From an uncultured Clostridia bacterium (GTDB taxonomy: Bacteria > Bacillota > Clostridia > Christensenellales > UBA1242), in NCBI GenBank assembly GCA_944332315.1, contig CALVJT010000006.1, positions 1 to 44,092 of the forward strand: a DNA stretch of 44,092 nucleotides, written 5' to 3'. Position numbers and translations under genes: made by a program. Of the stretch, positions 1 to 44,092 are shown piece after piece. Numbering within the stretch: position 1 is the first letter of the stretch; each line of letters opens with the position of its first letter. The notes beneath the pieces were generated by a model that worked only from the letters and a program-made list of their open reading frames with translations, was not told the origin of the DNA and did not search any database.

Positions 1-1474
1 GTTTTTGAAAATATTGCATATAATGTCACCGCTTCTGCTGGCATCTGCAATGAACTCAAAGCGCTTTGTGCGTTGCTATCTGTGTTCCAGCCGACGAATA
101 TCCAACCATCCGACTTCGTCGCATAACGGTTTGTTGTACTCAAATCCACTGCTTCACCTTCACCCAATACAACAGTACTTTCGTACCCACTAGCACTACC
201 AAAAGTTCCGCCATTGGTTGTAGCATCGTAAGTTACATCATAGCCAGGATTAAACACTTTCAGTGTTGGATAATTGTTGCCTATGATTTCCCACGTATCA
301 GTAAAGCTCCAAGATGTACTTGATGACCATTCTATTTTTTTAAATTCTTCTTCATTTATTACTTTACTAGGCAAATCAGGATCTTGTATACCAGTACCTC
401 TATATGTAGACCCTGTTGTGTTGTATGTTTGATTATAGTATGAATTAGCTGAAGCACCCCAAGACCCAGCAGTGATTCCACCTATACGTGTCCCGACACC
501 TTCGGAAGTCGCCTCCAATCCATTCCCGCTTTCAAAAACACTAAAACAATCTATAGCTATTGATGTATCACTATCGGAAAATGCTACGCCTAAAATACCT
601 CCAGAATATGCTTCCGTAAAAGAACCCACGCCTTTAGACTCCACTTTGCCTATATGATAGCAATTTTTTATAGTGACATTACTACTTGCTCCACCAACAA
701 CACCACCTGCACAATTATAAGAGTCGCCATCTGATTGAGCACTCATAGTTCCGATATGATAACAATTAGTAACTGAAGATTCCCCACCAGTGAGCGTCTG
801 TAAGCTCCCAGCAATTCCTCCAATTAGCGCAAAGGAACCGTCAGTTGATATATCACCTAATGAATAACAACTATCAATCTTAACATCATATCCACCACCA
901 ATAATTCCACCAACATCAGCCTGATAATATGTTGATTTTAATCCATTTTCCCAAATAACGCATAAATTTTTAATAGTGGCATCTCGTGCAAAACCTATAA
1001 GCCCAGCATAAGATACATTTGTTATAGTTATTGCATTTTCAAATGTAATTTTATGCCCATTCCCATCAAATACTCCATAAAAATAATTACCTTCGTTGGG
1101 CCCCTTGCCAATTGTCGTCCAAGTACTCGAAGTTACTGGTATATCGTCAGTTAACAATACATAGACAGGATCTGTAGCCGTCCCCCATTTTGTATCATCA
1201 TTTGCAAATTCCAATAGCTCCGTTTCATTGCTTATTGTATAATTGGGGCTCTCTGCTGTGCCTATTGCCATTGCAACTTTGTTGTATGATGGGTTTGGCA
1301 AACTCAAATAAATCGAAAAAGCTAACACAACTGCCAAAAGCCACACTATTATGTTTAGTGTAGCTAGTTTAGAACTTTTGCTATTTAGTTTTGTAGCTTT
1401 GCTTGCGTTCTTTTTTATTGGGTTAGAACTAAATACCCCCCCCCCCCCCCTACTTTTTTACTAAAATTAAACAT
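1..1474 (-). CDS. Surface protein with GLUG and InlB-type repeats (3' end off window; frame broken at poly-G)
   Basis: Not recognised as a named gene. The ATG at 1474 has a good SD (AAAGGAG, about 1483-1489) and begins MFNFSKKV, followed by a run of 15 G. As written, that frame stops after about 19 codons. One frame away, translation is open from the G tract to the window edge: a Lys/Ser/Asn-rich stretch, one hydrophobic segment (IIVWLLAVVLAFSIYL) typical of an N-terminal signal/anchor, then repeated segments of the form GGIxG..xNCYxxG, which match the GLUG motif. It ends in an InlB/Flg_new-type repeat (FVGWNTD ... VTLYAIF). Restoring the frame needs 13 or 16 G rather than 15. It resembles the giant repeat protein at the other end of the window and is probably exported and cell-wall associated. 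The open frame is clear; whether the break is phase variation, a real mutation or an assembly error cannot be told from one sequence. Confidence 0.8.
1436..1450 (-). repeat. 15-nt G homopolymer in the 5' end of a surface-protein gene
   Basis: Fifteen C on the given strand (G on the coding strand) lie nine codons into the surface-protein gene. Such a tract is very unlikely by chance in DNA this AT-rich. Its length sets the downstream reading frame: 15 is out of frame, 13 or 16 in frame. Confidence 0.9.
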
Positions 1475-1510
1475 ACTTTGTTCTCCTTTTTCGCTTGTAT
1501 TGTTATCTTT

Positions 1511-1540
1511 AGTATAGCACAAATTAAAAATATTTTGCAA
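1511..1540 (-). promoter_or_regulatory. Candidate sigma-A promoter of the surface-protein gene
   Basis: On the minus strand a TATACT -10 box (1516-1511) lies 18 nt after TTGCAA (1540-1535). The same GTGCTATACT string occurs in the divergent promoter at 1650-1678. The -35 match is moderate. Confidence 0.5.
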
Positions 1541-1649
1541 TTATTTTGGTTTGTTTATTAGCATATTTTGTAATTTTTTATTTATTGTTAAAAAAATTAT
1601 AATTTTTGTAAATATTTTATTAAACAAATATATTAAGTTAAATATAATA

Positions 1650-1678
1650 TTGACATTTTTGACATTTTGTGCTATACT
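1650..1678 (+). promoter_or_regulatory. Sigma-A promoter, TTGACA-N17-TATACT
   Basis: TTGACA at 1650-1655 and TATACT at 1673-1678 with 17 nt between. It sits 22 nt upstream of the ATG at 1701, giving a very short leader with an AGAGG SD at 1690-1694. Confidence 0.8.
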
Positions 1679-1700
1679 AAAAACCTAAAAGAGGTTATTT

Positions 1701-2573
1701 ATGAACATCAATGAAAATTTAGAAAAAGAAAAAAGAGATATCCTTAAAGCCGAAGGGTTGCAAAATAAAGTTCGTTCGTCCGCTTGGGATAAGGTGGTAA
1801 AATCTAAAGTCGTGCACGTAAGAATAAAGCCTACAGATAGAGCTATTGAACTTACTAAAAAAATGCCTATGCTTTCTGGCTACTCAAACTATAAAGAAAA
1901 CCTTATTAGTATGCTAGATGAACCTAGCAAAGAACAAGAACTTGCAAATTTTTTTGTAAACTCTACTAATGATGAACTTAAGTTTTTCCTTTCGCAGATG
2001 GTAGAGGATGGCGGGACAAGTTGGTTTGTTTTTGACTACTGCTTTAAGCGCCCTAATTTACATTCGGCAATAAACACTATGATGGAACAACAGCAATACG
2101 ATAAAGTGAGGACAATGTTTGCTTTTGCTTTTGATGATATTTTGGAATTGCGCCTAACAAAGCACACACATCCAAACTCATTTTCTGCTTATGCCGAAAA
2201 TCGTTGCGGGCAAGAAATATCATCATTCTTAGATACATATCTAAATCAAAACGCAATTATTTTTAATGATTATTTGACAAATGTACAAAACGAGTGTATG
2301 GACTACAAAACTCCAAAAGAATTTTTTGATGAAATTGCTACTTACAATGATGTAAAGCAATACGATTATGACAACTTAATCAGCACTCCCAACACTCTTT
2401 TTAAGGCATATCTATTATTCAAAAAACTAAATGAGCGCAAAGTTTGGGATACTGATATTATGCTATCTATAAACGAGTTTATTGAAAGAGATAAAAAACG
2501 CGCTATGTACGACGATTTTGATAACACTAAAATTAGCGAAGTGCAGAGACTTTATGACGAAATTATTAGATAA
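1701..2573 (+). CDS. Hypothetical protein, 290 aa
   Basis: I do not recognise this family. The protein is soluble and highly charged, without a signal peptide, membrane helix or obvious catalytic motif. The first 40 residues are Lys/Glu-rich; the rest looks alpha-helical with several Phe/Tyr-rich segments. The start is supported by an AGAGG SD 6 nt before the ATG and a near-consensus promoter immediately upstream, so the gene is probably monocistronic and constitutive. A terminator hairpin begins at its stop codon. It is transcribed divergently from the surface-protein gene, with only about 110 bp between the two promoters. Confidence 0.8.
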   Translation: MNINENLEKEKRDILKAEGLQNKVRSSAWDKVVKSKVVHVRIKPTDRAIELTKKMPMLSGYSNYKENLISMLDEPSKEQELANFFVNSTNDELKFFLSQMVEDGGTSWFVFDYCFKRPNLHSAINTMMEQQQYDKVRTMFAFAFDDILELRLTKHTHPNSFSAYAENRCGQEISSFLDTYLNQNAIIFNDYLTNVQNECMDYKTPKEFFDEIATYNDVKQYDYDNLISTPNTLFKAYLLFKKLNERKVWDTDIMLSINEFIERDKKRAMYDDFDNTKISEVQRLYDEIIR

Positions 2574-2595
2574 AGTGCGTAGCACTTTTTTTGTT
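2572..2595 (+). terminator. Rho-independent terminator
   Basis: Stem AAAGTGC (2572-2578) with GCACTTT (2582-2588), 3-nt loop, followed by TTTTGTTTT. It overlaps the TAA stop of the upstream gene. Confidence 0.75.
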
Positions 2596-2631
2596 TTAAT
2601 AGTACCTTATTTTAATATATGATTTATTTAA

Positions 2632-2700
2632 TTCTATAATATTCGTGGGGGGTATAGCAGAAAGACTTAGCAAAGGTTTGAATCTAGAGCTCACTATACC
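2632..2700. repeat. Dispersed intergenic element, copy A
   Basis: A 20-nt block at 2632-2651 (TTCTATAATATTCGTGGGGG) also occurs, inverted, at 6980-6999. Downstream parts also align: AAAGACTT, a TTTGAATCTA / TTCGATTCTA block, then ACTATACC. In this copy GGTATAG (2651-2657) can pair with CTATACC (2694-2700). The rest of the 2589-2857 gap holds no gene I can support. Confidence 0.65.
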
Positions 2701-2857
2701 ATCATTAATTTTTACTAGCCGTTTATTTTACTCCACGACAAAAATCACTCACTCTATTTTTCATAGATAGTAAAATTTTATGCTTTATAATTCTATTATT
2801 TTGGGCAAACTATCGCCCCAATTCCACACTTATTTGATAAAAATTTGCGCTATAATG

Positions 2858-2886
2858 TTGACAAATCTTACCGCGTTTGATATATT
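2858..2886 (+). promoter_or_regulatory. Sigma-A promoter, TTGACA-N17-TATATT
   Basis: TTGACA at 2858-2863 and TATATT at 2881-2886, spacing 17, directly before the flippase-like gene (ATG 2906; AGGTG at about 2896-2900 as SD). Confidence 0.6.
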
Positions 2887-2905
2887 ATAATATTATAGGT
2901 GTTGT

Positions 2906-4699
2906 ATGACAAACAAAAAGTTAAAGTTAAAAAGACAAAAAAAAGACATTAAAAGAAGTTCTCAAATAAATTCTTTGAATAGCAAAAACTCTCAATTAGA
3001 TACGAATTTAAGTAAAAACGAACCGCAAAATGTCCCTACTCCACAAAGCAACACCAATCTAGATACAAACACTATAGTTAATTCGATAGACCCCCAAATA
3101 GATAATGCACAAATAGACGATATAGCTAAAACTAATACAGAACATCCTTTGCATTTACCTATCAGTAATTTTCAAAAAGATGAAACTAGCAATAATTTGC
3201 AACTAGGTAGCAAAAATAGCGGTACTTTGCAAAATTCTAATGAAATATTGCCACGACACATCAGCCCACCACAAGAAGCTTTGCAAGAGCACAGTGATAT
3301 TCAGGCTTTACAAAACGCGGGAAATAGTGATACGCCAACAATTAATAATGCAGACTATAAACACTCCACTCACCTATATATATATAGCCTTATAAAAAGT
3401 GCCAAATCACCCGTTATATATAAATCGAATAAACAATTAAAAGGTTCGCACGAAAAAAATAAATTTAAGCTAAATGGTAAACTTATTTATAATGACGAAC
3501 TTTTTACCACTTGCACTAGTCCCGAGGACTGCAAAAGGCAAATTAAAATTGCCGAGAGCATTGCAGACGAAGCAGAGGAAAGAGCAAAAAAACAAAAATC
3601 TAAACGCAGTAAAATGTGGAGCCTATTTTTTCTTATCCTCAATATTGTAATTATAGTTGTAGCCGTTATAATATCTGCCTCACAAGAGGAAGGTATGGTA
3701 TCTATAGGAGGGATGTTTTCGGTTGCAAACTTTTGGTATCTGCTTGCAGCCTTAGTAGCTTTTATTTGCCTAATGGGATTTGAGGGCTTACGCTATTATA
3801 TTTTAATATGGCGCTCCACACGACATTCGCGACCATTTTTAAGCTACAAGGTGGCAGCAATTGGTAGATACTACGATAATATCACGCCCCTTTCCTCTGG
3901 CGGGCAACCCATGCAAATCTACTACCTAAAAAAACGCGGTATTAAGGCTAGCACTGCCTCCACTATGCCGTTTGCGGTATATGTATTTAATCAACTAATA
4001 ACACTGATAATTTCAATTTGCGTTCTAATTTTTAGCGAAAAGATTGCTGGGGGGCTATCCACGGCTGTGTTCACTGCAGCGGTGATTGGTGTTATTATAA
4101 ACACCTGTATGATGTTGTTTGTATTTGTGCTTTCGTTTAGTAAAAAAGTGGGACCCGTTCTTACTATTTGGGTACTAAAGCTACTTTACAAAATGCACAT
4201 TATTAAAGATTATACTGCTGTGTTTAGAAAGGTTATGAGATTTGTAAGTGAGTATCAAAAGACATTTAGATACTTCGTTTCAAACTTCAAAACATCAATA
4301 ATGCTTATTGGCTCCACCTTGCTTGTAATTTTGACAAAATTCCTTATTCCAGCCTTTGTGGTGTGTATGTTTAATAAAGATGGATTTACGTGGGAAGTTT
4401 ATAGTGCGGTATTTATTTGGTGCGTACTAATTGAATCAGTTCTTTCGTACATTCCGTGGCCGGGAGCGGGCGGTGTTGCCGAAGTGACCTACACTACAAT
4501 GTTTGCGTACTTTTCGCTCTCAACGGGTACCACAATTTGGGCAATGCTTATATACAGACTATTTCAATACTACTTTTTCCTATTGCAAGGCTTAGGCGTA
4601 CTTTGCTATGATTTCTTTGTAGGCAATAAAAAAATAGAAAAGGTGAACGCACATTTTAAGAGAATTGATGAGCAACGCAAACTGCAAAAAAAGAACTGA
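2906..4699 (+). CDS. Flippase-domain membrane protein (YbhN/MprF-type, lysylphosphatidylglycerol synthase TM family)
   Basis: 597 aa. Residues 1 to about 235 are hydrophilic, Asn/Gln/Ser-rich and basic, and predicted cytosolic. From residue 240 there are about eight hydrophobic helices. Motifs typical of this integral-membrane family (PF03706/UPF0104) are present: ITPLSSGGQPMQIYYLKKRG near 333-352 and PWPGAGGVAEVTYT in the C-terminal half. Known relatives are the membrane part of MprF, which moves aminoacylated lipid across the membrane, and stand-alone YbhN/AglD-like proteins of less certain substrate. There is no synthase domain here, so the role is inferred as lipid-linked transport or flipping. 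The long disordered N-terminal extension is unusual. Own promoter; a bidirectional terminator follows. Confidence 0.85.
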   Translation: MTNKKLKLKRQKKDIKRSSQINSLNSKNSQLDTNLSKNEPQNVPTPQSNTNLDTNTIVNSIDPQIDNAQIDDIAKTNTEHPLHLPISNFQKDETSNNLQLGSKNSGTLQNSNEILPRHISPPQEALQEHSDIQALQNAGNSDTPTINNADYKHSTHLYIYSLIKSAKSPVIYKSNKQLKGSHEKNKFKLNGKLIYNDELFTTCTSPEDCKRQIKIAESIADEAEERAKKQKSKRSKMWSLFFLILNIVIIVVAVIISASQEEGMVSIGGMFSVANFWYLLAALVAFICLMGFEGLRYYILIWRSTRHSRPFLSYKVAAIGRYYDNITPLSSGGQPMQIYYLKKRGIKASTASTMPFAVYVFNQLITLIISICVLIFSEKIAGGLSTAVFTAAVIGVIINTCMMLFVFVLSFSKKVGPVLTIWVLKLLYKMHIIKDYTAVFRKVMRFVSEYQKTFRYFVSNFKTSIMLIGSTLLVILTKFLIPAFVVCMFNKDGFTWEVYSAVFIWCVLIESVLSYIPWPGAGGVAEVTYTTMFAYFSLSTGTTIWAMLIYRLFQYYFFLLQGLGVLCYDFFVGNKKIEKVNAHFKRIDEQRKLQKKN

Positions 4700-4789
4700 T
4701 ATCAATGCAAGCGTATAAAAATTAAAAACTCATAATATAATTTATAAATAACATAAACACACAAGTTGAAATAAATCAAACAAACTAAA

Positions 4790-4825
4790 AAATACTATAA
4801 AGAAAGTCCTTTATAGTATTTTTAT
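4790..4825. terminator. Bidirectional terminator between convergent genes
   Basis: Stem AAATACTATAAAG (4790-4802) pairs with CTTTATAGTATTT (4809-4821) around a 6-nt loop, with U-rich tails in both directions. It serves the flippase-like gene and the facing lipoprotein gene. Confidence 0.8.
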
Positions 4826-4887
4826 ATTTTAAGTACATGATTAAAAATATATAACAAACATATCGTTGTTTTAATAGCAAGCACTTT

Positions 4888-5655
4888 CTATGCAGTCAGA
4901 GCGCGCCCAAACAAAGTGGATACTGTAACAGTATTCAAATCTCTTGCCTTATTAAGTTCACTTGCGTATCCGCTGGCAATCTCAGACTGTGTGCTACCCT
5001 GATTTATTGCAGAATCGCTTTTTAATGAATAAATTTTAGCATTTGCAAATACAAAAACTTCGCTAGCATAATCTTCCTCGCCTCTTTCAAAGTAAATATT
5101 TTCGAGTTTTTCATCATCAAAGTTATACTTTATAGCCATACGTGTTATTATATAGCCTATATCTGCGTTATATTCGCCAGCGGTTGAAGTTGATATTTGA
5201 TAAAATGTTACATAATTATCATTAACTTCCACCTTCATTAAATGTGTGCCAATATTTTCGCCCATAACATATTGCTTATATGTTTGGTTAGGTGTCATAT
5301 AATTATCTAGTAGCATTGAAAGTGCTATATTTATAGTTGTCGATAAATATTTAGTTGTATCATAGTTTTGTACTGTCTTTTCCTCAAAATCTACCGAATT
5401 AATGCTGTATCCTGTTAACCCTTGGTAGCCCGTCATAGCAAGATTACTGGTGCCTATATCAGCAGTATTATTTTCGTCATAACCATTTGCCACGCGATAA
5501 GCATCGGATAAAGCTATTACCGCTTTGTTCCTTGCGTTTAATTGGGTACTCCTATTTGTAGAATCGCACCCCACAAACAAAAAGGCAACAACTAAAATCA
5601 TTAGTAAACTAAAAGAAACTAAAATGCCCTTGCTAGTTCTACTCTGTATTTTCAT
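4888..5655 (-). CDS. Putative lipoprotein, 255 aa
   Basis: The N-terminus has a basic start, a hydrophobic stretch and a lipobox ending in FVGC with Cys at residue 30, so it should be lipidated and held on the outer face of the membrane. The mature part has no motif I recognise; it is rich in Asn, Thr and Tyr and contains a hydrophobic segment TTINIALSMLLDNYM. A GGAGG SD lies close upstream and a consensus promoter 23 nt before the start, so it is probably well expressed on its own. It converges with the flippase-like gene and shares its terminator. Function unknown. Confidence 0.85.
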   Translation of the reverse strand: MKIQSRTSKGILVSFSLLMILVVAFLFVGCDSTNRSTQLNARNKAVIALSDAYRVANGYDENNTADIGTSNLAMTGYQGLTGYSINSVDFEEKTVQNYDTTKYLSTTINIALSMLLDNYMTPNQTYKQYVMGENIGTHLMKVEVNDNYVTFYQISTSTAGEYNADIGYIITRMAIKYNFDDEKLENIYFERGEEDYASEVFVFANAKIYSLKSDSAINQGSTQSEIASGYASELNKARDLNTVTVSTLFGRALTA

Positions 5656-5677
5656 AATTCCTCCCTATAATAAAGTT

Positions 5678-5706
5678 ATTATAACATAATGTAAAAGCAA
5701 AGTCAA
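5678..5706 (-). promoter_or_regulatory. Sigma-A promoter of the lipoprotein gene
   Basis: On the minus strand TTGACT (5706-5701) and TATAAT (5683-5678) are 17 nt apart, 23 nt upstream of the ATG. Confidence 0.8.
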
Positions 5707-6114
5707 GCATAAGTTGCGTTTATTATTTACCATGCGTTATTGCGTTTGTATTTAATGTAAATTGATAATTTTATATACAAATAAATGGGCAGTAAAATAA
5801 AATATTGCCGAAAAATAAAATCTTTAAATAAAACAATACTCTTTTGATTGACTTAGTTAATAATAATTGATAAACTATTGTATATTATATAGAGCAAATT
5901 GTGTGATAATTGTAACGTGATAGTTTGCTTTGAGCAATAGGTTTATTTATTTTTGTTTATTTTTTATTAAACTATAAGAATTTAATAATTGCGATTTTTT
6001 AATCTAAGTAAAATGAAGGCAATAAAAATAAATTATGATTATTCCATAATAAAGATTAAAAAACAGTATTCCACAAACATTGAATAAAAAGCCAATTTTT
6101 TAATATAATATTTT
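5707..6114. other. Intergenic region, no gene seen
   Basis: Very AT-rich. A weak candidate plus-strand promoter is TTGACT (5848-5853) N17 TAAACT (5871-5876), with further TATA-like boxes after it, which would leave a leader of about 245 nt before the YugP-like gene. A short imperfect hairpin (GAGCAAA ... TTTGCT, about 5892-5930) is present. Nothing else is supported. Confidence 0.3.
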
Positions 6115-6126
6115 AGGAGAAAAATT

Positions 6127-6840
6127 TTGTTATTATATATTTTATTGGGAGTGATGATTATCCCTGGAATTATTTTGGGTATTTACGCCCAAAACAAGGT
6201 TACAAAAACTTATAAGATTTATAGTCAGGTGGAATCGGAGGGTGGACTTACGGCTAGCCAACTTGCTAGAACTGTACTCGACAACGCGGGACTACAAGAT
6301 ATTGAATTGAGGCGCGAAAAAGGCTTTTTGACCGACCACTATCATCCTAAAAAAAAGTATATTGCTCTTTCCGAGGATGTGTACGATTCAAAATCGGTTG
6401 CTGCACTGGGTGTAGCTATGCACGAGGTTGGGCACGCCATTCAAAAAAAGGAAAAATACTTTTTCTTGGGTTTTAGACAAGTGCTTGTACCAGTCACAAA
6501 CTTCGCTTCAACCCTACTATGGCCATTAATTATTATAGGATTTTTGCTAGGAGCTTTTTCTGCAACTGGTAGCCCTATTGGCGAAATTTTTGTATGGGCG
6601 GGCATAGGGTTTTATGGCATAACAGTACTATTAAATCTTATTACCTTGCCTGTGGAGTTTGATGCCTCGAACAGGGCGCTAAAGATGCTAGAAGGCGGAA
6701 ACTTTTTAACTGAAACTGAGCTTTATGGTGCTAAAAAAGTTTTAGGCGCGGCAGCACTTACTTATGTGGCAACTTTTGTTGTGGCAGTACTTGAACTTTT
6801 GAGATTTATCTTATTCATTTTCCTTTCGCGCAATAATTGA
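6127..6840 (+). CDS. yugP: YugP-like zinc metallopeptidase (Zn_peptidase_2 family)
   Basis: 237 aa. N-terminal membrane helix (about 2-20), then the HExxH zinc motif as H99-E-V-G-H103 in MHEVGHAIQ, then further hydrophobic helices around 120-175 and 205-235. The NLITLPVEFDASNRAL segment in the last third is characteristic of this family of predicted membrane neutral zinc peptidases (PF04298). The start is TTG at 6127, chosen because a clear AGGAG (6115-6119) lies 7 nt upstream and no ATG fits. The substrate of the family is not established. It appears monocistronic, followed by repeat copy B and a terminator. Confidence 0.9.
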   Translation: MLLYILLGVMIIPGIILGIYAQNKVTKTYKIYSQVESEGGLTASQLARTVLDNAGLQDIELRREKGFLTDHYHPKKKYIALSEDVYDSKSVAALGVAMHEVGHAIQKKEKYFFLGFRQVLVPVTNFASTLLWPLIIIGFLLGAFSATGSPIGEIFVWAGIGFYGITVLLNLITLPVEFDASNRALKMLEGGNFLTETELYGAKKVLGAAALTYVATFVVAVLELLRFILFIFLSRNN

Positions 6841-6918
6841 GGAAAATACTAAATACAAAAATATTAATAAGTTAAATTATAATAAGTTAATGAAATTTTT
6901 GGGTTCTTTATCATTTAT

Positions 6919-7000
6919 GGGGGTATAGTAGTTATAGAATCGAATTTTAACGAAGTCTTTTTGATAAATATTTAACTACCCCCACGAATATTATAGAACT
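6919..7000. repeat. Dispersed intergenic element, copy B (inverted relative to copy A)
   Basis: Reverse-complement relative of the element at 2632-2700. The block CCCCCACGAATATTATAGAA (6980-6999 core) is the exact complement of copy A's first 20 nt. GGGGG at 6919-6923 faces CCCCC at 6979-6983, and TAGTTA (6928-6933) faces TAACTA, so the copy can fold into a long hairpin of about 65 nt. Confidence 0.65.
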
Positions 7001-7030
7001 TATTTTTTATGATTTAATAAATTTATAAAA

Positions 7031-7070
7031 AAGCTCTTGCACAACCATTGCAAGGGCTTCTTTATTTGTT
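7031..7070 (+). terminator. Rho-independent terminator
   Basis: Stem AAGCTCTTGCA (7031-7041) with TGCAAGGGCTT (7049-7059), one G-U pair, followed by CTTTATTTGTTT. It probably ends the YugP-like transcript, about 190 nt after its stop. The stretch from 7071 to the next gene at 7313 shows nothing I can support. Confidence 0.7.
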
Positions 7071-7312
7071 TGCAAAAAGTATTTTGTTTACTATGCTTAA
7101 AAATTATTGCGGTATAAGAGCAATATTTTAGCATTATGCCATCAATATTTGCACAAAGATAGTTTTATTTTTTCTAACAAATAAGAATAATCACCAAAAA
7201 TACGATTTTTATGATTTTATAAAACTACATTTACCGCAAGATTTCAATATATAATATGATGTTAACAGTATAAAATAAATTGCTTAAATGTTGCAAGCCT
7301 ATGTAATCCATC

Positions 7313-8239
7313 CTATTGAGGTACGGTTATTAAAACAATTTCGGTTGGGTAGAGTTTGCCCCCATAATAGCGCAAATACATTTTATAATTCGGCGAAATT
7401 TTATGTATTAATTGTGGAAGTTCCCACAAATGCACATTATTGTGATATACCGAAACAAACAATGTTGGGGTATCGTTTTTTATATGATTTTTGGCCCCTA
7501 TAATGGCAGAGGGTTCATCCCCTTCAATATCCATTTTTAGCATAGTAATTTTTTCTTTTATATCGTCATCTAGTGTCACACAATCAATGTCCCCACCCTT
7601 TTGTGTGCGATTAGATGAAGCATCGTTTGCGTTAGCTAGCAAACTTATTTTGCCTTTTTTATCTTTTACGGCTTTTTGTTTGCATTGTACATTTGCCAAA
7701 TTTTTTGTGTTTTGCTTTAGGTAGGCAAAAATTGATGGGGTAATTTCGTACGCGTATATATTGTTATAACAATTTACTCCATAACAATCGATAAAATCTA
7801 GTATGGTATCACCCGTGTACGCTCCTAAATCAACAAATACTTCGTTTTCGCATTTTGGCACCAAATCGAGGTCAAAGTAGTGCTTAAATTTTTTGTTGAT
7901 GCATTTTTCTAGTTCAGCAGTGCTATAAAACACCCAATTGTTTAGTATGCCAAGCAACACTTGTTTAGATGTATAATCACTTAGTTTTTTGTACAACCAT
8001 TCTATTTTTTGCAAATTATTAAAAATATCTCTAGCTTTTAACTCAAAGTACTCATAATTATGATGTTCTAAATCAATTTTACCCCAAAAATTAAATTTAT
8101 CAAAGTAATTTTTGTATATTGACTGCAATTCAATAGGTAAAATCTTATAAACGCTTAATATATGTTCGAACAACCCTTTTTGTCCTTTGCTTTTGATAAA
8201 GTTTAGTGTCTGCTCAAAATTATTATCTATATAATTCAT
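7313..8239 (-). CDS. FkbM-family SAM-dependent methyltransferase
   Basis: 308 aa. The N-terminal third (1-130) is helical and unassigned. A Rossmann methyltransferase core follows: FVDLGAYTGDT at 135-145 (SAM-binding motif I), an acidic residue at the end of strand 2 (YAYEITP, about 162-168), and LKMDIEGDE at 234-242, the signature of FkbM proteins (PF05050). These enzymes mostly O-methylate sugars or polyketide/peptide scaffolds; the substrate here cannot be told. A GAGG SD lies 6 nt before the ATG. No sugar-biosynthesis neighbours are present. A candidate -10 box (TATAAT, 8259-8254, minus) lies just upstream, but no good -35 box. Confidence 0.85.
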   Translation of the reverse strand: MNYIDNNFEQTLNFIKSKGQKGLFEHILSVYKILPIELQSIYKNYFDKFNFWGKIDLEHHNYEYFELKARDIFNNLQKIEWLYKKLSDYTSKQVLLGILNNWVFYSTAELEKCINKKFKHYFDLDLVPKCENEVFVDLGAYTGDTILDFIDCYGVNCYNNIYAYEITPSIFAYLKQNTKNLANVQCKQKAVKDKKGKISLLANANDASSNRTQKGGDIDCVTLDDDIKEKITMLKMDIEGDEPSAIIGAKNHIKNDTPTLFVSVYHNNVHLWELPQLIHKISPNYKMYLRYYGGKLYPTEIVLITVPQ

Positions 8240-8465
8240 AAAAACCTCAAAGTATTATATTACTAGCAAATAATATAAGTCACACACATTTTTATATAAT
8301 TTAATTGTTGATATAAGTTTACAAATAAATAATTGACTTCAAATACCTATAAAACTTTTAGATTCTTTATTATTAACAGAGATTATAGAAATTATAAATT
8401 CACATTTTTGTTAAATAATATCTAAATTTTAATTATTCCAAACATTATAGACCCAACTTAAAAAA

Positions 8466-8489
8466 TCTACTTATGCTAGCATAAGTAGA
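8466..8489 (-). terminator. 24-nt perfect palindrome acting as terminator of the ABC exporter operon
   Basis: TCTACTTATGC/TAGCATAAGTAGA is exactly self-complementary over 24 nt and on the minus strand is followed by TTTTTT. It lies about 145 nt after the stop of the distal ABC gene. The perfect dyad could also bind a dimeric regulator, but the T-run argues for termination. Confidence 0.65.
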
Positions 8490-8522
8490 CTTTTAGTATA
8501 AAAAATCAACAAACCATTTACA

Positions 8523-8642
8523 TCAATCCTCGCTTATAAACGCACTCAAAATAGCACCGACCTCCCTAGGGCAAGAGCAAATGCCTTTGACATGGGGTTG
8601 TGGGGAAGTGGCAACTACACAGACAAGAACAAAATTACACAT
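8523..8642 (-). CDS. Candidate 39-aa ORF overlapping the end of the ABC exporter gene
   Basis: An ATG at 8642 overlaps the stop of the exporter gene (ATGTGTAA), and the frame runs 39 codons to a TGA at 8523. The peptide starts MCNFVLVCVV, has four Cys and ends AILSAFISED. The underlying DNA is roughly half G+C, clearly higher than its surroundings. There is no proper SD, so expression would rely on translational coupling. It could equally be a structured 3' UTR or a gene remnant. I do not recognise a family. Confidence 0.3.
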   Translation of the reverse strand: MCNFVLVCVVATSPQPHVKGICSCPREVGAILSAFISED

Positions 8643-10455
8643 TTTCTGCCAAAAAGAGTTCCTTAAACGATTCATCACTTTCCATAAGCTCATCAAAAGT
8701 GCCTTTGTTGGTGATTTGCCCCTCTTGCAAATAGTAAATGCAATCGGCGTTTATAATAGTAGATAGGCGGTGTGCCACTATGATAACCGTTCTATCGCGC
8801 ATCTGCGAAATACTTTTTTGTACACAGCTTTGCGCTTCGTTATCAAGTGCACTTGTACTTTCATCAAAAATTACAATGGCACTATCGCGCAAAAATGCAC
8901 GGGCAATGGCAAGGCGCTGTTTTTGTCCACCCGATAGTTTTATGCCGTTTTCACCCACAACGGTATCTATCCCCTTATCTAAACCATCAATAAACTCTTG
9001 CATATAGGCCTTTTGGCACACATCCTCAATTTCCTCATCAGTGGCATCAGGTTTTACCATTAGCAGGTTATCCTTTATAGTACCATTAAAGATGTATGTG
9101 TTCTGAGATACCATACAAATGTTGTTTCTTAAAGTGTTTTTAGATAGTTCGTTTATGTCTACCCCATCTAAAAGCACTTGTCCACTCTTGCACTGCGAAA
9201 ATTTGGCAATTAAGTTTAGTATAGTAGTTTTGCCGCTGCCACTCTGCCCGACAAACGCCACAGTTTGCCCCGCTTCAATCTTAAAGCTCAAATCTTTGAA
9301 CACAGTTTTGTGAATAACTTCTTTTTCCGAATCATCTGCATACAAATCGTATAGTGTAGATTTCTTTCCAAACTCCTGCGCATAAAGAGTTTCGTAATCA
9401 GTTTTTATGGCATCGTTGTAGTATTTATACACATAATCAAATGATACATTTCTAAATTCTATATCGCCACGCAACCTTTCTATTTCAACATCGCCATAAG
9501 TATCCACAGCAAACTCTTTTTCGTCCATAAACTCATCAATACTATTTAGGTCTACTTTTGCTGCAAGATAATTATCAGTAACAATCATAATTTCATTACC
9601 AAGGTTGCGCGCGTATGCCCCATAGTTCGTCAAGAATATTGCCGACGCAATGGCAAGCCCATATTCGCCAATAAGTACGCTCATTACAATAGGAATCAAG
9701 CCCATATATGTTTGCCAAACATAGTTGTTGCCACCCAAAACATTGTTGCGATAAATTGCATTTTTGTAGTCCGCAATATCCATAACTTCGTGCGTACTAT
9801 TTATTTTTTCAAGCAAATATCCATCGCAGTTTAGCGCCTTCATATCTCGCTGACTGTTTATTGCTTCGTTGTTGATAGCTGAATAGTAGGTTCGGGCATT
9901 GCGGGCTATGTTTCCGTATTTTACCATTTTTTTGCGCGTTAGCACCAAAACGGTTATTGCTACTGCAAAAAATGCAAACATATATAGTCCAAACATCCAA
10001 TTTATGCAAAATATGTAAATGCATATTGCCGTATGGTAGATAATATTATTTGCATATATAACAAAACTAGATATCCACCCCATTGCCTGTATTGGGTAAG
10101 TTATCATTCGGTTAGTTATTGCACTACTGCTTGAAGCCTCTATGGTATCTGTCTTTAGTTTGCGCGAGTGTTCGATTAGATAGGTAGAATATTGATATTT
10201 TACTTTGCTAAGTAAATATTGCAACACGGTATTGCTCATAATATTCATAACACAAACTAGCAAGCCAAAAATAGTACACATAATTAGCAAGTGGACAATT
10301 GTTTGTGTAGTATCACTTGCAACAGAAGCTATTAAATTGGCAGAGTAACGCGCCTCAAAAAATGCGAACATACTTATCGATAATCCGCCAATTAAATATA
10401 GCGCTATAAGCCACATATTCTTTTTTAGTATAATTTTTAGTTGCTTATCTTTCAT
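8635..10455 (-). CDS. ABC exporter half-transporter, subunit 2 (permease-ATPase fusion)
   Basis: 606 aa from the preferred ATG at 10455. An in-frame ATG at 10461 overlaps the previous stop (TAATG), but AGGAGG at 10469-10464 is 8 nt from the ATG at 10455 and only 2 nt from the other. Residues 1 to about 305 carry six membrane helices (ABC_membrane); the ATPase domain follows with Walker A GQSGSGKT, signature LSGGQKQR, Walker B VIFDEST and a H-loop AHRLST. Between the A-loop strand (FDYVYKYY) and Walker A is a charged insertion of roughly 40 residues, matched by a different insertion in the partner. Together the two subunits should form a heterodimeric exporter in the cytoplasmic membrane; substrate (drug, lipid or peptide) unknown. 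Confidence 0.9.
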   Translation of the reverse strand: MKDKQLKIILKKNMWLIALYLIGGLSISMFAFFEARYSANLIASVASDTTQTIVHLLIMCTIFGLLVCVMNIMSNTVLQYLLSKVKYQYSTYLIEHSRKLKTDTIEASSSSAITNRMITYPIQAMGWISSFVIYANNIIYHTAICIYIFCINWMFGLYMFAFFAVAITVLVLTRKKMVKYGNIARNARTYYSAINNEAINSQRDMKALNCDGYLLEKINSTHEVMDIADYKNAIYRNNVLGGNNYVWQTYMGLIPIVMSVLIGEYGLAIASAIFLTNYGAYARNLGNEIMIVTDNYLAAKVDLNSIDEFMDEKEFAVDTYGDVEIERLRGDIEFRNVSFDYVYKYYNDAIKTDYETLYAQEFGKKSTLYDLYADDSEKEVIHKTVFKDLSFKIEAGQTVAFVGQSGSGKTTILNLIAKFSQCKSGQVLLDGVDINELSKNTLRNNICMVSQNTYIFNGTIKDNLLMVKPDATDEEIEDVCQKAYMQEFIDGLDKGIDTVVGENGIKLSGGQKQRLAIARAFLRDSAIVIFDESTSALDNEAQSCVQKSISQMRDRTVIIVAHRLSTIINADCIYYLQEGQITNKGTFDELMESDESFKELFLAENV

Positions 10456-10460
10456 AAACA

Positions 10461-12293
10461 TTACCTCCTTACAGTGTAGAGTTCTGCAAAATCAGGACAA
10501 TTTTTCATAAGTTCCTTAAACTTGCCCTGTGCTTCGACTTTTCCATTTTTTATAAACACAATTCTATCGCAATTTAGTATTGTAGAAAGCCTGTGCGCTA
10601 CTATAATTACTGTTTTGCCTTTTATAGAATCGATGCTTTCCTGCACGCGTTTTTGCGCAAAGTTATCTAGCGAACTTGTGCTTTCATCAAACACCACAAC
10701 TTGCGTATCGCGCAAAAATGCTCGCGCAATGGCAACGCGCTGTTTTTGCCCGCCCGATAATTTTACGCCATCCTCACCGAGCAATGTATCCATACCATAA
10801 GGCAATTCCGTTATAAATTCAGTAAGGCACGCCTTTTGGCAGGCATTGGCAATTTCCTCATCTGTCGCATCGGGCTTTACCATTCTTAAATTTTCCTTTA
10901 GCGAAAGATAGTAGATGTATGGAAATTGATTTACAACTGTTATATTACCGCGTATGCTTTCTTTATCTAGCTCTCCTATCTCCACTCCATCAAGTAATAT
11001 CTGCCCCTCAGATTGCACAAGCGAGCGCGAAAGCAGGCTTACTAGCGTACTCTTTCCGCATCCACTTTTGCCAACAAATGCCACCTTTTCGCCAGCATTT
11101 ATTTTTAAGCTAAAGTTATCAAGCACCTTTTTAGGAGGTGTTTTATCATTGTTTTCCTGTTCAACTTGCTTAGACTTTTTCTTTTTATGCTTGCCCTTAT
11201 CCATATCCGCTTTAAGCCTATTTTTTAAGTCTAAATCGTTGTAAACAAAGCTCACATTCTTAAATTCAAGTTGTCCACTAAAATTTTGCAAATGTTGAGT
11301 TCCAAATGTTTCAATAGGCATAAGCTCATCATTAAACAGTTGATTTATCCGCCTACCATGCACACTTGCCCTGTTTTTGCCTGTAAATAACTGCAATAAA
11401 TCGTAAGCCACAGCATCTACCTGCTTGTAGTTATTTAACATATAAATTAACGCAAAATATGTTATATAATATTGCTCGTACAAAATTATACCATAATACA
11501 TAAGCCCTGCTAGCATAACTGCAAGCACAATATCAAACAAGCCATCTACAACAATCCACCAATTTTCGGATTTTCGTTGAGATTTTGCGTATTTAGAAAT
11601 ATGCTTATTCATATCTTTGGTAATTTCGTTATCCAAATTTAAGCACTTTATATCCTTGTGGCCACGCACAGTTTCCAATGCTCTGCCGTACATTTTATCA
11701 AAATCATCATTTGCCACGCGCATAAGTTTTTCTGATTTACTATTTATACAAAGCCTAAATACCAATACCACTATAATAATTCCAAGTAAAATTAGTCCTA
11801 TTATGTAGTTTAGGCACATCATATATATAACTACAAACGAATGGTAAATTAGCTGTGAAACTATTTGTACAAGCATAATTATTGCATTGTACAATTGCCT
11901 TGGAGAATGATCGACACGCGATGATATAGAACCAGCCGATAATGATTCGTAAACTTCATTTGTAATTTTTACCATTCTCTCGCCAATTTTACTTTCTACT
12001 ATGCCAAAAGTGTGCAACCTTATTTTGGCATCTAATAAATTTTGCAATATCCTTTTTGTAGCCATTATAAGAGCAAATACAATTAAATAAATACCATACT
12101 TTAGCAAGCTTTGGTAATCACCCAGCGTAAGAGCCTCAAGCGCCTTAGCATCAAGCATAATTATAACTATTGTAAGGGTTACATCTATAACAACGCACAA
12201 TAGCCATAAAATCGTAAGCAGCGGCTTTTGCCAAATAATTTTTAGTATATTTATGCCTTTATTTGTTGCGCTTTTATCTTTATTATTTTTCAT
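10461..12293 (-). CDS. ABC exporter half-transporter, subunit 1 (permease-ATPase fusion)
   Basis: 610 aa, first gene of the exporter pair, overlapping the next gene's possible start by one base. Six membrane helices in the first ~300 residues, then Walker A GKSGCGKS, signature LSGGQKQR, Walker B VVFDEST and AHRLST. Between the A-loop region (FVYNDLDL) and Walker A there is a Lys-rich insertion (KHKKKKSKQ...). Both subunits keep the Glu after the Walker B Asp, so both ATP sites look catalytically competent. AGGAG lies 7 nt before the ATG. No convincing promoter was found in the 390 bp upstream, so it may be read from the gene before it or from a weak promoter near 12364-12392. Confidence 0.9.
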   Translation of the reverse strand: MKNNKDKSATNKGINILKIIWQKPLLTILWLLCVVIDVTLTIVIIMLDAKALEALTLGDYQSLLKYGIYLIVFALIMATKRILQNLLDAKIRLHTFGIVESKIGERMVKITNEVYESLSAGSISSRVDHSPRQLYNAIIMLVQIVSQLIYHSFVVIYMMCLNYIIGLILLGIIIVVLVFRLCINSKSEKLMRVANDDFDKMYGRALETVRGHKDIKCLNLDNEITKDMNKHISKYAKSQRKSENWWIVVDGLFDIVLAVMLAGLMYYGIILYEQYYITYFALIYMLNNYKQVDAVAYDLLQLFTGKNRASVHGRRINQLFNDELMPIETFGTQHLQNFSGQLEFKNVSFVYNDLDLKNRLKADMDKGKHKKKKSKQVEQENNDKTPPKKVLDNFSLKINAGEKVAFVGKSGCGKSTLVSLLSRSLVQSEGQILLDGVEIGELDKESIRGNITVVNQFPYIYYLSLKENLRMVKPDATDEEIANACQKACLTEFITELPYGMDTLLGEDGVKLSGGQKQRVAIARAFLRDTQVVVFDESTSSLDNFAQKRVQESIDSIKGKTVIIVAHRLSTILNCDRIVFIKNGKVEAQGKFKELMKNCPDFAELYTVRR

Positions 12294-12364
12294 ATTTTTC
12301 TCCTAAGTTATTTTCGACTTTTATCATTTTTGTTTAGTTTTTATAGTATAAAAATGCAATATGA

Positions 12365-12626
12365 TTATAAAAAATGCATCTTATTTAGATTTATAAATTC
12401 CTTAAAATTTTTTATTCCTTCAAATAGATTGACTATTTTTGCATAAAAATAAAATGGTTCGCAAATTATTTTTGCGTGTGCTAAATTAATTGCTATTTTA
12501 TTTAAGCCATTAGCGCTATTTTTAGCACAATACTCCCACTTTATTGATGCTTTACCTTTATTTTAATACACTATAATTTAAATAAATAAAAAATGATGTT
12601 TTGCAATAATATAATTTTTTATTCAT
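12365..12626 (-). pseudogene. Candidate small ORF (22 aa) or frameshifted ~80-aa gene
   Basis: An ATG at 12626 has an AAGGAG SD 8 nt upstream (12640-12635) and opens a 22-codon frame (MNKKLYYCKT ...) that stops at 12558. One frame away, starting right there, about 59 codons are open down to a TAA at 12367-12365, with codons richer in G+C than the surroundings. The pair may be one small gene broken by an indel, or a genuine 22-aa peptide. It lies on the same strand just upstream of the ABC exporter, so a peptide substrate or leader is conceivable. No family recognised. The rest of 12294-12683 holds nothing else I can support. Confidence 0.3.
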
Positions 12627-12683
12627 TATTCATACTCCTTGCCTTTTGTATTGCCACACATAAGGCTATTGATTAAAAGCTTA

Positions 12684-14189
12684 TCATTTATTTTTTTCAA
12701 ATTCATTATCCTGTGTAGCAACAGTATTTTCAGGAGCTTGCAAAGAATTGCTTTCAGTTTCTCTAACTAATTTAATAGCATTAAATATGCCATCGTACTC
12801 ACTTTTACTAAAATCATCGGCGCGCTGTTCTAACATTTTATTTAGCGCTTGCCTATCGTATTTAAGCTTACCGTACATAGTGTTTTCGTCCACTTTTATT
12901 AAAGTTTCATCCACATCAATATTAAATACTCTACTAATCAACTTTTTCGCATCAAACACTTGTTTTTTGTGTAAATCGTCCTGCTTTTGCATTTGAGCAT
13001 TGGCCTGCAAAATTCTACTGAATGTTTTATTAATAAAACTTAATTTTTGTGATACTTGTTCGTTCCCCAACGGGTTAGCGTTTTCAAGTTGCGCTAACTG
13101 CTTGCCTATTGCTTCTTGTGTAAGGCTTCTAAAAGATTCATAGTAGCGGGCATCATACTCAGGTGCTCGCGAAACCAGCGCCTCAGCAAACGAGTTATTT
13201 ACTCTAACAACTTCAGAATTCGCAAAATCACTATTTTCAATGTCGCTTAATAGCACATCATACATTAACAAGGGATCATTATTTACTACAGTTTTTAGCA
13301 AGTCATAGTTCGGGGTTTGAAGTTCCGTGTTTAGTTTTTCAATATCTGATACAAGTTCTGCATACCTCTTTTTGGTGCCATCCTCGTGATACAAAAAGTT
13401 TAGGATAGGAAATTCTTTTAATTTTTGCGGATTATTTTTTATTATGTCATCGCACATTTTTGCGTACTTAAACTGCGCGGTTATAAGCTGATCATCCACC
13501 TCTAAATCAATGTGTTTTATCTTATTAGGGTGTTTTACCTCATCCTCCCAAACTTTCGCCTTTTTTATATTGTTTTTATAAAACTTTTCGGCAAGTTCGC
13601 CATTAAACTCGCACAAATCTTTGTAGGTTTGCTTAAACGCATTCAAATTTGCATCAGTTTCAAACAAAACATGATTGTAGTTTACGGCATAGTTATTTTC
13701 ATCTATGGAACTGCCATACAGCTCGCAAAAAGCTCCATAATTCTCGGTAGCAAGAATTTCTTTTGCAAATAAGATGCTATTTGGGTTTATTTTTGAAATT
13801 TTATTTGGAGCATTATTAAAATCAACTTGAATTTCACTGCACTGTTGCTTGTGCCTTAACTCATGGTTTAATGTAAACATCAGTGAAACTACACTGCCTA
13901 AACCCGTAACATTTGTAGACTCGGCATCAATTTTAGCCTTATTAATTGCATCTGTGTTATAGATAACAGCATCCTCCTCCACATTATATCCCCCTTCTGG
14001 AATTTCTTTATCTTTACGAAATATTAAGGGAATATTGTAGTTATGTTTCGCGCACTGCACTACAAAATAACAGTTCAAAAACTCAGTAATATCACTTTTT
14101 TGTAAATTTTTATAATTTTGGCAAAAGTCTTTGACTTCCATTTTAGCCATTTGCAAAGTTTTATTTTTATCCGCATCTATCTCATTCAT
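12684..14189 (-). CDS. Hypothetical protein with HExxH motif, 501 aa
   Basis: Not recognised as a known family. A zinc-peptidase-like motif H109-E-L-R-H113 (LNHELRHKQQ) follows a hydrophobic helix (VVSLMFTLN), which is how the HExxH helix looks in many gluzincins; an E..N/Y-rich region around 145-160 could supply a third ligand. The rest is charged and helical, with likely coiled coil in the C-terminal half. There is no signal peptide, so it is predicted cytosolic. The promoter is strong (14227-14255). The nearest SD (GGAG) is 12 nt or so from the ATG, rather distant. Peptidase activity is inference from one motif. Confidence 0.75.
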   Translation of the reverse strand: MNEIDADKNKTLQMAKMEVKDFCQNYKNLQKSDITEFLNCYFVVQCAKHNYNIPLIFRKDKEIPEGGYNVEEDAVIYNTDAINKAKIDAESTNVTGLGSVVSLMFTLNHELRHKQQCSEIQVDFNNAPNKISKINPNSILFAKEILATENYGAFCELYGSSIDENNYAVNYNHVLFETDANLNAFKQTYKDLCEFNGELAEKFYKNNIKKAKVWEDEVKHPNKIKHIDLEVDDQLITAQFKYAKMCDDIIKNNPQKLKEFPILNFLYHEDGTKKRYAELVSDIEKLNTELQTPNYDLLKTVVNNDPLLMYDVLLSDIENSDFANSEVVRVNNSFAEALVSRAPEYDARYYESFRSLTQEAIGKQLAQLENANPLGNEQVSQKLSFINKTFSRILQANAQMQKQDDLHKKQVFDAKKLISRVFNIDVDETLIKVDENTMYGKLKYDRQALNKMLEQRADDFSKSEYDGIFNAIKLVRETESNSLQAPENTVATQDNEFEKNK

Positions 14190-14226
14190 AACTATTTAAC
14201 ACTCCAATACCTAAATATTATGTAAA

Positions 14227-14255
14227 ATTATACCATACCTACCATTTTTTGTAAA
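14227..14255 (-). promoter_or_regulatory. Sigma-A promoter with extended -10
   Basis: On the minus strand TTTACA (14255-14250), 17 nt, then TGGTATAAT (TATAAT at 14232-14227, extended -10 TGn). It drives the HExxH protein gene. Confidence 0.75.
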
Positions 14256-14460
14256 GAGTTAACACAAAATCATATATGAATGGCTTTTATTAGATTGTTT
14301 TTGTTTAATGAATTTTTACCCCAATTTTTGTTTAGTCTAATATCACAATTTATGATAATCAAATTATGAATAATTACTTAAAGAACAAAAGCATAATAAT
14401 AATGACAAAGCAATTATTTCTCAAAATATTTACATTTACCTTTCAAGCGTTAAACAAAAA

Positions 14461-14488
14461 TAAACTTATGTGCAATTACATAAGTTTA
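14461..14488 (-). terminator. Terminator overlapping the stop codon
   Basis: TAAACTTATGT (14461-14471) pairs with ACATAAGTTTA (14478-14488). On the minus strand it is followed by TTTTTGTTT. The stem includes the last codons of the 14476-15021 gene. Confidence 0.75.
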
Positions 14489-15021
14489 TCTATATTTGTT
14501 TGTAGAGTTTTTGAGTCCTGCTTTTGCGACTCAAACATTTTATCAACTTCCTCAGCAGGTTTATAGGTATTGTTAAATTCCTCTTGTTGAATGCCATAAA
14601 TATCGTTAGGTGCATTTACAACTAGGTATCCACCTTTTTCAATATTCATCTTTTCTCCCCAAGGCGCCATAAACGATATGTCTTCGTTTATTTGTACGGC
14701 TTTAACTGGCCCACCTTTTGGCCTATGATAGCCTTCAGCATCCACTTCAACCTCGTATTTTTTACGGAAAGTTTTATCGGGAACAATGTACTGCTCTCCA
14801 TCCGGATTAGTCACTATCCAATCTGGCTCATCAGTTTCTGGGTCCACTTTAACAACATTTTTAGTTTCTACTAGCCCATTTTTCATTTGGGTTATGACTT
14901 CTTGCCCTTCGCGCCCCTGTTCCGCTTTTACTCTTGCAAACTTTTTATAATCCTTAAGTTCAGCACCATTATCAACCATATCGCTTACATAAATATAAGC
15001 ATCAACATCCTTAAAATCCAT
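14476..15021 (-). CDS. Hypothetical protein with internally duplicated PGDYG-like module, 181 aa
   Basis: The start is set at 15021 (MDFKDVDAY) because AGGAG (15033-15029) lies 7 nt upstream and the promoter's -10 box is at 15064-15059; a longer frame upstream would begin before the promoter. Two related stretches occur: WIVTNPDGEQYIVPDKTFRK and, about 50 residues later, YLVVNAPNDIYGIQQEEFNN, each followed by a KYE/TYK element. This pattern (hydrophobic strand, Asn-Pro-turn, Tyr, E/K-F-x-x-x-Y) resembles the small PGDYG-type domain, so the protein probably has two copies; that assignment is tentative. Soluble and acidic. Function unknown. Confidence 0.8.
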   Translation of the reverse strand: MDFKDVDAYIYVSDMVDNGAELKDYKKFARVKAEQGREGQEVITQMKNGLVETKNVVKVDPETDEPDWIVTNPDGEQYIVPDKTFRKKYEVEVDAEGYHRPKGGPVKAVQINEDISFMAPWGEKMNIEKGGYLVVNAPNDIYGIQQEEFNNTYKPAEEVDKMFESQKQDSKTLQTNIDKLM

Positions 15022-15058
15022 ACGATATCTCCTATAAATATATTTTTTATGATGAGTA

Positions 15059-15087
15059 AGTATAACATTTATAACTAAATTTGTCAA
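15059..15087 (-). promoter_or_regulatory. Sigma-A promoter, TTGACA-N17-TATACT
   Basis: Minus strand: TTGACA (15087-15082), 17 nt, TATACT (15064-15059). Its -35 box overlaps the stop codon of the ABC-F gene, so the downstream gene is transcribed independently. Confidence 0.8.
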
Positions 15088-16595
15088 CAACTCTTAAAAA
15101 CTTCTTTCAATTGGCAGTTTTGCAATGCGTATACTCTATCGGTTGTAGCATTAATAAAATCTAAATCGTGCGAAATTGTCAATACCGTACCCTTAAAGTT
15201 TGCCAATACCTTTTTAAGGAATTCTTTATTGGCAATATCTAAATGATTTGTTGGCTCATCTAATATTATAAAGTTGGCATCACTCAAAATAATTTGGTTC
15301 AACTTTATTCGCATACGCTCCCCTAATGATAGATATTTTGTTTTTGTATTAAATCGCGTTTTATCTATGTTCATATTAATCAAATTTGTTATAAAACTTG
15401 TTCTAAAATAGGCATCACCACTTTTAGACATTTCATTTATTGTCGTATTTTCGTCTAAATCGTAGATATCTTGTTCTAGATGTGCAATGTTCAGGCTACC
15501 CGCCTTTATTATATTGCCTTTTTGGCACTGCAATTTGCCTACAATTAAATTAATAAGAGTGGTTTTGCCTGTGCCGTTATTGCCTATTATTCCCACCTTT
15601 TCGCCAGATTTGATTTCAAAATTTAATGACTCGAAAAGTGCCCTTAGAGTTGAATATCCAAACTCGACATCCTCAAACTTTACTGCTACTTTAGATTTTA
15701 GTGGGTTAGCATCGAACCTATACTTTATCTCTCTTTCCACTTCTGGCTTATCAGGCGCATTATCAAGTTGATGCTCTAGTCTACTAATTCTGCTTGCAAC
15801 AGTTTTATTCATTTTTTTTGCGTGCACCATCGCTTTTGTTTTAGTTTGCATATAGCCGCTTCCGTTACCCCTATCTTGCCTGCCAACATCACGCTCTGCT
15901 TTATCGGCAAACTTGCGTATAAACTCTATATTTTCTTTTATCTCTTTAACTTTTTTTGTGTAGGTTATATAATCCCGCTCTTTGCTAATTAGCTCTAATT
16001 CTTTTTGATGCTTAAAACTATTGTAGTTGCCAGCGTACTCTTTTATTTTTGTGTTACTTATTTCTATAATCTTTTGAGCAAAAGCATTCAAAAAATCTAT
16101 ATCGTGCGAAACCGCAATAACTGTGCCCTCAAATGCGCCTATCAAATTTAATAAAACTTTTTTACCCCCAATATCCAAATGATTAGTTGGTTCATCTAAT
16201 AGCAAAGTTTGAGGATTTTTTATATACTCGAGTGCAAACGCAAGTTTTGTGCGCTCCCCACAAGATAATTTATCTACATTGTGTATATCCCCTACAAACC
16301 CCAACAGTTTAAGATTATATAGCAACCTACCCCTTTGTTCTTTATCCAAAAGCACACTTTTTAGCGTATTAAAATCGGTAAATGATGACTGCCTTAAAAA
16401 CGCCACAGTGCCATCTATTTTACACAGCCCGCTATAATCATCATCAAAACCAGCAATTATGTTTAGTAAAGTGGTCTTACCTACTCCGTTATCTCCTACA
16501 ATGCCTACCTTTTCACCATCATATATGGATAGGTCAATGCAATCAAAAATTGTCTTTTCTCCAAAATCTTTACTTAATTTACTTAAATATAGCAT
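15084..16595 (-). CDS. ABC-F family ATPase (ribosome-associated; possible antibiotic-protection protein)
   Basis: 503 aa from the ATG at 16595, which has AAAGGAGG 7 nt upstream (16610-16603); the frame is open further upstream but without an SD. Two ATPase domains and no membrane helices, as in ABC-F proteins. Domain 1: Walker A GDNGVGKTT (34-42), signature LSCGERTK (110-117), LLLDEPTNHLD (131-141). Linker of about 80 residues with many Lys/Glu. Domain 2: GNNGTGKTT, LSLGERMR, ILDEPTNHLD. ABC-F proteins act on the ribosomal E site; some relieve macrolide, lincosamide, streptogramin or pleuromutilin inhibition, others are housekeeping translation factors. The long attenuator-like leader upstream favours an inducible protection protein, but that is inference. 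Confidence 0.9.
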   Translation of the reverse strand: MLYLSKLSKDFGEKTIFDCIDLSIYDGEKVGIVGDNGVGKTTLLNIIAGFDDDYSGLCKIDGTVAFLRQSSFTDFNTLKSVLLDKEQRGRLLYNLKLLGFVGDIHNVDKLSCGERTKLAFALEYIKNPQTLLLDEPTNHLDIGGKKVLLNLIGAFEGTVIAVSHDIDFLNAFAQKIIEISNTKIKEYAGNYNSFKHQKELELISKERDYITYTKKVKEIKENIEFIRKFADKAERDVGRQDRGNGSGYMQTKTKAMVHAKKMNKTVASRISRLEHQLDNAPDKPEVEREIKYRFDANPLKSKVAVKFEDVEFGYSTLRALFESLNFEIKSGEKVGIIGNNGTGKTTLINLIVGKLQCQKGNIIKAGSLNIAHLEQDIYDLDENTTINEMSKSGDAYFRTSFITNLINMNIDKTRFNTKTKYLSLGERMRIKLNQIILSDANFIILDEPTNHLDIANKEFLKKVLANFKGTVLTISHDLDFINATTDRVYALQNCQLKEVFKSC

Positions 16596-16599
16596 AGTT

Positions 16600-16622
16600 G
16601 TACCTCCTTTCCCGCAAGGTAC
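16600..16622 (-). promoter_or_regulatory. Hairpin covering the ABC-F Shine-Dalgarno site
   Basis: On the minus strand GTACCT (16622-16617) pairs with AGGTAC (16605-16600). The 3' arm contains the last bases of the SD AAAGGAGG, with the rest in the 11-nt loop. It could limit ribosome access. Stem of only 6 bp. Confidence 0.4.
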
Positions 16623-16887
16623 TTTTGTTTTATAATACAATAAAATGCAGTTTTTGCACATTGATGTTATTTTTAGACGATATTTAATTTTGCTTATAAA
16701 TAACAAATTTTATTTGCTAAACAAGAAAGCCAAAAAATCCCCACAACATTAAAAGCAAAATTATATTTATTGTTTTTACCTATTTAATTTGCATTTTTAC
16801 AAAATAGTTTTTATCACTATACTTATTATACTGCATACTCTAGTTTGTTTTAGATACAACTAAATTTGATATAAAACAAAAAAACAC

Positions 16888-16912
16888 AAGGCGGATTTAT
16901 TTTATCAGCCTT
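16888..16912 (-). terminator. Second terminator-like hairpin in the ABC-F leader
   Basis: Minus strand AAGGC-T-GAT / ATC-C-GCCTT around a 7-nt loop, followed by GTGTTTTTTTGTTTT. It lies about 290 nt before the ABC-F start. From 16623 to 16887, and from 16913 to 17125, I see no gene; a weak -10 (TATTAT, 16637-16632) is the only candidate promoter close to ABC-F. Confidence 0.55.
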
Positions 16913-17125
16913 TTATAATATTAATTGTTGAAAGGCAAGTTTATATATTACAAAGTAAATAATCTCTAGCATAACATAACAAACATATCTACAAATGCAT
17001 AAGCTGATACACTACACATTCTACTAATTAAACTAGTATAATATATTTAGATTATTCTATACATAACAAATTACATTTGCTAACATAAAATGACGATATA
17101 TAAACAATTCCCACAAATAAAATAA

Positions 17126-17151
17126 GGCTGAACAAGAAATCTTTGTTCGCC
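17126..17151 (-). terminator. Attenuator-type terminator hairpin upstream of ABC-F
   Basis: On the minus strand GGCGAACAAAG pairs with CTTGTTCAGCC (one bulge, one G-U) around a short loop, followed by TTATTTTATTTG. The 5' arm contains ACAAAGAT, which can instead pair with ATCTTTGT at 17194-17187 just after the leader-peptide stop. The two structures exclude each other. Confidence 0.6.
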
Positions 17152-17197
17152 CCAAATACTTTATACCTATATTAAATGAAAGGACGACAAAGATATA

Positions 17198-17224
17198 TTA
17201 AATACTTAATATAATCATTATCAT
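17198..17224 (-). CDS. Leader peptide ORF, 8 aa (MIMIILSI)
   Basis: ATG at 17224 preceded by GGAGG (17236-17232) at 7 nt, an excellent ribosome site for an ORF of eight codons ending in TAA at 17198. It lies about 20 nt into the transcript from the consensus promoter at 17253-17281 and before an attenuator hairpin. Five of the eight residues are Ile/Leu. Its role is inferred to be ribosome sensing rather than the peptide itself; a tiny membrane-active peptide is the alternative. Confidence 0.5.
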   Translation of the reverse strand: MIMIILSI

Positions 17225-17252
17225 TCTTTCACCTCCAACCTTTATTTGCGCC

Positions 17253-17281
17253 ATTATAACCCAAAATTTATTACTTGTCAA
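17253..17281 (-). promoter_or_regulatory. Perfect consensus sigma-A promoter of the ABC-F leader
   Basis: Minus strand TTGACA (17281-17276), 17 nt, TATAAT (17258-17253): full consensus. It points toward the ABC-F gene about 650 nt away with no other sizeable ORF between. Confidence 0.85.
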
Positions 17282-17460
17282 TACTTTTTAAAAATTTTTT
17301 ATATAAAATTATTAATTTATTAGTTTAATTTGCTGTTTATAGCAAAAAAGAGAATTCATACAAAAAAAAATTAATTGCCAGTTTTTACAAAAAAGAAAGT
17401 TTGTTGAGCATTTCCGCCACATAACCCCTATTTGTATTTTACATTTTTATGAGGCTTTTA

Positions 17461-17489
17461 TTGACAATAATTTTTGCGTTTGCTATAAT
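17461..17489 (+). promoter_or_regulatory. Perfect consensus sigma-A promoter
   Basis: TTGACA (17461-17466), 17 nt, TATAAT (17484-17489), 16 nt before the ATG at 17506, with GAGG in between as SD. Confidence 0.85.
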
Positions 17490-17505
17490 TAATTGAGGTA
17501 GTTTT

Positions 17506-17997
17506 ATGGAAAATAATATAGATAAACACTTAAAAATTAAGAAAAAATTAAAAATTATTGGAATAATACTTATTGTAGTTGGTTTGGGATGTGTTATAGC
17601 AGGCTTTATAGATATTGCAAGAGCCAATAATAGTTATAGTGCTCCAAAATTGTTCTTTTTGCTCATTATTGGTTTCCCACTACTATTTGGCGGTATTGCT
17701 TGCACTTTGTGGGGCTTTGCTAAAGAGATGGCTAGATATGCTAAAAATGAGTCCGTTCCAATTTCTAATGAAGCAGGGCAAGAGATGAGTACAGGTTTAC
17801 AAGGCATCACGCACGCAGTTAAACAAGGGCTTAAAGATGAGGAAAAAATTATTTGCGAATGTGGACAACAAAATGATAAAGGTAGTAACTTTTGTAGCGC
17901 ATGTGGTCGTCCGCTTTCAAAAAAATGCCCAAACTGTGGGAATGTTCTAGAGCAGTACGACAAGTTTTGCAGTAAATGCGGAAAAGAAATGGAGTGA
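17506..17997 (+). CDS. Membrane protein with C-terminal double zinc ribbon, 163 aa
   Basis: Basic N-terminus, two membrane helices (about 17-37 and 48-70), a short cytosolic linker, then CECG...CSACG and CPNCG...CSKCG: four CxxC pairs, i.e. two zinc ribbons (zinc-ribbon family common in Bacillota membrane proteins). Both ends are predicted to face the cytoplasm. Such ribbons usually mediate protein contacts; no enzymatic residues are seen. The gene is followed after 11 nt by the HipA-like gene on the same strand, so the two are probably co-transcribed from the consensus promoter upstream. Confidence 0.85.
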   Translation: MENNIDKHLKIKKKLKIIGIILIVVGLGCVIAGFIDIARANNSYSAPKLFFLLIIGFPLLFGGIACTLWGFAKEMARYAKNESVPISNEAGQEMSTGLQGITHAVKQGLKDEEKIICECGQQNDKGSNFCSACGRPLSKKCPNCGNVLEQYDKFCSKCGKEME

Positions 17998-18008
17998 AAA
18001 GATATTAA

Positions 18009-19118
18009 ATGCCCACTGAAAGAATATCAATACTAAAATCTAAAAAGTTTCTATTGCCTAGTAAATCTAAAACATTTAATAGCATTATGTGGTACACAAC
18101 AAATGGGCGCGATTATCTTTTTAAGTTTCCACAAAAAAACAATAAATCTTTTAAGCCTTTTATAAATGAGGTGCTAATTTCTGCTATATGCAAGCGCCTT
18201 AACTTGCCTTGCCAAAAAGCTACTTTTGCTGTTTTTCACAAAACAATGGGCGTGAAAATAGAGAGTTTTTTAAGTAATGGCGAAGTTGAAATTCCACTTT
18301 ATGATTTTATTGGCAAACGCTTTCAACAAAGGCTTTACGAAGTAGTAGGCGAAGACTTTTTTGAGGATGCAATTATTCCGATGATAGAAAAACAAGGCAC
18401 CAAAGGCAAATCGAGAATAGATAAACAGGAACTGCTAAACGATTTTTTTGAACAGGTAACCTTTTTAATAGATTGCAAACTAAAAATTAGAGAATGTGCA
18501 CCTGCCGTACTAAAAAAAATAGAAAAAAACTATGAACAAATATATTCCCTTTATGATGAATTTGAGCACAAACTTGACGATAAAAGTATTTATAATTATA
18601 TGAATGAGTATGCGCACGAACAAAATTTGCAGATAAACCCACAATTAAAAGTTAATTATTGTAGGCAAATAATTTTAGATTTACTAACTGGTCAAGAGGA
18701 TAGGCACCTAAACAACATAAGTTTGCTACAAAATAAAAAAACCATCCGCCTTGCCCCCATGTATGATAATGGTCATTGCCTTTTATATAAAAGATATGAC
18801 GAATCAAACAAAACACAAATTTCGCTGACCGATTTTACTTACAGTATGCTAACTACAAACTCTATGCTTATGCGAGATTTATACGAAATTCAGAATTTTA
18901 TAAAAAATAATAGAAACGATTTTATTAATGATTTTATAAAAGAAAATTTCGAAGCATTAAGTAAAATTATACCTACAAAGCAAGAATTAAACGGTACCCA
19001 ATGGCTTTATGAATATTTGGATAATATTTTTAATTATATGCAAACAAATATGCTAATACTAAATAAAAACATTGAAAAATTTAAGGCAAATGAAGCATCA
19101 TTATCCCAAAAACCTTAA
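18009..19118 (+). CDS. HipA-like kinase-fold protein, 369 aa
   Basis: The C-terminal half carries the HipA catalytic pattern: DLLTGQEDRHLNN at 224-236 (catalytic Asp in DRH, Mg-binding Asn) and LAPMYDNG at 248-255 (second metal Asp). YLFKFP at 36-41 offers the likely ATP-binding Lys39, and FINEVLIS at 51-58 the following helix Glu. HipA proteins phosphorylate proteins on Ser/Thr; classical ones are toxins paired with an HTH antitoxin HipB. No HipB-like gene is adjacent; the upstream partner is a membrane zinc-ribbon protein. The SD is weak (GGAG of the previous gene's end, 14 nt away), suggesting low expression or coupling. Fold assignment fairly sure, role unknown. Confidence 0.7.
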   Translation: MPTERISILKSKKFLLPSKSKTFNSIMWYTTNGRDYLFKFPQKNNKSFKPFINEVLISAICKRLNLPCQKATFAVFHKTMGVKIESFLSNGEVEIPLYDFIGKRFQQRLYEVVGEDFFEDAIIPMIEKQGTKGKSRIDKQELLNDFFEQVTFLIDCKLKIRECAPAVLKKIEKNYEQIYSLYDEFEHKLDDKSIYNYMNEYAHEQNLQINPQLKVNYCRQIILDLLTGQEDRHLNNISLLQNKKTIRLAPMYDNGHCLLYKRYDESNKTQISLTDFTYSMLTTNSMLMRDLYEIQNFIKNNRNDFINDFIKENFEALSKIIPTKQELNGTQWLYEYLDNIFNYMQTNMLILNKNIEKFKANEASLSQKP

Positions 19119-19287
19119 ATTATTTATTTTTATCACTTATAACTTATGCAAAAGTAGTTATTGCATTTAAGTTCATGCATTTTAAGCTATTTTATTGCAC
19201 TTACAAATACTGTAGAATATTTTTATAATTTGCTTATTTTTACAAAATATAGTTTCCTAAAATAAATGCATTTAGCACTAAATCCCT

Positions 19288-19316
19288 TTGACTTAATATT
19301 TTAGATATGTTAAAAT
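19288..19316 (+). promoter_or_regulatory. Sigma-A promoter, TTGACT-N17-TAAAAT
   Basis: TTGACT (19288-19293) and TAAAAT (19311-19316), spacing 17, 28 nt before the ATG at 19345. Confidence 0.7.
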
Positions 19317-19344
19317 ATTGTGCTTATTTATAAAGGGGCTAATT

Positions 19345-19941
19345 ATGACACAAATTATTGCAGTTGTGGGAAAATCTGGAAGTGGCAAAAGCACTTTTTG
19401 CGAATTGCTATCTCAAAACTTAAATTGCAACACAATTTACATTGATAAAGTTGGACATTTAATTTACGATAACCCACAGTTTATAGATTTTATTAATGAG
19501 CGTTTAGGTTCAATGTATCTAAACGAACACGGCAAAATAGCCGACCGCAAAAAAATTGGGGATTACATATTTTCGCACAAAGGAAGCAAAGTAGTTAAAG
19601 ATTTTAATGCTCTTACTTGGCAGTTGATGGAAAAAATTATAGATGCAGAATTAGAAAAAAGTGATAAATTTGTTATACTAGATTGGTTTAATTTGCCCAA
19701 CACTAAATATTTTGAACTTGCCGATTATAAAATACTTGTAAAAGCGCACGACGAGGAAAAGCGCATACTTATGGTGCGCTTGCGAGATAATATTTCCAAA
19801 GAGTATTTAGAAAAGCGCGAAAGCAATGGGATAGCTTATAATGAATGTGATTATGATTTCGTTATTGAAAACAACTACGATAATGATGATATTATAGAAA
19901 AGGCAAAAATTATCGGCAATATTATACAAAAAAAATGCTAG
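19345..19941 (+). CDS. coaE: Dephospho-CoA kinase-like P-loop kinase
   Basis: 198 aa from the ATG at 19345 (AAAGGGG SD about 6 nt upstream); an in-frame start 9 codons earlier lies too close to the promoter. P-loop GKSGSGKST at residues 9-17, then IDKVGH (about 33-38), which matches the D-x-x-x-H segment of dephospho-CoA kinases, and a lid-like region with RLRDN. CoaE phosphorylates dephospho-CoA, the last step of coenzyme A synthesis, in the cytosol. Sequence agreement beyond the P-loop is modest, so another small-molecule kinase is possible. Confidence 0.65.
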   Translation: MTQIIAVVGKSGSGKSTFCELLSQNLNCNTIYIDKVGHLIYDNPQFIDFINERLGSMYLNEHGKIADRKKIGDYIFSHKGSKVVKDFNALTWQLMEKIIDAELEKSDKFVILDWFNLPNTKYFELADYKILVKAHDEEKRILMVRLRDNISKEYLEKRESNGIAYNECDYDFVIENNYDNDDIIEKAKIIGNIIQKKC

Positions 19942-19974
19942 TCGCTATTTATATTAGTGCTAGCATTTTTATAT
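19931..19974 (+). terminator. Terminator after the CoaE-like gene
   Basis: AAAAATGCTAG (19931-19941) pairs with CTAGCATTTTT (19960-19970); loop of 18 nt with an inner CTA/TAG. The stem overlaps the stop codon. Confidence 0.65.
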
Positions 19975-20080
19975 TATTTAGCATATAAGCAATAAAGAAT
20001 TTTATACAAAACAATATTAAATGATAAACAATTTATGCCTTTTTTATAATTTTTAGTATTTAACCTACATATATTTGAAA

Positions 20081-20124
20081 CTTTATGTGCTATTTTACTA
20101 GGCTTTATGTACTATTTTACTATG
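20081..20124. repeat. Two tandem 22-bp direct repeats after gyrA
   Basis: CTTTATGTGCTATTTTACTA (20081-20100) plus GG, then CTTTATGTACTATTTTACTA (20103-20122) plus TG: one mismatch in the 20-nt core. They lie 12 bp after the gyrA stop codon, in the gap to the CoaE-like gene. Confidence 0.7.
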
Positions 20125-20136
20125 TTAAATTAATAA

Positions 20137-22854
20137 TTAGAAATCGTCATCATTATCATCTGGGGTATTTTTATTTGTACTATCGTCGTCATCTAAATCT
20201 ATATTTAAGTCATCTACACTCAAAGTTTTATTCAAAAAATCATTGAGTTCTGCTGTTTGATCGTGATGTTCGTCATCCTCATCGATATCCCCCTCTTGCT
20301 CTAACCCCTCGTCCTCGGTTTCGATATCATCACTCTCATCATCATTAGTAAAATCTTTTAGGTTATCATTTTCCTCAACAGTTTCAAATTGCGCGTTTTC
20401 AATCACCTCGCTATCGCTTTCGGTCTCTTTATCAGCTACACCTACACTTACAACTACGTTATCGCCACGCACATTCATAATTTTTACGCCATAGGTCATT
20501 CTACCAAATATACCTATTTGCTCGGCGTGCACCCTTATAACTGTCCCGTTTACCGTAACAAGCATAACATCGTCATTTTCTGTAACCCTTTTTAGGCACA
20601 CCAACTTGCCAGTTTTGGTATTAAATCTACCAGCCTTTACACCTTTGCCTCCGCGCTTTGTTGTGCGAATATCACTTACGCGCATACGCTTACCAATGCC
20701 GAGCTCTGATACTACTAGGACAATATCCTCGTCATCAACAATAGTCATATCCACTAGTTTAGCATCGCCAAGCAACTTCATCCCGCGCACACCTTTGGCA
20801 GTTCTACCCATTGCGCGCACTTGCGTTTCGCTAAAGTGTATGCATCTGCCGTTATCGCTAGAAAGTATAATTTTTTTAGTGCCGTCGGTTAAAGATACGC
20901 CTATAAGTTCGTCATTATCAAGCAGATTTATTGCGTACTTACCGTTTTTGTTTATGCGTTCAAACGCACTCATATGCGTTTTTTTGATAAGCCCGTTTTT
21001 AGTAGACATTAAAAGGTAGCCATTAGTTCTATCATTTACAGGTATTATTGTAGTTATTTTTTCGTTAGAGCTCAAGTTTAGCAGGTTTACCATTGCTCTA
21101 CCTTTAGCAGTTTTTTGCGCTTCTGGCACCTCATATGCTCTAAGGCTATAAACCCTACCAAAGTTAGAAAAGCAGAAAAGGTGATCGTGAGAATTTGTGA
21201 TGAACATATGTTCCACAAAGTCCTCCTCTTTGGGCTTATGTCCAATTACGCCAACCCCTCCCCTGTTTTGCGATTTATATTCGCTTACAGCAAGGCGCTT
21301 GATATAGCCTGCGTGCGTTAAAGATATTACAACTTCCTCCTTAGGTATTAAATCCTCGATATCAATATCTCCGTAATCTATACTAATTTCGGTTTTTCTA
21401 GGAGTGTTGTACTTTTCCTTAATCTCCAAAATTTCTTTTCTAATAATAGCATCTATTTTTTGAGGGCTATCTATAATACTCCTCAACTCGGCAATAAGCG
21501 CTTTTAGGTCGGCAAGTTCTTTTTTGAGTTTTTCTACTTCAAGGCTAGTTAGCCTTTGCAGGCGCATTTCCAAAATAGCGGTGGTTTGTTTTTCCGAAAG
21601 CAAGAACTCCTCGCGCAACCTTTCGCCCGCTTCAACTTTATCTGCCGATTTTTTAATTATAGCAATAACCTCGTCAATGCTTGCGAGTGCAATTACTAGT
21701 CCTTCGATGATATGCTCTTTTTCTAGCGCTCTATCAAGTTCAAACTTAGTACGGCGCAAGATAACTTCTCGTTGATGTCGCAGATAGTGGTAGATGATTT
21801 CTTGCAAATTTAGCACTTTTGGCACGCCATCTACAAGCGCAAGCATAATAATGCCATCGCTAACTTGTAGGTTACTATGCTTATATAGCGTATTCAAAAC
21901 TACTTGCGGGTTAGCATCTTTCTTTACATCTATTACAATGCGCATCCCGCTTCTATCCGATTCCTCTTTAATATCTGAGATGCCATCAATGCGCTTAGAC
22001 TTTACGAGGTCGGCGATCTGCATAATTAGTTTTGCTTTGTTTACTTGATAAGGAATTTCGGTTACAATTATATGACTGCGACCGCCTTCCTCCTCAATTT
22101 CGGCTTTTGCGCGAACAACAATGCCCCCGCGCCCTGTTCTATATGCTTGCCTTATGGCGTTGCGCCCCATAATTATGCCCCCAGTTGGGAAATCGGGCGC
22201 AGGCATAATTTGGATTAATTCATCTACAGTAATATCGGGATTATCTATCATAGCCACAACGCAATCTATAGCTTCGCCAAGGTTATGTGGCGGTATGTTG
22301 GTTGCCATTCCCACAGCTATACCGTCCGAGCCATTTACAAGCAAGTTAGGGAACCTACTAGGCAAAACTGATGGTTGCATGTATGTACCATCAAAGTTAG
22401 GAATAAAGTCCACACTATTTTTATCCAAATCACGCAACATCTCGCCCGCAACTTTGGATAGCCTTGCTTCGGTATACCTCATTGCAGCAGCGCCATCTCC
22501 ATCCACCGAACCAAAGTTACCATGCCCATCTACAAGCGGACAGCGGATAGAAAAATCTTGTGCTAGGCGCACCAAGGCATCGTATACCGCAGAATCGCCA
22601 TGTGGATGGTACTTACCAAGTACATCCCCGACAATACGCGCACATTTACGATAGGGTTTATCGTTATACAAGTTCAATTCGCTCATTCCATAAAGGATGC
22701 GCCTATGCACAGGTTTTAGCCCATCACGCACATCGGGTATGGCGCGCGTGATGTTTACCGCCATAGCATATGACATAAAACTATCTGTCATCTGCTCAAC
22801 AATTGGCGCATCAAGAATTTTTGAATTGTCTTTATCCATTTTAATATCGTCCAT
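20137..22854 (-). CDS. gyrA: DNA gyrase subunit A
   Basis: 905 aa. Breaks and rejoins DNA in the A2B2 gyrase. Catalytic Tyr127 in [10 protein letters not shown]; quinolone-resistance region [10 protein letters not shown] with Ser88 and Asp92 at the positions of E. coli Ser83 and Asp87, i.e. the usual drug-sensitive residues. The C-terminal beta-propeller holds a GyrA box variant QNRGGVGV near residue 545, favouring gyrase over topoisomerase IV. After the propeller comes an unusually long acidic tail of about 90 residues (from ~815), very rich in Asp/Glu. AAGGAA precedes the ATG. The gene follows gyrB by 25 bp and is surely co-transcribed. Confidence 0.97.
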
Positions 22855-22879
22855 AATATATTCCTTTGTTTTGAATAGT

Positions 22880-24826
22880 TTATATATCCAAATCCTTTAC
22901 TTTAGGAGCATTTTCCTCTATAAACTGCCTGCGCAACTCTGGATGCTCACCCATCAATAAATCAAAAATTTCCTCCGCAGCTAAGGCATCCTCCATAGTA
23001 ACTTTTAGCATAATGCGTCTTTCGGGATCCATAGTAGTTTCCCACAGCTGGTCGGCATTCATTTCGCCAAGCCCTTTATAACGCTGAATCTCTACGCCCT
23101 TATTGTCGATTGTTTTAAGGTAGGCATCTTTATCCTCCTCAGTATAAAAGTACTTTTCGTCCTTGCCTTTTGTAACCTTATAAAGTGGAGGTTGAGCAAT
23201 ATATACATGCCCTTGTGATATAAGCGGACGCATAAATCTAAAGAAAAATGTAAGCAATAGTATCCTTATATGACTGCCATCTACATCGGCATCTGTCATA
23301 CAAATTATTTTATGATACCTCAACTTGCTTTCGTCGTACGCTTCGTGTATGCCACACCCAAAGGCGGTTATCATGCTATTAATTTCGGCATTCTCCAAAA
23401 TTTTGCTGACACTACCCACTTTTTCGACATTCAATATTTTACCGCGCAGTGGCAATATTGCCTGAAAACGCCTATCGCGCCCTTGCTTTGCAGTACCGCC
23501 CGCACTATCACCCTCGACAATGTAAATTTCGCAATTTCTAGGGTCTTTATCGGTGCAATCGCTCAATTTGCCAGGCAAAGTTGTATGCTCAAGTATGCTT
23601 TTTCTACGAGTCAAATCACGCGCGTTTCGTGCGGCATCGCGTGCCTTTTGCGCGGTAAGACAGCGGGATACTAGCTCGCGTGCGGTAGTAGGGTTTTCCT
23701 CTAAAAACGAGCCAAAGCCATCTACCATTACCTTTTCCACATATCCACGCATCTCGGAGTTGCCAAGTTTGGTTTTGGTCTGCCCCTCGAACTGTGGGTT
23801 CGTAAGTTTTACACTTATAACAGCAGTCAAGCCCTCACGCACATCCTCGCCAGAAAGCTTATCACTTTCCTTAATCATCTTGTTGCGGATAGCATAGTCG
23901 TTGATAATTTTTGTAAGGCTATTCTTAAAGCCTGTCAAGTGCGTGCCGCCTTCAATAGTATTAATATTGTTGGCGTACGAATGAATATTTTCGGCATAGC
24001 CATCATCGTACTGCATGCAAATTTCTACCTCGTAGTTGCTTGCCACCTTTTGCAGATAAAGCACATCACCAAACAGTGTTTGCTTTTTAGATACCAGCTG
24101 TTGTACAAACTCTTTTATGCCACCTTCAAAACAAAAAGATACATTTTTATCATCTCTTTCGTCATTAAGTTCGATAGTAAGTCCACGATTTAGAAATGCA
24201 ATTTCGCGAAATCTAACTTTAAGAGTATCAAAATTAAAGTTTGTAGTTTCAAAGATTTCTGCATCTGGAAAAAAACTAATCTCCGTACCGCGCTCATCAG
24301 TATCCCCCACAACAGCTAGTGGCGCTTGCGGAACTCCGCGCTTATATTCTTGGTGATAATGTTTGCCATTTTGATAGATATCTGCCTTTAGCCACACCGA
24401 AAGTGCATTGACTACCGAAAGCCCCACTCCATGCAGCCCGCCAGATATCTTATAGCCGTTGCCTCCAAATTTACCGCCAGCATGCAATTTTGTAAGCACT
24501 ACTTCCACCGCTGATTTATGCTCGGTTTTGTGCATGCCTGTTGGAATACCACGCCCATTATCGCGCACACTTATACTGCCATCTTTGTGTATTGTAACTT
24601 TTACCTTAGTACAGTAACCAGCAAGAGCCTCATCTATACTATTATCAACAATTTCTATTATAAGATGATGTAGCCCGCGCTCGTCGGTAGAGCCAATGTA
24701 CATACCGGGACGCTTTCGTACAGGCTCTAAGCCCTCAAGCACCTGAATATCGCTTTCATCATATTTTTCCGAATGTCTTAATTGATTTTCGAGTTCCTCA
24801 ACATTTTCATTTTCAATATCGCTCAT
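22880..24826 (-). CDS. gyrB: DNA gyrase subunit B
   Basis: 648 aa, full length. GHKL ATPase motifs [24 protein letters not shown] and [16 protein letters not shown]; transducer domain; TOPRIM motifs [10 protein letters not shown] and [12 protein letters not shown]-terminal signature [10 protein letters not shown]. It supplies ATP hydrolysis for negative supercoiling. AGGAG is 8 nt upstream of the ATG. First gene of the gyrBA operon. The N-terminal 25 residues are acidic and variable. Confidence 0.97.
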
Positions 24827-24973
24827 AACTACTCCTAAGTTAAGACTATTTTATCTAAAATGGCTCGCTTTTTAGGATAATAAATATGTGGAAAACGCAC
24901 TTTTCCTAAATTTTTAATGAGCCTCCCCAATTGCTTTAATTAACAATTTTTATAGCCTTTTTAAACTTGATTA

Positions 24974-25002
24974 ATTATACCACAAAAAGCATAAAAACAC
25001 AA
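24974..25002 (-). promoter_or_regulatory. Extended -10 promoter of gyrBA
   Basis: Minus strand TTGTGT (25002-24997), 17 nt, TGGTATAAT (TATAAT at 24979-24974). The leader is about 140 nt; I saw no clear structure in it. Confidence 0.65.
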
Positions 25003-25056
25003 GCAATTTTCTTAATTTTTGCCCCTTAAAAACTTAGAAAAATATGACAAAATATT

Positions 25057-25085
25057 GCATATTTTTGTAAAAAATGTCATAAATA
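25057..25085 (+). promoter_or_regulatory. Sigma-E-like (sporulation) promoter of yabP
   Basis: GCATATT (25057-25063) matches the sigma-E -35 consensus KMATATT fully; after 14 nt CATAAATA (25078-25085) matches CATACANT at most positions. yabP is a known sigma-E regulon gene in Bacillus, which supports the call. Confidence 0.6.
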
Positions 25086-25122
25086 TATTTGAAACTAATA
25101 AATAGAAAAGGAGTTCATTTTT

Positions 25123-25419
25123 ATGGCTAATCAAAACCAAAATTCTAGCACCGAAAATTTAGTTTCTAACCACAAAATATCTATCGAATCACGCTCAAAA
25201 ACTACAATATCGGGCATTACTAATGTGGAAAGCGCCAACGAAACAGGACTAGTTATGTACATAGGCAAAACTTGCCTATCTGTGGATGGCGAAAACTTAA
25301 AAGTCCAAAAAATAGATGTAGATACCGGCAATGTGGAAGTTATAGGGCTCATAAAAAACATAAAATATAGCGATGCAAAACCTCATCGTAGTATCCTAAA
25401 AAAGCTTACAAATAAATAG
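25123..25419 (+). CDS. yabP: YabP/YqfC-family sporulation protein
   Basis: 98 aa. HKISIESRSKTTISGITNVE near residues 17-36 and the following VMYIGKTCLSVDGENLKVQK stretch, then VDTGNVEVIGLIKNIKYS, match the layout of YabP family proteins (hydrophobic strands with SxxxxxTISG, GENLxVxxLDxxxGxVxVxGxI). YabP acts in the mother cell during spore coat or cortex formation. The AAAGGAG SD and a sigma-E-like promoter fit. It is divergent from gyrB and faces the collagen-like gene. YabP rather than YqfC is the better match but not certain. Confidence 0.85.
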   Translation: MANQNQNSSTENLVSNHKISIESRSKTTISGITNVESANETGLVMYIGKTCLSVDGENLKVQKIDVDTGNVEVIGLIKNIKYSDAKPHRSILKKLTNK

Positions 25420-25423
25420 ACAA

Positions 25424-25464
25424 CTTGCATAACTAAGCGCAAATCTTTTAAGTTATCTTGCAAG
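25424..25464 (+). terminator. Hairpin after yabP (weak terminator)
   Basis: CTTGCATAACT (25424-25434) pairs with AGTTAT..TGCAAG (25451-25464, 2-nt bulge). An alternative stem AAGCC/GGCTT (25462-25479) shares bases with it and excludes it. No strong T-run. Confidence 0.35.
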
Positions 25465-25592
25465 CCTAAAAATGGGCTTTAAATAAGTAAAACATCAAAA
25501 ATATAAATAGCAAAGATAAAGTATAATAGTTGTTATGTATGAAGCACCCCACAAAAATATGTTAATAAAAATAAGCCATTTTTACCAACAAA

Positions 25593-25627
25593 AAACTGTA
25601 AAAGAAATTTTCCTTTACAGTTTGTTT
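25593..25627. terminator. Bidirectional terminator between yabP and the collagen-like gene
   Basis: AAACTGTAAA (25593-25602) with TTTACAGTTT (25614-25623). The minus-strand tail is TTTTTTG, so it mainly ends the collagen-like transcript. Confidence 0.75.
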
Positions 25628-25644
25628 TGCTATTAATATTTTAA

Positions 25645-27126
<1,482 letters not shown>

Positions 27127-27130
27127 TTTC

Positions 27131-27159
27131 AATGTATGCAAGCAGACAAAAAAATGTCA
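27131..27159 (-). promoter_or_regulatory. Sigma-E-like promoter of the collagen-like gene
   Basis: Minus strand CATACATT (27138-27131), a full match to the sigma-E -10 CATACANT; 14 nt upstream TGACATT (27159-27153) matches five of seven -35 positions. Spacing equals that of the yabP promoter. Confidence 0.55.
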
Positions 27160-27341
27160 AAAGTATTTCTTAATAACACTTTGTACTACTAATAAAAATC
27201 TTGTACTGTTGTTCCTTTCAACTTGCCGATTTTTGTATTTTTATTATAAGTATTTTGTTTGTACCTTTTATCTATAAAACATTAATGTGAATGATCGAAA
27301 AACGCTGATTAACCTAAAAACTCAACACGGTTATAAAAAAA

Positions 27342-27376
27342 TAGTGCGATTTAACATGATGTTTTGTATCGCACTA
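27342..27376 (-). terminator. Terminator after the coiled-coil gene
   Basis: TAGTGCGAT (27342-27350) pairs with ATCGCACTA (27368-27376), 17-nt loop; minus-strand tail of seven T. Confidence 0.8.
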
Positions 27377-27385
27377 CATTATATA

Positions 27386-28126
27386 TTATTTAGTTTTTGC
27401 TTTTTCGCCCAATCTTGCTTTTTGTTTATTGCGTTCGGCTTCGACTTCCTTAAAGCCCTTTTTTACTTCATTGTATTTATTTTGCACGGAATTGTGTAAA
27501 TTTATAGTTTCCTCTTTAAGAGTTAAAAACTCTTGCACTTTTTGACGCGCTTGTCTATATTCTTTAATAAGTCCAGCACTATCAAATTTTTCCATATATT
27601 CATTGTTCAAAAATATTTGCTTCATATTATCAAGGCTTTCCTGCTTAAGGTCAAATATGCCGTTTTCCTTGTATTTTGCAAAAAGCTTATCGGCGTCATC
27701 AAACAGTGTTTTAGCCTGATTTGTTATGTCGTTCCATTGTTTATCGGTAGGCACAACCTTATCCGCCTTTATTTTTTGTTTGTTTTCGGCAATCCATTTT
27801 TTGTTTTGCTCAAAGTTGCCATCAAGTTTTTGCAAATCTTCTTTAACAAGTTCATAATTAGGCATATTTTCGAATTCGGCATCAAACAAATTCAAAATTT
27901 GCTTAAATTGTTCTATTTCCTCTTTGCTAACCTGAACAACTTTTCGTGCCGGTTTTTGGGGTGCCTTTTGTGGCGTCTTTTTTTGTGGCGCCTTTTGTTT
28001 ATTTTGAACTTCTTTTTTTATCTCTTGCTTTTCCTGTGGTGTCAATTCGTTTACATTTACCGATTCTTGTGGATTAGTATCATAAATGCCACCGATTCCT
28101 AAAATGTTTTCTTCTTCCATTTCCAT
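27386..28126 (-). CDS. Hypothetical coiled-coil protein, 246 aa
   Basis: The start is set at the ATG at 28126: AGAGG (28140-28136) is 9 nt away, whereas a TTG three codons earlier directly abuts it. No family recognised. A Lys/Pro/Gln-rich segment (about 40-65: QNKQKAPQKKTPQKAPQKPA) separates a short acidic N-terminus from a long, strongly charged helical region (70-246), likely coiled coil. No membrane helix, signal or catalytic motif. Strong own promoter and terminator; monocistronic. Confidence 0.8.
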   Translation of the reverse strand: MEMEEENILGIGGIYDTNPQESVNVNELTPQEKQEIKKEVQNKQKAPQKKTPQKAPQKPARKVVQVSKEEIEQFKQILNLFDAEFENMPNYELVKEDLQKLDGNFEQNKKWIAENKQKIKADKVVPTDKQWNDITNQAKTLFDDADKLFAKYKENGIFDLKQESLDNMKQIFLNNEYMEKFDSAGLIKEYRQARQKVQEFLTLKEETINLHNSVQNKYNEVKKGFKEVEAERNKQKARLGEKAKTK

Positions 28127-28154
28127 AATACTCAACCTCTCTTATTTTGTAGTA

Positions 28155-28183
28155 ATTTTATCATATTGCAAAGTTTTTGTCAA
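28155..28183 (-). promoter_or_regulatory. Sigma-A promoter, TTGACA-N17-TAAAAT
   Basis: Minus strand TTGACA (28183-28178), 17 nt, TAAAAT (28160-28155), ahead of the coiled-coil gene. The stretch between this and the next promoter (28184-28422) shows nothing else. Confidence 0.8.
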
Positions 28184-28422
28184 TATTAAATTTTCTGCTG
28201 CACATTAAATTTTTTACACTTTTAATTTTTTGCTACGCGTAAAATTTGAACCTTTATCATTTTTTGAACAATTTAAGTAGTATTAAAATACCTGTACCTA
28301 AAATTTAACTTTACGCCATTAATATATAAAACATTTTTGCAGTGTATGGTTCGCATTGTTTTACATTCCCACTACCACATAGTTAATTTGCACCCCTACT
28401 AAAATATTTATACCGCTTTAAG

Positions 28423-28451
28423 TTGATTGATTAATAAAAAAGTGTTATAAT
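28423..28451 (+). promoter_or_regulatory. Sigma-A promoter, TTGATT-N17-TATAAT
   Basis: TTGATT (28423-28428), 17 nt, TATAAT (28446-28451), about 60 nt before the exonuclease start. Confidence 0.75.
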
Positions 28452-28511
28452 AAATTAATTGTTTTTTACGGTATTAAACCCGTGCTTTTAATTTATTCTT
28501 TAGGATGGATT

Positions 28512-29195
28512 ATGAACTATACTTTTTTTGACATAGAATGTTGCGATGGCGTACATATATGTAGTATTGGCTACATACAAACCTCTTTTAATTTTAGAAT
28601 GCTATCTAAATGCGATATATTAATAAACCCAGAGATGCGTTTTAGATTAGGCCCACGCAACAATACAGCATTATCACTTTCGTATCCTAATATGACATTT
28701 TTTAAGCAACAACCTTTTCCACATTTTTATGACAGAATAAAAAAGTTGTTGCTAAACAAAAATACTTTTTTAATTGGATTTAGCATTAATAACGACTTTA
28801 ATTTTATTAATCTTGCGTGTGAAAGATATGGCCTTAAGCAATTGAATATGCGCGGATTTGATGTGCAAAAACTACAAATGATTATTTCAAAAGACACGCA
28901 GGTGCGTTCGTTAGATAAAGTAGCAGAAATGCACAATATTTTTACAAACAAACTCAAACTACACAAAAGCTGTGATGATGCCGAACTTACTATGCTAATT
29001 TTACGCAAAATTTGTAAAGAACAAAACAAAACTATAAATGATATTATTAATGCTTATCCAAGCTGTTTAGTGCAATCTAAACTGTATGTGCGCAAAGTAA
29101 AGCCAAAAAGGAACACAGCAAAAACTCATTCTAACTTATTAAATAGTTCCCTACCCAAAATAGATTATAAAAAAACAAATACTAAACCTTTATAA
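28512..29195 (+). CDS. DnaQ-like DEDDh 3'-5' exonuclease
   Basis: 227 aa from the ATG at 28512 (AGGAT SD about 8 nt upstream; an upstream in-frame ATG lacks one). Exo I FFDIE with D7 and E9; Exo II GFSINNDFNF with D95; Exo III HKSCDDAE with H151 and D155/D156. These are the metal ligands of the DEDDh superfamily, which removes nucleotides from 3' ends of DNA or RNA. The C-terminal 45 residues are basic and perhaps nucleic-acid binding. Stand-alone, not fused to a polymerase. Own promoter and terminator; the specific role (proofreading, repair, RNA decay) is unknown. Confidence 0.8.
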   Translation: MNYTFFDIECCDGVHICSIGYIQTSFNFRMLSKCDILINPEMRFRLGPRNNTALSLSYPNMTFFKQQPFPHFYDRIKKLLLNKNTFLIGFSINNDFNFINLACERYGLKQLNMRGFDVQKLQMIISKDTQVRSLDKVAEMHNIFTNKLKLHKSCDDAELTMLILRKICKEQNKTINDIINAYPSCLVQSKLYVRKVKPKRNTAKTHSNLLNSSLPKIDYKKTNTKPL

Positions 29196-29209
29196 AAAAT
29201 TGAATACAA

Positions 29210-29248
29210 AAGGCTCAACCTAAAAATTGGTGAGCCTTGTTTTATTTT
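29210..29248 (+). terminator. Terminator after the exonuclease gene
   Basis: AAGGCTCA (29210-29217) with TGAGCCTT (29231-29238), inner CC/GG, followed by GTTTTATTTT. Confidence 0.8.
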
Positions 29249-29413
29249 ATAAATTAGAACAAAAGATAATTTGCCTTTTAGTATGTTTATGCTTGAACCA
29301 CAATACACAATAAGATATTAATATAAAAATTTAGTGCGCTAAAAAATAATAAAGTTAATATACTTTTAATATTTTTATGCAAACTTTTATAAATTGCAAC
29401 TCTAATTGCATAC

Positions 29414-29749
29414 CTACTTACCCCCCTTTTTACAAGGTGTTTTTTTTATATATGTTCCGCAAAGGGGTTTATCATTAATATCTAGCACCATTATACCATT
29501 TGCAAGGCACCTACCATTTTGATTGAACATACAGTGCTCAATACACTCGATATTAGCTTTTTTGATGTGCCTAAAGTTTTCGTATTCGGGCGTTTTGCTG
29601 AACATTATTTTAGATAGATCCTCAACTTGCTTACCTTTATCTAAAATATAACTTTTACACTCCGAACTTTTGCTTATATTAATTACTTTAGCCGTGCAAA
29701 CGCATTTTTTATTATGTATGCAATTTAGTTTTCTACAATTTATATCCAT
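29414..29749 (-). CDS. Cys-rich protein with two DUF1540-like modules, 111 aa
   Basis: Two related Cys clusters: residues 5-25 (CRKLNCIHNKKCVCTAKVIN) and about 68-100 (CIEHCMFNQNGRCLANGIMV ... C). The C-x4-C-x-x-N-x-x-x-C-x-A pattern followed by a hydrophobic strand is that of DUF1540, small probably metal-binding modules common in spore-forming Bacillota. No membrane segment. No good SD precedes the ATG, so initiation may be weak or leaderless. Same strand as, and directly downstream of, the small membrane protein gene. Function unknown. Confidence 0.75.
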   Translation of the reverse strand: MDINCRKLNCIHNKKCVCTAKVINISKSSECKSYILDKGKQVEDLSKIMFSKTPEYENFRHIKKANIECIEHCMFNQNGRCLANGIMVLDINDKPLCGTYIKKTPCKKGGK

Positions 29750-29783
29750 AGTTATATTATGGACAATTCTTTACTATCTATAC

Positions 29784-29980
29784 TTAATATGTAATAGAAC
29801 TTACTATGCCCAACATAAAAACAAAAAATACAACTATTATTATGATGTTTATCGCAAAAGCAATAGCCCACCCTTTTATAAAATCATCTTTTTCCTCCTT
29901 TCCTTCGCAACTTAGTAAGCCCCAAAGCCCCAATATGCCAAAAAAGAAACCTAAAAGAAATCCCAAACCTTTTTTGTCAT
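29784..29980 (-). CDS. Small membrane protein read through a -1 frameshift
   Basis: A strong SD (AAGGAGG, 29992-29986) and ATG (29980) start MTKKVWDFF and stop after nine codons. The -1 frame from the AAAAAAG run (29975-29969) is open to 29784 and encodes two hydrophobic helices (about residues 1-18 and 32-55 of that frame) around a charged EGKEEKDD loop. The heptamer is positioned as A AAA AAG in the zero frame, the classic bacterial slippery site. Alternatives: a missing A in the run, or a TTG start at 29966 with a poor SD. A good promoter upstream shows it is transcribed, under likely control of the adjacent XRE regulator. Confidence 0.6.
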
Positions 29981-30003
29981 AATCTCCTCCTTATTTGTAT
30001 ATA

Positions 30004-30024
30004 ATATAGATTTATAGTCTATAT
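30004..30024. promoter_or_regulatory. Inverted repeat at the transcript start of the small membrane protein gene
   Basis: ATATAGA (30004-30010), 7 nt, TCTATAT (30018-30024): perfect 7-bp arms, just downstream of the predicted start at about 30025. A second candidate operator for the XRE protein. Confidence 0.4.
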
Positions 30025-30031
30025 TATATAT

Positions 30032-30060
30032 ATAATAGCATACATATTGACATTTGTCAA
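30032..30060 (-). promoter_or_regulatory. Sigma-A promoter, TTGACA-N17-TATTAT
   Basis: Minus strand TTGACA (30060-30055), 17 nt, TATTAT (30037-30032). It drives the small membrane protein and possibly the DUF1540-like gene after it. Confidence 0.7.
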
Positions 30061-30061
30061 T
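30046..30061. promoter_or_regulatory. Palindromic operator candidate
   Basis: ATTGACA-TT-TGTCAAT, perfect 7-bp arms, covering the -35 box of the minus promoter. It lies between the XRE gene and its divergent neighbour. Confidence 0.55.
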
Positions 30062-30110
30062 CTATTAAAACACATTTTAAATGCAATATAATAGATTAAA
30101 AGGTGAAAAT

Positions 30111-30413
30111 ATGGATAAAGACGAAATTATATTAAGGATTAGTAAATTAAGGCAACGAAATAATTTATCGGCACGCGCTTTGAGCCTTAGAATAGGCAAG
30201 CACGAAACATACATCAATAGAATGGAACAAAATAGATTTGAACCATCTTTTAGTACCCTTAAAGAAATACTTGATGTTTGCAATTGTTCCTTTGAGGAGT
30301 TTTTTGCTGATGATTTTGAGCATTACAACACAAACATAATTCTACAAAAAACCATTCAAAAACTAACCGCCCCGCAAAGGGAAGCTCTTTTAGATTTTCT
30401 TAATAAATTATAA
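30111..30413 (+). CDS. XRE-family transcriptional regulator, 100 aa
   Basis: Start set at the ATG at 30111 with AAAGGTG about 5 nt upstream. Residues 6-65 form a Cro/C1-type helix-turn-helix: ISKLRQRNNLSARALSLRIG then TYINRMEQNRFEPSFSTLKE, the usual two HTH helices and the S/P..L following. The C-terminal 35 residues may mediate dimerisation. It is divergent from the small membrane protein, and the palindromes between them suggest autoregulation and control of that gene. A TATAAT at 30087-30092 lacks a good -35, as expected for a weak or regulated promoter. Confidence 0.9.
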   Translation: MDKDEIILRISKLRQRNNLSARALSLRIGKHETYINRMEQNRFEPSFSTLKEILDVCNCSFEEFFADDFEHYNTNIILQKTIQKLTAPQREALLDFLNKL

Positions 30414-30666
30414 ATAAATTGATGAGTGCTTAAAACACTATTAAATTAAATAAGTATAATAAGTATAATGGATTTTGTATAAGTTTATAACTAAAATTTT
30501 TGCTTTTCAAACCTAATAGAAAGATAAAACTTAGCTGAGAGCATTTTACTTTACTAAATATTTTTAATTAAGTTTATGATGTTGCTTATAGCCCATCGCT
30601 TAATAGCAAAATACTAATAGTAGCTACAATATAAAAAGAATATACATATTGTTAAAAAGGAAATAT

Positions 30667-30933
30667 ATGGCAAGACGACCGACGAAAACTGTAGAAATAA
30701 ATTTACATGGCTTAAAAGAATATGAGGCACGCGCTAAACTCAACGAAGTATTAGAACGCCTACCAAACGATGTAAAAATATTAAAAGTGGTGCATGGATA
30801 TCACGGTGGACAAGTACTAAAAAATATGGTGCGCTATGAATATGTGCACTACCGCATAGACTACATCCAGCCCCTGTATGGCAATGATGGCGAAACCTGG
30901 TACTACCTAAAGCCCGACCCTGATAAAAACTGA
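30667..30933 (+). CDS. Smr-domain protein, 88 aa
   Basis: Start chosen at the ATG at 30667 (AAGGAAA SD); a TTG six codons earlier is poorer. NLHGLKEYEARAKLNEVLE (about 13-31) and KVVHGYHGGQVLKNMVR (about 41-57) match the two Smr motifs, HGL and the GxGxG-like HGYHGGxL loop. Smr domains bind or cut nucleic acid (C-terminal part of MutS2). Here it stands alone; the second motif has YHGG in place of the usual GxGxG, so nuclease activity is uncertain. Followed by a strong terminator shared with the giant gene. Confidence 0.75.
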   Translation: MARRPTKTVEINLHGLKEYEARAKLNEVLERLPNDVKILKVVHGYHGGQVLKNMVRYEYVHYRIDYIQPLYGNDGETWYYLKPDPDKN

Positions 30934-31044
30934 TTTTTGCACCCCCATCATTGACACAAAGTCAAAAAAAATTCTATAATCCATATTGTTTTGTCTATTC
31001 ATTACGATAGCCCCCAACATTTTTCATAGAATCGTTAAAAATAA

Positions 31045-31083
31045 AAAAATCATTCGCCTAACCCCTAGCGAATGATTTTTTTA
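31045..31083. terminator. Strong bidirectional terminator
   Basis: AAAAATCATTCGC (31045-31057) with GCGAATGATTTTT (31068-31080), 10-nt loop, T-runs on both sides. It sits between the Smr gene and the facing giant surface-protein gene. Confidence 0.85.
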
Positions 31084-31221
31084 TTATTTCAATTTGAATA
31101 TTTATTGTTGTATTGTAAATATTGATATATTATACATAGTTTATTATTTAGGTATATATAGTTATATAAAATTTATACTTAAATGCTATATAACCACATT
31201 TTACAAAGGCTTTTTTTGTTA

Positions 31222-34200
31222 TCAATGGCCTTTAGTATCAATCAATTCCCTAATTTTATCTCTGCTATGCTTCTTTTTATAAGCTTTAATACTCAAGTAA
31301 ACTACTAATGCTATAACTGCAAGGCAAAGAATTGCTCCAACAATTATTAGTGGTATTTTTATAAAGTTTTCTATACTTACATTTACAGTTAAATTGCCTT
31401 GTATGTTGGATAGACTTTGGTCATAGGCAACCCTATCGCCAAAACCTAGTTCAACTTGAGGCACATCGGTCAAAGTACCACCGTGTTCCACAGTTTTAAT
31501 AACAGTAGTGCCATCTGGCATTATAAATGTTACAGTGTAGACATTTATTGTATAAACTGCATTAAATACCATATTGCTGGTTATGACAAAATCGTCAAAG
31601 TAGATTTTTTCGCCATTAGCATTTTGTAAGTAATACCTAATGTTTCCATCAACAGTTTCTTGGTATACACGCCATGTCACATTGTTGCTATCAACATAGC
31701 TATAGTATGGAGCCACTTGCGTGTAGCCAGTTAATGAAGGCAATGTAGGCAATGTAAAGCCCGCCAAAGTTGAACCAAAGGTTGCGTATCTTAATTCAGT
31801 TTGTCCATTTATTACAAATGAAATTACCAAATCATTGAGTTCGTACCTACCATAGAGAGAAAGATTTCTATCAATTGTAGTATTAAAGTCGAACACACGA
31901 GTAAGATCGCTATCATAGTACCATGAAACTATATGATTGCCCTCTGGCACTTCAATATCGTTAGGTGCAATTACCTTGCCATTATAAGCCACTTGTCTTG
32001 TTGCGCGCAACTGACCATCAACATAGAACTCTACAGTAAACACAATTGCTTCGTATTTGCCATAAATATACATATCTTGCGTTACTGTTGTGCCCTCAAA
32101 ATCAAATGGTTGTTCAAAATTAGCATCTGCATACCAACCAATTAGATTGTAGCCCTCAATATTAACTATATTAGCTTCTGGTAGTGTTACAAATTCGCCA
32201 TAGTCTCTGTACTGTCTTGTAATAACTCTATTGCCGTTCATAAATCTAATTTCAAACGAATCAGCAATATAGTGCCCATACAACTCTATGTCGCCCGTAA
32301 CTTGCGAATTAAAGTTATATAATTCGCTTGAGCCATACAAACACCAACCCCAGAAATTATAGCCTTCCATATAAGGATCGGTAGGTCTTGTTGCAGTATC
32401 CATATAAGCAACATACTGCACTTGCCCGTACTGTTGAGGGTTTTCCTCGCTGAGATAGAATGTTACAGTGTAAGTTGCCCTTGTGTACTCGGCATACAAA
32501 GTGATATCCTCATATATGCGCTCGGTTGCAAAATCAAATTCTTGTGTAAGAGCGCTATCCTTATACCAAGCCACAAAATCGTAGTGCAATAGCGTAGGAT
32601 CCTCTGGCGGTTCTATCAAACTGCCGTAAGGAACGCTTGTATAAGGCGCTACATACGAGCCATCTATGGAGTTAAATGTTACAACATAGGTGTTTATTGT
32701 AAGCCCTTCTACCCTAACCATAATATTATCGGCAACTCTATTAATATAGTATACACCATTGATGTTTAGTATTGGAGTATCGTTAGCATATACTTGAAGT
32801 ACACTTTCGTTATACGCTTCCTTAACCTCGATGCTAAATGCAAAGTCGTTGTTATAGTAAACTTCATTAGGGTCGTACCCCTCTACTACATTTATTATAG
32901 CAGCATTAGAATCAAGTTGAGGTAAAGTTATAGTATACTTTTCAATTACCCAATATGCAACAAGTGTTAAATCATTTGTATAGTTGAACGGAGTACTTGG
33001 AGTAATTTCGTCACCCTGAGGTTCGCCATCAATAATTGCGGTGTACCATCCAGAGAATATATACCCCTCGCGCGTTGCGGTAGGCCAATCTGTAGCAAGT
33101 GCACCAAATGTACTACCATATTGCGCTTGCGTTGCGATTGGACGCGCAGTACCGTTGTTTGCATCGTAGTAAACATTATATATTGCACCTGACCACTGTG
33201 CTGTCAACTTAAACTCTTGCCCTTGTACTGTAGTCAAATTTTGTACAAGTGCTTTATCATCGTAGAATCTACCTTGCGTATCTACCCAACGATCAAACAC
33301 ATACCCTTCTCTTGTAAAGGTGTTTGTCGAAAGCACTTTTGCAACATCGTATGTAAATACTTGTGGCTCCATTGTACCTTCACCACCACCAGCATCAAAT
33401 ACAATGGTATATGTAATTGCTTTCCAACTTGCAATTAAGGTATAGTTACCAGCACCAATTGTAAATTGTCCATCTACCAAAGAGCCTTGCCCTTCAACAC
33501 TGGCAACCTCTGTCCAGCCTTCAAATGTGTATCCTTCTCGGATAGGATCAGATACTGTATAAGGTTCTCCGCCGTAAGGTAAAGATTTCTCGACTGCTGT
33601 GCTAGAACCTTCGTAAGTTCCACCATTAGGGTCTATTACAAGCGTAAAGTTAGAGCTCCTAAAGTCTGCAACCAAGGTTTGAGCTGTAAGCCACTCTATT
33701 TGATAGGTATTTGTGTACTGTTGATCATCTATAAACCAACCGCTAAATTCGTAGCCGTTTAGCGTTACGGTTGGCAAGATACCGAGCGTACCACCATACT
33801 GATATGTCCTTGATAAGGTTTTGTTACCTGAATTATAGTCCCACTCATCTTCATTGTAGGTACCAAAAGTACCGCCATTAGCATCAAGTGTTACTACAAT
33901 ATTTATAGCTTCAAATACGCATCTAATTACAGCATTGCCTTCGCCCATAGTAAATGTCCATTGGCTACCATCGCCACCATTAGGGTCGAGAGTTCCACCA
34001 CCAGATTCTACTACTTCGTATTCGATAAAGTCATATCCAGCTTTATGAGGCAACGAATCATCATCAAACTCTAAAGTAATTTGATTTGTAGCCGATGCTT
34101 GCACTGAGTAGCGAGTCAGCTCCTGCCCGTCAACGGTGATAGCCCCGCCATCTAGCTCAAGCGTGAGCAAGTAGGTGCTAGTGCCCCAGTGTGCATAAAC

Positions 34201-37200
34201 AATTGTATCATTCTCTATTTTTACTGTTACAATAGAAGTTATTTGATCGGCACCATCATCCTGTCCCAAGAACCAACCTAGGAACACGCTATTGCCATCT
34301 TTAGGCAATGCAGGCAATGCGCCGTATGGACTATCGTATGTTACAGTTTTTGTAGCCGTATTGCCATTAACTGTCCATCCATCAGAACCAGTAGAAGCAG
34401 GAATATCTACATCGTGACCATTCAAATCAAAGGTCAAGGTAAATTCTCTAGCTTCATATATAGCCTCTACAGAGGCATTGGAATCTGTAAATATAAACTT
34501 CCAAACACCATCTTCATTTGTAATTTGACCAGAGCCTGAAGTAATCCTAAATTCAATAAAATCATATCCTGTTTTTTGCGGGTCTGCACTAAATGTATAT
34601 GACTGCCCTATTTGCATTTGTTGAGGTGCAATAGTGCTTTGCCCACCAATTGTACCGCCATTTAGGTCAATAGTTAAAGTATATGTTATAGGAGTATATT
34701 TAGCGGTTAGCGTATGATCCTGAGAAATACTTACTGTTGTTGCACCAACAACAATGTTGCCATCGGATGTTTGCCAGCCATCAAATGTGTAGCCCGCTTT
34801 ATAGGCAGTAGGTAGAGTGCCATCTATGGCATCATATCTATCGCCAAAGTAAACGCTAATTTGTACAGTTTCGCCCAAATCACCTTCGGCGCCTTGAATA
34901 GTTCCGCCATCGGCATCCAAAGTAACCTTCAAGGTTTGTGCTCTATATGTTGCAGTGATGACTGCATCAGTTGAGCCAAATGTAAATGTATAAATTCTAT
35001 TTGCGCCCTCGCCAGTCGATGTCAACTCGCCATCATCGCTGAGTAAGGTATATGTATCAAACTCATAGCCTTCCTTAGTAGGCACACCAAATTGAATTGT
35101 AGAACCAAAAGGTCTTTCCCATTGAGTTAGCCCGCCTTCGGTAGCAAGCGTACCGCCATCCAAAATCAAAGTTAGGGTGGAGGTTTTTTCGCGCCAATCA
35201 GCATAAAGAGTGTGATTGCCCTCTACATTTACTGTGGTAGACGATATGATGTAATCTTGATCGCTAGGATTTTGTTTCCAACCAGCAAAGTTGTAGCCAT
35301 CTCTTGTAGGAGTAGGCAATGCCCCATAGGATAGTCCATAGGTTACATTTATTGTAGTTGTATTTAATCCACTTTCAAACATACCTAAACCAGCATCAAG
35401 GGTAACTACGCCCTGTTTAGCAAGCCAATTTGTAACAAGTACTACATCGGTATCGCCAAGCACGAAGCTAACAATACCACCTTGAATAGAGTATGTACCC
35501 TCTCCGCTTTGGTCAAAGCCATCAAAATCGTATCCATACCTTGTAGGCTGATTGAATTCTATAGTTTGCCCAAACTCGCCTGAGTATTCTTTATATGCAA
35601 CATTATCGCCTTCATCAATGGAGCCACCGTTAAGGATAACACGAAGCGTCCATTTTTGAATTTCCCAATGAGCATACAATGTGTGCGCTTCGGCACGCGA
35701 TACAAGTTGTGTAGAGTAGACAATATCGCCGTCCACGCTTTGAGTATACCAACCTGTAAAGTCATAACCAGTTCTTGTAGGTGTTGGCAATGTACCATAT
35801 GGCATACCATAAATTATATCCTTAGATGCCACGGTGTTGCCACCATCAGCGCCTTGATAATCGAAAGTTAGCAAGTAGGTTTCGGCTTTCCAACTAGCAG
35901 TTATTGTGCCGTTGCTTGAGCCAAAGGTGTAGATGAACGCATCGCCATCCTCTTCAATATTTCCGCCACCGGTTAGTACCCAGCCTTCAAACTCGTAGCC
36001 CGTTCTTGTAGGCATAGCAATAGGCTGTGTGGCATCTATACTGCCTGTATATTGCGTGATATCCGAAGTTCCGTTAAATGTTCCGTTGTTAGGGTTTACA
36101 AACAAAGTGTACTCTATTTTTTCATACTGAGCATAAAGTCTGAAATCTTCATCCATTTCAACTCTACTGCTTGTATTCATTTGCACTCCGCCATTGCCCG
36201 AAACAGTGAACCAGCCCTTAAAGCGGTAGCCATCTAATTGAGCAACTGGCAAATCGCCATAAGTTGCGCCAAAGTCGTAGGCCTTTGTACCGGTTTTTCT
36301 ATCCTCGCTTACAGATATACCTGTGCTTGTTATGATACCTTCAACAGCATCAAATGTTACAACTATTAGTTTAGGTGACCACTGAGCTACTATTGTTGTA
36401 GTGCCCTCGCCAAAGATAAACGCAAAGCCTTCCTCAACGCTTCCTTCAACGGAGCCATAGGTTGTAGTGTTGTTCCAGCCCGTAAATTCATAGCCATAAC
36501 GCTCAGGAATTAGCAAGTCAATTCTTGAGCCATAACTGTTTGTAAAGGTAGTTGTGCCACTTTCGCCATCATATGTACCCCCGTTAGGGTTGATTATAAG
36601 GTTATAATTGATATCCGAAAATTTAGCAGTTACGGTAAAGTTTTCAAGCAAAGATACATCCAATGTATCGTAAATTCGATTGCCATTTTCCATATACCAG
36701 CCATCGAACATCTGCCCTATTTTGTACATATTTGGCAAAATGCCAAATGGTTCGCCGTAGAATACTGTAAGGGTTGCTGAATCGTCATACACATCGCCCT
36801 CAAAGCCTACAGTATCAACATAACTTGCACCAGCAAAGTTAAATGTAACTTGTACCGAAATTGGGTTCCAGCGCGCAACAAGTGTATGATCCTCGGCACG
36901 CGTCACAATAGTTTCCTCGGTAATTTTTTCGTCTAGCAAATACCATCCATCAAACTCATAGCCAACGCGCTCTACTTCTGGCAACTCATAAGGATAGCCA
37001 ACAAACAATCTTATCTGCGAATACTCCAAAACGCCACCTTGCGCGTTAAAGGTTACATTGATGTATTCGGTATCGTAGCGAGCATACAAAGTTTGATCGT
37101 CTGCAAGTGTTAAAAGCGAATCACTAAACACTTGTGTACCAACTTGTGGTGATGTAAACCAGCCAAGGAATGCCATTGACCCGTGCGAAACGCTAGGCAA

Positions 37201-40200
37201 TGCCCCATACTGCTCGCCATAAGTAACTTGCTTTGTGGTTGTATGTCCGCCAACCTCGCCCTCAAAGCCTTCGTTGGCAATAATAGTACCCTCGCCAGCA
37301 TCAAATGTGATGGTGTACGAATTGGCTTTCCAATGAGCATAGAGCGTCATATTAGATGAAACTTGATAATCACTCTCAATTTTTTCGCCTTCCTCTAGCT
37401 CAGTATACCAACCAAGGAACTCGTATCCAGCGCGAGTAGCGGTAGGCATAGTTTCGAAAGTATTGCCATACCTAATTTCCATTACGCTGATGTTAGTAGA
37501 ACCTAAGTTAGCATCAAAGTTTACAGTAAATGTCAAGACATTCCACCTAGCATAAAGTGTAATTTGCCCATTAACCTCATCAGTTAGATTTGTTACGCTA
37601 GCGCCATCACTATAACTTTGACCAGTGCCATCAGCCCTACTGTTCCAACCAGCAAACTCATAGCCTAAACGAGTAAATGTGTTAGCTGGCAATATAACTT
37701 GGCTTCCGTATGTTGTTTTAACAGAGTCCATTGTGCCATTGCCACCATTGCTACTAAAGTAGATAGTGTATTCATTAGGCGCCCATTGAGCCGAGATAAC
37801 AGCATCTTGAGACCCAAAGGTAAAGCTGTTTCTATTCGCCGTTCCGTTGCCAGATGTTATATTCCACCCAGTAAAGGAGTGTCCTACACGGTCTGGGGTC
37901 AATAAATCTATAGTTCCGCCAGCTTCTCCAGTAAACTCTACTACATCAGTAGAATTATTATAGCTACCGCCATTAGGATTTATAGTAAGCCTATATAATT
38001 GTGGAGCATATTTAGCTGTTAGGGTGATGTTCTCTTCCCAAGAAACAGTGCTGGTGCTATAAACTTCTGAGCCATTAGGGTCTACCCACGCCTCAAAAGT
38101 GTAGCCTGCTTTTACTAGGTTAGCCGCTGTTGGCAAATTGCCAAACGTTCCATCCGATTGAACTTGCAAATCAATTGTATTATCCTCTTGCACCTCTCCA
38201 AAAGCATCAACGTTTTGCCATGTTCCTTCGTTAGGATCAAGCGTCACAGTTATGGTTATTCTCTCCCACCCAGCTGTTAATGTTATATTTGTATCAGGGA
38301 AAAGGAATGTATATCCATTTTCCTCATCACCAACAAGCGAAACTTCGATAGGAGTTTGCGTGCCTGTGATAGTTGCAGTGTAGCCAGTAAATGCATAACC
38401 AAACCTTGTAGGTGCTTGTACTGGTACAGTAGAACCATAATCTCTAATTATTGCAGTTACATTGTTAGAACCATTATAAAGTCCACCATTAGGGTCTATT
38501 GTGAGTGTGAGCGACATTATTTGCCACTGAGCAAATAGTGTAACCTCGCCATTGTTTTCGAGCGTAAGATCTACAACACTAGTCCCATTACGGTAAGCAG
38601 TGCCGTTGCCATCTTTATCGGTATTCCAACCAGTAAAGTTGTAGCCTGTTCTATCAAAACCATTTTCTGTTAAATCAATGTATGTGCCAACTTGCGCATC
38701 CAAACTACTCATAGTCCCACTTGTAGCGCCGTTGCCATCAAAGTGAATTGTGTAGTTATTGGCGTTCCAAATAGCTATAATGCTACCATTGCCATTACCA
38801 AAAGTAAATACATAGGAGCCCGTGCTATCATCAACACTGCCTTTATAGTAATCGTTTTGTTGTACATTCCAGCCACCAAAATCGTAGCCTGCACGCTTAG
38901 GAAGTGGAAGTGTGATAGTTGTAGGGTTTTCTACATCATAAGAACCTGTGTAGGTGCCTGTAAACTCCTCGTCATCTACAGTACCGCCATCTAGGTTTAC
39001 AGATAATGTATATATTTTTTGAGTCCAATTAGCATAGAAAGTAGTGCCAGCCGTATCTATAACAGTATCGGTAGCAACAACTACATTTTCAAAAGTTGCT
39101 TCCCTAAACCATCCGGCAAAGGTATAGCCTTCATATACATCATTTGAAAGTACAGGCAAGCTCGAATACTTTTGCCCCACATAAACAATAATTTCTGCAG
39201 GTTCCTGAGCGCCCGCAGGGCCGTAGTTAAGCGTGATAGTTATAGGCTGTGCCTCCCAATTAGCTTGAATGCTTGCGTTGTCGTTGCCGAACAAATATCC
39301 ATAACCATTAATAGGGTCATTTACAAGTTGTCCAGCACTTTCTGGGCCGACATTAAAACCAGTTAGTTGATACCCTGGGCGCGTTATATCCGCAAACCAA
39401 ATAGTTTGACCATAGTCGCCCCTAATTGTTATTGTACCTGTTTGAGGCCCATCCTCGCCATCGTATGTACCACCATTAAGGTCTATCCAAAGAGTGTAGT
39501 TGCTTGCTCTCCACGCAGCATATAAATAGAAGTTTGTAACAGAATTTACAGTGGAAGCTGCCGTGATTTCCTCGCCTTCACCATTAGGTTGAGTAAACCA
39601 GCCCAAGAATGTAAATCCTTGTCGTGTAGGCGTTGGCAATTCCTCATACACAGTTTCGTAGCCAAACGAAAGTGTCAAAACATTTTGAGTTTGCCCTTCA
39701 ACATCAATGCTACCGCCTCGTGCATCAAATGTAACAACAACATATACAGGAGCATACTCTACATAAACTGTAATTGTATCCTCTTCCGACCTTACAACTC
39801 TCATTTCTCCAACAGGAGTTTCATCGTCAAGCAAATATTGATTTACAGTATATCCGGTTAATGTAGCAGTAGGCAACGTTCCATATGTATCACCATAATC
39901 TTTTTCTATGGTAGCAGTTTTATAATCGTTCGAAAGCTCGTAGCCAAAACTTTCGTTTTCAGTATCAAATGTACCATCGCCAGCATCAAAAACAACTGTA
40001 ATTGTTCTTGGAGTAAATATTGGTTCCAAGGACATATTCTCTGTTACATATGTACTATAATCTACAGGTTCATCTGTATCAACATCTTTATAGCCATCAA
40101 ATGTATAGCCCTCGAGTTCAATTTCTGGCAAAGTGCCAAGCTGATCGCCGTGATAGTAGGTTTTTCTTGCCGATGTGCCGCTTTGCTCAAATTCGTACAA

Positions 40201-43200
40201 CACTGTAAATGTCCCGCCCAATGAAGCAATAGATACGGTATATTCATATTGTTGCCACAAAGCATAAAGCACTACAGTACTGCCGTTTGCAATAGATAAA
40301 TCTACCACATTTTGACCATCTAGGTAAATAGTACCAGAGCCATCGCTATATTGCGTCCAACCTATAAAATCTGCTGTAGGGCTAGAAAATAGGTTTTGTG
40401 GTAATACAACGCTTACGCCGTACTGAGCAGTGATAGGCTCCATTGGCCCGCCAACTGCATCATCGCGGTTAGCATCAAACTCAATTGTGTATGTTATAGG
40501 TGCCCAGCATGCATATAACACCATACTTTCAATAACTGGGTCATACTCGCTAACATATGTAGTACCATTATATTCTTTAGCCCACCCAAGCAAAGTGTAG
40601 CCCTCGCGGGTAGTTGATGGCAAGTAGCCCAAAACTTCGTTATAATTATAAGTTCTTTCGGAAATAGAGCAGAAGCCACCATTTGCATTGAATGTAACGG
40701 TATACTTTTCAGGGCTAAACACGGCATAGAGCGTGATGTTTTCGGTAATTTTTACCGTACTATTTGGCAAATACTGATTGCCATCTCCATAGCGATCGTC
40801 AAACCACCCTAAAAAGCTTGCACCCGCTTGCGATACGCTCGGGAATACTCCATACTCGCTATCATAGTACACACTTTTGGTTGCTCTATTGTTTTGGATG
40901 CTTTCGGTTGGAAAGTTTTCATCCGCAACCAAAGTACCTGTGTTGCCATCAAAAGTGATAGTTATTGCTGCTGGATCCCATTGCGCTACCAAAGTGATAT
41001 CGGATGTAACAGTATCATCCTCGTTTGCTACACGGCTTGTATCGGTGTTATATACCCAGTGCTTAAAGGTAAAGCCACCGCGCGTAGGCTCAGGTAATTC
41101 GCCTATAACACTGCCATAATCGCGCGAAACTGTTGGAGTACTAACCTCGCCACCGTTTGCATCAAACACTACCATAAGTCTGTTTACATTGTAGTGCGCA
41201 TAAATTTCTAAATTGTAAACATATGTATATAAACTTGTAGATACAAATTGATCTGTTTTATCTATTGGATCTCCAAACCATCCAACAAAGTTTGAACCAA
41301 CAAGTTTAGGAGTAGGCAAAGTGCCTAAAGTCGAATTATAATCTATAGTTCTAGATGCAGATAGGTTATCTTCACTATAATCCCAACCATCTACCTGCGA
41401 AAGCGTTCCGCCTTGCCCATATAAAGTTACGGTAAACTGCATTGGAGCATAGTGAGCATAGAATGTTGCCCCAGCGGTGACAACATAACCTTGCTCGATT
41501 TGTTCATCATCACTAGTAAACCACCCAAGGAAAGTATAGCCTGTGTACCGAACATCAGGTAGCACCTCAATGCGAGAATTGTACTGATAGGATACAGTAG
41601 ATGTCGACCTACCCGTAACGCCATCAAATCCGCCAGTTTCTTGAATTATACCGCCCACTGCATCGTAGATGACATCGTACATTATGCTTTGCCATACGGC
41701 ATACAAAGTTATTACAGTGCCATTAGTGGATGTTAGATTTAGTACATTGCTACCATCACCATAAATGGTACCACTGCCCATTGCATCTAAACTCCAACCA
41801 CTAAACCTAAAACCACTGCGCTCATAAGTATTGGTTTTTAATTGACTTAATTGCCCGTACTTAAACTCAGATCGAGTCATTTCGGTGCCACCAGTAGCCC
41901 CGTTGCCATCGTAATTTACATAGTATGTGATAGGGTCCCACTTCGCCTGAATTATGGTGTTGCCACTATCAAAAGTAAAGATACCACCCTTATAAGTTCC
42001 AGGACCAGATGTTATTTCCCAAGTATTTAAGGTATAACCTTCTCTGTGCGGAGTTGGCAAAGTAAATGTATTACCTGGTTGGCCCTCCTCGGTTTGGAGT
42101 GGGTCTCCATTAACTTTATTTATTGTTAGCACATATGTATTTTCGGCGTAGTGAGCGTACAGCGCCATATCGTCTGAGTTTTTATAAATAGTAGATTCAT
42201 TGTACTGCGTTCCGCCAGTGCCACTTGTGTACCAACCAGTAGGGTTATAGCCTATTTTGCCTACAGTTGGCATAGGCCCTATTGCCTGATCGTATGTTAC
42301 AGTTTTAGTGTAGTATACGGAGTTGCCAGAACCTACTTGCGTAAAGCCCTCTACACTTACCCATTTTGCATCATCATCATTTTTGTAGAACGAAAGTGTA
42401 TAGGTTCTAGCTGTCCAATTGGCTGTAACTGAGCCATTGCCCGCACCAAATGTGTATCTTGTGCCGTTTACGCTACCAGCCCCGCTAGAGTTAGACCAGC
42501 TTGCAAATTGGTATCCCACACGCGTGGTAGTTGGCAAGGTTATTTGCTCGTTGATATTGCCAACAATAGTTATACTGTTAGTGCTGTTGTTATATGTACC
42601 GCCATTAAAGTTTATAGTTAGTGTATAATCTATTTCTCGCCAATGCGCATATAGCGTAGTTGCGCTAGGAAAACGCACTAAACTGCCCACATCGTAGCGC
42701 GTGCCACCAGAACTGCTTGTGTACCAACCATCAAACTCGTAGCCCGAGCGCGTTGGCGTAGGCATACTGCTTATGATATCTCCATAATCAAAGTGCTGAT
42801 ATGCCGTTTTGTTGGAAGCCGTCCAACCATTCATCCCCGTCCACTGCGAAGCATCAAAATCGGCCTCGTTTGCCTGCAAGGTTAAATTATAACTTAATGT
42901 TTTCCACTCGGCATATAGTGTTATAGAATTTGCCGTGGATGGTAGCATTGATACTCTTAAAACGGTAGAACTTGTAACAACGCTAGATGACGAAAGTGAA
43001 CTATCATAGTGCCAGTTTACGAACCCCCAGCCCTCTCTAGCCGGCTTTGTAAGAGAGCCAAATGTGCTATCCAATCTAACCGTTGTTGGCGCAACATAAC
43101 TACCGCCGTTGGTATTAAACGATACTGTTATGTTTGCTGGGGTCCAATTAGCATAAAGGGTATCGCTAGCAACATCCTCTCCCCATGATTGATAGGATGT

Positions 43201-44092
43201 TCCAGATGAATTGTAGTACTTTGTTCCACTACCATTCCTTCCTGTATAGTACCCCTCAAAGGTGTAGTGCGTACGGCTAGGCACATTAATCCTTGGCATT
43301 GAACTGCCATAGGTTGCTTCTGTAGATTTCGTACCGCCAGAGCCCTCTCCAGGGTCAAAATAGATATTTGATGTTTTAGCAGTCCATTCGGCATATAACG
43401 TTGTATCGTTATAAAATACAGTACTAGAATATACTCGACTGCCCGAACCAGTCATCCAGTATTCAAAATAGTACCCCTCTCTACTTGGTTCTGGTAGAGA
43501 ATATCCATTTTGAGATAGCGTTGAACTATCGTCAATATCTGCACTAGCAGTCTTACCGCTGTAGTCCCAACCAGAAATATAATTCCAATACCGAGCATTT
43601 TCATCTGCCTCTGGTGCACGCAATGTTATGGTGATTGATGGTATTCCCCACACAGCGTATAGGGTAATTACATCATCAGCTTCAGTAGTCAAATTTTTTA
43701 CTGACTGGCCATTTGTATATCTAACTGTATTGCTATATGAACTAGTAGCCCAACCTAAAAATTCATACCCACTACGAGTAAATCGATTGGCAGAAAGTCC
43801 TTGTGAACGTCCGTAAGTAAATGTTTGGTCGGACATGCTACCACTTCCGCCATTACGATTGAACCTTACTTGATATTGGTTTGCCTCCCAATGGGCATAC
43901 CAAATATCATTGGCATTCATATCGTAATTTCTATTACCAACCCCGTTCGCGTTTATATATTGATCCCCACTACTAGCTGAAGTATAGTATCCGGTAAATG
44001 TATAACCTGTTCTAGTAGGGATGGTTACTGTTGGAGCCACTTTGCCATATGTTACTTGTATTGTTTTATCGCTACCGCTACCGCCGTTAGGC
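31222..44092 (-). CDS. Giant InlB/Flg_new-repeat surface protein (5' end beyond window)
   Basis: An uninterrupted frame of 4,289 codons to the window edge; the start is not seen (the GTG at 44040 is internal, since the frame NGGSGSDKTIQVTYGK continues upstream). The protein is about 50 tandem repeats of 60-90 residues of the InlB B-repeat / Listeria-Bacteroides type, each with a (F/V)xxxGG core, a GYxFxGW motif and a closing TLYAxW or equivalent. Copies are diverged, and several subtypes interleave. The last ~90 residues end in a hydrophobic helix (IPLIIVGAILCLAVIALVVY) and a basic tail, a C-terminal membrane anchor instead of an LPXTG sorting signal. Expected to span the wall as a long adhesin or scaffold. 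A similar repeat ends the partial gene at 1-1474. Confidence 0.95.
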   Translation of the reverse strand, partial: PNGGSGSDKTIQVTYGKVAPTVTIPTRTGYTFTGYYTSASSGDQYINANGVGNRNYDMNANDIWYAHWEANQYQVRFNRNGGSGSMSDQTFTYGRSQGLSANRFTRSGYEFLGWATSSYSNTVRYTNGQSVKNLTTEADDVITLYAVWGIPSITITLRAPEADENARYWNYISGWDYSGKTASADIDDSSTLSQNGYSLPEPSREGYYFEYWMTGSGSRVYSSTVFYNDTTLYAEWTAKTSNIYFDPGEGSGGTKSTEATYGSSMPRINVPSRTHYTFEGYYTGRNGSGTKYYNSSGTSYQSWGEDVASDTLYANWTPANITVSFNTNGGSYVAPTTVRLDSTFGSLTKPAREGWGFVNWHYDSSLSSSSVVTSSTVLRVSMLPSTANSITLYAEWKTLSYNLTLQANEADFDASQWTGMNGWTASNKTAYQHFDYGDIISSMPTPTRSGYEFDGWYTSSSGGTRYDVGSLVRFPSATTLYAHWREIDYTLTINFNGGTYNNSTNSITIVGNINEQITLPTTTRVGYQFASWSNSSGAGSVNGTRYTFGAGNGSVTANWTARTYTLSFYKNDDDAKWVSVEGFTQVGSGNSVYYTKTVTYDQAIGPMPTVGKIGYNPTGWYTSGTGGTQYNESTIYKNSDDMALYAHYAENTYVLTINKVNGDPLQTEEGQPGNTFTLPTPHREGYTLNTWEITSGPGTYKGGIFTFDSGNTIIQAKWDPITYYVNYDGNGATGGTEMTRSEFKYGQLSQLKTNTYERSGFRFSGWSLDAMGSGTIYGDGSNVLNLTSTNGTVITLYAVWQSIMYDVIYDAVGGIIQETGGFDGVTGRSTSTVSYQYNSRIEVLPDVRYTGYTFLGWFTSDDEQIEQGYVVTAGATFYAHYAPMQFTVTLYGQGGTLSQVDGWDYSEDNLSASRTIDYNSTLGTLPTPKLVGSNFVGWFGDPIDKTDQFVSTSLYTYVYNLEIYAHYNVNRLMVVFDANGGEVSTPTVSRDYGSVIGELPEPTRGGFTFKHWVYNTDTSRVANEDDTVTSDITLVAQWDPAAITITFDGNTGTLVADENFPTESIQNNRATKSVYYDSEYGVFPSVSQAGASFLGWFDDRYGDGNQYLPNSTVKITENITLYAVFSPEKYTVTFNANGGFCSISERTYNYNEVLGYLPSTTREGYTLLGWAKEYNGTTYVSEYDPVIESMVLYACWAPITYTIEFDANRDDAVGGPMEPITAQYGVSVVLPQNLFSSPTADFIGWTQYSDGSGTIYLDGQNVVDLSIANGSTVVLYALWQQYEYTVSIASLGGTFTVLYEFEQSGTSARKTYYHGDQLGTLPEIELEGYTFDGYKDVDTDEPVDYSTYVTENMSLEPIFTPRTITVVFDAGDGTFDTENESFGYELSNDYKTATIEKDYGDTYGTLPTATLTGYTVNQYLLDDETPVGEMRVVRSEEDTITVYVEYAPVYVVVTFDARGGSIDVEGQTQNVLTLSFGYETVYEELPTPTRQGFTFLGWFTQPNGEGEEITAASTVNSVTNFYLYAAWRASNYTLWIDLNGGTYDGEDGPQTGTITIRGDYGQTIWFADITRPGYQLTGFNVGPESAGQLVNDPINGYGYLFGNDNASIQANWEAQPITITLNYGPAGAQEPAEIIVYVGQKYSSLPVLSNDVYEGYTFAGWFREATFENVVVATDTVIDTAGTTFYANWTQKIYTLSVNLDGGTVDDEEFTGTYTGSYDVENPTTITLPLPKRAGYDFGGWNVQQNDYYKGSVDDSTGSYVFTFGNGNGSIIAIWNANNYTIHFDGNGATSGTMSSLDAQVGTYIDLTENGFDRTGYNFTGWNTDKDGNGTAYRNGTSVVDLTLENNGEVTLFAQWQIMSLTLTIDPNGGLYNGSNNVTAIIRDYGSTVPVQAPTRFGYAFTGYTATITGTQTPIEVSLVGDEENGYTFLFPDTNITLTAGWERITITVTLDPNEGTWQNVDAFGEVQEDNTIDLQVQSDGTFGNLPTAANLVKAGYTFEAWVDPNGSEVYSTSTVSWEENITLTAKYAPQLYRLTINPNGGSYNNSTDVVEFTGEAGGTIDLLTPDRVGHSFTGWNITSGNGTANRNSFTFGSQDAVISAQWAPNEYTIYFSSNGGNGTMDSVKTTYGSQVILPANTFTRLGYEFAGWNSRADGTGQSYSDGASVTNLTDEVNGQITLYARWNVLTFTVNFDANLGSTNISVMEIRYGNTFETMPTATRAGYEFLGWYTELEEGEKIESDYQVSSNMTLYAHWKANSYTITFDAGEGTIIANEGFEGEVGGHTTTKQVTYGEQYGALPSVSHGSMAFLGWFTSPQVGTQVFSDSLLTLADDQTLYARYDTEYINVTFNAQGGVLEYSQIRLFVGYPYELPEVERVGYEFDGWYLLDEKITEETIVTRAEDHTLVARWNPISVQVTFNFAGASYVDTVGFEGDVYDDSATLTVFYGEPFGILPNMYKIGQMFDGWYMENGNRIYDTLDVSLLENFTVTAKFSDINYNLIINPNGGTYDGESGTTTFTNSYGSRIDLLIPERYGYEFTGWNNTTTYGSVEGSVEEGFAFIFGEGTTTIVAQWSPKLIVVTFDAVEGIITSTGISVSEDRKTGTKAYDFGATYGDLPVAQLDGYRFKGWFTVSGNGGVQMNTSSRVEMDEDFRLYAQYEKIEYTLFVNPNNGTFNGTSDITQYTGSIDATQPIAMPTRTGYEFEGWVLTGGGNIEEDGDAFIYTFGSSNGTITASWKAETYLLTFDYQGADGGNTVASKDIIYGMPYGTLPTPTRTGYDFTGWYTQSVDGDIVYSTQLVSRAEAHTLYAHWEIQKWTLRVILNGGSIDEGDNVAYKEYSGEFGQTIEFNQPTRYGYDFDGFDQSGEGTYSIQGGIVSFVLGDTDVVLVTNWLAKQGVVTLDAGLGMFESGLNTTTINVTYGLSYGALPTPTRDGYNFAGWKQNPSDQDYIISSTTVNVEGNHTLYADWREKTSTLTLILDGGTLATEGGLTQWERPFGSTIQFGVPTKEGYEFDTYTLLSDDGELTSTGEGANRIYTFTFGSTDAVITATYRAQTLKVTLDADGGTIQGAEGDLGETVQISVYFGDRYDAIDGTLPTAYKAGYTFDGWQTSDGNIVVGATTVSISQDHTLTAKYTPITYTLTIDLNGGTIGGQSTIAPQQMQIGQSYTFSADPQKTGYDFIEFRITSGSGQITNEDGVWKFIFTDSNASVEAIYEAREFTLTFDLNGHDVDIPASTGSDGWTVNGNTATKTVTYDSPYGALPALPKDGNSVFLGWFLGQDDGADQITSIVTVKIENDTIVYAHWGTSTYLLTLELDGGAITVDGQELTRYSVQASATNQITLEFDDDSLPHKAGYDFIEYEVVESGGGTLDPNGGDGSQWTFTMGEGNAVIRCVFEAINIVVTLDANGGTFGTYNEDEWDYNSGNKTLSRTYQYGGTLGILPTVTLNGYEFSGWFIDDQQYTNTYQIEWLTAQTLVADFRSSNFTLVIDPNGGTYEGSSTAVEKSLPYGGEPYTVSDPIREGYTFEGWTEVASVEGQGSLVDGQFTIGAGNYTLIASWKAITYTIVFDAGGGEGTMEPQVFTYDVAKVLSTNTFTREGYVFDRWVDTQGRFYDDKALVQNLTTVQGQEFKLTAQWSGAIYNVYYDANNGTARPIATQAQYGSTFGALATDWPTATREGYIFSGWYTAIIDGEPQGDEITPSTPFNYTNDLTLVAYWVIEKYTITLPQLDSNAAIINVVEGYDPNEVYYNNDFAFSIEVKEAYNESVLQVYANDTPILNINGVYYINRVADNIMVRVEGLTINTYVVTFNSIDGSYVAPYTSVPYGSLIEPPEDPTLLHYDFVAWYKDSALTQEFDFATERIYEDITLYAEYTRATYTVTFYLSEENPQQYGQVQYVAYMDTATRPTDPYMEGYNFWGWCLYGSSELYNFNSQVTGDIELYGHYIADSFEIRFMNGNRVITRQYRDYGEFVTLPEANIVNIEGYNLIGWYADANFEQPFDFEGTTVTQDMYIYGKYEAIVFTVEFYVDGQLRATRQVAYNGKVIAPNDIEVPEGNHIVSWYYDSDLTRVFDFNTTIDRNLSLYGRYELNDLVISFVINGQTELRYATFGSTLAGFTLPTLPSLTGYTQVAPYYSYVDSNNVTWRVYQETVDGNIRYYLQNANGEKIYFDDFVITSNMVFNAVYTINVYTVTFIMPDGTTVIKTVEHGGTLTDVPQVELGFGDRVAYDQSLSNIQGNLTVNVSIENFIKIPLIIVGAILCLAVIALVVYLSIKAYKKKHSRDKIRELIDTKGH

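Follow-up and report, generated by a model that had tools for sequence, protein, structure and literature searches.

A conserved, probably drug-responsive attenuator, new in sequence and known in kind, precedes an ABC-F gene in an uncultured Clostridia bacterium

Does a short open reading frame upstream of a chromosomal ABC-F gene let the ribosome decide whether that gene is transcribed? We addressed this question in a stretch of 44,092 nucleotides from an uncultured Clostridia bacterium (the window), whose minus strand carries the gene and its leader (Table 1). The leader is very probably a transcription attenuator that works through the ribosome and controls a chromosomal ABC-F gene of the ribosomal-protection kind, a switch by which the gene is probably expressed only if an antibiotic causes ribosomes to stall on the upstream open reading frame (uORF).

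Table 1. Parts of the leader and its target gene, in window positions.
Feature	Positions	Strand	Details
sigma-A/70 promoter, TTGACA-17-TATAAT, 12/12	17253..17281	-	-35 at 17281-17276, -10 at 17258-17253
uORF Shine-Dalgarno, GGAGGTG	17230..17236	-	sequence; invariant in 5/5 genomes
uORF, 8 codons, MIMIILSI*	17198..17224	-	ATG ATA ATG ATT ATA TTA AGT ATT TAA
anti-antiterminator hairpin, 26 bp	17174..17234	-	-19.8 kcal/mol; minimum-energy structure
antiterminator 5' arm, AUCUUUGUCGUCCU	17181..17194	-	folding; comparison of 5 genomes
antiterminator 3' arm, GGGGCGAACAAAGAU, doubling as terminator 5' arm	17139..17153	-	folding; comparison
intrinsic terminator	17115..17153	-	stem 17153-17143/17135-17124, bulged A17129, tail AUUUUAUUU
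ABC-F ATPase, 503 aa, ribosomal-protection-like	15084..16595	-	nearest characterised VmlR2, VmlR
possible hairpin GUACCU..AGGUAC over ABC-F SD	16597..16622	-	translational level; weak evidence

The target gene had been called ABC-F from the outset, and its protein scores 401.6 bits against NF000355 (ribosomal-protection ABC-F), above the curated cut-off of 380, and far below the cut-offs of the EttA and Uup models. VmlR2 (8buu) and VmlR (6ha8) are its top PDB matches by sequence, at only about 30% identity. VmlR2 also comes first by fold, as judged from a predicted model of moderate confidence (pLDDT 80, pTM 0.47) in which long helices (191-242 and 248-276) lie between the ATPase domains. Its interdomain arm and the VmlR2 arm can be aligned with no gaps across the loop. 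By sequence, then, the protein is a ribosomal-protection-like ABC-F, nearest to VmlR2, with a putative role in resistance.

The original prediction described a full-consensus promoter, an 8-codon ORF with an ideal Shine-Dalgarno sequence (SD) and a terminator hairpin, lying in this order on the ABC-F strand. The promoter indeed matches the consensus at every position with a 17-bp spacer, its coordinates checked on the minus strand, and transcription is expected to start at ~17246. The uORF and its SD are likewise present, and the order of the parts is kept in the genus. All five genus genomes (species-level) carry the leader before an orthologous ABC-F gene, the proteins being 59-71% identical. 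Promoter, SD and short ORF are found in 5/5, the aligned promoter matching the consensus at 10-11/12 in each of the four relatives, and the terminator follows downstream in 4/5. The relatives' uORFs read MIMIVLSD, MIMIILSY, MIMNILRN and MIMIILRN, giving a genus consensus MIM[IN][IV]L[SR]x in which codons 1-6 are conserved, with variation at codon 4 (I/N) and codon 5 (I/V), and codons 7-8 are variable.

Such a leader might be a constitutive terminator with chance folding, the ABC-F gene being served by a promoter of its own. The long spacer would fit this, since the stretch from terminator to gene measures about 520 nt and is poorly conserved, and it holds two weak 9/12 promoter-like matches in this genome. 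Matches of this quality are no more than background, and the relatives share none at an aligned position; between terminator and gene no promoter of at least 10/12 was found in any of the five genomes. Furthermore, mean pairwise identity is 88% over the 63-nt uORF hairpin, 60% over the coding sequence and 31-40% over flanking intergenic DNA; the leader is present in 5/5 genomes and its flanks hardly align. The conservation of the leader above coding sequence argues against chance folding, and we regard this explanation as scarcely credible. The fold of the leader is also far more stable than that of shuffled sequences (z = -4.9; 0/200 shuffles as stable).

We surveyed how far the leader extends. 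A covariance model run over 309 family genomes gave strong matches in the five genus genomes alone. On inspection, four weaker matches proved to be starts of unrelated genes or otherwise spurious, and opposite-strand matches at the same place were due to the palindromic stem. Over 396 sampled genomes of the order, a sample that left out the other four genus members, the leader pattern was found in this genome only, plus two chance matches. The leader had been said to resemble no known one; in agreement with this, the window has no match to Rfam families at gathering score, a BLAST search of the leader against plasmids returned no match, and the letters of the leader peptide had none in the collection of papers searched. 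The leader sequence and its uORF consensus are new, and the MIM-type leader is confined to the genus among the 309 family genomes.

The minimum-energy structure of the leader is built of the helices AGGUGAAAG/CUUUCAUUU, AUGAUAA/UUGUCGU, GAU/AUC and AUAUUAA/UUAAUAU. In its lower part the SD is paired with CUUUCAUUU, in its middle the start codon is paired (17224-17218 with 17190-17184), and at its top lies the end of the uORF (17212-17206 with 17201-17195). The predicted fold buries the SD, the AUG and the 5' arm of the antiterminator together, and can therefore serve as an anti-antiterminator. A pairing of the SD region (17233-17226 with 17182-17175) had been proposed as an additional feature; it is real, and merely the base of this larger hairpin (17234-17174). 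Pairs of the hairpin form in 99.2% of cells in the five-genome comparison versus 39-54% when slid, and its variation, at five pairs, is one-sided only. In the alignment used (A2), the hairpin and terminator blocks are joined by a short linker, which is artificial in the four relatives, the variable spacer being omitted.

Bases 17194-17187 (AUCUUUGU) are perfectly complementary over 8 nt to 17146-17139 (ACAAAGAU), as claimed. The extension across a bulge, predicted at two pairs, is also real and longer than that, gaining 5-6 pairs: 17186-17181 pair with 17153-17148 across bulged A17147, in a helix of -16.2 kcal/mol. The antiterminator is retained in all five genomes, with 89% of its cells paired. 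Two of its pairs are compensated with both sides changed (C-G to U-A and G-C to A-U), and 9/500 shuffles equal it on cells paired and covariation score. The competing terminator stem, GGGGCGAACAA/UUGUUC(A)GCCUU, is worth -11.1 kcal/mol. Its hairpin had been taken to end at 17126, which falls within the 3' arm; the U-tract continues to about 17115. A simple terminator scan of the sequence missed it, the bulged A being the probable cause. Folding computations agree with the original proposal that antiterminator and terminator are mutually exclusive. A covariation analysis of both stems in homologues had been suggested, and its outcome is divided: the antiterminator has its two compensated pairs, whereas the terminator helix, 83% paired, is alone not clearly above shuffles among the five sequences, partly because one relative (G001) lost its 3' arm. 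Covariation is modest because only five sequences are available.

The U-tract terminator is kept in G002, G003 and G004 besides this genome. The G001 leader retains the antiterminator and has neither the terminator 3' arm nor the U-tract; it must work otherwise or be broken. In that leader (L002), between about -539 and -483 relative to the ABC-F start, a GCCUUAUAAGGC palindrome stretch replaces both missing elements, and a long GCGGACAAA/UUUGUCCGC stem without a U-tract forms in place of the terminator. After the uORF hairpin of L002 (and of L004) stands a U8, and the hairpin might terminate on its own.

The terminator-less G001 suggests another arrangement, in which control is mainly translational, the leader acting on the ABC-F SD with the terminator secondary. 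The ABC-F SD (mean unpaired probability 0.27) is predicted to be partly paired in 5/5 genomes, through GUACCU/AGGUAC here and in G001 and through different sequences in the other three, and attenuation of translation alone suffices to repress cplR (PMC10201436). On the other side, the pairing of this SD is not extreme among window genes, no conserved pairing between leader and ABC-F SD was found in the five genomes, and the terminator is kept in 4/5. We judge mainly translational control improbable; a second, translational level of control at the ABC-F SD, added to transcription attenuation, is possible. Several further sequence elements were seen in the leaders. The motif UAGGUA occurs in five copies in the G001 leader (L002) and in two each in G000 and G002 (L001, L003). 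In G000 and G001 it is complementary to the anti-SD (UACCU) of the ABC-F gene; a coupling of these motifs to the anti-SD was dropped, as the coupling is not conserved. Within the last ~60 nt before the ABC-F start, L003, L004 and L005 have a candidate H-type pseudoknot just 5' of the SD, with P1 as AAUCUA/UAGGUU, AACCUA/UAGGUU and AAUCUA/UAGAUU (compensating at one pair) and P2 as UGGGA/UCCCA, UAGGGA/UCCCUA and UUGUG(G)AGU/ACUCACAA; it was found by eye in these three sequences only and was not seen in L001 or L002.

We then asked where on the uORF a ribosome would have to stand for the antiterminator to form. Ribosomes were masked in the folds of the five genomes, the leading edge being set 15 nt beyond the first base in the P-site. 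Masking with P-site codons 1-5 left the full antiterminator energy in 5/5 genomes, codon 6 cost 0.7-2.7 kcal/mol, and codons 7-8 cost 6-12 kcal/mol in most cases. The model thus predicts release for stalls on codons 1-6 and not on codons 7-8: an early stall would favour readthrough, and a ribosome finishing the uORF would mask the arm and favour termination.

From these folds we infer the following course. Without stress, the uORF would be translated to its stop codon or not at all, and the uORF hairpin would hold the antiterminator arm, so that the terminator could form and transcription would end near 17118-17115. A ribosome that starts on the uORF and is arrested anywhere from codon 1 to about codon 6 would melt the base of the hairpin, its leading edge remaining upstream of 17194. 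The freed arm (17194-17181) could then pair with 17153-17139, the terminator could not form, and RNA polymerase would read through ~520 nt of leader into the ABC-F gene. We expect the stall to come from a drug of the 50S peptidyl-transferase centre, of the kind that the ABC-F protein would relieve; by analogy with VmlR/VmlR2, pleuromutilins, lincosamides and streptogramin A are candidates.

The ribosome might instead sense its nascent peptide, a drug (e.g. a macrolide or phenicol) stalling it only with MIM[IN][IV]L in the tunnel and not at the start codon, in the manner of erythromycin on MsrDL (MYLIFM). The contrast between conserved codons 1-6 and variable codons 7-8 agrees with this, the antiterminator arm stays free with the P-site no further along than codon 6, and the streptococcal MsrDL is likewise a short hydrophobic peptide before an ABC-F gene. 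Yet codons 1-2 and 5-6 are base-paired in the hairpin, and RNA pairing alone explains much of the conservation; codons 4 and 5 do vary, and among solved structures the protein resembles VmlR2 and not Msr. We consider peptide sensing possible though unlikely, and because RNA pairing confounds the comparison we do not claim selection on the peptide as proven. MIM[IN][IV]L might even be a new arrest peptide that depends on a drug, the nascent hexapeptide itself being read in the exit tunnel jointly with a 50S drug. This is doubtful by the same measure or slightly more so; were it true, the genus would have a sequence-specific sensor, and its relatives short uORFs of little sequence specificity.

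Such relatives were found in the order. Before related ABC-F genes from other genera and families (L007, L008, L126, L127, L130, L134, L137), uORFs picked by eye from promoter-proximal sequence, rather than by systematic survey, read MRK, MKIR, MRKN, MRIA, MRIRN, MLIRN and MRNF, most of them with a good promoter and a U-tract hairpin; after the L126 uORF no U-tract hairpin was found. Unlike the 8-codon uORF of the genus, these are 3-5 codons long, and in most the second residue is basic (MLIRN is the exception). Within the family of the genus, G005 has the uORF MTVISL. Among the relatives, L124, L125 and L147 have no clear leader in the 330 nt upstream that were examined. An automatic uORF scan of distant named ABC-F loci proved too strict, missing the known vmlR uORF in L037, and no count was drawn from it. 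At L035:2440-2480, in a MAG labelled Haloplasma, a perfect SD and short ORF (MIIIKKN*) stand between a terminator and a related ABC-F gene, with a longer ORF of 29 codons upstream of that terminator.

The relatives' peptides bear on an amino-acid attenuator, in which scarcity of charged Ile-tRNA for the AUA/AUU codons would stall the ribosome and induce the gene. Between 2 and 4 of the 8 uORF codons in the genus encode Ile, and the trigger need not be a drug, as vmlR is also induced by ribosome assembly defects (PMC9226507). Against this, there are just two Ile codons in G001 and G003, few or none in MRK, MRKN and MRIA, and the target is an ABC-F gene, neither biosynthetic nor for transport; we thus find isoleucine sensing very unlikely. 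With sensing of a 50S drug, our preferred reading, uORF-sensed control of ribosomal-protection ABC-F genes reaches a clostridial family of small genomes, and such bacteria are then expected to have protection from 50S drugs that is inducible. Whether the uORF sequence sets drug specificity is a question left by the cplR study (PMC10201436), for which 8-codon leaders in the genus and 3-5-codon leaders in its relatives offer a natural comparison.

Other genes of the window were noted in passing. Divergent from the leader, at 17506-19118 (+), lie genes for a zinc-ribbon protein, with its own 12/12 promoter at 17461-17489, and then a HipA_C-domain protein. Positions 31222-44040 (-) encode, in a genome of 1.33 Mb, a 4272-aa protein with many repeats and a likely membrane anchor at its end; by reading, we take the repeats to be like the InlB B-type repeats of Listeria/Bacteroides. 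At 25645-27096 (-) is a collagen-like GPTGPT repeat protein whose C-terminal part is non-repetitive; on reading, it presumably resembles spore-surface collagen-like proteins.

Together our data describe a real, conserved and probably drug-responsive attenuator, and the layout of antibiotic-responsive ABC-F attenuators recognised at first follows the logic shown experimentally for the vmlR and cplR leaders (PMC9226507, PMC10201436). The streptococcal msrD leader shares with it a short hydrophobic leader peptide (MsrDL, MYLIFM) and an intrinsic terminator before an ABC-F gene (PMC10314930). There, an erythromycin-stalled ribosome sits at the stop codon and is itself what blocks the terminator (PMC10314930). 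We rejected a stop-codon stall of this type for the present leader: in the computed geometry a ribosome at codon 8 or the stop lies over the antiterminator arm, with the terminator still able to form, and stalling must therefore be earlier than in MsrDL. The Clostridioides difficile cplR leader (uORF MR[I/M]) is alike in its 5' hairpin sequestering the uORF, its terminator and its predicted antiterminator (PMC10201436); its terminator hairpin itself hides the gene SD and couples transcription to translation, whereas here the terminator lies about 520 nt away. The Bacillus subtilis vmlR leader differs in its 3-codon uORF (MIN), its length (219 nt versus about 650 nt here), its SD, which is inside the hairpin only in the present leader, and its pause hairpin, of which no counterpart was identified here. 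On inspection of L037, a B. tequilensis vmlR locus, no similarity in sequence was seen in leader or uORF (MIN against MIMIILSI). The two leaders are nevertheless alike in design: in vmlR, too, the uORF is enclosed by an anti-antiterminator hairpin at the 5' end, the 3' strand of which supplies the antiterminator arm (PMC9226507), the antiterminator excludes a U-tract terminator, an SD-sequestering hairpin stands at the gene (a possible one in ours), and the protein probably comes from the same part of the ABC-F family.
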